From the IMG/VR virus record IMGVR_UViG_3300028392_000172, positions 1 through 34,884 of that record: a stretch of DNA of 34,884 bases; one strand, 5' to 3'. A program made the translations under genes and the position numbers. Below the pieces are notes generated by a model. It did not search any database and was not told where the DNA came from. It saw nothing but the letters and a program-made list of their open reading frames with translations. This stretch comes from a virus. Shown here piece by piece: positions 1-34,884 of the stretch (position 1 is its first letter; every line of letters starts with the position of its first letter).

Positions 1-63
1 GCGGCCAACACGTTAGTTGTGAAGCGCAAATACACCCGCAAAGGTGAAACCGAAGGAGTCTGA
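1..63 (+). CDS. C-terminal end of an upstream gene (partial)
   Basis: Frame 1 is open from the window edge and stops at TGA 61-63, giving 20 residues ending in KGETEGV. The end is basic (KRKYTRK). The next gene starts 3 bases later behind a good ribosome-binding site, so this is the tail of the preceding late gene. In P22-like order that would be the coat protein or a small gene between coat and gp4; the fragment is too short to decide. Confidence 0.6.
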   Translation, partial: AANTLVVKRKYTRKGETEGV

Positions 64-65
64 GC

Positions 66-797
66 ATGGCAGCAACGTATACCGCTGGGGATCAAATTAA
101 CCGCGCCTTGCGCTTAATCGGTATGCTAGCCGAAGGCGAAACGCCTTCCTCCGAAACATCCAACGATTGTCTTGTTGCGCTAAATCAGATGATCGACAGT
201 TGGAACACTGAACGATTGTCAGTGTTCAACACAATTGACCAAGTGTTTACTTGGCCAGCCGGTGAGATTCAGCGCCACCTTGGTCCTAACGGGGCTAGTC
301 TGGGCGGCTTTGATGGCATTCGTCCCATCTTATTGGACGATGCAACGTACTACCGTGACCCAGGCACAAACGTGTCATTTGGCATCAAGTTCATCAACCA
401 ACAACAATATGACGGCATCGCTGTTAAGACGGTAACCTCCACTTATCCACAAGTCATGTGGATTAACATGGAATACCCCAGCATCCAGATGACGGTCTAT
501 CCTCGCCCTACACGGGACTTGGAATGGCACTTTATCAGCGTGCAAGAATTGGATCAGCCTGCTACGTTGAACACAATACTGGCGTTCCCGCCAGGCTATT
601 TGCGTGCGTTCACTTATGCCCTAGCGATGGAGATTGCGCCTGAGTTTGGTGTTGAGCCAAGCCCCCAAGTGCAGCGCATCGCCATGACCAGCAAGCGCGA
701 CCTGAAGCGCATCAACAACCCTGACGATGTGATGTCGATGCCTTACGCCATTGTGGCCACTCGCCAGCGCTTTAACATTTATGCTGGTAACTATTGA
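66..797 (+). CDS. P22 gp4-like tail accessory / head-closure protein
   Basis: A 243-residue protein that opens with a helical stretch (GDQINRALRLIGMLAEGE, then CLVALNQMIDSWN) typical of P22 gp4-type tail accessory factors. Such proteins bind under the portal after DNA packaging, plug the head and form the platform for gp10. It is longer than P22 gp4 (about 166 residues), with a beta-rich middle. The start is set by GAAGGAG about 7 bases upstream of ATG 66. Its TGA overlaps the ATG of the next gene. A gp10-like protein follows two genes later, which supports the assignment. The family is recalled from sequence style. Confidence 0.8.
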   Translation: MAATYTAGDQINRALRLIGMLAEGETPSSETSNDCLVALNQMIDSWNTERLSVFNTIDQVFTWPAGEIQRHLGPNGASLGGFDGIRPILLDDATYYRDPGTNVSFGIKFINQQQYDGIAVKTVTSTYPQVMWINMEYPSIQMTVYPRPTRDLEWHFISVQELDQPATLNTILAFPPGYLRAFTYALAMEIAPEFGVEPSPQVQRIAMTSKRDLKRINNPDDVMSMPYAIVATRQRFNIYAGNY

Positions 798-1042
798 TGT
801 TGATTGCGCTTGATTACGACAAAACCTACACCGCCGATCCGGCGTTGTGGGATGATTTTGTTCAGTCAGCGCAAAATCGTGGGCACACAGTAAAAATTGT
901 CACAATGCGTACACCAGTCGAAACAATTGTCAATGCCCCAATTGAAGTTGTTTACACTAGCCGAAAAGCAAAATCGTCTGTAATCAACGCCGACATTTGG
1001 ATTGACGACAGCCCACAATGGGTCTATCAGGATTCCCTATGA
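797..1042 (+). CDS. Miniature HAD-superfamily hydrolase-like protein
   Basis: An 81-residue protein that appears to carry all four HAD motifs. Motif I is D6-Y-D8-K-T10 (DxDxT). Motif II is Thr36 in KIVTMR. A motif III lysine is Lys57 or Lys59. Motif IV is D70-D71 in WIDDSP. HAD enzymes form an aspartyl-phosphate intermediate and usually act as phosphatases, for example on nucleotides. At 81 residues it has no room for a cap domain and is close to the minimum for a Rossmann core. ATG 797 is preferred over the in-frame TTG at 794 because TGATG couples it to the gp4 stop. It lies between two head-closure genes and may be an accessory gene. Substrate unknown. Confidence 0.6.
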   Translation: MLIALDYDKTYTADPALWDDFVQSAQNRGHTVKIVTMRTPVETIVNAPIEVVYTSRKAKSSVINADIWIDDSPQWVYQDSL

Positions 1043-2556
1043 AAACGCAGATTCTTGGCTCTAGCTACGTTGCACGCAGCACCAATGCTGCGGATAACCG
1101 CATGGTCAATCTGTTTCCTGAGATCATCCCCGAGGGTGGCAAGGAAGCGGCGTTCCTGAACCGCGCCCCTGGCCTACGGCTGGTGACCTCCGTAGGCACC
1201 GGCCCCATTCGGGGCATGTTGCAGTCGGGTCAATGGCTGTATGTGGTGTCAAACAATCAACTGTATAAAGTTGACCAAAACTACAATTCAACATTACTTG
1301 GCGGTATAAGCAACACCGGTCCTGTGTCAATGGCGTTTAACGGCACCCAGTTGTTCATTGCGGCCAACGGTCCCAGTTACGTTTACAACTCGGTAACCAA
1401 CGCTTACGTTCAGAACAACACATTTCCGCCAGCCCAAACCGTTACGTTTATGGACGGCTATTTTATTTTCAATGAGATCAACAGCCAAAAGTTCTGGGTA
1501 ACTGATTCGTATGATGGCACGGCGCTAGATGGAGCCAGTGTGGCCAGCGCCGAAGGATCGCCCGATGGTTTGGTGGCCGTGATTGCGGACCACAATGAAC
1601 TGTGGCTATTTGGCGGCAATTCGGTTGAAGTCTGGTATGACGCAGGTCTACCGCCTCCAGGCGTGCCATTCCAACGCATCCAAGGGGCTTTTAATGAGTT
1701 AGGATGCGCGGCGGCGTTCTCAATAGCCAAACTGGACAATAGCTTGTTCTGGCTGGGCGCTGATGCCCGTGGCCAAGGGATTGTTTACCGCGCCAATGGA
1801 TACACCGGCACACGCATATCTACGCACGCTGTAGAGTACGCCATCGCCCAATACGGCAACATCACAGACGCCATTGCTTATTCGTACCAGCAAGAAGGCC
1901 ACACGTTTTATGTGCTGACTTTTCCCTCGGCCAACGCTACATGGGTCTATGATGCTTCAACCCAAGCATGGCACGAACGTGCAAGCTGGGAAAGCGATAA
2001 CGCCATCCGTCACCGGTCCAACTGCCGCGCTGTGTTTAACAGCGAAGTGCTAGTCGGTGATTTTGCAAACGGCAACATTTATGCGTTTGACTTGGATGTG
2101 TACTCGGACAACGACCACATCCAAAAGTGGATTCGCTCTTGGCGTGCGCTGGCTTCTGGCACAAACACGCTCAAGCGCACCGCACAGCATTCATTGCAAC
2201 TTGACTGCGAAGTCGGGTTTACCCTGCCTCCAGTTACAGAAGAACAATTTATTGTCACTGAAGACAGCGATGACATCATTACTGAGTCTTACGATTTTCT
2301 GATCACAGGTGTTCAAACAAGCGTCAACGGTACGCCCTTGGTGTTGTTGCGCTGGTCAGACGATGGTGGCCATACGTGGAGCAACTACCATTCTAAATCT
2401 ATGGGCGCTGTGGGTCAGACTGGCCAACGGGTAATCTGGCGGCGTTTGGGGATGACGATGAAGTTGCGCGACCGTGTGTATGAGGTTTCAGGCACCGATC
2501 CGGTCAAGATCGCCATCATGGGCGCTGAATTGTTTATGACGCCTACCAATGCTTAA
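1039..2556 (+). CDS. P22 gp10-like packaged-DNA stabilisation / tail hub protein
   Basis: A 505-residue protein beginning MKTQILGSSYVARSTNAAD, followed by MVNLFPEI and a beta-rich, propeller-like body, as in P22 gp10-type proteins. In P22, gp10 binds gp4 under the portal, closes the DNA channel and receives the tail needle. ATG 1039 is chosen because it forms an ATGA overlap with the HAD stop; the in-frame ATG at 1018 would add seven unconserved-looking residues. Order after gp4 (with one small gene between) matches the P22 head-completion cluster. The family is recalled from its sequence style. Confidence 0.8.
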   Translation: MKTQILGSSYVARSTNAADNRMVNLFPEIIPEGGKEAAFLNRAPGLRLVTSVGTGPIRGMLQSGQWLYVVSNNQLYKVDQNYNSTLLGGISNTGPVSMAFNGTQLFIAANGPSYVYNSVTNAYVQNNTFPPAQTVTFMDGYFIFNEINSQKFWVTDSYDGTALDGASVASAEGSPDGLVAVIADHNELWLFGGNSVEVWYDAGLPPPGVPFQRIQGAFNELGCAAAFSIAKLDNSLFWLGADARGQGIVYRANGYTGTRISTHAVEYAIAQYGNITDAIAYSYQQEGHTFYVLTFPSANATWVYDASTQAWHERASWESDNAIRHRSNCRAVFNSEVLVGDFANGNIYAFDLDVYSDNDHIQKWIRSWRALASGTNTLKRTAQHSLQLDCEVGFTLPPVTEEQFIVTEDSDDIITESYDFLITGVQTSVNGTPLVLLRWSDDGGHTWSNYHSKSMGAVGQTGQRVIWRRLGMTMKLRDRVYEVSGTDPVKIAIMGAELFMTPTNA

Positions 2557-2914
2557 TGCAGATACCAATATCCCGTCAAACCGAGTACCGTTCTTTGATC
2601 AGGTAACGGGTTTGATTTCGCGGGAGTGGTATCGGTATTTCTTGGCCCTGCTTAACGCAAATGTTGATTACACGCCTCAAAGTAATCCTGTCAATGTACC
2701 GTTAACCGCATCGCCGGTAACTATTGGCAATGACACCCAAAGGCCGGTAGACATTATGATTAGCGGCGGCGGGGTGATCAAAGTCGAATTCCAACGCGGG
2801 ACTGGTACAAAATACAATACGGGGTCATACTATGGTATGTTTGGTTTGTCGCCCAGTGACGCGCTGACCATTACGTACTCAGGTACGCCCATCGTTACCT
2901 TTATTCCAAGATGA
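2549..2914 (+). CDS. Small virion-associated protein, unknown role
   Basis: A 121-residue protein. Residues about 8-35 (IPSNRVPFFDQVTGLISREW then YRYFLALLNA) match a segment often seen in phage neck or tail proteins. The remainder is short beta strands (PVDIMISGGGVIKVEFQRG) ending in a beta-rich tail. It overlaps the end of gp10 by 8 bases and the next gene by ATGA, so translation is coupled within the late operon. It occupies the position of the P22 tail needle but shows no long coiled coil, so I do not call it a needle protein. Structural role inferred from position. Confidence 0.6.
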   Translation: MLNADTNIPSNRVPFFDQVTGLISREWYRYFLALLNANVDYTPQSNPVNVPLTASPVTIGNDTQRPVDIMISGGGVIKVEFQRGTGTKYNTGSYYGMFGLSPSDALTITYSGTPIVTFIPR

Positions 2915-3249
2915 TTGAACATTTTTTTAGCGCCGGTGTGTATGCAAAAGAAGCCCGCATTCCAGCGGGAAACATTCTTGTGCAACACAAACACAAATTT
3001 GATCACTTGTCAATTTTGGCTAGCGGGTCTATAGAGTTAATGGTAGATGGCGTTAAATTGACCGTCCATGCGCCAGCGTGTTTAACCATTGAAGCAAACA
3101 AACATCATGGCGTAAAATCCCTCACAGATGTTGTGTGGTATTGCATCCACGCCACCGAATGCACCGATGTAAACGAAATCGATGAAGTGTTGATAGTGGC
3201 TGGCGATAACGCGCAAGCCCGTAAACTGGCCCAGTGCCTTCAGGAGTAA
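2911..3249 (+). CDS. Cupin-fold protein
   Basis: A 112-residue single-domain cupin. Cupin motif 1 is seen around H26-K-H28 with H32 and GSIELMVDG. Motif 2 is represented by ANKHHGVKS (H65, H66) and a strand ending at H80. These histidines would bind a metal in a small beta barrel. Phage cupins in virion operons may be structural or small-molecule enzymes; nothing here identifies a substrate. ATG overlaps the preceding stop as ATGA. The gene sits between head-completion and ejection genes and looks like an accessory insertion. Confidence 0.65.
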   Translation: MIEHFFSAGVYAKEARIPAGNILVQHKHKFDHLSILASGSIELMVDGVKLTVHAPACLTIEANKHHGVKSLTDVVWYCIHATECTDVNEIDEVLIVAGDNAQARKLAQCLQE

Positions 3250-3252
3250 ATT

Positions 3253-3957
3253 ATGCCTTGGATGATACCCGCCGCAATTATTGGTAGTTCTTTACTGGGT
3301 TCGAGCGCCGCAAGTAGCGCAGCATCTACACAAGCGAATGCGGCTAATAACGCAGCCAATCTTCAAAATCAGCAGTACCAACAAACTCGGCAAGATCAAA
3401 TGCCGTGGATGCAAGCTGGTCAAACAGCATTAAATGCGCTTACGCCGTTGGTGATGAATTACAGACCGTTCGACATGAACACGTTTGCTCAAGACCCAGG
3501 ATATCAGTTTAGAATGGATCAAGGCACAAAAGCATTGGAGCGCAGTGCGGCAGCCCGTGGTGGCCTTATCAGCGGTAACACTGGCGGCGCGTTGCAAAAT
3601 TACGGTCAAGGGCTGGCCTCGCAAGAGTATCAAAACGCATTTAACCGCTATCAGGCAGAACGCCAAGCCCAGCTTGGCCCGTTGCAATCGTTGGCTGGTG
3701 TGGGTCAAACGACAGCGCAACAATTAGGCACGGCTGGGCAAAATTATGCTACCAATGCAGGCAACATGCTTACCAGTGGCGCGGCAGCACAAGCGGCGGG
3801 GTATATGGGAGGCGCAAATGCTGTTGGTCAAAGTGTCGGTCAATATTTAAATTACAACCAAGGCAATAATTTAGTTTCAGCTTTGCGCGGAAACGGAAGA
3901 TACACTCCTGGCCAAACTTCGGCAAGTGTGTGGGATTCAAGCGCGGGAGAATTTTAA
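3253..3957 (+). CDS. Ejection protein, P22 gp7-like position
   Basis: A 234-residue protein rich in Ala, Gln, Asn and Gly. The N-terminus is hydrophobic (MPWMIPAAIIGSSLLGSSAA) and is followed by a Gln/Asn-rich helical region. The central segment DPGYQFRMDQGTKALERSAA, continuing into ARGGLISGNTG, is a recurrent signature of DNA-transfer (gp7-type) proteins in P22-like phages. These proteins are packed in the head and leave with the DNA to cross the host envelope. It is the first of three tandem large virion genes, matching the P22 order 7-20-16. The next gene starts immediately after its stop. Confidence 0.65.
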   Translation: MPWMIPAAIIGSSLLGSSAASSAASTQANAANNAANLQNQQYQQTRQDQMPWMQAGQTALNALTPLVMNYRPFDMNTFAQDPGYQFRMDQGTKALERSAAARGGLISGNTGGALQNYGQGLASQEYQNAFNRYQAERQAQLGPLQSLAGVGQTTAQQLGTAGQNYATNAGNMLTSGAAAQAAGYMGGANAVGQSVGQYLNYNQGNNLVSALRGNGRYTPGQTSASVWDSSAGEF

Positions 3958-5523
3958 ATGGCACTCGATCCAAACATTGCAATGGGCTACAGGGGCATTG
4001 AAATTGCCAATCCTTTGGCACAGTACGGCCAACTTGCACAAATTCAAAATTATCAAAATCAAAACATAGCTGCTCAAAATCAAAACGCTTTGGCGCAGTA
4101 TCAGCTTGGCGCTGCTCAACGCGCAGACGTTGCGGCAGAAGGTTTAAATAAACTTTACGCTAAGCATTACGATCCTGTTAAAGGAACTGTAAATCAGAAC
4201 GCGCTTATGGCCGAAGCGGCCTCAACGCCTGGGCTTGCTTCGCAAATTCCTAAACTGCAAGAAGCTGCAACTAAACGGGAGCAAGAAGCTGCAACGCTAA
4301 CTGAAACTAAGTCAAAAACTGAAGAACGTCAGTTTAAACTTACAAATGACAAATTAAAACATGGATTGGAGTCGCTTACATCTGCACCAACACCTCAAGA
4401 CGCCATTCAAAAGTTAAATGATGGCATTTCAAAAGGTTTTTTTGACATGAAGACTGCTTTAGCAGAAGCACAAAAACTTCAAAACATGCCACTTGAAGAT
4501 TACCAAAAATACAGAATTGAAAAAATATTAGGTTTGGTAGACGCCAAAGACAAACTTGGTTACATGTTACCTAAAACAACTCGTCAAGATATTGGCGGTA
4601 GCATTGTCAACATTCAAGACAACCCAATGTTGCCTGGCTATGGTTTGCCTGTTCAAGGTATGGCACCGCTTGCTAAAACAATGACGTTTGCAGATAGGAC
4701 TGCACAACAAAACGCTAATCTTGCACGCGAAAAATTTACGTTTGAAAAAGCCAACCCAGGCTTTGAACTTAAAGAAAATGAAAACGGTGAATTTTTTGGA
4801 GTAAACAAGCGCACATTGCAAGCATTTCCTGTCACTATTGGCGGTGGCGCTGCATCGGCTGTTGCACCAATGGTTCAAGGCGCCGGCGGTATGCCTGGAC
4901 CGCGCATGGCGCAGCCTGGCGCTGTCGTGCCAGCCATCCCTGGCATGACTAGCGTGCTTGATCAGACTGCCCCTGCTGTTGCGCCAGCAGCTGGTGGGCC
5001 TCGCCAGTTAGTTGGTAAAGGAACGGCATTGACTGAAAGCCAAGGTAACGCAACCGCGTTTGGTATGCGAATGAAAGAAGCTAATTCAATTTTGACTTCA
5101 TTGGAAAAATCTGGATTTAAAAATACTGGTTTGATTAGCAACGCCGTTGGCAGCACTGTTGGCATAGTCCCATTGCTTGGCGACAAATTGGAAGGCATGA
5201 CCGGTTCTGTTTTTAACGTATTGCCTCAAATCATGGGTGGTCTAAGTCCAGAGCAGCAACAAGTTGCACAAGCTCGAGTTAACTTTATTACCGCTGTACT
5301 GCGTAAAGAATCCGGTGCTTCTATTCAACCATCTGAATTTTCAATGGAAGAAAAAAAATATTTTCCTAAGCCTGGTGATGATAAAACTGTGGTTGCACAA
5401 AAACAAAAAGCTCGAGATTTGGCGATTAAAGCAATGGGAATTCAAGCTGGTCCTGGCGCTAAAAATATTGAACAATATGCGCCAACAAGCGGCTCGGTGG
5501 CACCAACTGTTAGTAACTGGTAA
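3958..5523 (+). CDS. Ejection protein, P22 gp20-like position
   Basis: A 521-residue protein. The N-terminal third is Gln/Asn/Ala-rich and predicted helical (ANPLAQYGQLAQIQNYQNQ). The middle is charged, coiled-coil-like helix (res about 95-140). Around res 300-345 there is an Ala/Pro/Gly linker. The C-terminal part (res about 350-500) has the pattern LTESQGNATAFGMRMKEAN and RKESGASIQPSEF, seen in many phage internal virion proteins. It directly abuts the gp7-like gene. Codon use is noticeably more A/T-rich than in neighbouring late genes. Assignment as the second ejection protein rests on order and composition. Confidence 0.6.
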   Translation: MALDPNIAMGYRGIEIANPLAQYGQLAQIQNYQNQNIAAQNQNALAQYQLGAAQRADVAAEGLNKLYAKHYDPVKGTVNQNALMAEAASTPGLASQIPKLQEAATKREQEAATLTETKSKTEERQFKLTNDKLKHGLESLTSAPTPQDAIQKLNDGISKGFFDMKTALAEAQKLQNMPLEDYQKYRIEKILGLVDAKDKLGYMLPKTTRQDIGGSIVNIQDNPMLPGYGLPVQGMAPLAKTMTFADRTAQQNANLAREKFTFEKANPGFELKENENGEFFGVNKRTLQAFPVTIGGGAASAVAPMVQGAGGMPGPRMAQPGAVVPAIPGMTSVLDQTAPAVAPAAGGPRQLVGKGTALTESQGNATAFGMRMKEANSILTSLEKSGFKNTGLISNAVGSTVGIVPLLGDKLEGMTGSVFNVLPQIMGGLSPEQQQVAQARVNFITAVLRKESGASIQPSEFSMEEKKYFPKPGDDKTVVAQKQKARDLAIKAMGIQAGPGAKNIEQYAPTSGSVAPTVSNW

Positions 5524-5532
5524 GGGGTATAC

Positions 5533-7392
5533 ATGCCACGCGACATCACAGTTACTTTTGATGATGGGTTTACCCACGTTTATCAAAATGCGCCTGACAA
5601 TTTAACGCCAGATGCTGTATCAGCTCGGGCTCAACAAGATTTTGGTAAAGTTGTCAAAGCATTGGACGGTGGCCGCAAAGGTGCTGGAGTTGCACAGGAA
5701 ACACCAGAGGTTTCATTGCGTGATCGGATTATGGGCGTGATTGAAACACCCGCGGCACTTGCCGGTGGTCTTGCTGCCGGCGTTGTGGCGCCCGTGGCCG
5801 GCGTGATTGGTTCGTTGACTAGTGGCAAATACGGAACACAAGCCGGTGTACAGGCTGGCGAACAAGCCGCGCAAGCTGCTCGGGCTCAGTTCTATCAACC
5901 TCGTACCGAGACAGCCAAGCAGATTCTTGGCGCAATTGGCGGCGTTATGGAGCCTCTTACAGGCGCTTTGCCCCCAACCCTTGGCACAGCTGGTGCAAAT
6001 TTAAATGCAATGGTTGGTCCAGCCATGCAACAGGCCGGCGCAGTTGCTCGTCCGGCCATGACTCCGGTACGTAATGCGCTGACCAATGTGATGACCCGTG
6101 AGCAGCCGGCCATGCAAGGCATGGGCGCGGCAACCGCCGCAGAAGATCTGATGCGCCAAGAGCGCTTGCAACGCTTTGGCATCCCTGCTACAGCTGGTGA
6201 GCGCACCAAGAATTTGGCACAACAGCAATTTGAGTCTGAAGTCCAACGTGGTGTGATTACAGGCATTTCTGATGAAGCCAAAACCAAATTGGCTGAACAA
6301 ATGCGTGGTTTTGAGGCTAACAAAAAACAAGCCATTGTCAATAACTTTGAGCGCATGACAAATGATGTGGGCGCTGAAATAGCTGATCCTACGCAATTGC
6401 GCCAAGTGGGCAAGATTGTGGACAAGGCGCTCAATGATGAGTACACCAAAAAATTTGATGCCTACAAATCACTGTACGCCAAGGCAGACAATGCTGGTGA
6501 GACATTGCAGCCAGTGCCATATCAAGCGTTGATTGATTACGTCAATACCAAAACACCAACAATGAGACAAAAGCTGGACCCTATTTTGGATTCAGTGGTT
6601 GAATCGTTGAAGATGAATGATCCTGAGAAAACTGGATCTATTACCGTGCGTGCGCTGGAAGACATTTATCAACAACTCGGCCAGGTCAAAAACTCGCCAA
6701 ATGCTGGCAAGTTGAAGCAGATCATTACTGACATGGGCGAAGGCGCTGGCGGTGAGTTGTATCAAGCTGCACGGGCATCTAGAAAGCAATTGGCCAAAGA
6801 GTTTGAAGATGTCTCGCGTGTTGATAAATTGCTTGGCACAAAAGCAGGCTATACGGACCGCAGGGTGGCATTGGATGATGTGTTCAAACATGTAGTGCTG
6901 GACGGTTCGTTAGAAGAAATGCGAACTGTCACCAAGCTGCTTAAAAAAGCAGGCCCAGAAGGACAACAAGCCTACAAAGAGCTGCAAGGTCAAACTATCC
7001 AACACATGAAAGATTTGCTGACCAAAGGTGATCAGCTGTCTTTCAAAAATCTGAACACTTTGGTTACTCAGCTAGATTCAGAAGACAAACTGGCTTACAT
7101 GTTTGGCAAAACTGGCCGTGATCAAATCATGGATTTACGTGATGCCATCAAAGATGTGGTGGTCAAAGAGCCTGGCGCTGTTAACTACAGCAACACATCT
7201 GGCGCCATGTTGCGTGGCTTAGAGGCTTTGCAATCATTACGTTTGCCTGTTAAATCAGTTGCTGAAGCAGTTCGCACACGCGAAGTCACAGGGAAAGTCA
7301 AAAAAGCATTGGAGCAACCCAACGCATTAGCCCCTGCCCAACCCAACCAAAACGCACTTAGAATTGATTTAACTGGCATGGCCAACAAATAG
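5533..7392 (+). CDS. Ejection protein, P22 gp16-like position
   Basis: A 619-residue protein. It begins ITVTFDDGFTHVYQNAPDN followed by LTPDAVSARAQQDFGK, a short N-terminal module common in phage internal virion proteins. A Gly/Ala-rich hydrophobic stretch at about res 72-105 (PAALAGGLAAGVVAPVAGVI) could insert into a membrane. The remaining 450 residues are long charged helices. This is the third member of the ejection set, whose job is to form the conduit for DNA across the periplasm and inner membrane. A GGGGTATAC leader precedes the ATG; the next gene follows 8 bases after the stop. Function inferred from order and composition. Confidence 0.6.
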   Translation: MPRDITVTFDDGFTHVYQNAPDNLTPDAVSARAQQDFGKVVKALDGGRKGAGVAQETPEVSLRDRIMGVIETPAALAGGLAAGVVAPVAGVIGSLTSGKYGTQAGVQAGEQAAQAARAQFYQPRTETAKQILGAIGGVMEPLTGALPPTLGTAGANLNAMVGPAMQQAGAVARPAMTPVRNALTNVMTREQPAMQGMGAATAAEDLMRQERLQRFGIPATAGERTKNLAQQQFESEVQRGVITGISDEAKTKLAEQMRGFEANKKQAIVNNFERMTNDVGAEIADPTQLRQVGKIVDKALNDEYTKKFDAYKSLYAKADNAGETLQPVPYQALIDYVNTKTPTMRQKLDPILDSVVESLKMNDPEKTGSITVRALEDIYQQLGQVKNSPNAGKLKQIITDMGEGAGGELYQAARASRKQLAKEFEDVSRVDKLLGTKAGYTDRRVALDDVFKHVVLDGSLEEMRTVTKLLKKAGPEGQQAYKELQGQTIQHMKDLLTKGDQLSFKNLNTLVTQLDSEDKLAYMFGKTGRDQIMDLRDAIKDVVVKEPGAVNYSNTSGAMLRGLEALQSLRLPVKSVAEAVRTREVTGKVKKALEQPNALAPAQPNQNALRIDLTGMANK

Positions 7393-7400
7393 GAATCGAC

Positions 7401-8693
7401 ATGACTACTACGCTTACCCCCAGTCCAATAATGCAGTTCTTCGATGCCAACGGTAACCCGTTGGTAGGTGGGAAACTGTACACCTATGCTGCTGGCACAA
7501 CGACACCACAGGCCACGTACACCGACTACACCGGCAGCACAGCCAACACCAACCCTGTGATTTTCAACAGTCGCGGTGAAGCGGCTGTGTGGTGCGGCAA
7601 CAGTCGCTATTACATGGTCCTAAAAGACGCCAACGACACGCTGATTTGGACCGCTGATAACGTCAACGGCGCAAATGGCCCCACGTTGGCGTTGTTGGCC
7701 GCATCAAACGGGGCTACGTTGATTGGGTACACCCCGTCAGACACCAACGTCCCTGAGACGCTTAACAGCCGTCTGCAATTATTAGACGGCGTGTCAGTTA
7801 CCGCTGGCGCTCTTGACAGCTATGCGGGTTCTAGCGTTAACGTGTTTCGTGATGCGTCTGCCGTGTCCGGCGGCACGTTTGGGTATGTTAATGCGGCAAC
7901 GGTGGCACGCACAACTACTGGTGCCACTGAAACATCGTTTGAATGGACCAACTTGGCCATCATGGATAACTACTCAGCCGCTGGTCAAAATGTTGCTGTA
8001 TACGGTCAAGGCAATCGCCGTAGTACTGGCCCAACATGGGGCGGCGTGTTTGAAGCGCGCGATTATACGCAAGTTGCTAATCCCACACTTGGAATGGTAG
8101 GTGTAGAAGTTGATAGTTTTGCCAACGGTACAGATAATCTTTTTGAACGTATTGGAATTGATATTGTCGCGGGTAAAGGTGTCGCTGCTGGAGTAAAAAG
8201 CGTTACAGGTATTGGTTTGAGAATTATTCCAGTCAACGGTGACACCACTCAAGCAATGTACGGTAAAGGCATTTTGTTAACCGGAGACATGACAGAAGGC
8301 ATCAACATTTCGAGTGCCGGAACTCGCGGAATATATTTTACAGCAACGGCTGTTAATGTTGTTGGTATTGATTTGTCGTTGTCTACAAACAGCACATCAG
8401 CAATCCGCATTAAAGGTGGTGACAATATTGCGTTTGATGCTTCATCTTTTTTCCGATTGCGCCACAGCAGTACGGGCGTTGCTGGTCTGACTTATGCGGT
8501 CAGCGGCGTGGATAAAGTGATTATTAGTGATACCGGTAGCATTATTTTGGGTGAAACCATTGCATGGACTAACACTTATACTTCCCCAACTGCAACTGCC
8601 GGTACTAGCGGCGCGTTGCCTGCTCAAGTGTCTGGTTATATTAAAGTCAATGTTGGAGCTGTTTTAGTAAAAATCCCCTATTACGACGTATGA
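7401..8693 (+). CDS. Tailspike-like receptor-binding fibre
   Basis: A 430-residue protein. Residues about 8-85 (IMQFFDANGNPLVGGKLYTY, TDYTGSTANTNPVIFNSRGE, VWCGNSRYYMVLKDAND) form a head-binding module similar in plan to the N-terminal domain of P22-type tailspikes. The rest has repeated short beta strands with GIGLRI, GINISS and GIYFTA turns, suggesting a beta-helical or trimeric fibre, ending in a small C-terminal strand domain. Such proteins bind, and may cut, surface polysaccharide; no catalytic residues can be named here. It is the last large late gene before lysis. A second fibre set lies at 29510-33079. Confidence 0.7.
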   Translation: MTTTLTPSPIMQFFDANGNPLVGGKLYTYAAGTTTPQATYTDYTGSTANTNPVIFNSRGEAAVWCGNSRYYMVLKDANDTLIWTADNVNGANGPTLALLAASNGATLIGYTPSDTNVPETLNSRLQLLDGVSVTAGALDSYAGSSVNVFRDASAVSGGTFGYVNAATVARTTTGATETSFEWTNLAIMDNYSAAGQNVAVYGQGNRRSTGPTWGGVFEARDYTQVANPTLGMVGVEVDSFANGTDNLFERIGIDIVAGKGVAAGVKSVTGIGLRIIPVNGDTTQAMYGKGILLTGDMTEGINISSAGTRGIYFTATAVNVVGIDLSLSTNSTSAIRIKGGDNIAFDASSFFRLRHSSTGVAGLTYAVSGVDKVIISDTGSIILGETIAWTNTYTSPTATAGTSGALPAQVSGYIKVNVGAVLVKIPYYDV

Positions 8694-8836
8694 TCACTTT
8701 GACCCTAACCCCTCAAGAACTGGCCGTCATAAACAACGCGCTCATGCTTGCGCCGTATGGCGTGGTTGCGCCAGTAATACAGTCCATTAACCAACAACTC
8801 CAGGATAAAAAAGATGGACAGCCAGACGTTCTTTAA
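8690..8836 (+). CDS. Small conserved-type phage protein (48 aa)
   Basis: A 48-residue protein starting MITLTLTPQELAVINNALML and ending LQDKKDGQPDVL. It begins at an ATGA overlap with the tailspike stop and overlaps the next gene by 23 bases, the tight packing expected of a real phage gene. It has a helical core with a short hydrophobic stretch and a charged tail, no membrane segment. Small proteins of this LTPQE type recur near lysis genes in related phages (recalled, not checked). Function unknown. Confidence 0.55.
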   Translation: MITLTLTPQELAVINNALMLAPYGVVAPVIQSINQQLQDKKDGQPDVL

Positions 8837-9035
8837 TGTTGCTTTGGGTTTGGCTGCGTTCTTCGGTGGGTGGGTGCTAAACAATATCACCAAGGCCATT
8901 GAGCGCCTTGATGTTGATGTGCGTCAGATGCCCCACACTTACATTGCCAAGGACGATTACCGCCGTGACATTGATGAGATCAAAGAAATGCTGGGCAAGA
9001 TTTTTGATAAGTTAGACACGAAACAGGACAAATGA
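8814..9035 (+). CDS. Small membrane-anchored coiled-coil protein
   Basis: A 73-residue protein with one N-terminal membrane segment (about res 7-26, VALGLAAFFGGWVLN) and a charged helical tail (YIAKDDYRRDIDEIKEMLGK) likely to form a coiled coil. This plan fits an accessory lysis protein or an antiholin/spanin-like component. It lies first in a row of membrane genes leading to holin and endolysin. Its last codons overlap the next start (ATGA). No lipobox is present. Specific function not assigned. Confidence 0.65.
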   Translation: MDSQTFFNVALGLAAFFGGWVLNNITKAIERLDVDVRQMPHTYIAKDDYRRDIDEIKEMLGKIFDKLDTKQDK

Positions 9036-9520
9036 TTGACCCCATAACCATCGGTGCGGCGTTTGCCATAGCGAAGAGCACCATTGCGGGGGTCAAAGAA
9101 GCAATTCAGATGGGCAAAGACCTGCAAGAGTGCAGTGGCGATCTGATTAAATTCTTTGAGCATAGGGACACCGTAGCCAAGGCGGCGGTACACGAAAAGA
9201 AAAAGCCGCAGTCTGATATGGGTCAGGCGGTTAACGCAGTGATGCAGGCCAAGGCGTTGCGGGATGCAGAAAAACAATTGAGAGAGCAATTGATCTACTC
9301 TGGTCAGGGCGATGTTTGGGAGGCGATCCAAGCGCAGTACAACATGATTGTGGCCAACCGTAAGCGTGAGGAGCGTGAAGCGGAAGCCAAAGCCAAGCTA
9401 AAGCGGGAGAATCTGGCAGAGACGGTAAATATTCTGCTGATTGGGTTTGCTTCTATTCTTGCGGCTGGATTCGTTGGTTGGGGTACGTTTGCATTTATTA
9501 TGTACAAATTGAGGAATTAG
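9032..9520 (+). CDS. Phage protein with C-terminal membrane segment, lysis region
   Basis: A 162-residue protein. The N-terminal segment (MIDPITIGAAFAIAKSTIAG) is amphipathic and Ala/Ile-rich. The middle (res about 45-130) is a long charged helix with many Glu, Lys and Arg. A strong membrane segment lies at about res 132-157 (VNILLIGFASILAAGFVGW). Proteins with the MIDPITI start and this layout are common in aquatic phages without assigned function (recalled). Translation is coupled to both neighbours by 4-base or 1-base junctions. A lysis or virion role is inferred only from position. Confidence 0.6.
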   Translation: MIDPITIGAAFAIAKSTIAGVKEAIQMGKDLQECSGDLIKFFEHRDTVAKAAVHEKKKPQSDMGQAVNAVMQAKALRDAEKQLREQLIYSGQGDVWEAIQAQYNMIVANRKREEREAEAKAKLKRENLAETVNILLIGFASILAAGFVGWGTFAFIMYKLRN

Positions 9521-9521
9521 T

Positions 9522-9785
9522 ATGAATTGGGCAGATGTAATGAAGGCGGTGATCCCCATTGTGGTGGCATCACTTGCATGGCTTCTGGGTGAAGTGTCCT
9601 CTTTCAATACCCGTCTAACCAAGATTGAAGGTTCCATGCCTGCGCTGATTACAAGCCAAGGTGTCCCTACTGACAGTCCATTGTCGGCTGAAGCACGACA
9701 CAAACTGAAGGAAGAAATCTACAAAGAGATTAACAGTTTGTTTGTTAAAGTAACCCTGCTCGAAGAGCGCCAGAAAGGAAAATGA
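9522..9785 (+). CDS. Small membrane-anchored coiled-coil protein
   Basis: An 87-residue protein with an N-terminal membrane helix (about res 8-24, KAVIPIVVASLAWLLGE), a polar region and a C-terminal charged helix (EARHKLKEEIYKEINSLF). The build resembles 8814-9035 and XhlA-type or spanin-like accessory lysis proteins, but no diagnostic motif is seen. It is one base downstream of the preceding stop and one base before the holin start, so it is part of the lysis unit. Function unknown. Confidence 0.6.
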   Translation: MNWADVMKAVIPIVVASLAWLLGEVSSFNTRLTKIEGSMPALITSQGVPTDSPLSAEARHKLKEEIYKEINSLFVKVTLLEERQKGK

Positions 9786-9786
9786 T

Positions 9787-10281
9787 ATGGACTGGTTAAA
9801 AACAATCGCACCGACAATCGCCACTGCGCTGGGCGGCCCTCTTGCTGGACTGGCGATTGAAGCTGTCAGTAAAGCAATTGGTATTGACCCCAAGGACGTT
9901 CAGTCCACGATCAGTGAAGGCAAACTGAGCGCAGATCAGATCATGCTTTTGAAGCAGGCTGAAGTGGCTATGGCGGCGCGTGCCCAAGAGATGGGTCTGG
10001 ACTTTGCCAAGTTGAATGTTGAGGACAGGAAGTCTGCGCGTGAAATGCAGGCCGAAACCCGTTCGTACATCCCTGCCATTCTGGCTGTATCGGTCACCAT
10101 CGGATTTTTTGGCATTCTGATCGGCATGATGACCGAAACCTTTAAAGCGTCAGACGCTTTGATGTTGATGCTTGGCTCCCTTGGTACAGCTTGGACCGGC
10201 ATCATCGCGTTCTATTTCGGTTCGTCTGCTGGCTCACAGGCTAAAGACGATCTTCTCCACCAATCTACGCCCACAAAATGA
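9787..10281 (+). CDS. Holin, GTA-type 3TM family
   Basis: A 164-residue protein with a hydrophobic N-terminal segment (res 6-32, APTIATALGGPLAGLAIEAV), a charged helical middle (res 35-92) and two strong membrane segments at about res 94-116 and 123-146. This order matches the 3TM holin family described from gene transfer agents. Holins collect in the inner membrane and open pores that release the endolysin. It is immediately upstream of the peptidase endolysin and overlaps its start by 4 bases (ATGA), the usual holin-endolysin pairing. Confidence 0.75.
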   Translation: MDWLKTIAPTIATALGGPLAGLAIEAVSKAIGIDPKDVQSTISEGKLSADQIMLLKQAEVAMAARAQEMGLDFAKLNVEDRKSAREMQAETRSYIPAILAVSVTIGFFGILIGMMTETFKASDALMLMLGSLGTAWTGIIAFYFGSSAGSQAKDDLLHQSTPTK

Positions 10282-10700
10282 CTGAACACTTTAGCCTTGC
10301 GGAACTAACGCACACAGACCATCGTGAATTTGACAACATCCCCAATGAAACAGAACTTGCAAACCTCCAACGTCTTGCAGAATTTCTTGAACAAGTCAAA
10401 ACAATACTTGGAGAAAAGCCCATCATGGTCAATTCAGCTTTCCGATCAAAACAAGTCAATGATGCTGTGGGCAGCAAAGACACTTCTCAGCATCGCATCG
10501 GCTGCGCTGCTGATATTCGTGTACCCGCTATGACACCTGACCAAGTGGTCAAAACCATCATTGCCAGCGATCTGAATTATGACCAAGTGATCCGTGAGTT
10601 TGACCGCTGGACCCACATCAGCATACCTAACGTAGCCGGTGCCGCGCCACGCAAGAGTAAGCTAATTATTGACAAGGCTGGCACACGCCTTTACGCTTAA
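10278..10700 (+). CDS. Endolysin, peptidase M15 family (D-Ala-D-Ala/L,D-type)
   Basis: A 140-residue single-domain peptidase. The M15 motifs are visible: VNSAFRS (res 51-57), SQHRIGCAADI with zinc ligands H72 and D79, and DRWTHISI with H113. M15_3-type enzymes cut peptide stems or cross-links in peptidoglycan. There is no signal peptide, which fits release by the upstream holin. Its TAA stop overlaps the TAA of the opposing gene in the 4-base sequence TTAA at 10697-10700, and no clear terminator is seen between these convergent operons. Confidence 0.85.
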   Translation: MTEHFSLAELTHTDHREFDNIPNETELANLQRLAEFLEQVKTILGEKPIMVNSAFRSKQVNDAVGSKDTSQHRIGCAADIRVPAMTPDQVVKTIIASDLNYDQVIREFDRWTHISIPNVAGAAPRKSKLIIDKAGTRLYA

Positions 10701-10921
10701 GGACGCGGGGCGTTCTCAGGCGTTTCCACGCACATATACACTGCTGCATACTGACCTCGGCTTGGCCCTGTCCAACGGTCAATGTACACACCGCAAACGG
10801 TCTTTAGCGTCTTGCAAATGGTTTTGGTGGTTGCTCCAAAATGTTCGGCAAGCTGATTAACAGTTAGACCATCTTCAGACGCCAGCAACAGTTCACGAAT
10901 TGCGTGGTGCCTAGATTTCAT
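10697..10921 (-). CDS. Small winged-helix DNA-binding protein
   Basis: A 74-residue protein with a helix-turn-helix at about res 18-42 (LTVNQLAEHFGATTKTICKT) followed by a beta wing (VYIDRWTGPSRGQYAAVYMC). It probably binds DNA as a small transcription regulator. It is the last gene of the leftward early operon and overlaps its upstream neighbour by ATGA. Being transcribed late in the operon, against the lysis genes, it may act in the early-to-late switch (inference). Confidence 0.65.
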   Translation of the reverse strand: MKSRHHAIRELLLASEDGLTVNQLAEHFGATTKTICKTLKTVCGVYIDRWTGPSRGQYAAVYMCVETPENAPRP

Positions 10922-11154
10922 GTGTTCTTGCTCCTTAATGCGGCTTCAGTCAGTTCTACCGCCACACATTCGTTGCCATTTGATTTGTACGAAATGTTGA
11001 TGCGTTCATCATCAGTCAGCCCAACCCATGTGCGCTGCTCTGGCTGTGCCAAGGTTTTGCGGATAATTTCCGTGGCCCCATATTCGCAATTTCCATCAAT
11101 TTCCGCTGCTTCCAACGCCTCTAATGCTTGCTTCAATGCTTCGTTTTTAGTCAT
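10918..11154 (-). CDS. Small early phage protein, unknown function
   Basis: A 78-residue protein starting MTKNEALKQALEALEA and containing GATEIIRKTLAQPEQ and TWVGLTDDERINISY. This pattern is frequent in hypothetical proteins of tailed phages (recalled). The ATG at 11154 is preferred to an upstream in-frame start at 11211 because AAGGGG lies 5 bases before it and the upstream gene ends nearby. It is mostly helical and acidic with no membrane segment. Function unknown. Confidence 0.65.
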   Translation of the reverse strand: MTKNEALKQALEALEAAEIDGNCEYGATEIIRKTLAQPEQRTWVGLTDDERINISYKSNGNECVAVELTEAALRSKNT

Positions 11155-11395
11155 GATTGCCCCTTGCTCGGATGGCATCTGCAATTGTGTCTTCAGGCGA
11201 ATAGCGGTCATACACGCTAGTATTTTCAGCCGTCATTGCACACGCCTCACGCTCATCAGCACGGACAAGCTCGGCAAACGCCTCAAGGGATTTATCGGAC
11301 ACAAGCATGATGTCGTACAAGTCGGGGTTGCTACTGTCTGTAAAACCAGACTCCCGCGCCATTTCCATGATTGTTCGTTTACGCCATCCAGTCAT
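11147..11395 (-). CDS. Small early phage protein, unknown function
   Basis: An 82-residue protein starting MTGWRKRTIMEMARESGF and containing LEAFAELVRADEREACA, a helix seen in many small phage proteins. ATG 11395 is chosen because AAGGAG lies 8 bases upstream and because it forms an ATGA overlap with the preceding gene; the farther ATG at 11416 lacks this. It overlaps the following gene by 8 bases. Function unknown. Confidence 0.65.
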   Translation of the reverse strand: MTGWRKRTIMEMARESGFTDSSNPDLYDIMLVSDKSLEAFAELVRADEREACAMTAENTSVYDRYSPEDTIADAIRARGNHD

Positions 11396-11583
11396 TCTTT
11401 TATCTCCTTGATCCAAATTTTAAAACTGTCTTGAGTGTCTTTGCCAAATGGCAAATCACCAACTTTTTTAGATGCCTCATCCATGGCGCTGTTCCAACCA
11501 GCACGGAATACAATTTCGGCAAAGTCACTGGGCTCAAGATTAAACTCACCAAATATGTCTTGAAAATAGTCTTTAATTTTCAT
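11392..11583 (-). CDS. Small early phage protein, unknown function
   Basis: A 63-residue, acidic, mostly helical protein (MKIKDYFQDIFGEFNLEPSD ... FRAGWNSAMDEA). The segment FRAGWNSAMDEASKK resembles a short repeated element in phage hypothetical proteins. Its ATG lies inside the end of the preceding 54-residue gene (11-base overlap) and its stop overlaps the next start by ATGA. Function unknown. Confidence 0.6.
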   Translation of the reverse strand: MKIKDYFQDIFGEFNLEPSDFAEIVFRAGWNSAMDEASKKVGDLPFGKDTQDSFKIWIKEIKE

Positions 11584-11737
11584 GGTGTTCCTTTATAAAT
11601 TTTCGGTATGCGTCAATGGCCACACGCAAATCATCGCGCAGCTGCTCAATCTCTTTTTGTTGTTCCAGCATTTTTTCGTTTGCTTCCTGTGCAAATCGGG
11701 AAAGGTTGTGTTGCTCCCAAATCTGAAAGTTGCTCAT
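11573..11737 (-). CDS. Small coiled-coil protein (54 aa)
   Basis: A 54-residue protein starting MSNFQIWEQHNLSRFAQEAN and ending KFIKEHHEN. The centre is a heptad-like helix (EKMLEQQKEIEQLRDDLRVA). AAGG about 8 bases upstream supports ATG 11737. It is the first gene after a promoter-plus-operator candidate at 11766-11795, so it heads a subunit of the leftward operon. Similar short proteins occur in other phages (recalled). Function unknown. Confidence 0.6.
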   Translation of the reverse strand: MSNFQIWEQHNLSRFAQEANEKMLEQQKEIEQLRDDLRVAIDAYRKFIKEHHEN

Positions 11738-11765
11738 GCATGTGCCTTTTTGTTAAGTCCATTGA

Positions 11766-11795
11766 ATTCTAGCATATTGCTAGAAAGGGATGCAA
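11766..11795 (-). promoter_or_regulatory. Internal leftward promoter with CTAGC-N5-GCTAG operator
   Basis: On the minus strand TTGCAT (11795-11790) and TAGAAT (11771-11766) are separated by 18 bases. The 15-base site CTAGCATATTGCTAG (plus strand 11769-11783) overlaps the spacer and -10. The same arrangement occurs at the main leftward promoter near 17700, with one base changed in the site. The predicted transcript starts about 20 bases before the 54-residue gene. Binding protein unknown; YdaS/Cro-like product is the natural candidate. Confidence 0.55.
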
Positions 11796-11983
11796 TCCCA
11801 TGCCCAATGCTCACAGTCAACAGGACCATGTATCCATTCAGCCGGTGGGCTGGCGTCAAATTTTTGACACCGGTAGCCAGCCTTTAAATTTTCACAGCGC
11901 AAGCATGTGATCTGGATGTCCTCAAGCTCTTTCAATTGCTTGTTCAAATGCATCTTGATGGCGTTTAGTTCTGCTAAATTCAT
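11780..11983 (-). CDS. Cys-rich small protein, putative zinc binder
   Basis: A 67-residue protein starting MNLAELNAIKMHLNKQLKEL. The second half has CLRCENLKAGYRC, then DCEHWAWDC, giving five Cys and nearby His that could form one zinc site. ATG 11983 is preferred over 12025 because AGAGG lies about 9 bases upstream. The gene overlaps the helicase C-terminus by 62 bases in another frame. Proteins with this exact style occur in aquatic phages near helicase genes (recalled). Function unknown. Confidence 0.6.
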   Translation of the reverse strand: MNLAELNAIKMHLNKQLKELEDIQITCLRCENLKAGYRCQKFDASPPAEWIHGPVDCEHWAWDCIPF

Positions 11984-13652
11984 ATTCTTTAACCTCTGTA
12001 AATTTTCCGTTTTGTTTGGTTGCAATGCGGGTTGGTTCTTTTAATCCATGATGCTTAATAAAATCAAGCACGCCACCTACATCCATGGACCAACTATTTA
12101 ATGTGTCCACAGCATGGACCACTAAATCATTGGAGTGATCAATCCACCACTTATGGGCGCGTTGATTGGCTTCTCTTTCATTTAACCAATTGACTGCTTT
12201 TTGTCTTGCATAACCGGTGTGTTCAATGCATACCCATTCACTAGCGCAACGCAATAAGCCACTGTAGTAGTCAACCCTCATGCTGTCTGGCTTGCCAGGC
12301 TTACGGTGCAACTTGTAGTCAACCTTTGTAACATCGTGCCAAATTGTAATTTCCGCACGTTGTGCTGACAGCAGTGCGGCATAAGATACTTTGGCGTCTA
12401 TGGGCTCAACTATTTCTTCCCTGATAATGGCGCCACAATGCACGCACACTAGCGCAGCTGCTGCGTTGCGTTCACCGCATTCTGGGCAAATGCTGTACGG
12501 CCCTTCCTGATCACCACTGCGCTTAACCTTGGCTCGGCCTTTGATGATGTCCACCGGTCCAAGGCGCTCCACCGTGTCGGTAAAGTCCAGCACCAGACAA
12601 TCAGTCTTGCCGTCTGCAATCCTTGTGCCTCGGCCCATGCCCTGCACATACAGCACCGGTGACCTGGTAGGCCGGCACCAGATGATGCAATCAACATCCG
12701 GCACATCAAAACCAACAGACAGCGCCAGCACGGTAACCAAACAATAAATCTGGCCGGCTTTAAATTGGCGTATCAAATCTGCACGCTCTGGCGCCGGTGT
12801 CTCACCGCACACCACAGCGCTACCAATACCAAGCTCACATAACTTGTCTGCAAGGCTTTCAGCGTTGGCAACACTTGGTGTGAAGGCAATCCATTTGGTG
12901 CGTTGTGAGGCCATATAGACGGCTTCCCTAGCCACTTGCAACAAGTACGTGTCCACCACAACAGACAGCTCACCGACTTTGTAGTCGCCATTAGATATGC
13001 CAACCTGGCTGGCATCAATGCGGGTGGTCATCTTAACCGCCGGCGGGACCAATGGCGCCAAAAAGTCTTGGTCCAGTAGCTCACGCATAGTGACGTTGGA
13101 CGCAATGCCGGTAAACAACGGCTCATCTCCATCGGTCAGCCATACTTGGTTGCCCCTAAACGGTGTGGCCGTCATGCCCACGGTCCTGAACTGGCAGATC
13201 TCGCCCAGCTTGGCCAAAAACGTGCGATACATGCCGGCGTCAGATGCTTTGGGGCTCACCAGGTGAGCCTCATCAATGATCACCACCTTGATGTCACCTA
13301 GCAAGTGAGCGCTTTTGTGGATGCTGCCAATAGTGGCCACAATCACATCGGCATGATGTTGCTTCTTGCCCAGACTAGCGCTGACATAGCCAACGTGTAT
13401 GTTGTCCGGCAACAATGCCTGCAGTTTGCCGGCGTTCTGCTCGGCCAGTTCTTTGCTGGGCACCAACACCACGGTGCGTGGCCGGTACTCTGGCCACTGC
13501 TCCCACATCTGGCGCACGATCTCGGCGCAGATCACCGACTTGCCAGAACCGGTGGGCAGCACCAGCAACGGAATATCGGCGTTGTCTTGGTGCTTGGTCC
13601 ACCAAGCAAACAGATCGGCAACCGAGCGTGATTGGTAGTCACGAAGGATCAC
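11922..13652 (-). CDS. SF2 DEAH-box helicase
   Basis: A 576-residue SF2 helicase. Motifs in order: Walker A TGSGKS (34-39), motif Ia LVPSKELAEQ (63-72), DEAH (127-130), motif III TAT (161-163), motif V region LSVGFDVPDVD (311-321) and motif VI QGMGRGTR (337-344). A C4 zinc site follows (C389, C392, C403, C406: CPECG and CVHCG). Such helicases unwind or remodel DNA by ATP hydrolysis, here probably in replication or recombination given the adjacent nuclease, DUF669 and Sak4 genes. The C-terminal 160 residues are unassigned. Start overlaps the preceding 58-residue gene by 14 bases. Confidence 0.9.
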   Translation of the reverse strand: MILRDYQSRSVADLFAWWTKHQDNADIPLLVLPTGSGKSVICAEIVRQMWEQWPEYRPRTVVLVPSKELAEQNAGKLQALLPDNIHVGYVSASLGKKQHHADVIVATIGSIHKSAHLLGDIKVVIIDEAHLVSPKASDAGMYRTFLAKLGEICQFRTVGMTATPFRGNQVWLTDGDEPLFTGIASNVTMRELLDQDFLAPLVPPAVKMTTRIDASQVGISNGDYKVGELSVVVDTYLLQVAREAVYMASQRTKWIAFTPSVANAESLADKLCELGIGSAVVCGETPAPERADLIRQFKAGQIYCLVTVLALSVGFDVPDVDCIIWCRPTRSPVLYVQGMGRGTRIADGKTDCLVLDFTDTVERLGPVDIIKGRAKVKRSGDQEGPYSICPECGERNAAAALVCVHCGAIIREEIVEPIDAKVSYAALLSAQRAEITIWHDVTKVDYKLHRKPGKPDSMRVDYYSGLLRCASEWVCIEHTGYARQKAVNWLNEREANQRAHKWWIDHSNDLVVHAVDTLNSWSMDVGGVLDFIKHHGLKEPTRIATKQNGKFTEVKEYEFSRTKRHQDAFEQAIERA

Positions 13653-13815
13653 GGTTGCGCTCCTTGATCATGGCGTCAGCATATTGATACGCTTTGCCGG
13701 ATACAAACTCCAATGTTGTTGTAAATCTTGCGTCTGACCGGTTAATGATTGCTTGCATGGCATAAGCTGCAAAATAATCACGCAAAGTAATGTCTTGGAT
13801 AGGTGGCGTTATCAT
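13639..13815 (-). CDS. Small early phage protein (58 aa)
   Basis: A 58-residue protein: MITPPIQDITLRDYFAAYAM, then a helix, then GKAYQYADAMIKERN. The combination LRDYFAA plus AYQYADAM is a very common pattern in short phage proteins near recombination genes (recalled). It begins at an ATGA overlap with the nuclease stop (13815-13812) and overlaps the helicase start by 14 bases, so the three are translationally coupled. Function unknown. Confidence 0.65.
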   Translation of the reverse strand: MITPPIQDITLRDYFAAYAMQAIINRSDARFTTTLEFVSGKAYQYADAMIKERNRDPS

Positions 13816-14894
13816 ACAAACCTTCCGTTGTGTTCTGAGCGCAGCTGCAGCGCAAGATCATCAATCAATGCACTCTTGTCCTTGCAAGCGTGGATTTCTT
13901 GGCTGCTGATCCAAGCCTGGTTAACTGCGGGTGTGCCGTTGACAAACTGTTTGTCTTCCATCTGGTACACCACCGCATCGCCGGCCATGTCCACCGGTTG
14001 GGAAAACTTGGCCAACAAAATGGGAATGTACCGGTGTGAATCGCAACCCTTGCGTTGGTTCATTACCGGCAAATCTTTGTCATGGTACGAACAAGTCCAG
14101 CGTGCCTTGCCGTCCATCTCTGGCGTGACATGGGCACATGACCGGCAAGTTGGGGCCGGCACATCCGTGCCATGGCAGATGCTGTGGTAGTCGCAGAACT
14201 TGCATTCGTACCAGCTTGGATCTTGGCTAATCCCGACTGGCGGCTCGGTGGCGGCGATCACCGCCAAGGCTTTGTCGATTACGGCCTGCGCTTCTATCTT
14301 GTCAAATTCCAAACGCTCAGTGTAAATGTCATCGTTGTCTTTGTTGACCACAATGTAGATGGCCTTGTGGCATCCGTTCTCTTTATACTGATCAATGCTC
14401 CATTTCATGTACATTAACATCTGCGCGTAGTGTTCGGGCTTGGCTTTCTTTACGCCAGATTTTTGCATCTCTGCAAACATCTTGCCTGATGCTGTCTTTA
14501 TCTCCAGTATGTGCGGTGACTTTGGCGCCTGTGGCAAACCGGTCACGATACCGTCAGCGTTGCCTTGAAAATGGCCACCACTGGTGGGTTCGGTAAACGT
14601 CCATTGCCGGCCAGTCACTGGATCGGTGTCGTACAACGTACAGCCAATTGCTCTCAGATCATCGTAAACCCTTGGCTCTTGCAAGTGGCCAGACTGAAAC
14701 ACACGGTACAAGCGACCAGAAAACTCAGCCGGCTTGGACCATCTGAATGAATACCAGTGCTGACGCAAGCAAGGCTTGCCAATTGCACTGGCGCCAAGAT
14801 AGGGGCGCTGTGGGTCGGCGCCAAACTTTGCCTTGTAATGGGCAAAGATGGCGTCAGCCACAGGGTCCACAACAGATTGTGGTACTGCGGCCAT
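13812..14894 (-). CDS. Cas4/RecB-like PD-(D/E)XK nuclease
   Basis: A 360-residue nuclease. Active-site pieces are H70 (FQSGH), D114 (GNADGIV), E131-I-K133 (LEIKTA) and Q158 with Y162 (HYAQMLMYM). C42 (GKPCLRQ) together with C231, C234 and C240 (CKFCDYHSIC) matches the four-Cys iron-sulphur layout of Cas4/AddB-type enzymes. A second Cys group follows (C250, C253, C268 and KGCDSH). These nucleases resect DNA ends to give single strands. The neighbours, DUF669 and a Sak4-type protein, make a complete phage recombination set. Stop overlaps the next gene by 4 bases. Confidence 0.85.
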   Translation of the reverse strand: MAAVPQSVVDPVADAIFAHYKAKFGADPQRPYLGASAIGKPCLRQHWYSFRWSKPAEFSGRLYRVFQSGHLQEPRVYDDLRAIGCTLYDTDPVTGRQWTFTEPTSGGHFQGNADGIVTGLPQAPKSPHILEIKTASGKMFAEMQKSGVKKAKPEHYAQMLMYMKWSIDQYKENGCHKAIYIVVNKDNDDIYTERLEFDKIEAQAVIDKALAVIAATEPPVGISQDPSWYECKFCDYHSICHGTDVPAPTCRSCAHVTPEMDGKARWTCSYHDKDLPVMNQRKGCDSHRYIPILLAKFSQPVDMAGDAVVYQMEDKQFVNGTPAVNQAWISSQEIHACKDKSALIDDLALQLRSEHNGRFV

Positions 14895-14897
14895 GGT

Positions 14898-15383
14898 TTA
14901 CTTCTTAGCCCAAGCAGGGGCGCTTGGTTTGACTTCAATAGCTGAAACACCAAACGCTGGGGCCACATATTCTGGCGTTTGACGCACACCGCCGGCAGAC
15001 TCATAGCCCTTGATGTTGTTGCTTGCCTGGTACTGGCCTTGGGCCTCACGCACCACAACTTTTAAGTTGACAGGCTTGAGGTGCAAGGCTGCAGTGTCTT
15101 GCAACTTGATCACGTTCACAGCATGGCACAGCGCAGACAACTGCGACTGAGCAATGCGCTGGGTGTCTTCGTTGCTGTGTTGAATGTTGAGGTTCTCCCA
15201 AATCTTGCGGCCTTTGTACTGGCCATCAATAATTTCAAAGGTCAGCTTCAGGCCAGTGCCGTTGCCGGACTTCAGCGGCTGCACATCAGACTCGGTAATG
15301 TGAGCCAGATAAGTGCCAGCGGGGACGGGGCCGGTTGCGGCTTGGGGGGCGACGGTCGATGCGTCAAAGTTAAATTGAGCCAT
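14898..15383 (-). CDS. DUF669-family putative ssDNA-binding protein
   Basis: A 161-residue protein whose core (PAGTYLAHITESDVQPLKSG, GLKLTFEIIDGQYKGRKIWE, then LNIQHSNEDTQRIAQSQLSA) fits the DUF669 family found beside phage recombinases. These are predicted OB-fold-like single-strand DNA binders. The C-terminus ends in a low-complexity Pro/Ala tail with a Trp near the end (SAPAWAKK), not the acidic tip of bacterial SSB. It lies 3 bases upstream of the nuclease and downstream of Sak4. Activity is family-level inference. Confidence 0.75.
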   Translation of the reverse strand: MAQFNFDASTVAPQAATGPVPAGTYLAHITESDVQPLKSGNGTGLKLTFEIIDGQYKGRKIWENLNIQHSNEDTQRIAQSQLSALCHAVNVIKLQDTAALHLKPVNLKVVVREAQGQYQASNNIKGYESAGGVRQTPEYVAPAFGVSAIEVKPSAPAWAKK

Positions 15384-15419
15384 TGTTTTCTTTCAAGAGT
15401 TTAAGGTTCGGACTGAAAA

Positions 15420-16163
15420 TCAAGATTGCGCTACAGTCAGCGCTTCTTGGAATGCCGCCCAGTCAAGCGGCATGTTGGTCAAGCCAAAGCGGTTGCCACC
15501 GCAATGGGCTGGATGGGGTTCTACATGCAAGATGCGTTCGCCCGTGGTAGTGGCCTTGGTTTCTTTGTTGCCAAAGCCAGCATCTGTCTTGTTCGTAAAG
15601 ATGCGGTAGCCGGCATAACCCACAACGTCAGCCCATTCTTGCACCAGACCGGCAGCGCGGTCATGCAGCTTAAGCACATGGCTGTCATAGCCTTCGGTCA
15701 GTGGGTCTTCAATGCGCTTGATTTTGTCGTGGGCAATCAGGATAATGCCCATGCCCTTGTTGGCACGCAATACTTCAAGGCCGGACAGCAGGTTGCGCCA
15801 TTCTTCAGCAGCTGCAACGTAACCCTTACCAAAGCCTGGCTGCTCAATGTTCTTCCAGTTGTTGGCCTTGCACACATGGTCTTGCACCAGTGGCTCAAGC
15901 CAGTCTAGCGAATCAATAAACAGCGTTTGAAACTCATGGTCTTGATTGATCAACGTGTCAATGGCAGCATAGACTTCGGTCAAGCTGGATGCCAATGGAA
16001 ATGCGTTGGCGTCTACAGCGTCAGCACCGTCTTCAGTCAGAATGCCAATGGCGTTGGGCGCCATAGCTGCAAAGGTGGTCTTGCCAATCTTGCCGGTGCC
16101 AACAACAACAACTTTAGGGGCACGGACACGGCGTGTCTTAGAGATGGATTTCAAATCAAACAT
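15420..16163 (-). CDS. Sak4-type RecA-fold ATPase, single-strand annealing/recombination
   Basis: A 247-residue AAA_24/RecA-fold ATPase. Walker A is GTGKIGKTT (res 22-30), Walker B is LFIDS (81-85). GIILIAHDKIKRIEDPLTEG is the sensor strand and following loop seen in Sak4 proteins. Sak4 proteins promote strand annealing with an SSB partner; the DUF669 gene next door is a good candidate partner and the Cas4-like nuclease would make the substrate. Together they would serve end joining or concatemer formation. Length matches the family. Confidence 0.8.
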   Translation of the reverse strand: MFDLKSISKTRRVRAPKVVVVGTGKIGKTTFAAMAPNAIGILTEDGADAVDANAFPLASSLTEVYAAIDTLINQDHEFQTLFIDSLDWLEPLVQDHVCKANNWKNIEQPGFGKGYVAAAEEWRNLLSGLEVLRANKGMGIILIAHDKIKRIEDPLTEGYDSHVLKLHDRAAGLVQEWADVVGYAGYRIFTNKTDAGFGNKETKATTTGERILHVEPHPAHCGGNRFGLTNMPLDWAAFQEALTVAQS

Positions 16164-16164
16164 A

Positions 16165-16533
16165 TCAGTCTTTCAAAATTTCGATGGAGGGTTTTGCGGG
16201 TTTGCTGGTGATGAACACTGTGGCCTGTGCGTAGGCAATGGAGTCCAAATCTTTAATGGCGCGAAGGTGAGTCAGGTCAACGTCAGCCTTCCAGCGAAAT
16301 GCTTTCTTGGCGTTGGGCGTTAACTGCTCCCAGCCGGCCTGCACAGCTGGTGTGTCTACACTGCGGTTAATTGACCACTTGATGCGGATCTCCTCATCAG
16401 TGTGCGTGCCTTCACCGCCTTCAGGCTTAGTAAATTGTTTCTCAATCAAATCTTCCAAGCGCAGACGCTCGGCCTTAGCAGTAGACTCTGCAAACTTTGC
16501 TTTGCGAAGCAAGGCGGTTAGTTCAGTGATCAT
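16165..16533 (-). CDS. Conserved-type phage protein next to Sak4
   Basis: A 122-residue protein. The N-terminal 35 residues are a charged helix (LRKAKFAESTAKAERLRLED). The rest has EGTHTDEEIRIKWSINRSVD, AKKAFRWKADVDLTHL and VFITSKPAKPSIEI, a pattern recurring beside recombination genes in phages (recalled). It may assist recombination but carries no recognisable catalytic motif. It overlaps the upstream gene by 11 bases and is one base from the Sak4 start. Confidence 0.65.
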   Translation of the reverse strand: MITELTALLRKAKFAESTAKAERLRLEDLIEKQFTKPEGGEGTHTDEEIRIKWSINRSVDTPAVQAGWEQLTPNAKKAFRWKADVDLTHLRAIKDLDSIAYAQATVFITSKPAKPSIEILKD

Positions 16534-16795
16534 TTTTCATGTCCTCAAGTGCTGTGGTTGTAATGTGATCGACCAGATACTGCAAAAGCAAGTGGCCAAT
16601 GTCGATGTCAGTGCCGGCAATGTAGGCATTGACCAGATCCATACTTTGATCGCTGTCAGGCTCATAGAGTAAGCCCATGGAATCTTGTGAGCCATATTCG
16701 TTTGGGATGTATTCCAAGTGGCAAACTAAATCAACGCCCTCAAGTTCGCAGGCGAATTCAATAAAGCCAGGGGGGCAAACAGGGGTGGTGTTCAT
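16523..16795 (-). CDS. Early protein, unknown function (90 aa)
   Basis: A 90-residue acidic protein starting MNTTPVCPPGFIEFACELEG. No known motif is recognised. It contains three Cys in the first 25 residues and a helical C-terminus (IGHLLLQYLVDHI). It starts at an ATGA overlap with the 39-residue gene upstream and ends inside the next gene. Probably a real member of the operon because of this coupling. Confidence 0.55.
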   Translation of the reverse strand: MNTTPVCPPGFIEFACELEGVDLVCHLEYIPNEYGSQDSMGLLYEPDSDQSMDLVNAYIAGTDIDIGHLLLQYLVDHITTTALEDMKNDH

Positions 16796-16911
16796 GCTGC
16801 TTTCCTACATTGTTTGTCGCAGGCCGATGCGTGTTTAGATTGACACACACCAAGAATGTCGCAACGTGTGGGTGTGGGCTTGGGTTTGATAGGAATCCAA
16901 ACTGATTTCAT
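16792..16911 (-). CDS. Cys-rich micro-protein (39 aa)
   Basis: A 39-residue basic protein with four Cys (C17, C23, C31, C35: RCDILGVCQSKHASACDKQC). These could bind one zinc ion. It starts at an ATGA overlap with the 47-residue membrane gene (16911-16908) and ends at an ATGA overlap with the next gene (16795-16792). This unbroken chain of 4-base overlaps is the main support. Confidence 0.5.
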   Translation of the reverse strand: MKSVWIPIKPKPTPTRCDILGVCQSKHASACDKQCRKAA

Positions 16912-17051
16912 GCAGTCCACCATGCAATCAACAGGACGGCCATGCCAGAACCAATGGCCAAGGCCAAGAGAAAGTCCACAGCTGCCTCTGCACGAGCAAT
17001 CAGCTTGGCGTTTTTGACTTCGGGGTAATGGTAATACTTGTGATGTTTCAT
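16908..17051 (-). CDS. Small membrane protein (47 aa)
   Basis: A 47-residue protein with a His/Tyr/Lys-rich start (MKHHKYYHYPEVKNAK) and one membrane segment near the C-terminus (about res 23-45, AAVDFLLALAIGSGMAVLLI). ATG 17051 is preferred over a farther in-frame start at 17144, which would run through the hairpin at 17062-17078 and a smaller gene. A GC-rich hairpin lies about 10 bases before the start. Possibly an early membrane effector; function unknown. Confidence 0.5.
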   Translation of the reverse strand: MKHHKYYHYPEVKNAKLIARAEAAVDFLLALAIGSGMAVLLIAWWTA

Positions 17052-17061
17052 GTTGTGCTTT

Positions 17062-17078
17062 CGGGGGCCGCAGCCCCG
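17062..17078 (-). repeat. Hairpin with UNCG-type loop, copy 1
   Basis: Read on the minus strand, CGGGGC-TGCG-GCCCC(C)G folds as a GC stem closed by C(UGCG)G, a UNCG-class tetraloop. It sits just after the TAA of the 35-residue gene and just before the 47-residue gene. Plus-strand GCCCCGTTGGGTTGATT (17073-17089) recurs with one change at 17236-17252. Confidence 0.6.
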
Positions 17079-17088
17079 TTGGGTTGAT

Positions 17089-17196
17089 TTACAAAATGCC
17101 AAAAACAGGATGCCAATCGGTATAGGAATCAACTTCAGCCTCAATTAATGCTTGCATTGACTGCCAAAAGGCTTCACGGATAAGTGCTTCAGTCAT
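17089..17196 (-). CDS. Possible micro-protein (35 aa)
   Basis: A 35-residue frame (MTEALIREAFWQSMQALIEA, ending HPVFGIL). There is no clear ribosome-binding site. Support comes from its stop codon being followed by the same 17-base element plus hairpin that follows the stop of the 127-residue gene, and from filling the gap in the operon. Function unknown. Confidence 0.35.
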   Translation of the reverse strand: MTEALIREAFWQSMQALIEAEVDSYTDWHPVFGIL

Positions 17197-17225
17197 GGTA
17201 ATTTTTGTGTAGTTGTGTAAAAGAT

Positions 17226-17240
17226 AAGGGCCGGAGCCCC
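17226..17240 (-). terminator. Hairpin with UNCG-type loop, copy 2, possible attenuator
   Basis: On the minus strand GGGGC-TCCG-GCCCT forms a stem closed by C(UCCG)G, followed within 5 bases by a TTTT run (ATCTTTTACAC). It lies 10 bases after the stop of the first leftward gene. This looks like a partial rho-independent terminator or processing site that could reduce transcription into the rest of the operon. Confidence 0.45.
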
Positions 17241-17250
17241 GTTGGATTGA

Positions 17251-17634
17251 TTAGGCTGCGGCTTTCTCAGCAAAGCAACGCTGTGCTTCTGTACCTTGAG
17301 AGATGTACTCATCAGAGCCATAAGCTGGATCAATTTCGCCCCAATATGTCAAATCAACATCTTTGCCAGCGGCAAATGCTGCGTTAACACGGGTGGCAAG
17401 ACATTCGGCTTTGGCTTCAGCTGCTGCACGATAATCTGGAAAGCAAGAATCGCCGGTATCTTCGCAAATTAACTGCTCAGTGCCGTTAAAAGTAGCAGTG
17501 TGACGGAAGCGGCGACCAGCTGCGTTTTCGATGATCACGTAAAACTGTTCAGCGATGTAAGCATGACCATCGCATGAATAACCTGCGTTGAACAGGTCGG
17601 ATGCTGCGTATGCTGTATAAATTGCGTTTGTCAT
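17251..17634 (-). CDS. First gene of the leftward early operon, unknown function
   Basis: A 127-residue protein starting MTNAIYTAYAASDLFNAGYS and containing YIAEQFYVIIENAAGRRFRH, then YWGEIDPAYGSDEYISQGTE. No membrane segment and no known motif is recognised. The ATG at 17634 has AAGGA 7 bases upstream and a GCC(GAAA)GGC hairpin directly before that. It is the first gene after the strong divergent promoter, a position where phages often place host-takeover or anti-defence genes; that is only a positional inference. Confidence 0.65.
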   Translation of the reverse strand: MTNAIYTAYAASDLFNAGYSCDGHAYIAEQFYVIIENAAGRRFRHTATFNGTEQLICEDTGDSCFPDYRAAAEAKAECLATRVNAAFAAGKDVDLTYWGEIDPAYGSDEYISQGTEAQRCFAEKAAA

Positions 17635-17648
17635 TTGTGTTTCCTTTG

Positions 17649-17658
17649 GCCTTTCGGC
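17649..17658 (-). promoter_or_regulatory. GNRA hairpin in 5' leader
   Basis: On the minus strand GCC-GAAA-GGC gives a short stem with a GNRA loop, ending 2 bases before the AAGGA ribosome-binding site of the 127-residue gene. It would lie in the mRNA leader and could stabilise the 5' end or keep the site exposed. Confidence 0.4.
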
Positions 17659-17695
17659 GTGATGGTCAGTGAACTATTTCCCCGCCATGTGATGA

Positions 17696-17723
17696 ATTCT
17701 AGCGTATTGCTAGTTCTTGTCAA
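17696..17723 (-). promoter_or_regulatory. Main leftward early promoter with overlapping operator
   Basis: On the minus strand TTGACA (17723-17718, perfect -35) and TAGAAT (17701-17696) are separated by 16 bases. The inverted repeat CTAGCGTATTGCTAG (plus strand 17699-17713) overlaps the spacer and -10. Predicted start about 17689, giving a leader of about 55 bases to the first leftward gene. A protein bound to the repeat would block polymerase. Confidence 0.7.
17699..17713. promoter_or_regulatory. Operator candidate CTAGC-N5-GCTAG
   Basis: Perfect 5-base arms with a 5-base spacer. Half-sites GCTAG recur at 17731-17735 and 17784-17788 in the same divergent region. A nearly identical full site is at 11769-11783. 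Likely bound by a small HTH dimer such as the YdaS/Cro-like protein encoded at 17801. Confidence 0.6.
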
Positions 17724-17782
17724 GCCCTTTGCTAGATTTATTTTGTAGGTGTTTTCCCTATGCCCTAAACTGTCTATCAATG

Positions 17783-17791
17783 TGCTAGAGT
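17783..17791 (+). promoter_or_regulatory. Rightward extended -10, possibly leaderless transcript
   Basis: TGCTAGAGT is an extended -10 (TG-N-TAGAGT). The predicted start is about 7 bases downstream, at or within 3 bases of ATG 17801, and no ribosome-binding site is present. No good -35 is seen. The GCTAG half-site lies inside this element, so binding there would repress rightward transcription. Confidence 0.4.
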
Positions 17792-17800
17792 TCTGCTTCT

Positions 17801-18016
17801 ATGAACACACAAATACATCCAGATGAGCGCCGACAACTGGCAGAAAAAGTTGGCATTAATGAACAATATCTTTACCAATGCCTCACCGGCAGGCGGGAGA
17901 TGTCGGCCACTGAGGCTGTACGCATTGAGCAAGAAACCGGTGGTCGGTTAAGTCGCAAGATGCTGTGCCAGGACAGCTGGGGCGCTATATGGCCAGAGCT
18001 GGTGGAGGCAACGTGA
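17801..18016 (+). CDS. YdaS/Cro-like HTH regulator
   Basis: A 71-residue protein with a Cro-type helix-turn-helix at about res 12-45 (QLAEKVGINEQYLYQCLTGR, then SATEAVRIEQETGG) and the ending LSRKMLCQDSWGAIWPEL typical of YdaS-like proteins. It should bind a short inverted repeat as a dimer. It heads the rightward early operon, directly beside the GCTAG sites. No CI-like partner is present in the window. The start has no ribosome-binding site, so the mRNA may be leaderless. Its TGA overlaps the methyltransferase GTG (GTGA). Confidence 0.8.
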   Translation: MNTQIHPDERRQLAEKVGINEQYLYQCLTGRREMSATEAVRIEQETGGRLSRKMLCQDSWGAIWPELVEAT

Positions 18017-18921
18017 ATGAGTTGGCTTTATTCGCAGGCGCTGGTGGCGGAATACTTGGCGGACATCTCCTTGGATGGCGAACAATCTGCGCCGTTGAGT
18101 GGGAACCCTACCCAGCAAGCGTACTGTGCGCCCGACAAAATGACGGCCTTCTCCCGCCTTTCCCGATTTGGGATGACGTACAAACCTTTGATGGAAAGCC
18201 ATGGGCAGGCATTGTTGATGTCGTATCTGGAGGCTTTCCGTGCCAAGACATCTCAGTTGCGGGGGGGGGGGCAGGACTTGATGGCGAAAGGTCAGGAATG
18301 TGGGGAGAAATGGCACGGATTATTGGCGAGGTTCGACCAAGATTCGCATTTGTGGAGAACAGTCCAATGCTCGTTACTAGAGGACTTGAACGAGTCCTTG
18401 CAGACTTTACCGCAATGGGGTATGACAGTCGGTGGGGAGTTATATCTGCTTCCGACATTGGTGCAAAACATAAACGTGAAAGAATCTGGATTGTGGCTAA
18501 CTCCAAGCACAGTAGACATTCCGACAAGATCGGTGGAGTCGATGGAGAAAAGGTTGGACTATCGCAAGAAAATAGGCAGGAACGGAGTGGGGGCAGGATG
18601 CTTGTCGGAACAAGTGACTTGGTCTCAAAACGGACCGCCAGTAGGATATTTAACGAAAATGTGGCCTACACCAGTCAAATCGGATTATGCGGCAAGGAGA
18701 CCAAGCAAAGGATGGCAGGGAAATTCGGATTTACCCAGTGTGGTGTGGACAGAAACTGGTGGGAGAGAGAACCCGCAAATGTCCCCCGCACAATTGAACG
18801 CAACATGGGTGGAATGGTTGATGGGTTGGCCTCTAGGGTGGACAGACTTAAAGCGATTGGAAACGGACAAGTCCCATTGTGTGCCGCAACAGCATGGAAA
18901 ATACTCAGTGAAAGAATTTAA
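18013..18921 (+). CDS. DNA (cytosine-5) methyltransferase
   Basis: A 302-residue C5 methyltransferase. Motif I is FAGAGGGILGG (7-17), motif IV GGFPCQ with catalytic C77, motif VI FVENSP with E115-N116, motif VIII HKRERIW (153-159), a target-recognition region about 165-255 and motif X GNGQVP (283-288). It transfers a methyl group from SAM to cytosine, probably to protect phage DNA from restriction. GTG 18013 is chosen because the family starts MNELALFAG and it forms GTGA with the YdaS stop; ATG 17965 would add 16 residues inside YdaS. The whole gene is shadowed by a second open frame (18017-18928). An 11-G tract lies at codons 83-87. TAATG links it to the primase gene. Confidence 0.9.
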   Translation: MNELALFAGAGGGILGGHLLGWRTICAVEWEPYPASVLCARQNDGLLPPFPIWDDVQTFDGKPWAGIVDVVSGGFPCQDISVAGGGAGLDGERSGMWGEMARIIGEVRPRFAFVENSPMLVTRGLERVLADFTAMGYDSRWGVISASDIGAKHKRERIWIVANSKHSRHSDKIGGVDGEKVGLSQENRQERSGGRMLVGTSDLVSKRTASRIFNENVAYTSQIGLCGKETKQRMAGKFGFTQCGVDRNWWEREPANVPRTIERNMGGMVDGLASRVDRLKAIGNGQVPLCAATAWKILSERI

Positions 18922-18928
18922 TGACTAA
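18017..18928 (+). CDS. Nested +1-frame protein overlapping the methyltransferase
   Basis: A 303-residue frame open across the entire methyltransferase gene. It starts at ATG 18017, 8 bases after GGAGG, a better spacing than the methyltransferase start has. The product reads like a real protein: MSWLYSQALVAEYLADISLD, TAFSRLSRFGMTYKPL, HLWRTVQCSLLEDL, SGLWLTPSTVD, MWPTPVKSDY and TWVEWLMGWPLGWTDLKRL. I recall phage and prophage hypothetical proteins with the same MSWLYS, SRFGMT, WPTPT and EWLMGWPIGWTDL blocks, some not obviously overlapping a methyltransferase. Trp and Ser/Thr-rich, no membrane segment, function unknown. The alternative is an accidental open frame imposed by methyltransferase codons. 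Confidence 0.55.
   Translation: MSWLYSQALVAEYLADISLDGEQSAPLSGNPTQQAYCAPDKMTAFSRLSRFGMTYKPLMESHGQALLMSYLEAFRAKTSQLRGGGQDLMAKGQECGEKWHGLLARFDQDSHLWRTVQCSLLEDLNESLQTLPQWGMTVGGELYLLPTLVQNINVKESGLWLTPSTVDIPTRSVESMEKRLDYRKKIGRNGVGAGCLSEQVTWSQNGPPVGYLTKMWPTPVKSDYAARRPSKGWQGNSDLPSVVWTETGGRENPQMSPAQLNATWVEWLMGWPLGWTDLKRLETDKSHCVPQQHGKYSVKEFND
18261..18271. repeat. Homopolymer tract of 11 G in the dual-frame region
   Basis: Eleven consecutive G just downstream of motif IV codons. In frame 1 it encodes Gly-Gly-Gly, in frame 2 Arg-Gly-Gly-Gly. Tracts of this length slip readily in replication and can also be miscounted in sequencing. Losing one G would join methyltransferase motifs I-IV to the nested frame's C-terminus without an early stop. 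Confidence 0.8.
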
Positions 18929-20966
18929 CCTAACTTCAATTTTTCCCAACGGCTTTGCTGTGGCCACAGAGTCGCAAGACCTGATCAATCCTGAAGTTGC
19001 TTTTCGTGGCCACTGTGAGGCCAGTGGCTTGCTGATCAAAGACCTGATTGCTGACGGTGAGATCCACCGTGTGCCACATGTATCAAGCAAGAAGGGGGCG
19101 CTGGATGGCTGGTATATCTTGCACACCAGTGGCAAGATCCCTGTGGGGATTGCCGGTTGCTGGAAGGAGCCTACATTTGAAGCCAAGTGGGTGGCTGACA
19201 TTGGGCGGTCCATGTCTTTTACTGAGCGATTTGAGCATGATAAGTGGGTGACCGAGCTTAAGGCCAAGAAGGATGCAGAACGGTTGGCCAGTCAGGCAGT
19301 GGCTGCTGAGCGTGCAGAGGATGAGGTTGGCACCTATGCTGATGCCAGTGATGACCATCCTTACCTTGTTCGCAAGCACGTTGGCGCGCATGGGATCAAG
19401 ATTGACAGGGCAGGCAGATTGGTGGTGCCGGTGATCAACCAGTCTGGCGAGATCCTGAGTTACCAAACGATTGACGCTGAAGGGAACAAACGGTTCTTGA
19501 AGGGTGGCAAGATTGATGGCGGGTTTTATGAGCTACGGGGTAACCGCAAGATTGTGTTTGTGGGTGAAGGTTTTGCCACTTGCGCCTCAATCCATGAGGC
19601 AACGGGCTACACCGTCATGGTGGCATTTGATTGTGGCAACTTGGCCAAGGTGGCCAAGAGCGCAAAGGAGATGTTCCCAGGCTCGAAGATCATTATTGGC
19701 GCAGACAATGACCAGTGGACGGAGGGCAACCCTGGGGTGACTAAGGGACGGGCTGCCGCGGCACTGGTGTTTGGCGAGATTGTGTATCCCAGCTTTGGAG
19801 AGTCTGACATGGTGGACAACAAGCCAACAGACTTTAATGACCTGCACTGCCTGCAGGGGCTGGATGCGGTTAAGGACCAGATTGAGCGCGTGGCTGGGCC
19901 TGCTCGGGAAAAGCTGGCGTTTGAGTTCTCGCGCATCGACAGTTTGGAGTTGGCTGAGATTAAATGGATTGTCGATGACTACATTGAGTCTGACAGTTTA
20001 GCGCAGGTGTTCGGTGACCCAGGCGGGGGTAAGAGTTTCGTCAGCATCGACATCGCCTGCTGTGTGGCAACCGGCACATCTTGGCATGGGCATGGCGTGC
20101 AAAAGGGTGCAGTGTTCTACATCGCCGGCGAAGGGCACAACGGACTGGCTCGGCGGTTCAAGGCGTGGGAGCTAGGCAACGGCATCAGCCTGGTCGGCGC
20201 ACCGTTGTTCAAAAGCCACAGGGCAGCTCAACTGTATGACGCCACAGAAGCAGCCATGGTGGCAGAGGCCATCAAAACCTTGGCCACAGAGTGTGGCCAT
20301 ACACCAGCCATGATTGTCATCGACACCTTGGCGCGGAACATGGGCGGGGATGAAAACAGCACCCAAGACATGAACAGCTTTATCCAGCATCTAGATACCT
20401 ACTTGCGCCAAGACTACAAGTGCTGCGTGCTGGTGGCACACCACAGCGGCGCCATGGACAAAGACAGAAGCAGGGGATCGACAGCTTTGAAAGGCGCACT
20501 GGACGCTGAGTACAAATGCCAGCTGGATTCGGGCTCTAAGACCATCCAGTTTGAATCCAAAAAGATGAAAGACGCAGAAATGCCTGCGATTAAAAATTTC
20601 CAGATCACTCAGGTTGATTTGCCAATCCTTGACAAACACGGCAACCCAGTCAAGGGTGCGTACCTCACCAGTGTGGACATCAGCGGGTTGGTAAGCAGTG
20701 TGCAAAAGCGTACCGTGTTGCCAGGCAACCAGTTGATTGCCCTGAACTGCTTGGTGGCCATTGAGGCCAAGAAACAGGCTGATGGTTTAGACGGTATCGC
20801 CGTGTCTGCGAACTACGACGAGTGGAGGGAGTCGGCCAAAGGGCATGGGCTGAACTCCAGAAGATTTAAGGAATGCGTGGACGGATTGACCAAGAAAGAC
20901 ATGGTTAGCCTGCACAATGAGGTGTACCGAACCGTACCAAAAGCACCGAATTCTGAGGCGATTTAA
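18921..20966 (+). CDS. TOPRIM primase-RepA-like helicase
   Basis: A 681-residue two-part replication protein. The N-terminal part has a TOPRIM fold: E216 in VFVGEGFATCASIHEATGY and D262-N-D264 in IIIGADND. The C-terminal part is a RecA-fold helicase: Walker A GDPGGGKS (365-372), Walker B MIVIDTLARNMGG (D468) and VLVAHHSGAMDKDRSRGST (about 500-518). Together it would prime and unwind DNA for the host polymerase. No zinc finger is obvious at the N-terminus. The iteron array at 20924-21233 starts inside its last 15 codons, suggesting it acts at that site. Confidence 0.85.
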   Translation: MTNLTSIFPNGFAVATESQDLINPEVAFRGHCEASGLLIKDLIADGEIHRVPHVSSKKGALDGWYILHTSGKIPVGIAGCWKEPTFEAKWVADIGRSMSFTERFEHDKWVTELKAKKDAERLASQAVAAERAEDEVGTYADASDDHPYLVRKHVGAHGIKIDRAGRLVVPVINQSGEILSYQTIDAEGNKRFLKGGKIDGGFYELRGNRKIVFVGEGFATCASIHEATGYTVMVAFDCGNLAKVAKSAKEMFPGSKIIIGADNDQWTEGNPGVTKGRAAAALVFGEIVYPSFGESDMVDNKPTDFNDLHCLQGLDAVKDQIERVAGPAREKLAFEFSRIDSLELAEIKWIVDDYIESDSLAQVFGDPGGGKSFVSIDIACCVATGTSWHGHGVQKGAVFYIAGEGHNGLARRFKAWELGNGISLVGAPLFKSHRAAQLYDATEAAMVAEAIKTLATECGHTPAMIVIDTLARNMGGDENSTQDMNSFIQHLDTYLRQDYKCCVLVAHHSGAMDKDRSRGSTALKGALDAEYKCQLDSGSKTIQFESKKMKDAEMPAIKNFQITQVDLPILDKHGNPVKGAYLTSVDISGLVSSVQKRTVLPGNQLIALNCLVAIEAKKQADGLDGIAVSANYDEWRESAKGHGLNSRRFKECVDGLTKKDMVSLHNEVYRTVPKAPNSEAI

Positions 20967-21233
20967 GCAATGACTATGCCAGAAACAACCAAAATTGATG
21001 TACCGATGTACCGAAACGGTAATTATTTTTAGGGTCAAATGTACCGAACCGAACCGATTTGTACCGATTTCGGTACGATCGGTACAGTCAAAGTGTACCG
21101 AAACCATGTACCGATGTACCGAAACGTACCGAAACGTACCGATGCCCGACTTGCCCGTTGTACCGAAACGTACCGAAGGGGTATATATACCCCCTTCGGT
21201 TCGGTACACAAAGTCGGGTCAAATCGTCGGTAC
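20924..21233. repeat. GTACCGA iteron array, replication-origin or operator candidate
   Basis: The heptamer GTACCGA occurs at 20924, 21000, 21008, 21041, 21061, 21095, 21108, 21116, 21126, 21136, 21160 and 21170. Its complement TCGGTAC occurs at 21070, 21079, 21201 and 21227. Several copies are spaced 8 to 10 bases apart (GTACCGAAAC in tandem), placing them on one face of the helix. Apart from the first copy, which lies in the primase 3' end, the region (20967-21261) holds no believable gene; open frames there are made by the repeats. Typical of an iteron origin downstream of a replication gene. Confidence 0.8.
21174..21200. repeat. Near-perfect palindrome with TATATA core
   Basis: Arms CCGAAGGGG and CCCCTTCGG flank GTATATATAC-type sequence with one extra C on the right. 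It lies inside the iteron array, next to copies at 21170 and 21201. As DNA it could be a melting or cruciform site; as RNA it would be a strong hairpin after the primase gene. Confidence 0.65.
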
Positions 21234-21261
21234 ACGGATTTTGAGTTTTTAAGGGGTTAGG

Positions 21262-21600
21262 ATGATTGAAGTGGAAATGGACATGAAAGTGGTGAGTGTG
21301 GCCAATGTCAGGATGCATTGGGCGGTTAAGGCTAAGTTGGCCAAGGATCATCGTAAAAGGGCGTACAACACGTTATGTGCTGTTGCCGCACCTCCGGTAC
21401 CACCTTGCACGATTGTGCTCACTAGGGTGGCTCCAAGGGCGTTGGATGGGGATAATCTGCAGTCTGGGTTTAAGGCGGTCAGGGATGGGGTTGCTGATTG
21501 GCTTGGTGTGGACGATGGGCACAAGCAATTAGACTGGCAGTACAAGCAACGCTCCAATGGGGTTAAGCAGTACAAGGTTGAAATTGAGGTGATAACATGA
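21262..21600 (+). CDS. RusA-like Holliday junction resolvase
   Basis: A 112-residue protein. The RusA signature is RALDGDNLQSGFKAVRDGVA followed by DWLGVDDG: acidic residues D62, D64, D84 and D85 with K71 match the Asp-Asp-Lys-Asp layout of RusA. It would cut four-way junctions and branched replication intermediates before packaging, as a dimer with magnesium. AGGGG and AGG precede ATG 21262. It follows the iteron region and precedes the terminase genes. Length fits the family (about 120). Confidence 0.8.
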   Translation: MIEVEMDMKVVSVANVRMHWAVKAKLAKDHRKRAYNTLCAVAAPPVPPCTIVLTRVAPRALDGDNLQSGFKAVRDGVADWLGVDDGHKQLDWQYKQRSNGVKQYKVEIEVIT

Positions 21601-21689
21601 TGGCGTGCGGTGGGAAAACTGCAGTTGCCGCATTTTTGGGGGACCACGCTTTGGCGTCAGTACCCCGTTTTTTAGGAGTTTACAAGTGA
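21597..21689 (+). CDS. Possible micro-protein (30 aa)
   Basis: A 30-residue frame, MMACGGKTAVAAFLGDHALA and ending SVPRFLGVYK. It begins at an ATGA overlap with RusA and ends at a GTGA overlap with the small terminase start. Only this coupling supports it; it could be a translational bridge rather than a functional product. Confidence 0.3.
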   Translation: MMACGGKTAVAAFLGDHALASVPRFLGVYK

Positions 21690-22195
21690 CTCAAAACTTG
21701 GCGTCTGAAGTGACGGTTAAACGCAGGCCAGGCCGGCCAACCGTGTTTGGTATTGACAATCCATGCTGGCAAATAATGACCGAGCAAATGTCGCTTGGAA
21801 AAAGTTTAAGCACAGCATTAAAAGCCGAAGGAATGCCTTCGTATGATGCCGTGATGATGATGTTGCGAAACAATCTTCAGTTTCGGGAGATGTACGAGAA
21901 AGCCATTGAAAACCGAGCCGACCGTCTGGCTGAAGAAATTCTCGAGCTGGCTGACGAACCCATGCCAGATCATTTGGAAGGACCCATGGCTTCTGCTTGG
22001 GTTCAGCAAAAGCGAATGCAAGTCGATGCGCGCAAATGGATTGCCTCCAAACTCAAGCCCAAAATGTACGGTGATCGCATTGACGTCAGCGTTACCGACA
22101 CCCGCATCAGCGTCTTGGATGCCCTGAACGAAGCTAAACAGCGCGTGCTTCAGGACGATAGCAACGTTGTAGATGTGCAGGCAAAAAATAAATGA
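21686..22195 (+). CDS. Terminase small subunit, Sf6-like
   Basis: A 169-residue protein. After a basic linker (KRRPGRPT), res about 28-60 form a DNA-binding helical domain (IMTEQMSLGKSLSTALKAEG). The segment YEKAIENRADRLAEEILELA and KRMQVDARKWIASKLKPKMY is the oligomerisation part seen in Sf6-type small terminases. It recognises the packaging site and loads the large subunit. The GTG start at 21686 is preceded by AGGAG at 7 bases; an upstream ATG at 21605 would give an out-of-character N-terminus. The non-coding region that follows is a candidate packaging site. Confidence 0.8.
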   Translation: MTQNLASEVTVKRRPGRPTVFGIDNPCWQIMTEQMSLGKSLSTALKAEGMPSYDAVMMMLRNNLQFREMYEKAIENRADRLAEEILELADEPMPDHLEGPMASAWVQQKRMQVDARKWIASKLKPKMYGDRIDVSVTDTRISVLDALNEAKQRVLQDDSNVVDVQAKNK

Positions 22196-22311
22196 TTGTT
22201 GAGGGTTATGCGCTTTTTGCATAGATTCTCAAGAACTACGCGCAGGCGCATAGCCAAAAACTACCGGTTCGGCAAAACCAATAGGCAAAACCTATGACCC
22301 TTTTAAGCCAG

Positions 22312-22320
22312 TTATCCACA
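22312..22320 (+). promoter_or_regulatory. DnaA box TTATCCACA
   Basis: Exact match to the strong DnaA box consensus. An inverted relative TGTGGACAA is at 22350-22358 and a weak TTATTCATC at 22336-22344. Host DnaA could bind this group. Confidence 0.6.
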
Positions 22321-22506
22321 GGGCAAACTGGCAGTTATTCATCGTTGGTTGTGGACAACCGAGTTTGGCGACATACGATCATGTATAACCTGTGCGTAAC
22401 CACGTTACGACTTAACATAATGGACATTGTATAAAGTCGCTGAGTTGTTTGGTATTCATTATGATTTGAGCCGCTAAGTATGTAAGCGCTTACTAACACT
22501 TGGGTT

Positions 22507-22540
22507 GTTGGGTGGCCCAGCCGGCGCTGGCCTGCCCAAC
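22507..22540. repeat. Long GC-rich inverted repeat
   Basis: Outer arms GTTGGG/CCCAAC and inner arms GGCCCAGC/GCTGGCC enclose a CGGC loop, giving an imperfect stem of about 13 pairs. It could be a terminator-like structure for the early rightward transcript or a protein-binding site. There is no T-run directly after it. Confidence 0.6.
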
Positions 22541-22651
22541 TGGCCATGGTCGGGGGGGGTAGGGCCGGCGCGAAAGGGCCACAGGAACGGTAGCCCCGCG
22601 AACATTTTAAAAATATTTTTTATTTTTTAATTTTTCGTTTAACATCACGCC

Positions 22652-24598
22652 ATGCCCATATACAACGCCCTAGCCCAGCAAAGCCAGAATGCGCTTTCAG
22701 CGCCGTTTTTTGGCAACCCTAACATTCAGCGTCAGGGAGCAGCCGCAAGGCAGTTGGCGCAAGCACGGGATGTAAACACTTTGCCGGACCCGCGGACGTA
22801 TGCTGCGGTGCAAGGTTTTATGGGAACGGCGCCGGATCAGATGGGGTTTAGTGTGATGCATCCGGATTACCAAGGCATTCGCAATGTGGCCAATCCGGCA
22901 TATAACTTGGGATTGATGGCGCAGGCCGCACCGTTGTTGGCGCCGTTAACCAAGGGTTTGCCGGTGGGCGCAAGCATTCAGGATTTGAGCAAGGCAGAAT
23001 TGAGGTTGGTTAACTCTGAGGCTTTTGGAAAATTAAAGGGTCAGGAGAAGAACCAAGCGCTCGAGGCGTTCAGGGCCAAGCAAGATGGCACTGGTGTTGG
23101 CCGAAGCATGAAAGAGTTGAAAGCCGCGGTTGGCGGTGAGGAAGATATTGCAAGATCGCTGATGCAGAGTCCGGCGTTTAAGATTTCTGGTGTGGTGCCA
23201 AAGTCGGTGATTGACGATGCGATGATGACCAGGGGCCGCATGAGGGCAGAGCCGGCCACCACGCCTGGCCCAAAGGCAAGTGAAGCTGAGTGGAAAGATT
23301 GGGGTGCCAAGCATGGGGTCAACATGACGTTGACTGAGCCGAAATCACTTGGTGTGTCGGATCTGACGTCTAAGCGTGAGGTCAAGATACCTGGTGGGTT
23401 GGAGGGCACGTTTACTGTGCCTGATATGTTTTGGATGAAGGCAAACAACATTGATCCGGCATCGTTGCCCAAAAAGACGCATGATGAGTTGATGCAGAAG
23501 TTGATTAGGACGCATGAGGTGCAGAACCCTGATCAGGTGGACATGTTTAATCGGTTGAATTTTGCGTTGTTGTCGCCGAATGCGCCGTTGACGCCAAATG
23601 AGTTTTTGGCGCAGCGCATGAGGTTGGTGAATCAGGATGAGTTGCAGGCGTTGGCCGGCAGGGTTGGTGAGCCTGGCCTGTCTAGGACCGCGCAGCTTCA
23701 GACTGGTGTGCAGGCAGCTGGCCGCGGTGGCATGGGTGTGTTGGGTACGGCTGATTTGGGAAATCAAGCAATGTTGGCCAAATTGATTTTGGACAAGCCG
23801 GAGATGTTTCAGATGGCGCCTGGGGAGACTATGCGCGATGTGACTATGCGGGTGATGAATCAGGTGCCAGGCTTGGGGCCAAAGACGGCATCACTTGGCA
23901 CGCCGTGGTTGAATTTGGAGAAGGCCAATACCAGTGCGGTTGATTTGCACATGATCCGTAATTCGTATGAACGGATGTTGGATGATCCGATTGTTGGCCA
24001 AGCGTTCCGTGACCGGATGGCTGGCAAGTTGAAGACAGACGCAACGACAGAAGCTATTTTGGGTAAACCGGTTAAAGATGTTGAGAAGGCTGCGATTGAT
24101 GTGATTGGGGGATCTTCGTTGTCGAAGACGTACCGCACAAAAACTGGTGAGCTTAATGACATCCCTGGTGTGGCCACGCCGGAGAAATTGGCGTATGAGC
24201 CCAAGCAGTTGCAAGATTTCAACCCGTTTTATAAGCGAGTAGTTGATTATGTGGATGAGTCCAGAGGTCCAAATCCAACGATTGAGTTGTTTCCAGAGCA
24301 GTGGCGCAAGTGGGATGTGTACCGTCAGCGTTTGGAGCCCCATGAATTTGCACATCCAGATTACCGGTTGTTGCCCCGCCAGTCATGGACGGAGATGAAA
24401 GATTCCCTAACCGCGCACAAGAAGGCCGGTTATACGCAAGCAGAAAATCCGGTAATGGCGCCATCAGATTGGCGCGAGCTGTACTATGGTGGTGGTGCAG
24501 CTGCTGGATCTGCTTTGGGCATGAATTATGAGTTGCCTAATGCGTTGGCCCAGCCGCCGGTCAATGCGATGCTTCAGCAACAACCGCCAAATCCTTAA
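22652..24598 (+). CDS. Large phage protein with EndoIII-like HhH-GPD signature
   Basis: A 648-residue protein of unknown overall function. Residues 405-414 (VPGLGPKTAS) match the helix-hairpin-helix of EndoIII/MutY glycosylases and 430-436 (VDLHMIR) match the loop with the catalytic Asp. K411 and D431 are 20 residues apart; in E. coli EndoIII (recalled) K120 and D138 are 18 apart. No C-terminal iron-sulphur Cys cluster is present. The N-terminus is Ala/Gln-rich with a hydrophobic segment (about 85-100) and the C-terminus has NALAQPPVNAMLQQQPPNP, as in virion proteins. No ribosome-binding site precedes the ATG, only an AT-rich leader. TAATG joins it to the large terminase. It may be a DNA repair or DNA-handling protein carried in the particle. 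Confidence 0.6.
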   Translation: MPIYNALAQQSQNALSAPFFGNPNIQRQGAAARQLAQARDVNTLPDPRTYAAVQGFMGTAPDQMGFSVMHPDYQGIRNVANPAYNLGLMAQAAPLLAPLTKGLPVGASIQDLSKAELRLVNSEAFGKLKGQEKNQALEAFRAKQDGTGVGRSMKELKAAVGGEEDIARSLMQSPAFKISGVVPKSVIDDAMMTRGRMRAEPATTPGPKASEAEWKDWGAKHGVNMTLTEPKSLGVSDLTSKREVKIPGGLEGTFTVPDMFWMKANNIDPASLPKKTHDELMQKLIRTHEVQNPDQVDMFNRLNFALLSPNAPLTPNEFLAQRMRLVNQDELQALAGRVGEPGLSRTAQLQTGVQAAGRGGMGVLGTADLGNQAMLAKLILDKPEMFQMAPGETMRDVTMRVMNQVPGLGPKTASLGTPWLNLEKANTSAVDLHMIRNSYERMLDDPIVGQAFRDRMAGKLKTDATTEAILGKPVKDVEKAAIDVIGGSSLSKTYRTKTGELNDIPGVATPEKLAYEPKQLQDFNPFYKRVVDYVDESRGPNPTIELFPEQWRKWDVYRQRLEPHEFAHPDYRLLPRQSWTEMKDSLTAHKKAGYTQAENPVMAPSDWRELYYGGGAAAGSALGMNYELPNALAQPPVNAMLQQQPPNP

Positions 24599-26124
24599 TG
24601 CAAACCACAATCTACAAGCCCGAAGACGAACAAGAGGTGATGGCCACTCTGTGGTCACCGGCAATTGCAAACAATCCCGAGGCTTTTGTGTTGTTTGCTT
24701 TTCCTTGGGGTAAAGAGAACACGCCTTTGCACAATTTCAAGGGACCAAGAAAATGGCAAAGGGAAGTGTTGCGAGAGATTACCGAGCACATCAAGCGCCA
24801 GAATGGGTTAATAGACTTTGAAACCCTGCGCCATGCAGTCTCATCTGGCCGCGGTATTGGCAAGTCTGCCCTTGTGTCTTGGCTCACCATCTGGATGTTG
24901 TCCACACGCATAGGCTCAACGACCATTATTTCGGCCAACAGCGAAGCGCAGCTTAGAGCAGTCACATGGGCTGAGATTACCAAGTGGTTGGCCATGAGCA
25001 TTAACAGCCACTGGTTTGAAGTGAGTGCGACAAAAGTAGCCCCTGCCAACTGGCTCACTGAGTTGGTGGAAAAAGATCTGCGAAAAGGCACACGGTATTG
25101 GGCGGTTGAAGGCCGGCTGTGGTCTGCTGAGAATCCAGATTCTTACGCTGGAGTTCACAACCACGATGGTGTGATGGTGATCTTTGATGAGGCATCTGGT
25201 ATTGACGACTCGATCTGGGCGGTGACCGCTGGTTTCTTTACGGAGAATACGCCAAACCGCCTATGGTTGGCGTTCAGCAACCCCCGCCGAAATACGGGGT
25301 ACTTCTACGAATGCTTTAACTCCAAGCGAGATTTCTGGACCAACAAGGTTGTGGATGCGCGCACCGTAGAAGGTACGGACAAGGCTGTGTACCAGAACAT
25401 CATTGACGAATACGGACCGGACTCAAGCCAGGCTCACGTTGAGGTCTATGGCATGTTCCCGTCAGAAGGTGATGACCAGTTCATACCGGCTGACATTGTG
25501 GACGAAGCCATGAAGCGCGAAAAGTACAAGGATCAGACTGCGCCCATCATTATTGGTGTGGACCCTGCAAGGTTTGGCGCTGATGCAACAGTCCTTGCAA
25601 TTCGGCAGGGCAGGGACATTATCCGAATTGACCGGCATCGAGGCGATGACACGATGACGGTGGTTGGCCATATTATTGAGGCCATGGAAGAATGGAAACC
25701 GGCCATGGTGGTGATTGATGAGGGTGGTCTTGGCGCTGGTATTGTTGACCGCCTGAAAGAACAGCGCTACAAGGTCAAGGGCGTAAACTTTGGCAACAAG
25801 TCAGCCAACCCCATTATGTACGGCAACAAGCGTGCTGAGATGTGGGGCAAGATGAAGGACTGGTTAAGGTCAGCAAGCATCCCTAAAGACAGGTTCTTGA
25901 AAACGGATCTGGTTTCACCTATGATCAAGCCTGATTCACGTGGAACAATATTCTTGGAGTCCAAGAAAGACATGAAAGCACGGGGGCTTGCTTCACCGGA
26001 TGCGGCGGATGCCATTTGCGTGACCTTTGCTTTTCCTGTGGCGCACCGAGAGTACAATTTAAAAACAGAGCGCCGTGTGTCTTCTGATCGCGGCATGGTT
26101 TCAACCAGTTGGATGGGGTCTTAA
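24598..26124 (+). CDS. Terminase large subunit
   Basis: A 508-residue packaging motor. ATPase: Walker A SGRGIGKS (83-90), Walker B VMVIFDE (192-198), coupling motif region LAFSNPRR (224-231). Nuclease: D322 in GVDPARFGADAT, D374 in VVIDEGGLGAG and SPDAADA with D468 and D471. It cuts concatemers and pumps DNA through the portal. Start overlaps the preceding stop (TAATG). Separation from the small subunit by a 2-kb gene and a non-coding region is unusual. Length fits the family. Confidence 0.9.
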   Translation: MQTTIYKPEDEQEVMATLWSPAIANNPEAFVLFAFPWGKENTPLHNFKGPRKWQREVLREITEHIKRQNGLIDFETLRHAVSSGRGIGKSALVSWLTIWMLSTRIGSTTIISANSEAQLRAVTWAEITKWLAMSINSHWFEVSATKVAPANWLTELVEKDLRKGTRYWAVEGRLWSAENPDSYAGVHNHDGVMVIFDEASGIDDSIWAVTAGFFTENTPNRLWLAFSNPRRNTGYFYECFNSKRDFWTNKVVDARTVEGTDKAVYQNIIDEYGPDSSQAHVEVYGMFPSEGDDQFIPADIVDEAMKREKYKDQTAPIIIGVDPARFGADATVLAIRQGRDIIRIDRHRGDDTMTVVGHIIEAMEEWKPAMVVIDEGGLGAGIVDRLKEQRYKVKGVNFGNKSANPIMYGNKRAEMWGKMKDWLRSASIPKDRFLKTDLVSPMIKPDSRGTIFLESKKDMKARGLASPDAADAICVTFAFPVAHREYNLKTERRVSSDRGMVSTSWMGS

Positions 26125-26125
26125 C

Positions 26126-26281
26126 ATGGCGACTAAACAGGGGCTATATGCCAATATTCATGCTAAACAACAACGAATTGCTGCTGGGTCTAAAGAGAAG
26201 ATGCGAAGCCCTGGTGATAAGGGTGCGCCAACTGCCAAAGACTTTAAAGACTCTGCTAAAACGGCAAAGAAAGGAAAGTGA
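26126..26281 (+). CDS. Small basic phage protein (51 aa)
   Basis: A 51-residue lysine-rich protein, [20 protein letters not shown] then [20 protein letters not shown]. This form is very common between terminase and portal genes in phages of aquatic bacteria (recalled). ATG 26126 is preferred over an upstream start at 26075 that would lie in the terminase gene. TGATG links it to the next gene. Probably binds nucleic acid or a capsid component; unproven. Confidence 0.65.
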
Positions 26282-26421
26282 TGCCCCTCGTTAAATCTAA
26301 ATCACCCGAGGCGTTTCGCAAGAACGTAGCTGCTGAAGTAAAAGCTGGCAAGCCGGTCAAGCAGGCCGTGGCCATTGCGTATTCTGTCAAACGTGCTTCT
26401 CCACCACCAAAGAAAAAATGA
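26281..26421 (+). CDS. Small basic phage protein (46 aa)
   Basis: A 46-residue protein, [20 protein letters not shown] then [20 protein letters not shown] and a PPPKKK end. The phrase [16 protein letters not shown] recurs in short phage proteins near packaging genes (recalled). It overlaps both neighbours (TGATG before, ATGA after). Helical and basic; function unknown. Confidence 0.65.
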
Positions 26422-26660
26422 TTCCCAAAGCCCTGCAAAACTGCCTGATTATGGAGCGTGATGTTGAGACGCACGCTTTGTTTGTATTGCCACCTGGCGA
26501 GAAACTTGGCACTGGTGTGGTACTATCGGCAGGCCCAGATTGCAAAGACGTTAATGTTGGTGATCGTGTATATTTCGATGTCGGGCAAGAATTTACGCAT
26601 GGTGGCAAAGAGTATGTGCTGATGCGCGAACCTCACGTTTTAGGGGTCTTTAATGGCTGA
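26418..26660 (+). CDS. GroES-like co-chaperonin
   Basis: An 80-residue protein with the Cpn10 pattern: a start strand (NCLIMERDV), [26 protein letters not shown], then [16 protein letters not shown]. The ending LMRE-HVLGV matches the last strands of GroES. A mobile loop is expected at about res 15-30 ([13 protein letters not shown]), where it would touch GroEL. Phage versions (T4 gp31 type) help host GroEL fold the coat protein. Placed just before the portal, with an 8-base overlap into it. Shorter than bacterial GroES (about 97). Confidence 0.7.
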
Positions 26661-28872
26661 TCCAACCGGAATGGTCGCTGCGGCTAATGTTGCTGCTGGC
26701 GGCAAACCACTGAAGTCTGACGCAGACATCCTGACCGTTGCGCGTGCAAGGTTGGATATGGCTGTGTCGGCGCTGTCCGAATCCCGTGAAGATGAAACCG
26801 ATGACCTGAAGTTTTACGCAGGCTCACCCGACAACCATTGGCAGTGGCCTGCTGACGTACTGGCCACCCGTGGCGCGGTGCAAGGGCAAACCATCAACGC
26901 CCGTCCTTGCCTAACCATCAACAAGTTGCCCCAGCATGTGCGGCAGGTCACCAACGACCAACGGCAAAACCGCCCAGGCGCTAAAGTCATTCCCGTGGAT
27001 GACAACGCTGACATCGAAGTGGCCGACATTTTTAACGGCATGATCCGGCACATTGAGTACATCAGTGATGCCGATGTGGCCTACGATACGGCATGTGAAA
27101 ACCAAGTGTCTTACGGTGAAGGCTATATTCGCCTGCTGACTGAGTACTGCGAAGACAACAGCTTTGACCAAGACATCAAGATTGGCCGTGTACGCAACAG
27201 TTTCAGTGTCTACATGGACCCTACGATCCAAGACCCAACGGGTGCGGATGCCAAGTATTGTTTTATCACTGAAGACTTGACCAAAGAAGAATTTGAGCGC
27301 ATGTATCCCGATGCTGCGCCGATCACCACGCTTCAGTCGTTGGGTGTGGGTGACCAGTCGATCAGCAATTGGCTTAATGAAGACACGATCCGCATTGCCG
27401 ACTACTACTACATTGACTATGACCGCACAACGCTGAACTTGTACCCTGGCAACGCTACGGCGTTTGAGGGCACACCTGAAGACAAGCAATTAAAAGCGTT
27501 TTACGGCAAACCCATCAAGTCCCGCGAGTCTGACCGCCCAAAAGTGCGGTATTGCAAGATCAACGGCTACGAAATCCTAGAGCAACGCGAGTGGGCAGGC
27601 AAATATATCCCCGTTATTCGCATTGTTGGCAATGAATTTGAGGTGGATGGCCGCTTGTATGTGTCTGGTTTGGTTCGAAACGCCAAAGATGCCCAGCGCA
27701 TGTACAACTATTGGGTGTCCCAAGAAGCTGAGATGCTGGCCTTGGCGCCAAAAGCGCCATTTATTGGTTATGGCGGCCAGTTTGAAGGCTACGAAGACAA
27801 GTGGAAGACCGCTAACACCAACAATTGGCCCTATTTGGAGGTCAATCCAGACGTTACAGACGGTCAGGGCAGTGTTATGCCGCTACCCCAGCGTGCCCAG
27901 CCTCCAATGGCCTCTAGCGGCCTTCTACAAGCCAAATCGGGCGCATCTGAGGACATTAAGTCCACCACTGGCCAATATAACGCCAGTTTGGGCATGGGTT
28001 CTAACGAAAGAAGCGGAAAAGCCATCCTTGCGCGTCAGCGTGAGGGCGATGTAGGTACTTACCACTATGGCGATAACTTAGCCCGTGGCGTGCGTCATGT
28101 GGCCCGTCAACTGGTGGACCTGATCCCTAAGATTTACGACACCCAGCGCATCGCCCGAATTATTGGTGAAGATGGCGACACCAAGATGGTCAAGATTAAC
28201 CCCGAACAACCCGAACCGGTCAACAAGATTGTGGACCAAAACGGGATTGTGCTTGAGAAAATCTACAATCCTGGCGTTGGCAAGTACGATGTCGTTGCGA
28301 CCACCGGCCCAGGCTACGCGACCAAACGTCAAGAGGCTCTTGAGGCAATGGCACAACTGTTGCAGGGTAATCCTCAGTTGTGGGCTGTGGCCGGTGACCT
28401 GTTTGTGAAGAACATGGATTGGCCAGGCGCACAAGAGATGGCCAAGCGCTTTGCCAAGACCATTGATCCTAAGTTGATGAACGACAGCGATGAGAACCCA
28501 GCTTTGCAGGCCGCGCAGCAGCAGATGCAGGCAATGGGTCAAGAAATGGAGCAGATGCACCAGATGCTGATGCACGTTAATCAATCGGTTGAGGTGCAAG
28601 ACACAAAACGCAAGGACTTTGAGGCGCAAGTCAAGGCATACGAAGCTGAGACTAAACGGTTGGCGCAAGTGCAGGCTTCTATGTCGCCAGAGCAAATTCA
28701 GGACATCGTAATGGGCACGGTTCACGGTATGATCACCTCTGGTGATTTGATTGGCGAGATGCCAGGCCGCGATGTTGATGTCGGCGCTGAGATGCCGCAA
28801 GAAGGTATGGAAATGATGCCACCCGAACAACAGATGATGCCACCCGAACAACAGATGGGAATGCCACAATGA
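26653..28872 (+). CDS. Portal protein, P22 gp1-like
   Basis: A 739-residue portal, close to P22 gp1 (725). Recognisable segments include LKFYAGSPDNHWQWPADVLA, RPCLTINKLPQHVRQVTNDQ, RQNRPGAKVIP and EDIKSTTGQYNASLGMGSNE with SGKAILARQREGD, typical of P22-like portals. Twelve copies form the ring at one vertex for DNA entry and exit. The C-terminus (res about 620-700) is a Gln/Met-rich helix matching the barrel region, ending in two PPEQQMM repeats encoded by a 21-base tandem repeat. Confidence 0.9.
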   Translation: MADPTGMVAAANVAAGGKPLKSDADILTVARARLDMAVSALSESREDETDDLKFYAGSPDNHWQWPADVLATRGAVQGQTINARPCLTINKLPQHVRQVTNDQRQNRPGAKVIPVDDNADIEVADIFNGMIRHIEYISDADVAYDTACENQVSYGEGYIRLLTEYCEDNSFDQDIKIGRVRNSFSVYMDPTIQDPTGADAKYCFITEDLTKEEFERMYPDAAPITTLQSLGVGDQSISNWLNEDTIRIADYYYIDYDRTTLNLYPGNATAFEGTPEDKQLKAFYGKPIKSRESDRPKVRYCKINGYEILEQREWAGKYIPVIRIVGNEFEVDGRLYVSGLVRNAKDAQRMYNYWVSQEAEMLALAPKAPFIGYGGQFEGYEDKWKTANTNNWPYLEVNPDVTDGQGSVMPLPQRAQPPMASSGLLQAKSGASEDIKSTTGQYNASLGMGSNERSGKAILARQREGDVGTYHYGDNLARGVRHVARQLVDLIPKIYDTQRIARIIGEDGDTKMVKINPEQPEPVNKIVDQNGIVLEKIYNPGVGKYDVVATTGPGYATKRQEALEAMAQLLQGNPQLWAVAGDLFVKNMDWPGAQEMAKRFAKTIDPKLMNDSDENPALQAAQQQMQAMGQEMEQMHQMLMHVNQSVEVQDTKRKDFEAQVKAYEAETKRLAQVQASMSPEQIQDIVMGTVHGMITSGDLIGEMPGRDVDVGAEMPQEGMEMMPPEQQMMPPEQQMGMPQ
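28813..28854. repeat. 21-bp tandem repeat, two copies
   Basis: The unit encoding MMPPEQQ is present twice without change at the end of the portal gene (28813-28833 and 28834-28854). Copy number may vary between relatives, changing portal barrel length slightly. Confidence 0.85.
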
Positions 28873-29231
28873 AAGCAAACGAGTTTTTAGGTTTGTTGTT
28901 TCTTGCAAGAGATGTGGCGCACAGTGTTCATTTGAACACCCGCAGCTTTTCTAAGCACACGGCGCTAAACATTTTTTACGACCGCATCATTGATGCAGCG
29001 GATGATTTTGCTGAAAGCTATCAAGGCCGTCACGGTTTGATTGGCCCCATCACATTGCACTCGGCCAAGAAAACATCTAACATCATTGAATTCTTGGAAG
29101 ACTCGCTCAAGCAGATCGAAGACGCCAGATATGAGGTGGTTGACAAAACCGATATGTCATTGCAACAACTGATTGACAATATCATTGAGATTTATCTGCG
29201 TACTTTGTACAAACTCCGCTTTCTTGCATAA
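28869..29231 (+). CDS. Ferritin/Dps-like helical protein, DUF5856-type
   Basis: A 120-residue all-helical protein: MKANEFLGLLFLARDVAHSV, NIFYDRIIDAADDFAESYQG, RHGLIGPI and LQQLIDNIIEIYLRTLYKL. It fits the DUF5856 family of tailed phages, which resembles four-helix ferritin/Dps bundles (recalled). H18, H21, D38, D45 and E48 could contribute to a metal site, but I cannot confirm it. It overlaps the portal stop by ATGA. Role unknown; DNA protection or capsid assembly are possibilities. Confidence 0.6.
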   Translation: MKANEFLGLLFLARDVAHSVHLNTRSFSKHTALNIFYDRIIDAADDFAESYQGRHGLIGPITLHSAKKTSNIIEFLEDSLKQIEDARYEVVDKTDMSLQQLIDNIIEIYLRTLYKLRFLA

Positions 29232-29239
29232 GGACTATC

Positions 29240-29506
29240 ATGGCAAACTATACCCAAACTGACGCAACGATAAACATCAAACCATCGGCTGGCAAATTGA
29301 TTGGTATTATGGTCACTGCGGCCAGCGGTACACCAACCATCACGGTTTATGATTCGGCTGCGGCGACTACGACCACGCCAATTATGAAAGTGTTTACGCC
29401 GACAGCGGCGACTGCTTACAATTTTGGTGTTAATGGTATTTATGCCAACAAGGGCATTTACATTGTCATCAGTGGCACTGTTTCCGCAACCGTCTACTAC
29501 GATTAA
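29240..29506 (+). CDS. Small beta-rich virion protein, possible decoration protein
   Basis: An 88-residue Thr/Ala-rich beta protein: MANYTQTDATINIKPSAGKL, GIMVTAASGTPTITVYDSA and KGIYIVISGTVSATVYYD. It looks like a single immunoglobulin-like or jelly-roll sandwich, and similar proteins occur near capsid and fibre genes in aquatic phages (recalled). AAGGACTATC precedes ATG 29240. Either a head decoration protein or a fibre-linked protein. Confidence 0.6.
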   Translation: MANYTQTDATINIKPSAGKLIGIMVTAASGTPTITVYDSAAATTTTPIMKVFTPTAATAYNFGVNGIYANKGIYIVISGTVSATVYYD

Positions 29507-29509
29507 ATC

Positions 29510-31486
29510 ATGTCCAACGTCAAAATTTCCCAACTCCCTGCGGCCACCACGCCCTTGGGCGGGACGGAGGTTTTGCCTCTGGTCCAAGGCACAACGACCA
29601 AAAAGGTCACGGTTGCTGAACTACGTTCGACTGCTGTCACGGCAGTGACTGGCACTGCGCCTGTAGTTTCTTCGGGTGGCCTGACCCCTGCGATCAGTAT
29701 GGCTGCGGCCTCTACTTCGACCAGTGGTTATTTGACCTCGACCGACTGGAATACGTTTAACGGCAAATACTCAACCGGCGGTGCTTTGGGCACTCCGTCC
29801 TCGGGCACAGCCACCAATTTGACAGGTTTACCTTTGACCACGGGCGTTACGGGTACTTTGCCCATAGCCAATGGCGGTACGGGCACAACTACGCCTGCTT
29901 TGGTGGCGGGTTCAAACGTCACGATTACGGGCACTTGGCCTAATCAAACAATTGCATCAACCGGCGGTAGCAGTGGCGTAACTTCGTTTAGCGCAGGCTC
30001 AACTGGTCTGACACCTTCTACGGCCAGCACGGGCGTCGTGACTTTGGCCGGTACGTTGGCAGTAGCCAATGGCGGTACAGGGACAACCACACCATCTTTG
30101 GTTGCGGGCACAAACGTGTCCATTACTGGAACTTGGCCAAACCAGACAATTAACTCATCTGGCGGTGGCGGTGGCGGCATGGTCTACCCTGGCGCTGGTA
30201 TTGGCAATTCTACCGGCACAGCTTGGGGCACTTCATACAGCACCACTGGTACAGGCACTGTGGTGGCTTTGGCAACCAGCCCTACGTTTGTAACTCCCGT
30301 TTTGGGAACACCAACGTCGGGCGTGGCGACTAACTTAACCGGCCTGCCTTTAACTACCGGCGTGACCGGCACACTGCCCGTCTTAAATGGTGGTACGGGC
30401 GTCACAACTTCAACCGGCACCGGTTCCGTTGTTCTGTCTACTTCGCCAACTTTGGTCACACCGTTGCTGGGTACACCAACTTCTGGCGTGGCGACTAACC
30501 TAACCGGTTTGCCCTTAACCACTGGCGTGACCGGCACTTTAGGACTTGCTAACGGCGGTACGGGTCAAACGACTGCGGCTGCGGCAATTACAGCCCTAAC
30601 TGGCACACAGACCAGTGCGTATTATCTGCGTTCTAACGGCACAAATGCTACGCTTTCAGCACTTGCTGCGGCTGACTTGACAGGCACAGTAGCAATTGCC
30701 AGCGGCGGTACAGGGCAGACTACTGCGGCGGCTGCCATCACTGCCTTGACAGGCACTCAGACCACAGCGTATTACCTCCGATCCAACGGCACAAACTCTG
30801 TGTTGGCGGCTTTGGCTGCGGCTGATGTTACTGGCACTTTGGCGGTGGCAAACGGCGGTACAGGTGTTACAACAAGCACAGGCACGGGTTCTGTTGTCTT
30901 ATCAACCTCGCCCACTTTGGTTACTCCTTTGCTTGGTACGCCGACATCCGGTGTGGCTACCAATTTGACAGGTCTACCCTTGACCACAGGTGTTACGGGT
31001 ACTTTGCCTGTAGCCAACGGCGGTACTGGGGTTACAACTTCCACGGGTTCTGGCAACACTGTATTGTCTACTTCGCCTACTTTGGTTACTCCCGTTTTGG
31101 GAACACCAACTTCAGGTAACTTAAGCAGTTGCACTGCCGATGGCACAAACGCTGTTGGTTATTTAAACATTCCAATCAACAGTCAAAGCGCAGCATATAC
31201 ATTAGTTTTGGCAGATGCTGGCAAGGCCATTTTGCATCCTTCAACAGATGCCAATGCTCGAACATTTACAATCCCCGCAAACGGTACTGTGGCTTTTGCT
31301 ATAGGCACTGCGGTGACGTTCATCAACATGACATCGCAAGTTGTGTCTATTGCCATTACAACCGATACCCTTTATCTGGGCGGCACAGGTACAACTGGCA
31401 CACGTTCGCTGGCGCAGTACGGAACGGCAACATGTATCAAAATGACCAGCACCACTTGGATCATTAACGGATCGGGCCTGTCATGA
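29510..31486 (+). CDS. Repetitive tail fibre protein
   Basis: A 658-residue fibre. The N-terminus (NVKISQLPAATTPLGGTEVL, PLVQGTTTKKVTV) is a common attachment segment. Residues about 90-520 are repeats built from ATNLTGLPLTTGVTGTL, ANGGTGVTTST and VVLSTSPTLVTPLLGTPTSG. One block inserts two AAAAITALTGTQT-AYYLRSNGTN units. The C-terminal 110 residues (LVLADAGKAILHPSTDANAR, TFTIPANGTVAFAIGTAVTF) form a beta knob seen in many phage fibres. It probably trimerises and carries the adhesin encoded next (ATGA overlap). Placed unusually between portal and scaffold. Confidence 0.8.
   Translation: MSNVKISQLPAATTPLGGTEVLPLVQGTTTKKVTVAELRSTAVTAVTGTAPVVSSGGLTPAISMAAASTSTSGYLTSTDWNTFNGKYSTGGALGTPSSGTATNLTGLPLTTGVTGTLPIANGGTGTTTPALVAGSNVTITGTWPNQTIASTGGSSGVTSFSAGSTGLTPSTASTGVVTLAGTLAVANGGTGTTTPSLVAGTNVSITGTWPNQTINSSGGGGGGMVYPGAGIGNSTGTAWGTSYSTTGTGTVVALATSPTFVTPVLGTPTSGVATNLTGLPLTTGVTGTLPVLNGGTGVTTSTGTGSVVLSTSPTLVTPLLGTPTSGVATNLTGLPLTTGVTGTLGLANGGTGQTTAAAAITALTGTQTSAYYLRSNGTNATLSALAAADLTGTVAIASGGTGQTTAAAAITALTGTQTTAYYLRSNGTNSVLAALAAADVTGTLAVANGGTGVTTSTGTGSVVLSTSPTLVTPLLGTPTSGVATNLTGLPLTTGVTGTLPVANGGTGVTTSTGSGNTVLSTSPTLVTPVLGTPTSGNLSSCTADGTNAVGYLNIPINSQSAAYTLVLADAGKAILHPSTDANARTFTIPANGTVAFAIGTAVTFINMTSQVVSIAITTDTLYLGGTGTTGTRSLAQYGTATCIKMTSTTWIINGSGLS
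30398..31006. repeat. Two 144-base repeats identical in protein, divergent in DNA
   Basis: Copies at 30398-30541 and 30863-31006 each encode the same 48 residues (GVTTSTGTGSVVLSTSPT to TTGVTGTL). By direct comparison 34 of 48 codons differ, all silently. Partial copies flank them. Confidence 0.85.
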
Positions 31487-32325
31487 GTGGGATTCTTCAA
31501 GCTCTTGCTGTGGCGGCATTACCGCCATCTATTTACACAATTGATTACCTAGTTGTCGCGGGTGGTGGTGGGGGTGGAAGTACAACTTTTACTGTGCCAA
31601 GTTCTGGCGGTGGCGGTGCGGGTGCGGGTGGCTACACATCAGGAACGACATCTTTAACCGCCTCAGTTTCTTATACAATTTCAGTTGGCGCTGGTGGCCC
31701 AGGGGCTTCCACTACGGCAACTAATGGAACAAATGGATCATCTTCTCAATTTGGCGCTTTAACTGCGGCAGTTGGTGGCGGCGGCGGTGGGGGGAATGTT
31801 AAAAATGGCTCTGCTGGCGGTTCTGGCGGTGGAGGTGGTGGTTCTGGCTCAGCAACAACAGGCGGCGCTGGAACACAAGGTAACGCAGGTGGTGCAAATG
31901 AAACAGTACCTCCGTACGGTTCTGGTGGTGGCGGCGGGGCAAGTCAAGTAGGCAATACAGCAGGGCAGGGTATTGGCGGGAATGGAACGGCAAGTTCTAT
32001 TACAGGCTCTTCTGTTACATATGCAGGAGGCGGCGGTGGTGGTGGCTATACAAGTGCTGGCGCTTCTGGTGGCTCTGGCGGTGGTGGCTCTGGCGGTGCA
32101 ACAAATCCAAGCAATGGAAATTCTGGAACCACTAATTTGGGTGGTGGTGGTGGTGGCGCAACTGGAAACGCAATTTCTGCTTCTACTAATACTGGTGGTT
32201 CTGGTGGTTCTGGCGTAGTCATTATTTCTTATGCTGGCGGTCAACGTGGCACAGGGGGTACTGTCACCTCTTCTGGTGGTAACACAATCCATACATTTAC
32301 AACAGGTGGGACGTACGTAGCATGA
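31483..32325 (+). CDS. Glycine-rich tip adhesin
   Basis: A 280-residue protein with a short hydrophobic start (GILQALAVAALPPSIY), IDYLVVAGGGGGG, about ten Gly-rich runs of 6 to 8 residues, and the ending GVVIISYAGG and HTFTTGGTYVA. This is the glycine-rich domain found at fibre tips, where polyglycine helices pack side by side and exposed loops bind receptor, as in T-even gp38 adhesins. The loops between runs vary, which would set host specificity. It overlaps both the fibre and the next gene by ATGA. Confidence 0.75.
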   Translation: MSGILQALAVAALPPSIYTIDYLVVAGGGGGGSTTFTVPSSGGGGAGAGGYTSGTTSLTASVSYTISVGAGGPGASTTATNGTNGSSSQFGALTAAVGGGGGGGNVKNGSAGGSGGGGGGSGSATTGGAGTQGNAGGANETVPPYGSGGGGGASQVGNTAGQGIGGNGTASSITGSSVTYAGGGGGGGYTSAGASGGSGGGGSGGATNPSNGNSGTTNLGGGGGGATGNAISASTNTGGSGGSGVVIISYAGGQRGTGGTVTSSGGNTIHTFTTGGTYVA

Positions 32326-32717
32326 GCCACTTTGCACAAATTAACGATCAAAACATTGTTCAACAAGTGCTGGTTATTGAACAAGCTGAAATTGACACTG
32401 GCAATTGGGGCGACCCTGCAAGCTGGATTCAAACCAGCTACAACACTCATGGCGGGATTTACTACACTCCAAACAGTGACACGCTTGACTCAGATCAGTC
32501 CAAAGCCTTTCGCAAGAACTACGCTGGCATTGGTTACACTTACTTGCCTAACGGCCCTGAAGGTGAAGGTTTTGCCCCACCTCAACCGTACCCATCATGG
32601 GTAATGAATGCAACTTCGTATTTGTGGGAAGCACCAATTCCAATGCCAAGCAGCCCACCATATTACGAATGGGATGAAAGTACACTGTCTTGGGTACTTG
32701 CAGACCCACAACCATAG
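32322..32717 (+). CDS. Fibre-cluster protein of unknown role
   Basis: A 131-residue protein with MSHFAQINDQNIVQQVLVIE, SWIQTSYNTHGG, AFRKNYAGIGYTYLP and PPQPYPSWVMNATSYLWEAP. This set of blocks is widespread in aquatic phages next to fibre genes (recalled). It is rich in Trp, Tyr and Pro, consistent with a small beta domain on the virion surface, and may be a fibre chaperone or tip component. ATGA overlap with the adhesin. Confidence 0.65.
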   Translation: MSHFAQINDQNIVQQVLVIEQAEIDTGNWGDPASWIQTSYNTHGGIYYTPNSDTLDSDQSKAFRKNYAGIGYTYLPNGPEGEGFAPPQPYPSWVMNATSYLWEAPIPMPSSPPYYEWDESTLSWVLADPQP

Positions 32718-32725
32718 GATCAATC

Positions 32726-33079
32726 ATGTCTATCAAAACTTGGACCGTAGAAAAAATGCAATGCTTTCCCCAACATGAGGGGAAAGAAAATGTCGTTTAT
32801 ATGGTGACTTGGTTGCTGACTGGCACACAAGGCGACTATACTGCACATATTCACAGTGCGACAACTCTTGAGTACGCTCCAGGTTCAGCGTACACGGATT
32901 ACGCATCCTTGACACCAGATCAAGTAATTGGCTGGGTCAAGAATTCGCTCGGTGAAAAAGAAGTGCGTAAATACGAAATTAAGATTGACGAAGAACTGGC
33001 CAAGAAAGCCGCACCGCAACAGATCACAATTGGCTTGCCTTGGGTTGACCAAACGTATGTGCCAATAAAACTGTACTGA
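32726..33079 (+). CDS. Small conserved-type phage protein, fibre cluster
   Basis: A 117-residue protein starting MSIKTWTVEKMQCFPQHEGK. It has a two-strand start (VVYMVTWLLTGTQGDYTAHI), YASLTPDQVIGWVKNSLGEK and a C-terminal LPW. Proteins with LTPDQVIGWV-LGE-V and LPW are common in aquatic phages, function unknown (recalled). ATG 32726 is preceded by AGGA; an upstream start at 32690 would overlap the previous gene without benefit. Confidence 0.65.
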   Translation: MSIKTWTVEKMQCFPQHEGKENVVYMVTWLLTGTQGDYTAHIHSATTLEYAPGSAYTDYASLTPDQVIGWVKNSLGEKEVRKYEIKIDEELAKKAAPQQITIGLPWVDQTYVPIKLY

Positions 33080-33113
33080 TGCAGTCCATCAGGGAATCTT
33101 AGGATTCATAGAA

Positions 33114-33884
33114 ATGACTGAAGAAGTCCAACAAGCCCTAGCGGAAGTAGACTCCGCGCCAACCACGGATGTGACGGCCACACCTGAAGTTGCTGAAAGT
33201 ACGCCGGAAGTAACCGAAGCCAAATCATTCTCGCAAGAGGAACTTGATGCAGCTATCGGCAAACGCCTTGCAAGAGAGCAACGTAAGTGGGAAAGAGAAC
33301 AAGCACAGCGTCAGTCTGAACAACAGACGTTGAGAGCAGCCCCAACAGCCACCGCTGACCAGTTTGAGTCAACTGAAGCCTATGCAGACGCACTGGCTCT
33401 CCAGAAGGCCGAAGAACTGATCGCCAAGCGTGAAGCCGCCAAGCAGCACTCGCAGGTTCTTGAGAGTTATCACGATCTTGAAGAAGAAGCGCGGAGCAAA
33501 TACGATGACTTTGAACAAGTCGCGTACAACCCCAAGCTACCAATTACCAACGTGATGGCAGAAACGATCCAGTCTTCGGACATTGGGCCTGAGTTAGCGT
33601 ACTACCTCGGGTCAAATCCAAAAGAAGCAGATCGCATCTCACGCATGACGCCCTTGAGCCAGGCGAAGGAAATCGGACGGATCGAAGCCAAATTGGCCGC
33701 TGAACCTCCGATGAAGAAAACAACATCTGCGCCAGCGCCGATTTCGCCAGTTACCGCCCGATCTTCTGGATCACCGGCACATGACACTACGGACCCACGG
33801 TCTATCAAGACCATGACAGCCTCGCAGTGGATTGAAGCCGAAAGGTTGCGACAGCGGAAGAAGTGGGAAGCACAGAACCGCTAG
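33114..33884 (+). CDS. Scaffold (capsid assembly) protein
   Basis: A 256-residue highly charged helical protein. The N-terminus is acidic and Thr/Glu-rich (res 1-40), then FSQEELDAAIGKRLAREQRK and WEREQAQRQSEQQ form a long coiled coil. LEEEARSKYDDFEQVAYNPK and IGPELAYYLGSNPKEADRIS are typical of P22-like scaffolds in this gene position. The basic C-terminus (ERLRQRKKWEAQNR) would bind the coat protein. It guides procapsid assembly and then leaves. Coat follows after the HNH gene. Its stop shares CTAG with the stop of that opposing gene. Confidence 0.8.
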   Translation: MTEEVQQALAEVDSAPTTDVTATPEVAESTPEVTEAKSFSQEELDAAIGKRLAREQRKWEREQAQRQSEQQTLRAAPTATADQFESTEAYADALALQKAEELIAKREAAKQHSQVLESYHDLEEEARSKYDDFEQVAYNPKLPITNVMAETIQSSDIGPELAYYLGSNPKEADRISRMTPLSQAKEIGRIEAKLAAEPPMKKTTSAPAPISPVTARSSGSPAHDTTDPRSIKTMTASQWIEAERLRQRKKWEAQNR

Positions 33885-34441
33885 GTCAATTTGTAATCTG
33901 GAAAGTTCTTAGATTTGCATCGTTGGCGAAAAGTGGTTGGTGGAATTCCAGCCGCCCGAGCGCCAGCAGAAACCGAAGGATAGGTAATACCTTGAAAGCT
34001 ACATTGAGTTTTAGGCCCGACAACAGCAAGAATTGCAGCTTTTTTGCCGCGCGTTTCTTCGCTGTCAATTGTGCCTGTACGAAATTCACGCAGTTTTTTC
34101 CGAGCAGCTTCTGTTCGCGGGTATCGACCAATCTGGCTCGATATGTCAAGATGTCTTTCACCAAAGTGTTCTTTGGCAGTAACGCATTCAAGATTGTCAG
34201 CTCGGTTATCTGTTTTATCGCCGTTAATGTGGTGAACTTGTTTAAGAGGGTCAAAGTTACCCAACCAACAAACCGCCACAACTCGGTGCATAAGACGCTC
34301 TCTGCCCAACATAAGGTATCCTTGTGTGTGGGCATGGGGCGTGTATGGGTGCAAATTTCTAAGAACTTTTCCGCAACGCGAAACGGCGTAAAGATGGTCA
34401 AACATGCGGTATTCAATACCGCCCATCGTAAAGCTAATCAT
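33881..34441 (-). CDS. HNH homing endonuclease, antisense insertion
   Basis: A 186-residue protein. RLMHRVVAVCWLGNFDPLKQ leads into VHHINGDKTDNRADNLECV, a clear HNH_3 core (H70, H71, N79, N83). The C-terminus (CSFQGITYPSVSAGARAAGI) resembles a NUMOD-type DNA-binding repeat. Such free-standing enzymes cut related genomes lacking the gene and spread by repair. It lies on the strand opposite to scaffold and coat, in the gap between them. AAGG about 7 bases before ATG 34441 supports the start. Confidence 0.85.
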   Translation of the reverse strand: MISFTMGGIEYRMFDHLYAVSRCGKVLRNLHPYTPHAHTQGYLMLGRERLMHRVVAVCWLGNFDPLKQVHHINGDKTDNRADNLECVTAKEHFGERHLDISSQIGRYPRTEAARKKLREFRTGTIDSEETRGKKAAILAVVGPKTQCSFQGITYPSVSAGARAAGIPPTTFRQRCKSKNFPDYKLT

Positions 34442-34502
34442 GTTGTGCCTTTTTGGATGATTGCAAAGACTTCATCTTACCATTGATATAAGGAATGTAC
34501 AA

Positions 34503-34884
34503 GTGTCCAATTCTATCTTAACCATTGACATGATCACAAGGAAGGCTTTAGAAATCCTTGAAAACAATCTTGTGATCACCCGCAACGTGAACCGCCAGTA
34601 TGACGATTCTTTCGCTGTTGAAGGCGCAAAAATCGGTTCCACATTGCGTATCCGTTTACCTGACCGTGCTCTGGTAACTGACGGTGCCGCCCTGCAAGTT
34701 CAGGACGATAACGAACAGTTCACCACTCTGACTGTCTCCACCCAAAAGCACATCGGTGTCAACTTCACATCTGCTGAATTGACCATGCAATTGGATGACT
34801 TTGCAGAACGTGTGTTGAAGCCTCGTATCAGCCAGTTGGCCTCCAGCATTGATGCTGACGTTGCTAACTGCTTCAAGACTATCG
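34503..34884 (+). CDS. Major coat protein, P22 gp5-like (N-terminal part)
   Basis: The first 127 residues of a P22-type coat: VITRNVNRQYDDSFAVEGAK, IGSTLRIRLPDRALVTDGAA, then HIGVNFTSAELTMQLDDFAE and RVLKPRISQLASSIDADVA. In P22 this part holds the N-arm and the start of the HK97-fold core. The start is GTG 34503, with AAGGA 8 bases upstream. The gene is cut by the window edge; a full P22 coat is about 430 residues. Together with 1-63 it marks where the map was opened. Confidence 0.85.
   Translation, partial: MSNSILTIDMITRKALEILENNLVITRNVNRQYDDSFAVEGAKIGSTLRIRLPDRALVTDGAALQVQDDNEQFTTLTVSTQKHIGVNFTSAELTMQLDDFAERVLKPRISQLASSIDADVANCFKTI

Follow-up and report, generated by a model that had tools for sequence, protein, structure and literature searches.

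The gene lying between the two terminase genes of an environmental, P22-like, short-tailed virus encodes a cysteine-free protein of 648 amino acids, in which a helix-hairpin-helix motif and a following aspartate are arranged as in DNA glycosylases of the HhH-GPD superfamily. We consider it rather probable that this is a polyvalent-type protein which is ejected as cargo and whose Ogg-like glycosylase/AP-lyase domain acts on DNA during entry; catalysis, substrate and virion location are all what we infer.

Genomic setting of the gene

The window, i.e. the whole stretch of 34,884 nucleotides that was analysed (IMG/VR record IMGVR_UViG_3300028392_000172), was annotated with PHROGs. The placement of the protein between terminase genes, claimed in an earlier note made from the letters alone, agrees with this annotation, which identifies the flanking genes as terS and terL (Table 1); head-tail adaptor, head closure, DNA-ejection and scaffold genes are found farther from the target ORF. 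The packaging genes follow one another as in the P22 annotation, except that one extra gene stands between genes 3 and 2. This gene is preceded by a 456-base non-coding leader (22196-22651) with no Rfam family and no tRNA, and with only a weak promoter-like site at 22352-22379.

Table 1. Features of the window discussed in the text, with residue numbers of the target protein where they apply.
Feature	Position	Strand	Basis or remark
Three ejection-type proteins	3253..7392	+	One DNA ejection (phrog_598), two placed like P22 gp20/gp16; all Cys-free
Terminase small subunit (terS)	21605..22195	+	phrog_1482
Target ORF, putative ejected HhH-GPD-like (Ogg-type) protein, 648 aa, 0 Cys	22652..24598	+	Translation
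N-terminal module (residues 15-120)	22694..23011	+	Shared with SLT-bearing proteins of polyvalent type that lack the glycosylase core
HhH-GPD-like domain (about residues 265-490)	23444..24121	+	AlphaFold models, Foldseek matches, hhalign
LLSPNAPLTPNEF (residues 306-318), colinear with the EndoIII LLSAQATDVSVNK helix B-C segment	23567..23605	+	Invariant residues; equivalence judged by eye, no tool
VPGLGPKTAS (residues 405-414), HhH hairpin with K411 (23882-23884)	23864..23893	+	Conservation, hhalign
VDLHMIR (residues 430-436) with D431 (23942-23944)	23939..23959	+	Conservation, hhalign
Invariant block LFPEQWRKWDVYRQRLEPHEFAHPDYRLLPR (residues 546-576), family-specific	24287..24379	+	Conservation
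Terminase large subunit (terL)	24598..26124	+	phrog_2; start overlaps the target's stop codon
Portal protein, P22 type	26653..28872	+	phrog_156

In contigs with a similar TerL, the slot between terS and terL holds the core of the target family, other proteins of 370-830 aa whose N-terminus is related to the MPIxNALAQ start of the target, or nothing. With contents that vary in this way, the slot acts as a site for cargo. The corresponding region of the window is 22196-24598, and the different proteins found there in other contigs (L082, L086, L094, L100, L106, L108 and L110) are Cys-free. The slot proteins probably form a family of ejected effectors that can be exchanged for one another, and the slot offers a way to find further ones, by position and absence of cysteine. 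The protein of L082 looks like an ART by eye, but it has no match to PF18760 and was not retained as such.

Two further genes of the window were recorded. A DUF5856-like gene (28869-29231) stands after the portal gene, and elsewhere genes of this type lie directly upstream of the glycosylase-like gene (L193:7239-7619, L203:4677-5039, L204:3179-3541); a functional partnership of the two proteins is possible. At 29510-31486 the window encodes a repetitive, tail-fibre-like protein with many GVTGTLPVANGGTGTTT-type repeats.

Putative catalytic motif and predicted fold

Translation of the target ORF reproduces the two motifs on which the earlier note had built its proposal, and hence K411 and D431. 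The target has the HhH hairpin and then the [V/I]D.[H/N] with the catalytic Asp that characterise the HhH-GPD superfamily. In none of the 68 distinct relatives from IMG/VR (48-100% identity) is K411, D431, G407 or T412 replaced, and H433 varies in two of the 68 distinct cores; the loss of K411 or D431 in homologues, which would have spoken against the proposal, was thus not encountered. A regular expression for the motif pair, built post hoc after the motif was seen and broadened to cover the family, is present in 71/71 long relatives and in 0/13,351 unrelated ORFs of the fetched contigs (1.6 million aa), with about 7e-8 occurrences expected per protein of the target's composition. In Nth and OGG1 the Lys is the AP-lyase nucleophile and the Asp the catalytic acid, and the Lys found throughout the family would predict a bifunctional glycosylase/AP lyase.

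The core was modeled confidently by AlphaFold (pLDDT 86, pTM 0.85), with helix, VPGLG hairpin, helix, loop, D431 and helix in the succession that HhH-GPD active sites have. Searched by Foldseek against 350,542 PDB chains, this model had 8-oxoguanine glycosylases as its best five matches. With a domain-only model (pLDDT 75) the first 17 matches were all HhH-GPD glycosylases, mainly from the Ogg2/Ogg1 branch that lacks the Fe-S cluster, with archaeal/thermotogal Ogg2 leading. Single matches are weak (E-values 0.2-3, TM about 0.35-0.41, all below 0.5), and the strength of this model-based evidence is the consistency of the list and not the individual scores; the overall HhH-GPD fold is assigned by prediction alone, from top matches that are all HhH-GPD. 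Profile comparison by hhalign placed K411 and D431 in register with K120 and D138 of E. coli Nth, and the family scored 36.4 against a small EndoIII/MutY profile, whereas none of 60 column shuffles exceeded 23.0. Once the motif was masked, no sequence similarity between the family and glycosylases was left, and global hhalign was unsuccessful, so that the homology claim rests on the motif and the predicted fold. No family member matches the Pfam HhH-GPD profile PF00730, and we therefore call the protein HhH-GPD-like without assigning it to the Pfam family; this, together with the weak individual scores, points to a remote, new HhH-GPD-like family. Two of the checks suggested in the earlier note, structure prediction and profile comparison, came out in its favour, the hairpin and the VDxH helix being present in the model and the two residues aligning with those of Nth. 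As for its term "EndoIII-like glycosylase", the HhH-GPD resemblance stands, but EndoIII is not the nearest enzyme, Foldseek placing Ogg2/Ogg1 closest.

The Ogg2/Ogg1 8-oxoguanine glycosylases (PDB 3n0u, 3knt, 3fhf) resemble the target in helix order, in the HhH with Lys, in the Asp opening the next helix and in having no Fe-S cluster. The target differs from them in lacking a detectable sequence family match, in a K-D spacing of 20, in large N- and C-terminal additions, in the absence of Cys and in its phage late-gene location. In Endonuclease III (E. coli Nth), LPGVGRKTA...VDTHIFR is in register with VPGLGPKTA...VDLHMIR of the target, but the target is without the Cys4 Fe-S loop and its structural match to Nth is weaker than to Ogg2. 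We also considered as an identity the alpha-glutamyl/putrescinyl-thymine pyrophosphorylases, which are HhH-like hypermodification enzymes; no such profile was matched in Pfam.

Across the 68 distinct cores, the C-terminal block LFPEQWRxWDxYRxRxEPHExxHPD shows no more variation than the glycosylase motif, and no relative of this block without the glycosylase core was found among the ORFs examined. The segment LFPEQWRKWDVYRQRLEPHEFAHPDYRLLP (24287-24379), for which no relative is known and whose HExxH falls in a predicted loop, is possibly a second active or metal site. The reading of its EPHEFAHPD as a zinc peptidase motif was unsupported and was rejected because the HExxH sits in a loop, not a helix, of the model.

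Relatives, fused modules and cysteine content

About 90 relatives were found in IMG/VR contigs, and the conserved core of the family spans residues ~143-614. Sequence-only searches of Pfam, PHROGs, NCBIfam and PDB sequences gave no match to the family. No relative was detected in 84,980 bacterial and archaeal genomes (GTDB), nor in INPHARED phages by tblastn with four family members and with the N-terminal module. In a viral structure library, an uncharacterised protein of an uncultured Caudovirales phage (A0A6J5LUD9) is similar to the target family with a TM of 0.84. Phage relatives of EndoIII were sought in IMG/VR and none was found; the ones in INPHARED appear to be contaminating bacterial sequence. 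One 98% identical copy of the gene (L014:5992-7943) is split into two frames (199 + 459 aa) by a frameshift or sequencing error.

Wherever it could be resolved, the gene is located in the terminase/portal/head block, with one exception (L066) whose neighbour is a tail-fibre gene. Core genes adjoin terS/terL or follow the portal gene, and three portal families are involved (phrog_156, phrog_12082, phrog_1216); the target is thus encoded with the virion and packaging genes of a terminase-portal phage, as polyvalent proteins are. In four contigs (L046, L055, L060, L070) the core is fused in frame to an ART-PolyVal domain scoring above the curated cut-off. One of these (L070:5521-8535) has, between the core and ART-PolyVal, a portion of its own N-terminal part a second time (profile positions 30-129). 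The N-terminal module is found without the core in proteins that start with a transglycosylase SLT domain (L075, L077), the one in L075 being located between terL and portal. Relatives with ART-PolyVal carry at least two disparate domains per polypeptide; the target itself has one recognisable enzymatic domain. In its place in the portal/terminase block, its modularity, the ART-PolyVal fusion and the N-terminal module common to SLT-bearing proteins, the family is like the phage polyvalent proteins, a known kind (Iyer et al. 2017, PMC5512222); the main text of that paper names no DNA glycosylase domain.

The earlier note had remarked that the iron-sulphur Cys motif is missing, and the target contains no Cys anywhere, which leaves no Fe-S loop. 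Likewise, 68/68 core domains are without Cys, and the Cys4 [4Fe-4S] loop of the Endonuclease III family is absent from them. Only 2 of the 7,257 residues in the known ejected proteins of P22, T7 and N4 are Cys, whereas the other proteins of those phages contain 119 among 14,116; in the core family we counted 26 in 59,087 aa, a tally made over stop-to-stop frames. Cys-free sequences account for 52/71 core ORFs and 30/340 other long ORFs, a difference whose Fisher P of 1e-28 is overstated because the sequences are related. The scaffold and some coat, fibre and other structural proteins are also Cys-free, so that the loss of Cys is not specific for ejection and is suggestive only. P22 gp7/gp16/gp20, T7 gp14-16 and the N4 vRNAP are, like the target, nearly Cys-free and encoded with virion genes, but no sequence relation between them and the target was found. 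The N4 vRNAP is Cys-free and injected, and papers on N4-like phages attribute the absence of Cys to injection (PMC3915230, PMC2784036).

Proposed role at DNA entry and alternatives

The earlier note's idea of a protein packaged with or loaded onto DNA gains from these results, since the ART-PolyVal fusions, the cargo slot and the Cys-free composition all suggest it. As we picture it, the protein would be made late and carried in the particle head, leave with the genome through portal and tail and refold in the cell. There, its central domain, a putative remote Fe-S-free HhH-GPD fold of the Ogg type, would flip out and remove a damaged or modified base at DNA entry by means of D431 and of K411, which occupies the position of the Schiff-base nucleophile. 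A glycosylase/AP lyase having neither cysteine nor Fe-S cluster could be threaded through the portal. The substrate may be the entering phage DNA or host DNA, and we lean slightly towards repair of the entering genome, for which a small number of copies would be enough, rather than towards an attack on host or modified DNA. That these proteins make up a virion-carried family of Cys- and Fe-S-free glycosylases/AP lyases, which act in the first moments of infection, whether on the incoming genome, as repair, or against DNA that is modified or belongs to the host, is a claim that we advance tentatively.

RNA polymerases, lysozymes, ADP-ribosyltransferases and nucleases are all known among ejected phage proteins. 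A base-excision enzyme, if confirmed, would extend this list to the chemistry of DNA bases during entry. One would then have to ask whether virions come equipped to mend lesions acquired outside the cell, or armed against host or modified DNA. In keeping with the earlier note, which knew of no described system of this kind, our literature search found no description of a virion-delivered DNA glycosylase; phage HhH-GPD genes as such are already known, e.g. Streptomyces phage Sf3 gp35 (PMC5336643).

Alternatively, the target could be an ejection or packaging protein without glycosylase activity, in which the HhH-GPD-like fold is retained only to bind or bend DNA. The motif core is the only part recognisable by sequence, HHH is a general DNA-binding motif, searches with single fragments also match RecR, and the strongly invariant EPHExxHPD block indicates that other parts of the protein are at least as constrained. 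We nevertheless judge such a non-catalytic role unlikely: beyond the hairpin, both catalytic-type residues are invariant, and a Lys/Asp pair in these places is not required of HhH proteins that lack catalytic activity. A little less likely still is an intracellular late protein that would act in packaging without being ejected, for example by inspecting or repairing concatemers ahead of terminase cleavage. The position of the gene between terS and terL, with overlapping stop and start codons, is what such a protein would lead one to expect, but in other phages the gene follows the portal, the slot may be empty or occupied by unrelated Cys-free proteins, relatives are fused to ART-PolyVal, and the protein shares the lack of Cys with ejected proteins. 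Compared with these two readings and with the ejected glycosylase that we prefer, a chance resemblance of the motif within an unrelated fold appears very improbable. The missing family-level match in the sequence searches would fit it, but it is opposed by the very low expected frequency of the motif pair and by the HhH-GPD enzymes that ranked first in both runs of an independent structure search.
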